This document shows, one piece after another, positions 1-16,693 of a stretch of DNA of 16,693 bases (the stretch's first letter is position 1; every line of letters starts with the position of its first letter). The stretch is from contig NZ_GG695973.1 in NCBI RefSeq assembly GCF_000159955.1, forward strand, positions 225,068 to 241,760. The letters run 5' to 3'. The DNA comes from Paenibacillus sp. oral taxon 786 str. D14 (GTDB taxonomy: Bacteria > Bacillota > Bacilli > Paenibacillales > Paenibacillaceae). The notes under the pieces were generated by a model. That model saw nothing but the letters and a program-made list of their open reading frames with translations, was not told where the DNA came from and searched no databases. The translations under genes were made by a program, and so were the position numbers.

Positions 1-25
1 GAGACCTGCCGCCCTGGCAGGTCTC
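1..25 (-). terminator. Hairpin, probable terminator of the fructan operon
   Basis: A perfect 10-bp inverted repeat (GAGACCTGCC and GGCAGGTCTC) encloses a 5-base loop, about 30 bases past the stop codon of the last operon gene. On the minus strand any U-tract would fall beyond base 1, outside the window, so intrinsic termination is inferred from the stem and its position. Confidence 0.6.
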
Positions 26-56
26 TTCCCTATCAAAACTCCAGCTATAGTTATCC

Positions 57-2339
57 TCACTGCCAGATAGATTTCATGTCCCAAACTTCCATCGACCTAA
101 CCACGAGCTCTCCATCTCCCCAAATCTCCAGCCCTAGAGCATCTCTGCGGCTCGGATAGACTCGGGTGGTCAGGCTTTTTAGTCCATTGGCATAAGCTTC
201 AACCATCGAACGGTCCAAAAAGAGATGCAGCTTTAAATTTTCACCGAACAGATCCAATCTGCCACCCTGAATTCCTTTGCACTTCTCTCGTGGATGCAAA
301 GTCGTTTTGGTTCGATCGACCAAGAGTTTACCTTCAACCTTATCGTAGTACAACAACGTTTGCTCTTTCCCATCCGGCGTACACCGCACTTTAATTCCGA
401 GTTGTTTGGCTTGTACCGATTCCAGTTCCACAAGGATCTCAAGCATGTCCCCTTTAATGCCCCTCAGCAGATCATTGGTCTCTGCCATTGTCTTGTCCTG
501 AATCGACAACCGCTTTGCGCCACGCAAGGATTGAAGCTCTTGGATCGGCTCAATTCCCAGGCGTCCATCATCCCGTAAATAAACGCTTAATGGCAACCCG
601 GCATTATGGGCCCAGCCCGATTGATACTCCAGCTCGGCCGTCCGGTCCCCTTGGGCTATCGTAAAAATGATCTTCCTTCCGGTCTTCGGATCCACCATGC
701 CGCTGGGTCCAGTAAAATGGAAGTCACCCACATCAATCAGCTCTGGTTCTTCCTGATCTGGAATAAACGAGAGCTCTTCCTTATCCAGCCGCCCAATCCA
801 GTAAAACACTTCAACGTCCGCACCTTCTCCGACTGGGCTGACCAGAAGCAGATGCTTGCTTTCCCCCTGCTTGTCCGCGCCAAGCGGAAGCAGAACCGGA
901 AGCTCCCAGATTGGTCCAAGATAAGGGAACTTCTGAAGATCCGCTTGGAAAAACGGTCCTTTGTACGTCCAGTTCAACATATCCTTCGAAACAAAGGCCA
1001 GGGCAGCCCCGCCTGCACCTTCGATCCCCGACCCCACTAGGGCATACCAACCGTCATCATCCTTCCAGACAAACGGATCTCGGAAATCGCCGAAAGCCCC
1101 CATCCCTTTTTGCTGTACGATGAGAGGCTCCGGATGCTTCACCCACTGAACCAAGTCCGAATTGCCATCCGTTAAGTAAGTACTTCGGGCAAGGGCCACG
1201 CTCTGATTTGGCGAAGCACTGTCATTTCCCGCCGTAAAAAACAGGACCGGTAAACCGTCCGCATCATAAGTGGCGCTGCCTGACCATATACCATCCGGGG
1301 CAAGTCCATCCTTCTCAGGGGCAAGTGCTACGGGAAGATCACGCCAATGAACGAGATCCTCACTCACCCAATGTCCCCAATGGATCTGATAGAAGTACGG
1401 ACCTAACGGATTGTGTTGATAAAATAAATGATACCGCCCCTCGAAATAAATCGGTGCATGTGGTTCGTTCATCCAATGAGCAGGAGGGCTGACATGATAC
1501 TGCGGCCTATGCCAATCTAGCAGAAGCGGAGCCCGATCCAGCTTAATTTCATCATAGGGCACCTGAGGTTTGATACCGCCATATAGGGAATCAAGCACTT
1601 CCCGATACGATGCGGCTATTTCCTCTCCACTTAATGCCCGTCGATAAATCTTCAACTCATCCAAGATTCCGCTGAACATTTGGAGGTGAAATACTCCGGC
1701 CCAACGGCTGCTGTGATTATTTTTGCCGATTAGTAAATCTGTACCTACAGCCTCAACCATTCGAGAACCGACAGGTACCTCAGATGAAGCAATTGCTCGG
1801 CCATTCAAGTACAGCTTAATTTCGCCTCGATCCCCATCAAAAACCGCATTAACATAGGACCATTCATGCTTGGGCAACTCACAGCCGTCCGGTGACCAAA
1901 CTTCCTTCCAGCCCCCTTGATCAAGTCCCAACTGAAAAGACCATCGTCCGTGCCGGAACATCCCCAGCAGATAACCCTGGTGACGATCCCGATGATGACG
2001 GTTCACAATAGCAGCCAGCTTCCCTTCATACCCCCAGTCATAGGAGCGCGGCGCCACCCACACCCCTATGCTTAAGGCTGACAACAGCTTTGGCTCCTGC
2101 ATCCTGTCCATTTCTCTGGCTGGATGGGTGATAAAGGTCGAATAACCGTCAAACAGGAGGCCCCTTCCTACAACTCCTTGTCTCCATTGCGGATCAACAG
2201 GCCCGGTGAATTCAGCTTGATTAAATACATACTGAATCTCATCCCATGAAAGAGATACCTGCTCTAGAGCGCTTCTTCCGGCACCTTCATCAAATGCCCA
2301 GTACATCATTAATTCTTGGTCTCCTGCGAGCCGACGCAT
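57..2339 (-). CDS. LamG-domain GH32 family protein, cytoplasmic, atypical catalytic motif
   Basis: This 760-residue protein has an N-terminal LamG/concanavalin-type lectin domain (about residues 10-250, starting at YWAFDEGAG and ending near LDELKIYRRALSGEEI), then a GH32 five-bladed propeller (about 275-600) and a C-terminal beta-sandwich (about 605-755). GH32 proteins hydrolyse or transfer beta-fructosyl units. The RDP motif is present (FRDP, Asp421), as is the acid/base Glu479, but in WELP rather than the usual WECP. The nucleophile motif reads WMNEPHAP instead of WMNDPNG, so Glu292 replaces the expected Asp. There is no signal peptide or lipobox, so it should act in the cytoplasm on imported oligosaccharide. 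It directly follows the kinase-GH32 gene. AGGAGG lies 8 bases before the chosen ATG at 2339; an in-frame TTG at 2342 is the alternative. Fold and family are clear; substrate and even activity are not. Confidence 0.9.
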   Translation of the reverse strand: MRRLAGDQELMMYWAFDEGAGRSALEQVSLSWDEIQYVFNQAEFTGPVDPQWRQGVVGRGLLFDGYSTFITHPAREMDRMQEPKLLSALSIGVWVAPRSYDWGYEGKLAAIVNRHHRDRHQGYLLGMFRHGRWSFQLGLDQGGWKEVWSPDGCELPKHEWSYVNAVFDGDRGEIKLYLNGRAIASSEVPVGSRMVEAVGTDLLIGKNNHSSRWAGVFHLQMFSGILDELKIYRRALSGEEIAASYREVLDSLYGGIKPQVPYDEIKLDRAPLLLDWHRPQYHVSPPAHWMNEPHAPIYFEGRYHLFYQHNPLGPYFYQIHWGHWVSEDLVHWRDLPVALAPEKDGLAPDGIWSGSATYDADGLPVLFFTAGNDSASPNQSVALARSTYLTDGNSDLVQWVKHPEPLIVQQKGMGAFGDFRDPFVWKDDDGWYALVGSGIEGAGGAALAFVSKDMLNWTYKGPFFQADLQKFPYLGPIWELPVLLPLGADKQGESKHLLLVSPVGEGADVEVFYWIGRLDKEELSFIPDQEEPELIDVGDFHFTGPSGMVDPKTGRKIIFTIAQGDRTAELEYQSGWAHNAGLPLSVYLRDDGRLGIEPIQELQSLRGAKRLSIQDKTMAETNDLLRGIKGDMLEILVELESVQAKQLGIKVRCTPDGKEQTLLYYDKVEGKLLVDRTKTTLHPREKCKGIQGGRLDLFGENLKLHLFLDRSMVEAYANGLKSLTTRVYPSRRDALGLEIWGDGELVVRSMEVWDMKSIWQ

Positions 2340-2342
2340 CAA

Positions 2343-4808
2343 TCATCCCTCCTGACACGCCACTTGCTTTGGAGAGGCGTAGGGAATCTCAACAGACTTC
2401 AATGTATGAATCTGAAGGGAATTTAGTATAACCTCCCCGGATTTCGTGATGACTTCAAACTGCTCAATCGGAGATTCCGGAAAAATTTGATCCGTCATTA
2501 CGACAAGTCCATGATTCCCGTACACTTCAACCGCATTGCGATCCAGCCAGACATGCAATTGGATTTTTCCGTCTACCGCCGCCATGTTAACCCCATGCTT
2601 GGTCGCAAACGACGGATGGAAATCAATAATCCCGGATTGGGTGCGATCGATGAATAGCCATTGAGTCCCGGGATCATAACCGATGATAATCTCGTCCTTC
2701 TCCAACGATTTTAACTTGATCTGCACTTCCTCGCCGGAACGGATATCAAGTTCCACCTCAATTTCTAGCAAATCTTCCTTCAGCTTCTGCCAAAAGGGAG
2801 CTTCTGGCGTAACCGTAACTTCCTCCCAATGCAATGACGCTTTGCGCAGTTGCTCCACTTCTCGGACAGGTAATTGAATCAATCGTACATTCCCATCCTG
2901 TTCATTCAATGTCAAGGCGCGTGGTAAAGTCATTGCGCCTCTCCAGTTGCCTGTAGGCGTCTCGTTGGCGTACTTCCAATTACTCATCCATCCAATGATC
3001 ACTCGTCGTCCGTCTTCTTTAGGGAGATCTGACCAGGTGACCCCGGCATAATTGTCTCTCCCATAATCCAGCCACAGAATTTGATCTGACGCGTTGTCAT
3101 TAATGAACGTGTTTCCGTCAAACTCACCGATAAAATACTGCGTACGCGATCCTTCCGGACAATTCGGATGATCGCCGATGCTGATAATAAGTACCCATTT
3201 TGAACGTCCGGTATCCCCTATCGGCAATTCAAACAGATCCGGGCATTCCCAAACGCCGTCATGCGACCCTTCTTCTTTACCGAATACACCGGACAACGAC
3301 CAGTTCAATAGATTTGTAGATTGATAGAAACGAACGTGATCGCCCGCCACAAGCACCATAATCCAACGCGCGCTTTCAGAATGCCAAAATACTTTTGGAT
3401 CCCGGAAATCAACCAGTCCTTCTTCTTCAAGAACAGGATTCCCCTCGTACTTGTGCCATGTCAATCCCTTGTCCCTGCTGTAGGCCAAGCTTTGCCGTTG
3501 ACGCGGCTGTCCGGTTTCCGGATGGGTATCCGCATGGGTGAAAATGGCCACCAAACCATGGGAATCTTCGAACAATCCGCTGCTATTCTTCCAATCCACC
3601 ACACAGCATCCGGAGAAAATAGCACCATGCTCATCCGGGAACAAAGCGATCGGCATATGTTCCCAGTGCACCAGGTCTTTACTTATCGCATGGCCCCAGT
3701 GCATTGGTCCCCATTGATTTCCGTAAGGATGGTGCTGATAAAATAAATGATAGCTTCCTTCGTAATAAACCAGTCCATTAGGGTCGTTTAACCAATGGGA
3801 TGGGGGAGAAAAGTGATAGCCCGGTCTAAACCGTTCTTCTTTATGCTGCGGAGTAGACTCCAGCATCTGATGGATATCCTCGATAGTTGGCATTGCTCCA
3901 AGTGCCCCTTTCCGTGTTGTCACTAACGCTCCTCCGGCATTTGCAAAAGCCAGCATGTTCGTGATTTGCGAGGACGTCAGTTCTTTCAGCGGGATTCCAA
4001 CCTCCAGGATTTTAAATAACAAGCATCCAAGAAAAGCATCACCGGCTCCCGTTGTATCAACGACCTCGACTCGAAACCCTGGGACATAACCGTCTTTACT
4101 TCCTAAACGGTAGTAGCATCCTTTTTCCGCCAAAGTGACAACGATCAACGAAATATCAAATTGCTGGGCTAGCTTCAGGGCCCCTTCCTCGATATCATGT
4201 GTCCCTGTAATAAAGGACAACTCTTCCTCGGATATTTTCAAAATATCCGCGTATTTCATTCCCCAAAGCGTATTCTGCTTAATCTCTTCCCGACTCTCCC
4301 ACAAAGCAAACCGAATATTCGGATCGAAAGAGAGTAGGACACCTGCATCCTTAGCCTTAAGAACCGCCGTTCTAGTTGCGGTACGAGCCGGCTCATGGGT
4401 CATGGATACCGTTCCGTAATGCAAAACCCGGCTTGAAGCAATCTTCTCCAGCGGAACATCCTTTGAATGCAAGAAGGTGTCTGCCCCTGGCTTCCGAATA
4501 AAGCTGAAGGATCGATCCCCATGATCGTCTAAATGGACAAAGGCCAGCGTGGTGCTCGCTTCACGCGTATACGATACTCCGGTAACGTCAACACCAGCGT
4601 CTTGCAAAGTTTGATGAAGCAAGGAACCAAACTGATCTTCCCCCACCTTACTAATCAATGCCGAGTGAGAACCTAACCGGGACAGCGCAGCCGCCACATT
4701 AGCCGGAGCTCCCCCAGGATTACATTCGAACTGCTCGTTCCCTCTTGATGAACGGCCTGCCGGTGTAAAATCAATTAATACTTCCCCGATTGCGATGACA
4801 TCAAGCAC
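2343..4808 (-). CDS. Bifunctional fructokinase (PfkB family) - GH32 beta-fructosidase fusion
   Basis: One uninterrupted 821-residue frame joins two enzymes. Residues 1-317 are a PfkB/ribokinase-family sugar kinase: GGAPAN at 32-37, FDPNIR at 161-166, and the anion-hole/catalytic motif DTTGAGDAF at 251-259 with the presumed base Asp257. Residues about 327-810 are a complete GH32 enzyme: WLNDPNG with nucleophile Asp342, FRDP with Asp470, WECPDLF with acid/base Glu521, then the C-terminal beta-sandwich. The linker is only about 10 residues. With no signal peptide, the protein should hydrolyse sucrose, its 6-phosphate or short fructans in the cytoplasm and phosphorylate the released fructose to fructose-6-phosphate. 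Start is GTG at 4808, with GGGGAG five to six bases upstream; the gap to the binding-protein gene is 20 bases. These activities are usually separate proteins such as ScrK and SacA. Fructose as kinase substrate is inferred from motifs and partner domain. Confidence 0.93.
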   Translation of the reverse strand: MLDVIAIGEVLIDFTPAGRSSRGNEQFECNPGGAPANVAAALSRLGSHSALISKVGEDQFGSLLHQTLQDAGVDVTGVSYTREASTTLAFVHLDDHGDRSFSFIRKPGADTFLHSKDVPLEKIASSRVLHYGTVSMTHEPARTATRTAVLKAKDAGVLLSFDPNIRFALWESREEIKQNTLWGMKYADILKISEEELSFITGTHDIEEGALKLAQQFDISLIVVTLAEKGCYYRLGSKDGYVPGFRVEVVDTTGAGDAFLGCLLFKILEVGIPLKELTSSQITNMLAFANAGGALVTTRKGALGAMPTIEDIHQMLESTPQHKEERFRPGYHFSPPSHWLNDPNGLVYYEGSYHLFYQHHPYGNQWGPMHWGHAISKDLVHWEHMPIALFPDEHGAIFSGCCVVDWKNSSGLFEDSHGLVAIFTHADTHPETGQPRQRQSLAYSRDKGLTWHKYEGNPVLEEEGLVDFRDPKVFWHSESARWIMVLVAGDHVRFYQSTNLLNWSLSGVFGKEEGSHDGVWECPDLFELPIGDTGRSKWVLIISIGDHPNCPEGSRTQYFIGEFDGNTFINDNASDQILWLDYGRDNYAGVTWSDLPKEDGRRVIIGWMSNWKYANETPTGNWRGAMTLPRALTLNEQDGNVRLIQLPVREVEQLRKASLHWEEVTVTPEAPFWQKLKEDLLEIEVELDIRSGEEVQIKLKSLEKDEIIIGYDPGTQWLFIDRTQSGIIDFHPSFATKHGVNMAAVDGKIQLHVWLDRNAVEVYGNHGLVVMTDQIFPESPIEQFEVITKSGEVILNSLQIHTLKSVEIPYASPKQVACQEG

Positions 4809-4828
4809 GGTTTCTCCCCACCTATCGA

Positions 4829-6463
4829 CTATTTATTTAGGTTTGCATTATAGCGATCCAACCCGGTTTGATAGAGTTCCATTAATTCATTGAGGCCCAT
4901 TTTCTCCAATGTTTTGACGTAGTTATCCCACTGTTCATCGACGCCGCCATCCACGATGAACTTTCCTCTTTGCGTATTTACGTATTTGATTAACTCAGGC
5001 TCAATTTTGTTGATTTTGTCCAATTCCTCAGGTTCAAAGAAGATGCTTGGATAGTTTTCTTTTTCCATGTAAGGGTTGTAATACTGCTCCAGATCTTTAG
5101 CACGTTGCTGAGCACGTGGTTCCATATCCACCACTTTGCCGAAATCTTCAAACGTAATCACGCCTGGTCCACCAGAACCCGGGGCAACCTTTTGCCGGAA
5201 CTCGCCTGCAGAGGTACCTTCAGGAAGCGGCAGATTCACCAATTTCCCATTTTCATCTTTCTCGAAGACGACACCCAGCGGACCCCAGTGAATTTGAGCG
5301 GCCATGTAAGGCTCATATTGCTGATCGATCCAACGCATGGTGATTTCCGGATACTTGTTTGCTTTGGTAATCACGAAAGCCCCGCGTCCCGGCCCCCCGC
5401 CATTGGCACGTCCGATTAACTGATCTCCATTAGGTCCTTTCAGCGGCGACAGCAGAACATAATCCTTACTGCGCTCCGGCCCGACAACCTCCTCGATTTC
5501 CCACCAGATGTAAGACCCAAGCGTCTCTTCTGTCGATTTGCCTTTAGCCAGATATTGCGCTGCATCCTGGGTAAAGGATTCGGGATCAATCAGACCTTGT
5601 TTGTACCATTTTTCATGGAAGTATTTGAGCGCCTCTTTGTATTCAGGCTGGGTTGCGGTGAAAATGACCTTGCCATCACGAACGACTCGATGTTCCAGGT
5701 TATCCGGAAGTCCAAACGCACCAAAGATTCCGGCGATATCCATACACCATTGCATATGCATAAAGCTGAGCGGAATTTCATCCAGTTTGCCGTTGCCATT
5801 CGGGTCCTGTGTTTTAAAGGCAACCAGGGCCTCCGTATATTCATCCAGAGTTTGCGGCACGTTCAGCCCCAGCTTATCCAGCCAGCTTTTATTGATCACA
5901 TGAAAGAACGGGTTCGTTCCGAGGTTATTATCTTCCCAGGATGGAAGTCCATAGATGTGTCCGTCAGGCGCCGTGATCGTCGATTTGATATCCGGCCGTC
6001 GTTCAAAAAGCGCTTTCAAGTTTGGCGCATATTGATCAATTAGATCTTCTAGCGGAATTATGGTTCCGTCCTTACCATAATTAATAAGTTCATAATCGGT
6101 AAATCCAGCTGCGTAGAATGCATCTGGCAAATCCCCACTGGCGATTAACAGGTTTTTCTTCTCGGTATAGTCGGTATCCGGAATGTTCTCCCAATTGATC
6201 TTCACGTTTGTTTCCTTCTCTAATCTCTTAAAGATCTCCATTTCGGAATACTCGGGTGCCAATGCGGCTTTTGGAGAGACCATGGTTAAGGTCACGGTGT
6301 CGTTTACAATCGGAAGACCCGTCTTGTTGAAATTCGTGTCTTCCACCGAGCTATTGGCCTGATTCTTGTCCCCGTCGCCGCTGTTCCCCTTGCCCGAACA
6401 TCCACTTAGAACAAAGGCTCCGGCTAAGACAAGAATCCCCATTTTTTTGTGCCATGATTTCAT
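4829..6463 (-). CDS. Sugar ABC transporter substrate-binding lipoprotein
   Basis: A 544-residue extracellular solute-binding protein of family 1, in the long class that pairs with LplB/YtcP-type permeases. The N-terminus has a charged MKSWHKK stretch, a hydrophobic core and a lipobox LSGC with Cys22 as the lipidated residue, followed by a Gly/Ser/Asn-rich tether. It should capture an oligosaccharide outside the membrane and deliver it to the two permeases encoded just upstream. The start is the ATG at 6463, because AAGGGAGG lies nine bases before it; the frame is open to 6502, but that would place 13 extra residues and the SD inside the coding region. The ligand is unknown; fructo-oligosaccharide or levan fragments are inferred from the two GH32 genes that follow. 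A gap of about 110 bases separates it from the preceding permease gene. Confidence 0.92.
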   Translation of the reverse strand: MKSWHKKMGILVLAGAFVLSGCSGKGNSGDGDKNQANSSVEDTNFNKTGLPIVNDTVTLTMVSPKAALAPEYSEMEIFKRLEKETNVKINWENIPDTDYTEKKNLLIASGDLPDAFYAAGFTDYELINYGKDGTIIPLEDLIDQYAPNLKALFERRPDIKSTITAPDGHIYGLPSWEDNNLGTNPFFHVINKSWLDKLGLNVPQTLDEYTEALVAFKTQDPNGNGKLDEIPLSFMHMQWCMDIAGIFGAFGLPDNLEHRVVRDGKVIFTATQPEYKEALKYFHEKWYKQGLIDPESFTQDAAQYLAKGKSTEETLGSYIWWEIEEVVGPERSKDYVLLSPLKGPNGDQLIGRANGGGPGRGAFVITKANKYPEITMRWIDQQYEPYMAAQIHWGPLGVVFEKDENGKLVNLPLPEGTSAGEFRQKVAPGSGGPGVITFEDFGKVVDMEPRAQQRAKDLEQYYNPYMEKENYPSIFFEPEELDKINKIEPELIKYVNTQRGKFIVDGGVDEQWDNYVKTLEKMGLNELMELYQTGLDRYNANLNK

Positions 6464-6572
6464 TGAACATAACCTCCCTTGAATTCGTCCTACTCGTTTC
6501 ATTACACACCTGTTCCATTACAATGAAATGGCCCTTAGCCTTGCATCCCCCCCTTCAAGTACGTCGTTAGCA

Positions 6573-7469
6573 TCAGCCCTTGATCGATCCGATCATCACG
6601 CCCTTAACGAAATACTTTTGGAGGAATGGATATAAAATGAGCAACGGCAAGCTGGATACGATGATGACACCGTATTTGATCAATTCGGTAACGCGCATTT
6701 TGGCCGCGTAAGATTCCACATCAATCATCATCCCTGAGTTCACCTGATTTTGGACAAGGATGTTGCGGAGCACCAGTTGCAAGGGATACTTGTTCTCGTC
6801 ACTTAGGTAAATCAAAGCATCGAAGAAGCCATTCCAAAAGCCAACCACATGATAGAGCACCATAACCGCTAAGATGGACTTGGACAAGGGTAAAACGATG
6901 CTCCAGAAGAATCTGGTATTGGAACATCCGTCAATCGAAGCGGCTTCCCACATTTCATCTGGGATAGTGGATTGAAAGAAAGTTCTGACGATAATCACAT
7001 TAAATACGCCGCCCGCTCCGGGGAGAACTAGTGCCCAAATCGTGTTCAGCATGTGAAGATCTTTAATCAGCAAATAGGTTGGGATTAGCCCGCCACTAAA
7101 AAACATGGTCACCATCAAAAACCACATAATCGCTGATTTCCCCACTAGATCTCGACGAGCCAGCGGATAAGCCGCAAATACGGTGACGGCCACACCAATA
7201 ATGGTTCCTAAAGTTGCGTAAAGGATCGAATTAGCATATCCAATCCAAATGGAGGAATCATTAAAAATCCGTTCATAGCCATCCAATGTGAAACCTTTCG
7301 GGTACAGCCAAACCTCCCCCGAATAGATATAATTAGGATCACTAAATGACGCGATCAGTACAAAGTACAACGGAAATAACACGAGCAGCATCACGATGGT
7401 TAATAAAGAATAGTTGATTACATCAAACCAAACGTCCCCTCTGCTCTTTCTTTTCAGCATGGAATTCAA
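6573..7469 (-). CDS. Carbohydrate ABC transporter permease, MalG/YtcP type
   Basis: A 298-residue inner-membrane subunit with six likely transmembrane helices, starting with a helix at NYSLLTIVMLLVLFPLYFVL. The EAA loop that contacts the ATPase is visible in the EMWEAASIDGCSNTRFFW segment, and the protein ends in the family-typical VKGVMIGSIKG. It should pair with the permease encoded 12 bases upstream as a heterodimer. The chosen start is TTG at 7469, six bases after AGGAGGGG; the first ATG (7460) is 15 bases from that SD, a poor spacing. No ATP-binding subunit is encoded in the operon, so the pair probably uses a shared MsmX-like ATPase from elsewhere, as known for Bacillus importers of this class. 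Confidence 0.93.
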   Translation of the reverse strand: MNSMLKRKSRGDVWFDVINYSLLTIVMLLVLFPLYFVLIASFSDPNYIYSGEVWLYPKGFTLDGYERIFNDSSIWIGYANSILYATLGTIIGVAVTVFAAYPLARRDLVGKSAIMWFLMVTMFFSGGLIPTYLLIKDLHMLNTIWALVLPGAGGVFNVIIVRTFFQSTIPDEMWEAASIDGCSNTRFFWSIVLPLSKSILAVMVLYHVVGFWNGFFDALIYLSDENKYPLQLVLRNILVQNQVNSGMMIDVESYAAKMRVTELIKYGVIIVSSLPLLILYPFLQKYFVKGVMIGSIKG

Positions 7470-7481
7470 GATGGACCCCTC

Positions 7482-8435
7482 CTACCACAAGCTAGTTTCT
7501 GTCAACTTCTTAGCGACTCGATTGACAATGACAATCAGGATAATATTGATCAGCGAGTTAAACAGGCCAACTGCTGTAGAAAAACTGTATTCTGCTTTCT
7601 GAATCCCCATTTCGTAGACATAAGTCGGGATGATATTAGAGGTGGCATAGTTCAAATCGCTTTGCATCAGGAAGGCCTTCTCAAATCCGATACTCATGAT
7701 GTTGCCCAGCGCAAGAATCAACAATATCACGATCGTTGGCAAGATCCCTGGAATATCCACATTCCAGACACGCTTCCATTTACTTGCTCCATCCATAATT
7801 GCAGCTTCATGCAGTTCCGGATTCACTCCGGCAAGAGCTGCAAGGTAGATGATCGTGGAAAAGCCGGTTTCCTGCCAAATCCCGGACAAGATATACAAAG
7901 GACGGAACCAACCCTCGTCAGCCATAAAGAGAATGGGATCTCCTCCAAACCAGGTGATGATATGATTTACAATTCCGCTATTTGGAGATAAAAAAACGTT
8001 CAGCATCCCTACAAGCACAACCGTAGAGATAAAGTGCGGAGCATAAATTACCGTTTGAATAAATTTCTTATATCTCTTGCCGAGCATTTGATTGAGCATA
8101 ATAGCAATGATGATTGGCGCCGGAAAACCAAATAGCAGCGATAAGAAACTAAGTGACAGCGTATTGGTAATGATGGTCCAGAAGTTATACGAATCAAAAA
8201 ATTCGATAAAGTGTTGGAATCCGACCCATTCACTCCCCCAGATCCCCTGACTTGGCGAGAAGTTTTTGAATGCGATTTGGACGCCGTACATCGGATAATA
8301 CTTGAAGATGAGATATAGAATAATGATGGGTAGCAGGAACAGATATAATTCATAATCACGCTTTACCCTGCTCCATTTGCTTTTCCGATGAGGTTTGATC
8401 ATCATCATATCCTCCCCGCTGGTTCTTGAGGCCAT
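7482..8435 (-). CDS. Carbohydrate ABC transporter permease, MalF/LplB type
   Basis: A 317-residue membrane protein and the first gene of the operon. It has a basic N-terminus (HRKSKWSRVKRDYELY), a first helix at FLLPIIILYLIF, and the LplB/YteP-family segment MYGVQIAFKNFSP. The EAA loop is at PELHEAAIMDGASKWKRVW. It forms the transport channel with the MalG-type partner. Two starts look usable: ATG at 8435 preceded by AAGGGAG at 8 bases, and a run of three ATGs whose last (8402) lies 8 bases after an internal GGGGAGG. I kept the outer start, but the inner one would remove only 11 residues. Its leader carries one LacI-type operator (8474-8489). Confidence 0.93.
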   Translation of the reverse strand: MASRTSGEDMMMIKPHRKSKWSRVKRDYELYLFLLPIIILYLIFKYYPMYGVQIAFKNFSPSQGIWGSEWVGFQHFIEFFDSYNFWTIITNTLSLSFLSLLFGFPAPIIIAIMLNQMLGKRYKKFIQTVIYAPHFISTVVLVGMLNVFLSPNSGIVNHIITWFGGDPILFMADEGWFRPLYILSGIWQETGFSTIIYLAALAGVNPELHEAAIMDGASKWKRVWNVDIPGILPTIVILLILALGNIMSIGFEKAFLMQSDLNYATSNIIPTYVYEMGIQKAEYSFSTAVGLFNSLINIILIVIVNRVAKKLTETSLW

Positions 8436-8473
8436 GAAAAATACTCCCTTTCCATAGTAAAATGATCTTCAAT

Positions 8474-8489
8474 TTTGAAACGTTTCCAA
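8474..8489. promoter_or_regulatory. LacI-family operator O1 (downstream site)
   Basis: TTTGAAACGTTTCCAA, a near-perfect palindrome about a central CG typical of LacI/CcpA-family sites. It is identical to the site at 8579-8594 and lies between the presumed transcription start and the first gene, where a bound repressor could block elongation or anchor a loop. Assignment to the adjacent LacI protein is inferred from the same motif at that gene's own promoter. Confidence 0.72.
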
Positions 8490-8560
8490 TTTGTTATGTG
8501 CAGAATTAGGTAAATCTATCCCATTAATCATCTGAAATCGTTGATATTATTCCAGTGTTT

Positions 8561-8594
8561 ATCATACAGATATGACAATTTGAAACGTTTCCAA
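8561..8594 (-). promoter_or_regulatory. Presumed operon promoter region with operator O2
   Basis: Operator TTTGAAACGTTTCCAA occupies 8579-8594. On the minus strand a TATGAT box (8561-8566) follows 12 bases after it. The layout resembles the regulator's own promoter, where the operator covers the -35 and TATGAT is the -10. No good -35 hexamer is visible at the right distance, so the exact promoter is uncertain while the operator is well supported. If the box is used, the 5' leader is roughly 115 bases. Confidence 0.5.
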
Positions 8595-8603
8595 TTTTGC
8601 TAA

Positions 8604-8650
8604 GAAAAACTTCAGTTTCTCAAAGGAATCAGAATAAACTGAGGTTTTTC
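8604..8650 (-). terminator. Intrinsic terminator after the LacI gene
   Basis: Inverted arms GAAAAACCTCAGTTT and AAACTGAAGTTTTTC (minus-strand reading) pair over 15 bp with one mismatch around a loop of about 17 bases, ending in a short T-run. It lies 16 bases past the LacI stop codon and just before operator O2, separating the regulator's transcript from the transport operon. Confidence 0.7.
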
Positions 8651-8666
8651 TTTCCTTTCGAAGGAA

Positions 8667-9635
8667 TCAAGTCGTTTCACCTTGCCTGTAGGTGACGGGG
8701 ATCCGATAGACCTGCTCTGTCAAAGGTTTCCCTTCGATCTTGCTGTAAAGCAGACGAATCGTCATCCGAGCCATTTTTTCTACCGGCTGCCTGATCGTTG
8801 ATAAGATCGGATGAAAGAAAGGATTATCCTGAATGCCGTCATACCCTATGACCTTGACATCCTCGGGAACACGGATGCCTCGTTGGCGTGCTCTTTCGAT
8901 ATAGTTGGCAGCCAGCATATCCGTAATGGCAAAAATGCCATCCACATCTGAATATTCATGAAAGAACTCATTAAAGTAGGATTCGTCATCTACAATAGGA
9001 TCTGGTTTCTCATAAACCACATGTTCGACACCTAAAGCCTCCGCCTCGTGAATGAATCCTTTTTTACGATTCATGGTTTCACTAAATACCGAAGTGATAC
9101 TCCCGATAAAAGCAGGTTTCCGAGCACCGGCTTTAACTAACTCCCGTAAGGCGATGCGTCCTCCTTCAAAATTATCCGAAGTCACGCAGGTGATTTTCTT
9201 GTTAAAATGCCGATCAATACTCACGATTGGGATATCATGACTCACATTATTTTCGATATCGTTGTATGTGATCCCCACAATACCAGCCACTTTGTTTTGC
9301 CGAAGCATATCCAAGTAGTACAACTCTTTTTCAGGCTTCCCTCCGCTGTTACACAACATCAGCTTGAAGCCTTCCCGATCCAATTCATCCTCTATGTAAT
9401 AAGCCAATTCAGAGAAGAATGGATTCCAAATGCTTGGAAGCAAGAGAGCGACCATCTTGGACTTTTGCATTTTGAAATTTCGAGCGACTTCATTGGGAAT
9501 ATAATTTAACTGCTTAATTGCTTCTTCCACTTTTCTGCGCGTCTTGGGTTTGACAGCCCCCGAGTTATTGATGACTCTGGATACGGTTCCCACGGCGACG
9601 CCAGCTAAGTTGGCTACATCCTTAATGCTTGCCAT
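8667..9635 (-). CDS. LacI-family transcriptional regulator of the fructan locus
   Basis: A 322-residue protein with an N-terminal LacI helix-turn-helix (SIKDVANLAGVAVGTVSRVI, about residues 3-22), a hinge region near residues 45-58, and a periplasmic-binding-protein-like sensor domain from about residue 60 onward. It should bind CG-centred palindromes as a dimer and release them when a sugar ligand binds. Four such palindromes occur in the window, two at this gene's own promoter and two at the operon promoter, supporting autoregulation and operon control. The ATG at 9635 has a GGGGGG stretch a few bases upstream. The ligand is unknown; fructose, sucrose or a fructan fragment fits the context. 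It is transcribed separately from the operon because a terminator follows it. Confidence 0.93.
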   Translation of the reverse strand: MASIKDVANLAGVAVGTVSRVINNSGAVKPKTRRKVEEAIKQLNYIPNEVARNFKMQKSKMVALLLPSIWNPFFSELAYYIEDELDREGFKLMLCNSGGKPEKELYYLDMLRQNKVAGIVGITYNDIENNVSHDIPIVSIDRHFNKKITCVTSDNFEGGRIALRELVKAGARKPAFIGSITSVFSETMNRKKGFIHEAEALGVEHVVYEKPDPIVDDESYFNEFFHEYSDVDGIFAITDMLAANYIERARQRGIRVPEDVKVIGYDGIQDNPFFHPILSTIRQPVEKMARMTIRLLYSKIEGKPLTEQVYRIPVTYRQGETT

Positions 9636-9665
9636 ATGACCCCCCCGAGCTCTCTTATGTCCCCT

Positions 9666-9694
9666 ATCATAGCATCAAACTGGAAACGTTTCAA
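9666..9694 (-). promoter_or_regulatory. LacI-gene promoter
   Basis: On the minus strand, TTGAAA (9689-9694) and TATGAT (9666-9671) are separated by exactly 17 bases, about 30 bases before the start codon. This is a good SigA-type promoter. Its -35 box lies within the operator at 9680-9695, so repressor binding would directly exclude RNA polymerase. Confidence 0.7.
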
Positions 9695-9695
9695 T
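9680..9695. promoter_or_regulatory. LacI-family operator O3, over the -35 box
   Basis: CTGGAAACGTTTCAAT on the plus strand. It has the same core as O1 and O2 but in the opposite orientation, with one mismatch at each outer end compared with O4. It overlaps the -35 hexamer of the regulator's promoter, indicating autorepression. Confidence 0.68.
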
Positions 9696-9702
9696 AATTA
9701 TT

Positions 9703-9718
9703 TTGGAAACGTTTCAAA
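9703..9718. promoter_or_regulatory. LacI-family operator O4, upstream of the -35 box
   Basis: TTGGAAACGTTTCAAA is the exact reverse complement of O1 and O2. It lies 23 bp from O3, just over two helical turns, so two dimers could sit side by side upstream of and over the promoter. Confidence 0.7.
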
Positions 9719-9746
9719 ATTGTAAAATTTAAGGTCTATCAAACCG

Positions 9747-9770
9747 AAAAAGCCGCTATTGCGGCTTTTT
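9747..9770 (-). terminator. Intrinsic terminator after the GntR operon
   Basis: A perfect 10-bp stem (AAAAAGCCGC and GCGGCTTTTT) with a 4-base loop and a T-tract on either strand. It lies about 58 bases past the GntR stop codon and insulates that operon from the LacI gene. Confidence 0.85.
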
Positions 9771-9828
9771 GTTCGACAGTTATTGCTCAATAATGAGGGG
9801 GAAGCACGATATCCCAAGATCGGTAGGA

Positions 9829-10194
9829 TCAGTACACCTTCTTCAACAACTCAATCATCTCATCCAAGGTCAGACCAAAGGACTTGTAATAGGACACTTC
9901 GCTAGCCAACTGTTCCATCACCATTTCGTAGCGGATGCGCTGCATCTCTTCGGGGGAAAATTCAGCGACAAAACACCCTTTGCCGGTCACCGTATGGATC
10001 AAGCCGCGCCGCTCAAGTTCTTCCCACGCCTTCTTGACGGTGATGACACTCACCCGCAGCTCATGGGCGGCTTGCCGGATGGGCGGCAGGATATAGCCGC
10101 TCTCCAGCTCCCCTTTTAGAATTTGGGCGCTGATTTGCTCGAACAGTTGCTGATAGATCGGTTTCTCCGAAGTATTGGATATCGCGATGTTCAT
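9829..10194 (-). CDS. GntR-family regulator, YtrA-like
   Basis: A 121-residue protein with a winged helix-turn-helix of GntR type (about residues 10-75: PIYQQLFEQI, LPPIRQAAHEL, ITVKKAWEELERRGLI, TGKGCFVAE) and a short helical C-terminal dimerisation tail rather than a ligand domain. That size and layout match the YtrA subfamily, whose members repress adjacent ABC transporter genes and are known to respond to membrane or cell-wall stress. The start is ATG at 10194, whose ATGA overlaps the permease stop by four bases; the frame is open to 10362, but the upstream part overlaps the permease gene and has no domain. The inverted repeat at 11719-11741 is its probable operator. In Bacillus the ytrA gene comes first in its operon, whereas here it is last. 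Confidence 0.9.
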   Translation of the reverse strand: MNIAISNTSEKPIYQQLFEQISAQILKGELESGYILPPIRQAAHELRVSVITVKKAWEELERRGLIHTVTGKGCFVAEFSPEEMQRIRYEMVMEQLASEVSYYKSFGLTLDEMIELLKKVY

Positions 10195-10847
10195 TGGATA
10201 TCCACTTGAAGGAATCGTTTGACCGCCATCCGGTAAGCCACTGCGGTAAGCGCAATGAAAATCACGATTCCTGCGATCAGAATATAGGCTTGAACTGCCA
10301 AATGATTCGCTTCCGTCCCATAAAACATACGATTCATCCCCGAATTCGCGATCCCGATCCACTGGGTGATCCCTGCAAACAATGTAGCTGCTACAGTGGA
10401 GATCAGCAGTGCCATACCAAATTTATACGCCGTCTTGTAATACATCGGAATAAAAATCAGGTTAAAGATCGCCAGCATCACCAAACAGAGACCAAAGAAT
10501 CCTAAGTTCGGCGGGAAGAAGAAGTAGGTTATATCCGAATAGAAGCGCTGACTGACCAGGCCAAAGATTAGGGCAATCACCACATGCGCTAATTCCAGTC
10601 CGGTGATCACGATAATCCGCGCTTTCACAATGTCCCGTTTCGTAACAGGCATCATCGAGGTAAACATCAAATCGTTTTGTGCTCTCAGTTGGTTAAACAT
10701 ATTGGGGATGGTGATCCAACAAAAATACAAAATCACTATGAAGTAAATCCAGCCAGGAACAAACATCAAAACGCCCATTAACACAGGCATGCTCAATAAT
10801 AGAGGATGTACACCCAGTCGGATATCTTTTCGGATCAAATTAATCAT
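10191..10847 (-). CDS. ABC-2 type transporter permease
   Basis: A 218-residue membrane protein with about six hydrophobic segments, for example LLLSMPVLMGVLMFVPGWIY near the start and AYILIAGIVIFIALTAVAY near the end. No catalytic motif is seen. It is encoded between an ABC ATPase and a YtrA-like regulator, overlapping both, so it is most likely the membrane half of an exporter or cell-envelope-stress transporter. The start is ATG at 10847, about eight bases after a GGGGGG SD and overlapping the ATPase stop by eight bases; an ATG at 10871 would extend it into the ATPase gene. The substrate cannot be told from the sequence. Confidence 0.85.
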   Translation of the reverse strand: MINLIRKDIRLGVHPLLLSMPVLMGVLMFVPGWIYFIVILYFCWITIPNMFNQLRAQNDLMFTSMMPVTKRDIVKARIIVITGLELAHVVIALIFGLVSQRFYSDITYFFFPPNLGFFGLCLVMLAIFNLIFIPMYYKTAYKFGMALLISTVAATLFAGITQWIGIANSGMNRMFYGTEANHLAVQAYILIAGIVIFIALTAVAYRMAVKRFLQVDIQ

Positions 10848-11697
10848 GGTTCTGCCCCCCTTTTCTCGCATAGTAAATCATAATATCCTCTAAGCTTGGC
10901 GTGGCGGCTCGGATTCCCGAAGTCGGGTCAAAGTCATCCGCATGGATCAAGCCCGTAAAGCCAAACGAGTTCGTTTTGTAGGAAATCATCCGGTCCTTCA
11001 CCTGTGCAAGCTGGCCCTCGGAACCGTTCACGAGGAGATAGGATTCTTTGAATTCATCCTTCTCCCCGCTCAGCACAATTTGCCCGTTTGAGATAAAGGT
11101 AATATAATCTGCGCACTTCTCCAAGTCGGAGGTAATATGGGTGGAGAACAGAATGCTCACCTCGCCATCAGCAATCAGCTCCTGAAAAAGATCCAGCAGG
11201 TCATCCCGTGAAGCTGGATCCAGCCCGCTGGTCGGCTCGTCGAGGATCAGCAGCTTGGCCCCATGGGACAAAGCAAGCGTCAGGCTGTATTTGACCTTCA
11301 TGCCCGTTGACAGTTCGGCGATCTTTCTATTCTCATCCAAGTTAAATCTCTTCATGTAGGAGGAGTAGATTTGATCGTCCCAATTTTCATAAAACCTCTT
11401 AATGGTATCCGTCAACGTCTTAATCTTACTGCGCGTGTAAAAATCAATGCTCCCGAAAGCAAATCCTATCTCCTGCTTTAATTCCAGCTCATGTTCCGCC
11501 ATGTTCTTGCCCAGAATGTAAACCTCACCGCTGTCGATCCGAGTCATATTTAAAATCGACTTGATCGTCGTCGTTTTCCCTGCACCGTTAACTCCGATAA
11601 AGCCCATGATGTATCCCTTCTCCAACTGGAAAGAAACATCCTTCAGCTCAAAGGCGGGGAATTTCTTATGAATATGTCGAACATCTAATGCCAGCAT
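10840..11697 (-). CDS. ABC transporter ATP-binding protein (ABC-2 exporter type)
   Basis: A 285-residue nucleotide-binding subunit. The Walker A motif is GVNGAGKT (residues 35-42), the ABC signature is LSTGMKVKYSL, and the Walker B is LLILDEPTSGLDP. The H-loop His falls in LFSTHITSDLEK. A C-terminal extension of about 70 residues follows the catalytic core. The LSTGMK signature and order of genes fit transporters of the YtrB/BcrA kind, which pair with ABC-2 permeases. The start is ATG at 11697, six bases after GAGGGGG; the open frame upstream to 11739 covers the operator and has no SD. It is the first gene of the three-gene operon, and its leader holds the promoter and inverted-repeat operator. 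Confidence 0.92.
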   Translation of the reverse strand: MLALDVRHIHKKFPAFELKDVSFQLEKGYIMGFIGVNGAGKTTTIKSILNMTRIDSGEVYILGKNMAEHELELKQEIGFAFGSIDFYTRSKIKTLTDTIKRFYENWDDQIYSSYMKRFNLDENRKIAELSTGMKVKYSLTLALSHGAKLLILDEPTSGLDPASRDDLLDLFQELIADGEVSILFSTHITSDLEKCADYITFISNGQIVLSGEKDEFKESYLLVNGSEGQLAQVKDRMISYKTNSFGFTGLIHADDFDPTSGIRAATPSLEDIMIYYARKGGQNHD

Positions 11698-11718
11698 GGA
11701 ATACCCCCTCTTTTTAAA

Positions 11719-11741
11719 TTGTGTATATCGTGTATACACAA
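11719..11741. promoter_or_regulatory. Inverted-repeat operator, probable GntR/YtrA-type site
   Basis: TTGTGTATA and TATACACAA form perfect 9-bp arms around a 5-base spacer (TCGTG). It lies immediately downstream of, and overlaps by two bases, the -10 box of the operon promoter. GTGTA...TACAC arms resemble known YtrA operators; assignment to the regulator encoded at the end of this operon is inferred. Confidence 0.75.
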
Positions 11742-11768
11742 TATATCACGGATGGGAGGAAGCGTCAA
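11740..11768 (-). promoter_or_regulatory. Promoter of the ABC-2/GntR operon
   Basis: On the minus strand TTGACG (11763-11768) and TATATT (11740-11745) are separated by exactly 17 bases, about 45 bases before the ATPase start. It is a good SigA-type promoter, and the inverted-repeat operator covers its start region. Confidence 0.75.
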
Positions 11769-11790
11769 TCGAAGGCTGCCTTTCATATGT

Positions 11791-11829
11791 AAAAAAAACA
11801 CCCGCTCAACAATGCAGTTGACGGGTGTT
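11791..11829 (-). terminator. Intrinsic terminator after the manganese catalase gene
   Basis: Minus-strand arms AACACCCGTCAAC and GTTGAGCGGGTGTT pair with a single-base bulge around a 6-base loop and run into eight or more T residues. It begins 25 bases after the catalase stop codon, a textbook rho-independent terminator. Confidence 0.88.
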
Positions 11830-11854
11830 CAAAATCAGAGTATTCGTACAAAAC

Positions 11855-12754
11855 TCAGAGCCCAGCGGCGCGTTGCAGCCGTTTCGCGATTTCCACCAAA
11901 TCCTCTGGCGATATGCCGGGGGCGAATTCCTCCTGAATCGGCTCCAGTTCTGGAATTTCGCCGCTGTACCCCGGCAGTCCGGCAAATGCTTCCAGCCTGC
12001 CGCCGTCCGTCGGATGCTGGCCGCGCCAAATTTGGGCGATGCCGTGATAGTCATGATCGCTGAACGTATACAATCTGCGATGCTCACCAGCGGCTTCCCA
12101 AGGACGGGTCGCATCAAACTTCCGATTTTCAATTTTCGGGATGGGCAGCATTTTGGTGACATCCACTCCGGTTGCGATCTCAAGCGCCTTCGCATACGCC
12201 AACACGTGCACGCCGCCGCGCACAAGAAGATAACCGATCATTGCTCTGGCCGTCGGATGATCGGTCATTTCATAGACGCGGGCCTTATGCGTCCGTGCAC
12301 CACACTCCAGGAAATAGTTATGCAGCAAGTCGAAGATCAAGTTGCCGCTGCTAACGACGTACGATCCGTTCCAAGGACGCCCCATTGAGTCATACGGCAG
12401 AGAGGTCTGAGCGGATTCAATATAGTGAGGGGAGAAACGAAGATCCTTCGTATTCCCTAACGGAGTGGAATCCGGATCCCCGGGACGAGTCGTACCTTCC
12501 AGCATTAAATTGATCGTATTCGACACCAGCTCAACGTGACCAAACTCCTCTGCCGTAATACTCGCGACGAGGTCGTAAAACGGCTTGAGCTTGCTTTTTC
12601 CCCGGAAATTAAAGGACTGAAACAAATAGTTATTTAGCGTCGACATTTCACCAAACCGTCCGCCTAACAGTTCCTGAACGACGCTGGCGCCATTCGGATC
12701 CGGGGCTTTCGGTCTGGGCAATTCAATGGCCAATCGGTTTACGCGTTTAAACAT
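11855..12754 (-). CDS. Manganese catalase
   Basis: A 299-residue di-manganese catalase that should convert hydrogen peroxide to water and oxygen in the cytoplasm or spore. The metal ligands of the Lactobacillus plantarum enzyme (Glu35, Glu66, His69, Glu148, His181) have clear counterparts here: Glu36 in FGEMSTLNNY, Glu70 and His73 in AEEFGHVE, Glu150 in NYFLECGAR, and His183 in VRGGVHVLAYAKAL, with near-identical spacing. The start is ATG at 12754 with GGGGAGG seven to eight bases upstream. It is of the longer, KatN/YdbD-like length rather than the short CotJC spore-coat form. It lies about 110 bases after an OsmC-family gene and may be co-transcribed with it; no convincing separate promoter is visible in the gap. 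Confidence 0.96.
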   Translation of the reverse strand: MFKRVNRLAIELPRPKAPDPNGASVVQELLGGRFGEMSTLNNYLFQSFNFRGKSKLKPFYDLVASITAEEFGHVELVSNTINLMLEGTTRPGDPDSTPLGNTKDLRFSPHYIESAQTSLPYDSMGRPWNGSYVVSSGNLIFDLLHNYFLECGARTHKARVYEMTDHPTARAMIGYLLVRGGVHVLAYAKALEIATGVDVTKMLPIPKIENRKFDATRPWEAAGEHRRLYTFSDHDYHGIAQIWRGQHPTDGGRLEAFAGLPGYSGEIPELEPIQEEFAPGISPEDLVEIAKRLQRAAGL

Positions 12755-12816
12755 GCATGTACCTCCCCATAAGTCTCAATTACTAAAAGCCTACGGGGAT
12801 AGCTCGGATATTATGC

Positions 12817-12837
12817 CGGACGGGTATTGATCGTCCG
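12817..12837 (-). other. Small hairpin between OsmC and catalase genes
   Basis: CGGACG and CGTCCG form a 6-bp stem with a 9-base loop in the 110-base gap. There is no T-tract after it on either strand, so it is not a convincing terminator; it may affect mRNA processing or have no role. Confidence 0.3.
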
Positions 12838-12864
12838 AAGCTTTGGTGTGGAAGTGCCTTTTGT

Positions 12865-13293
12865 TTATGGCTGGAAAACCTCTTGACCGTTGAGAATCAG
12901 TCTGTAGCTGATGTCGGCCTTCAGCGAGTCCGATACAGCACAATATTTCTCTTTGCCCATTTGAATAGCTTTCCAAATTTGATAATCTGGAATGTCTCCT
13001 TCAACGCGGAAGATCAGCTCAATGGCGGTAAAGCCGGACGGATTCTGCTCTTTCCGGGTACCGTCCGCTTCGATCTCTAGTGAAGTGATCTTCTCAAGGA
13101 ATGAATTCAGAATCATGGTGATGTCAATGCCGATACATCCGGCCAGTCCGGCCAGCAAAAGCTCCATGGGTGTTGCACCTGTGCCGTCGCCGCCGTATTT
13201 TGGCGTAGCGTCCATTCTTACCGGATAACCGGAATCCCCGACTGATGTAAACAAACGTTTTCCATTCCAGGTTGTCATAACCTTCATCATCAT
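12865..13293 (-). CDS. OsmC-family protein (organic peroxide / thiol-redox type)
   Basis: A 142-residue protein of the OsmC/Ohr superfamily. Both conserved cysteines are present: Cys53 in LLAGLAGCIGID at the start of the long central helix, and Cys118 in KEKYCAVSDSL. The N-terminal glycine-rich TPKYGGDGTGATPMELLL segment is typical of the OsmC/YhfA branch. Family members reduce organic hydroperoxides using these cysteines, though some YhfA-like proteins have no proven activity. The gene starts 16 bases after the amino-acid ABC ATPase gene, so it is probably in the same operon, with the manganese catalase next. Three consecutive ATGs occur at the start; an AGTAGG SD is two bases from the first and eight from the third (13287), so the true start may be the second or third. 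Confidence 0.92.
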   Translation of the reverse strand: MMMKVMTTWNGKRLFTSVGDSGYPVRMDATPKYGGDGTGATPMELLLAGLAGCIGIDITMILNSFLEKITSLEIEADGTRKEQNPSGFTAIELIFRVEGDIPDYQIWKAIQMGKEKYCAVSDSLKADISYRLILNGQEVFQP

Positions 13294-13309
13294 TACCTAC
13301 TTTCTGTTG

Positions 13310-14056
13310 TTAATGCTCCTGAAGTTGATTGATAAACTTACGAGCTCTTTCGGACTCCGTATTCTGAAAAAAAACTTCCGGTTCCTGCGATTCCACAATT
13401 ACACCGCCATCCATAAACACGATCCGATTGGCGACCTGACGGGCAAATTTCATTTCATGAGTGACGATGACCATCGTCATCCCATCCCGGGCCAGCTGGC
13501 GCATAACTTCCAGCACCTCTCCGACAAGCTCGGGATCAAGAGCTGAAGTAGGCTCGTCAAACAGCATGATCGCCGGCTCCATGGCTAATGCTCGGGCAAT
13601 TGCCACCCGCTGCTGCTGGCCGCCGGACAGCCTCGAGGGATATTCATCCTTCTTCGCCAACAGTCCAACCCGATCCAGCAGTCGTTCGCCGATCTGTACG
13701 GCTTCTTCTTTTTTCATTTTCTTCACAGATAACAGCGATTCGATCACGTTGCCAAGCGCTGTCTTGTGCGGATATAAGTTAAACTGCTGAAAGACCATTC
13801 CCGTATGACGACGAATTTCACGGAAGGCGGCCTGTTTCTTCTTAGACGGCATGGATGCGTCCACTCGAACACCATTCACCTCAAGCGATCCGCCGTCCAG
13901 CTCCTCAAGGCCGTTCAGACATCTCAGCAGGGTGCTTTTGCCGGAACCACTTGGTCCGAGCAGCACAACGATTTCTTTGGGAGCTACATGCAGATCAATG
14001 CTTTTCAACACCTCTGCTCCGTTAAAAGACTTGGACAATCCTGTCGTTTGAATCAT
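13310..14056 (-). CDS. Polar amino acid ABC transporter ATP-binding protein
   Basis: A 248-residue ATPase of the GlnQ/TcyC class. The Walker A motif GPSGSGKST is at 34-42, the Q-loop in MVFQQFNLYPHKT near residue 90, the signature LSGGQQQRVAIARALA near 144, Walker B with IMLFDEPTSALDP near 165, and the H-loop in VTHEMKFAR. It powers uptake through the permease encoded 19 bases upstream. The ATG at 14056 has AGGTGGAG in good position. The FNLYPHKTALGNV and THEM...AR segments are hallmark features of the polar amino acid family. Cystine, glutamine or another polar amino acid is possible; the OsmC and catalase neighbours mildly favour a sulfur amino acid. Confidence 0.95.
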   Translation of the reverse strand: MIQTTGLSKSFNGAEVLKSIDLHVAPKEIVVLLGPSGSGKSTLLRCLNGLEELDGGSLEVNGVRVDASMPSKKKQAAFREIRRHTGMVFQQFNLYPHKTALGNVIESLLSVKKMKKEEAVQIGERLLDRVGLLAKKDEYPSRLSGGQQQRVAIARALAMEPAIMLFDEPTSALDPELVGEVLEVMRQLARDGMTMVIVTHEMKFARQVANRIVFMDGGVIVESQEPEVFFQNTESERARKFINQLQEH

Positions 14057-14075
14057 ATTTGCTCCACCTCATGCC

Positions 14076-14720
14076 TCAATATACTTTGGACAACTGCTTC
14101 TCCACCGCATTCAGAATGGCCGAGAACACAGTGCTCATGATCCAATACATGGCGGCGATCCCAACGAAAAAAGGCATATAGACATAATATTGAGCGATCA
14201 GCAGCTGCGCTGAACGCAGCAACTCGGTGACCGTAATGGCCGACACCAGCGCCGTCTCTTTAAGCATTCCGATAAAAGTATTACCCATAGGCGCAATGGC
14301 CACCCGAGCTGCTTGCGGCAGAATGATTCTTCTCATCGTCATCCAGCCCGTCATGCCCGTCGCATAAGCGGCTTCCGTCTGGCCCTTCGGAATTGACTGA
14401 ATCGCCCCTCTGAACGTTTCAGACAGATAGGCGCCCACGTTGATGCTCAATGCCACATAAGCGGCTGTCAGCGGACCCAGCGTAATTCCGTAATCTACAA
14501 CCCCGTAATAAACGATAAAAATTTGGACAAGAAGCGGCGTACCTCGAATAACCGACACATATACGCGGGCAATTCCGCGAACCAGCCAATTCCCTTTTAG
14601 TCGCGCAATCGCAACCACCAAACCGATGATCAGTCCGAAAAACATGGATACAACCGTAACAAGCAGCGTGTAATAAGCACCTTTCAGCAAGAAAGGAAGG
14701 TTATCCCATACCAGATTCAT
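14076..14720 (-). CDS. Polar amino acid ABC transporter permease
   Basis: A 214-residue HisM/GlnP-family membrane subunit with about five transmembrane helices. The family motif RGTPLLVQIFIVYYG is near residue 60, and the ATPase-contacting EAA loop is seen as ETFRGAIQSIPKGQTEAAYA followed by RRIILPQAAR. A single permease gene suggests a homodimer, as in TcyB-type or GlnP-like systems. It lies between the binding-lipoprotein gene (93-base gap holding a stem-loop) and the ATPase gene. The ATG at 14720 has AAAGGGG about 12 bases upstream, a rather distant SD, which together with the stem-loop could give lower expression than the binding protein. Confidence 0.95.
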   Translation of the reverse strand: MNLVWDNLPFLLKGAYYTLLVTVVSMFFGLIIGLVVAIARLKGNWLVRGIARVYVSVIRGTPLLVQIFIVYYGVVDYGITLGPLTAAYVALSINVGAYLSETFRGAIQSIPKGQTEAAYATGMTGWMTMRRIILPQAARVAIAPMGNTFIGMLKETALVSAITVTELLRSAQLLIAQYYVYMPFFVGIAAMYWIMSTVFSAILNAVEKQLSKVY

Positions 14721-14760
14721 TGTCGTTTGAATCCCCTTTTGATTCCATGGTTAAAGCGAG

Positions 14761-14795
14761 AAGGCCATGAAAGAATACGAATTCTTCAAGGCCTT
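14761..14795 (-). other. Intercistronic stem-loop between binding protein and permease genes
   Basis: AAGGCC...AAAGAAT and ATTCTT...GGCCTT pair around a 4-base loop with one bulge and one mismatch. It lies between the binding-protein stop codon and the permease start. No long T-run follows on the minus strand, so it is more likely an mRNA-stabilising or partial-attenuation element than a full terminator. Confidence 0.5.
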
Positions 14796-14812
14796 ATCCT
14801 TTTCACGATTCT

Positions 14813-15703
14813 TTATTCTGCCGGCGGCTCTTCGCCAAACCATTTTTGGAAGATAGTGTTATAGGTGCCATCCGCTTTCATATCGGTCAAAGCCTGATCC
14901 AGAGCGGCCAGGAATTCCGGGTTATTTTTGCGGATCGCGATACCCGCTTGGTCGGATTTGATCGCATCGCCCACCGCTTTAATTTTATAGCCGTTTTTGT
15001 CGACAATGGGTTTCAAGGCGTACAAGTTATTGATGGTGGCATCGATCCGTCCCGCATTCAAATCCTGCAGGGAAGTAATCACATCGTCATAGGTTTTGAT
15101 CTCGAAGTTGCCAACCTGCGGCAGCACGTCATTCCGGAGATAGGATTCATCGTTTGTGCCGAGTCCCACGCCGATATTTTTCCCTTTAAAGTCTTCCAGC
15201 TTCGTGATCGAGTCATTATCCTCTTTTACGATGATTTTAACTTCGTTCGTAATATACGGCTGGGTAAAATCAATTTGCTGCTTGCGTTCGTCAGTAATCG
15301 TAACCTGGCTGATAATGGCATCGATTTTTCCAGCCTGCAGACTAGGAATCAGTCCAGAGAATTCCTGCGGAGCAAACTCGACTTTAACGCCGAGCCGTTT
15401 GGCTACTTCTTTCGCAACGTCAGCATCAAAACCATCGATTTCCTTGTTTTCATTCAGGAAATTGTAAGGAGCGTAAGTCCCCATAAGCCCTACCTTTATC
15501 ACACCCGCTGTTTTAATTTCGTTCAATAAATCACTTCCGGTATTTGCGGAGCTTCCTCCGTTCGCCGCATTGTTGGAAGGAGCCGAGCTTGGCGCGTTAT
15601 TGCCGTTATTGTTAGAACCGCAGCCAGTCAATGCCAGAACTACGAGCAATACGGCGGATAATGTTAGAAACAGCATATTTCTGGATTTCTTACTTTTCAG
15701 CAT
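14813..15703 (-). CDS. Polar amino acid ABC transporter substrate-binding lipoprotein
   Basis: A 296-residue family-3 solute-binding protein. The signal is lipoprotein-type: KSKKSR charge, hydrophobic core and lipobox LTGC with Cys28, followed by an Asn/Ser/Gly-rich tether to about residue 56. The binding core begins at IKTAGVIKVGLMGTYAPYNF and contains the family signature GFDADVAKEVAKRLGVKVEF and the lobe-linking segments DAIISQVTITDERKQQIDF and NIGVGLGTNDESYLRN. It should capture an amino acid outside the membrane. The ATG at 15703 lies seven bases after AAGGAGAG. It is the first gene of the transporter set, 77 bases after the TetR gene with no terminator visible between them. Confidence 0.95.
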   Translation of the reverse strand: MLKSKKSRNMLFLTLSAVLLVVLALTGCGSNNNGNNAPSSAPSNNAANGGSSANTGSDLLNEIKTAGVIKVGLMGTYAPYNFLNENKEIDGFDADVAKEVAKRLGVKVEFAPQEFSGLIPSLQAGKIDAIISQVTITDERKQQIDFTQPYITNEVKIIVKEDNDSITKLEDFKGKNIGVGLGTNDESYLRNDVLPQVGNFEIKTYDDVITSLQDLNAGRIDATINNLYALKPIVDKNGYKIKAVGDAIKSDQAGIAIRKNNPEFLAALDQALTDMKADGTYNTIFQKWFGEEPPAE

Positions 15704-15780
15704 GGATGATCTCTCCTTTTTATTTATTGGGTAGCAGAATGGGTAAAATTCCGAAACGGCAGATCATTATCCAATCAAAG

Positions 15781-16413
15781 CTAAACACCAAGCAAACCAA
15801 AAAATTCGAATCTGGCCGTCTCCGCGGCAAGCTGCTGAGCCGTTTTGGATTCGATCCCGCTGCCTGGCGGCGCGAACCCGAGCAACCAACGTGAAATGAC
15901 GCCTTCGATCAAGCTCATAATCATCGTGGCACGGAATTCAGCATCGATGGAAGCCGGGAGCATGCCTAACTCAATCGCCCTGCGAATGTTAAGAAGAAAA
16001 GAGTTCTCCATAGCTGCTCTCGTTTCCCGGATCGCATGGCGAATCGTTTCAACCCCTTCACCTCTGCCGAAAATAAGCTCTATTAAATACCGGTTGGATT
16101 CGGCAAACCGAAACAGACTTTCCAGCAGAGCTTCGGAGGCATGTACCATGTCCTGCACCGATCCTGCTTCCCGTCGGTATCCATGACGGATGACGTCAAG
16201 CAATTTTTCCCGGCCTTCCTTCACAATTTCCAGCGCAATCGCTTCTTTGCTTTTGAAGTACCAGTAGAACGTCCCTTGAGCCACACCCGCCTCAGCGACA
16301 ATATCGGAAATTTTTGTTGCATGATAGCCATCCTTGGCAAATCGCTTCATGGCAATTTGCAGAATATGCTCTCTGCGATCACTGTTGATTTGGGCTTCTT
16401 TCTCTCCGCTCAA
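15781..16413 (-). CDS. TetR/AcrR-family transcriptional regulator
   Basis: A roughly 210-residue regulator. The N-terminal helix-turn-helix is clear: HILQIAMKRFAKDGYHATKI, then DIVAEAGVAQGTFYWYFKSKEAIALEI, typical of TetR proteins. The rest is a helical ligand-binding and dimerisation domain without recognisable specificity; IEGVISRWLLGFAPPG near the C-terminus is in the style of the FadR/YsiA-like group. The chosen start is TTG at 16413, six bases after GGGGTGGGA; an in-frame ATG at 16431 has no SD, so the N-terminus is uncertain by six residues. It has its own promoter with palindromes. No terminator separates it from the amino acid transporter genes that follow, so it may head that operon. 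Confidence 0.92.
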   Translation of the reverse strand: MSGEKEAQINSDRREHILQIAMKRFAKDGYHATKISDIVAEAGVAQGTFYWYFKSKEAIALEIVKEGREKLLDVIRHGYRREAGSVQDMVHASEALLESLFRFAESNRYLIELIFGRGEGVETIRHAIRETRAAMENSFLLNIRRAIELGMLPASIDAEFRATMIMSLIEGVISRWLLGFAPPGSGIESKTAQQLAAETARFEFFGLLGV

Positions 16414-16434
16414 TCTGTTCCCACCCCACATGAT

Positions 16435-16444
16435 TGACTAGTCA
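16435..16444. promoter_or_regulatory. Palindrome TGACTAGTCA, candidate TetR operator
   Basis: A perfect 10-bp palindrome flanked by further GACT/AGTC repeats (TGACTGACTAGTCA on the minus strand), in the leader just upstream of the TetR coding region. TGAC/GTCA-type arms are common in TetR-family operators, and the position fits autoregulation; binding is inferred. Confidence 0.6.
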
Positions 16445-16457
16445 GTCAGTTTGTAAT

Positions 16458-16475
16458 TAAATCCTATAGGATTTA
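16458..16475. promoter_or_regulatory. 18-bp perfect palindrome over the TetR promoter -10 box
   Basis: TAAATCCTATAGGATTTA is a perfect 18-bp palindrome that covers the -10 hexamer and half the spacer of the promoter. It is a second candidate binding site, distinct in sequence from the TGACTAGTCA site. Confidence 0.55.
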
Positions 16476-16489
16476 TATGATATTGTCAA
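16461..16489 (-). promoter_or_regulatory. Promoter of the TetR gene
   Basis: On the minus strand a consensus TTGACA (16484-16489) is followed after 17 bases by TAGGAT (16461-16466). It has a strong -35 and moderate -10 for a SigA promoter, about 30 bases before the ATG at 16431. Confidence 0.65.
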
Positions 16490-16542
16490 CCCATGAATGA
16501 ATTACGCAAAATCATGACCCATTCAAATCGCTATGGAAACAA

Positions 16543-16581
16543 AAAAAGCGAGTTCTGCGCAGCAACGCAAACCCGCTTTTT
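16543..16581 (-). terminator. Intrinsic terminator after the sigma factor gene
   Basis: AAAAAGCGAGTT...GCG and CGCAAACCCGCTTTTT form a long stem with small mismatches. T-tracts follow on either strand (seven T on the minus strand). It lies about 30 bases past the stop codon of the partial gene at the window edge. Confidence 0.8.
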
Positions 16582-16610
16582 ACATCATCATATTTCAATC
16601 AACCGCAACA

Positions 16611-16693
16611 TTATTTCTTCTTATAAAACTCATGATACAGCTTCATGAGCGCTCGCTTCTCAATTCGTGACACGTAGCTGCGGCTAATGCCGA
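16611..16693 (-). CDS. sigK: RNA polymerase sporulation sigma factor, C-terminus (partial, SigK-like)
   Basis: Only the last 26 codons are in the window; the 5' part lies beyond the right edge. The translated end contains GISRSYVSRIEKRALMKLYH and finishes FYKKK. This is the region 4.2 recognition helix of a sigma-70 family factor; ISRSYVSRIEKRALMK followed by HEF closely matches my memory of SigK, the late mother-cell sporulation sigma factor, whereas SigE reads ISQSYISRLEKR. It indicates an endospore former. SigK versus a close paralogue cannot be settled from so short a piece. Confidence 0.8.
   Translation of the reverse strand, partial: GISRSYVSRIEKRALMKLYHEFYKKK

Follow-up and report, generated by a model that had tools for sequence, protein, structure and literature searches.

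Does the open frame at 2343..4808 encode one genuine protein that joins a PfkB carbohydrate kinase to a GH32 beta-fructosidase, and what would the cell gain from such a chain? Here we analyse the window, the whole 16,693-nucleotide stretch of Paenibacillus DNA that contains this frame, together with its relatives in protein and genome collections. We conclude that the gene probably encodes a cytoplasmic bifunctional fructosidase-fructokinase of a fructo-oligosaccharide/sucrose uptake operon, fused from neighbouring genes. The frame and its parts are as follows.

2343..4808, minus strand: fusion gene, PfkB kinase plus GH32 beta-fructosidase; 821 residues, GTG start (open-frame reading of the window, Pfam, G001 match)
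3885..4805, minus strand: PfkB carbohydrate kinase domain, residues 2-308 (Pfam)
4032..4058, minus strand: DTTGAGDAF motif, residues 251-259, with the base Asp257
3837..3860, minus strand: linker, residues 317-324
2874..3815, minus strand: GH32 N-terminal domain, residues 332-645 (Pfam)
2406..2861, minus strand: GH32 C-terminal domain, residues 650-801 (Pfam)
3783..3785, minus strand: GH32 Asp342 in WLNDPNG (alignment of fused proteins)
3399..3401, minus strand: GH32 Asp470 in FRDP (alignment of fused proteins)
3246..3248, minus strand: GH32 Glu521 in WECP (alignment of fused proteins)

Both domains are complete within the single frame. The kinase domain (PF00294) scores 195.6 bits against a gathering cut-off of 25.8, covers positions 2-301 of the 302-position profile and contains the GAGD motif with Asp257, which we take to be the kinase base. 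The GH32 N-terminal and C-terminal domains score 329.6 and 99.4 bits against cut-offs of 22.1 and 21.9, respectively. Asp342 (presumably the nucleophile), Asp470 and Glu521 (presumably the acid/base) lie in the NDPNG, RDP and EC motifs, where we take the GH32 catalytic residues to sit. The original prediction of an in-frame fusion had named these four residues correctly; each is at the position given and is conserved in all 103 aligned fused proteins, including that of the window. It had put the join at about ten residues, and the join is indeed short, but the gap measures about 8 residues in the window and 7-9 residues in 95 of the 103. No signal peptide is visible by eye in the 821-residue protein, which is thus probably cytoplasmic, as had been proposed.

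A sequencing or frame artefact was considered and rejected. The identical frame is present in a separate genome, G001 (100% identity, no internal stop; this genome shares 95% of the window's sampled 31-mers), and 103 of the best 120 proteins carry the same three domains; a frame break near 3830-3857, which would have undone the fusion, does not occur. Comparison with the two nearest fused genes (L009 and L010) gives dN/dS values of 0.112 and 0.131 in the kinase half and of 0.115 both times in the GH32 half. Purifying selection is therefore similar on both halves among the nearest relatives, and the kinase is not decaying in the window's lineage. For six genes at greater distance, synonymous changes approach saturation, and dN/dS is only approximate.

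How widespread the fusion is had been left as a question, with a database search for single chains proposed as the check. Our protein search scored 7,998 candidates, 7,997 of them at E < 0.001; PF00294 and both GH32 domains occur together in 103 of the best 120 of these 7,998 proteins, the window's own included, although two of the 103 (P0074 and P0075) are without part of the kinase. Organism-named proteins among them come from Paenibacillus, Fontibacillus and Cohnella. Databases already list these fused proteins, many under a kinase name; our literature search, covering titles, starts of abstracts and passages and leaving most subscription papers outside, returned no description of the fusion. 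Among the matches listed, from which weaker fusions could be missing, the fused frame is present in at least 19 of 148 genomes of the family (confirmed by reading open frames; G098 has another type of fusion, the other 18 the window's) and at least 21 of 246 of the order, likewise checked in the open frames. The order count leaves out G268, a candidate rejected because its match is two genes (L158). Within the window's genus, at least 6 of 15 sampled genomes have the fused frame, and in a survey of the phylum 2 of 398 do, both from the window's family, at E 1e-100 or better. Among the best 80 loci of a named-genome scan, which may omit records near the window, one is fused (L060, P. wynnii). 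Among 1,888 matching plasmid records, 43 span 80% or more of the query, and the eight of these that are listed all match in two to three pieces over separately annotated genes. The fusion is therefore common in Paenibacillus and its kin, and separate genes, adjacent in other bacteria, are the commoner state, in line with the original expectation.

The fusion gene is the fifth of six genes in an operon on the minus strand, which runs from a LacI-family regulator through two permeases, a solute-binding protein and the fusion to a LamG-GH32 protein.

8667..9635, minus strand: LacI-family regulator (Pfam)
7482..8435, minus strand: ABC permease, first (Pfam)
6573..7469, minus strand: ABC permease, second (Pfam)
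4829..6502, minus strand: extracellular solute-binding protein of the ABC importer (Pfam)
57..2339, minus strand: LamG-like domain plus second GH32 (open frame, Pfam); ATG three bases after the fusion's stop
9703..9718, unstranded: probable operator (motif match)
9680..9695, unstranded: probable operator, two mismatches (motif match)
8579..8594, unstranded: probable operator TTGGAAACGTTTCAAA (motif match)
8474..8489, unstranded: probable operator TTGGAAACGTTTCAAA (motif match)

The palindrome TTGGAAACGTTTCAAA occurs twice before the permeases, and two versions of it precede the regulator gene, giving 7 matches (both strands counted) against 0.30 expected. These palindromes are probably operators of the local LacI-type regulator, a link drawn from motif and position. 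The ATG of the LamG-GH32 gene three bases past the fusion's stop, together with an AGGAGG within the fusion's last codons, suggests that the two genes are translationally coupled. ScrB/SacA enzymes are usually encoded in a gene set with a sucrose PTS; no PTS domain was found among the six operon proteins scanned, and an ABC importer is present instead. The same gene order recurs in 6 of 10 wide loci with the window's fusion type (L039-L043 and L046 of L039-L048).

The LamG-GH32 protein itself has WMNEPHAP where GH32 enzymes have NDPNG, so that Glu replaces the nucleophile Asp. Glu is found in 17 of 17 distinct frames with the MN(D/E)P..HAP pattern in the loci examined; the pattern demanded HAP and so placed NDPNG-type frames outside this count. 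The solved inulinase 3rwk likewise has NEPNG. A second GH32 locus in G001 (G001:C1 2811247-2816356; L002, L003) has one GH32 in a 505-residue frame and another in a 1311-residue frame nearby.

In the mechanism that we favour, the ABC importer would bring in unphosphorylated fructo-oligosaccharide or sucrose, the GH32 half would remove terminal fructose in the cytoplasm, and the PfkB half would phosphorylate it with ATP to fructose-6-phosphate for glycolysis. The kinase half has the fructokinase equivalog NF006957 as its best NCBIfam match, at 264.1 bits; this is below the curated cut-off of 450, which is reached in 0 of 15 genomes (11 fused and 4 kinase-less) and 0 of 14 control genomes. Its nearest solved structure, 5ey7 (218.6 bits), bears the name Fructokinase and presumably comes from Vibrio cholerae. 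The GH32 half scores 239.9 bits with the sucrose-6-phosphate hydrolase model TIGR01322 (ScrB/SacA), below the curated cut-off of 356.4, and likewise does not reach the BfrA cut-off. Among solved structures it matches exo-inulinases best (393 bits for 8i12, versus 218 for 7vco and 82 for 6nu7, both sucrose-6-phosphate hydrolase entries). The halves had been called ScrK-like and SacA-like; the second label is loose, since the GH32 half is nearer to exo-inulinases, whereas the rest of that interpretation (a two-domain in-frame fusion, probably cytoplasmic, of enzymes more commonly encoded apart) stands. With the fructokinase and sucrose-6-phosphate hydrolase cut-offs not reached, we infer the exact substrates, and the scores below the fructokinase, ScrB and BfrA cut-offs count against the bifunctional reading.

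The fructokinase score also bears on whether the kinase half phosphorylates some sugar besides fructose, or has a purely structural role. Substrates differ among PfkB kinases, and 3 of 11 fusions of a second, ScrB type have lost the base Asp (P0134, P0180 and P0193; all 11 retain the GH32 residues). Against this, the fructokinase model is still the best NCBIfam match, the best solved relative is named a fructokinase, the partner domain belongs to a family that releases fructose, and the window's closest relatives show intact motifs and a low dN/dS. We regard a non-fructose or structural kinase as very unlikely here.

Genomes that have lost the kinase bear on the value of the tether. In G124 and G202, the GH32 gene stands alone at the same operon position behind a scar of about 14 kinase-start codons, a stop, and about 30 kinase-end codons in frame with GH32; in G007 and G091, with a different scar, only the last kinase codons are left. 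The wide loci of three kinase-less genomes (L049-L051) keep the other operon genes in the window's order. Individual proteins are damaged in other ways. P0074 is missing some 90 residues from the middle of the kinase. In P0103, a short remnant of the kinase and the GH32 part are preceded by another domain (PF01272, which we take to be GreA/GreB) that looks like a replacement for the lost kinase. The kinase stretch of P0112 is shortened and degenerate, with GEGD but no GGAPANVA, and gives no Pfam PfkB match. In a quick GH32 tree, the 11 kinase-less or damaged rows need four changes, four forced by starred branches. Judged from these sequences, deletion or damage has struck the kinase half on several occasions while sparing the GH32 motifs, and coupling on one chain therefore cannot be essential. 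The losses show that the pathway can presumably run without a tethered kinase, which counts against the bifunctional reading.

The kinase complement of these genomes varies. The best fructokinase-model match in the four kinase-less genomes (G007, G091, G124 and G202) is 129-134 bits, so no other strongly ScrK-like PfkB kinase has taken the place of the lost one; its task may fall to a kinase of another kind, such as ROK. The fused kinase scores 262-274 bits in the 11 fused genomes examined. In five of them (G001, G137, G019, G043 and G030) it scores 262-270 bits and the next kinase 133 or less, and by these scores the fused kinase looks like the only ScrK-type kinase. The other six (G145, G075, G018, G129, G111 and G056) encode a separate ScrK-like kinase (215-257 bits), which limits any claim that the fusion is indispensable.

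The tether could nevertheless be catalytic, with fructose channelled from the GH32 site to the kinase site, or one domain could regulate the other. The linker is short and nearly constant in length, which speaks for this reading, but its sequence is variable among fused frames. All 25 distinct fused frames begin with the kinase, an order that would also follow from the gene order of the tandem relatives described below. PfkB-GH32 fusions do fall in several places of the kinase tree, yet the kinase is dispensable in several lineages and the operon's second GH32 has no kinase. For these last two reasons channelling by the tether is possible but unsupported, and we hold a catalytic or regulatory role of the tether to be improbable. 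The simplest benefit of a bifunctional chain would be a fixed 1:1 supply of the two enzymes, and the gain may be no more than fixed stoichiometry.

The gene might also give two products, the full fusion and a free GH32 from an internal start at Met306. This residue is kept in 90 of 103 aligned fused proteins and missing in 13, and in the window AAAGGGG lies upstream of it; the methionine and the G-rich codons may, however, be kept for the kinase C-terminal motif. In G124, where the kinase is mostly deleted, inspection by eye shows no in-frame ATG, GTG or TTG ahead of the Met306 ATG in the GH32 frame. One protein, P0098, is predicted from Met306 and is identical by eye to the GH32 half of P0014, although starts chosen by gene callers are no evidence of use. 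We consider a second product doubtful, and the full-length bifunctional chain remains our preferred reading.

Unfused relatives point to how such a chain could have formed. A kinase frame lies at most 150 bases upstream of a GH32 frame in 12 of the best 80 loci (stop-to-stop frames; L058, L059, L062, L064, L079, L086, L088, L103, L105, L111, L116 and L136), and in other loci, such as L108 and L133, the kinase is downstream of GH32. Junctions were read at nine loci. At L058 (Bacillus sp. MM2020_1) and L059 (P. doosanensis), the GH32 ATG comes immediately after the kinase TAA, with no change of frame. At L062, L064 and L079, the GH32 start and the kinase stop are only a few bases apart but the frame differs. 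The two genes of L103 share a frame across a short gap, those of L088 and L136 do not share one, and the pair examined at L086 has GH32 first. Like the window, L058 and L059 encode the same enzymes with the kinase directly upstream of GH32, but as two polypeptides separated by one in-frame stop codon. L058 also shares the operon genes ahead of the kinase (lacI, two permeases, binding protein, then kinase and GH32); its downstream GH32-like frames are larger (the first 1820 residues) and are not clear equivalents of LamG-GH32. Beyond these loci, one study of butyrate producers places carbohydrate kinases with 9 of 17 GH32 proteins (PMC7833758). Counted by eye, the two L058 ends together exceed the fused junction by about 15 residues, which makes a short deletion across the stop likelier than a point change. 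The fusion would thus have come from two neighbouring operon genes, kinase first, through loss of the separating stop codon, most likely by a short in-frame deletion.

This may have happened more than once. In G098 (P0121, P. plantiphilus), a kinase is fused through a longer junction to a ScrB-type GH32, and ten further proteins of this type are among the matches listed. They share domain order and similar length with the window's type, but their GH32 domains fall in the ScrB branch and their kinases in other branches, without forming a single clade with those of the window's type. Two of them have unfused kinases as neighbours in the kinase tree: P0168 is paired with one from Halalkalibacter okhensis (99/89), and P0155 clusters with those from two Paenibacillus (100/100), both away from P0121-P0126 and from the window's type. 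The AU test rejects the ScrB-type fusions as one clade (p 3e-49; 8 of 11 rows), and a single clade for all PfkB-GH32 fusions was also rejected in the kinase tree (p 2.8e-38), a result that does not by itself separate gain from loss. The window's type (fused1) as one clade is not rejected in that tree (p 0.094), and the tandem pair L062 falls inside it. In the quick GH32 tree (no bootstrap), fused1 needs 9 changes, at least 6 forced by starred branches, because single, tandem and kinase-less GH32 genes lie among the fused rows. Of the 103 aligned fused proteins, 41 entered the trees together with L157, and the remaining rows were hand-picked from loci; left out of the kinase tree were P0074 (truncated kinase), P0134, P0180, P0193, P0112 and L116 (all on long branches) and L158 (identical in sequence to L059). 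On these trees, several separate fusions are the simplest reading; less simply, one old fusion may have split many times since, and the window's type may itself have fused more than once or split again.

Repeated fusion could in turn reflect real coupling, by channelling or by fructose-sensing control of the hydrolase, with the Asp-less kinases P0134, P0180 and P0193 persisting as sensor domains, at least for a time. We rate this as a slim prospect. A conserved pseudo-kinase family around P0180 was rejected, and decay is the simpler reading, because a search with its kinase part, which needs shared 5-residue words, returned only P0180. Other chains in the same searches have different architectures: P0128, P0130, P0131 and P0133 combine LacI-family regulator domains with GH32 in one protein of about 800 residues, a regulator-hydrolase fusion. 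The 813-948-residue GH32 proteins P0127, P0129 and P0171, listed for moths and butterflies (Helicoverpa, Maniola/Aphantopus, Choristoneura), are 38-41% identical to a ScrB-type fusion over its GH32 part.

One operon position therefore presents the life stages of a fusion: adjacent genes, a fused gene, and a kinase-less fusion with a visible scar. These are natural controls for whether fusing consecutive pathway enzymes speeds flux or merely fixes their ratio. If both halves of the bifunctional chain work, inulin or sucrose might be converted to fructose-6-phosphate in one step.

Among known systems, the kinase half most resembles the ScrK/FRK-type PfkB fructokinases (5ey7; NF006957), with which it shares a full PfkB domain and the GGAPANVA and DTTGAGDAF motifs; it differs in its score (264 bits versus the cut-off of 450) and in its fusion to GH32. 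The hydrolase half shares both GH32 domains and the three catalytic motifs with exo-inulinases and beta-fructosidases (8i12, 1y4w) and with SacA/ScrB (TIGR01322), while scoring below the cut-offs of both the ScrB and BfrA families. Unlike 8i12, 1y4w and SacA/ScrB, the window's protein is without a signal peptide by eye and carries a kinase at its N terminus.
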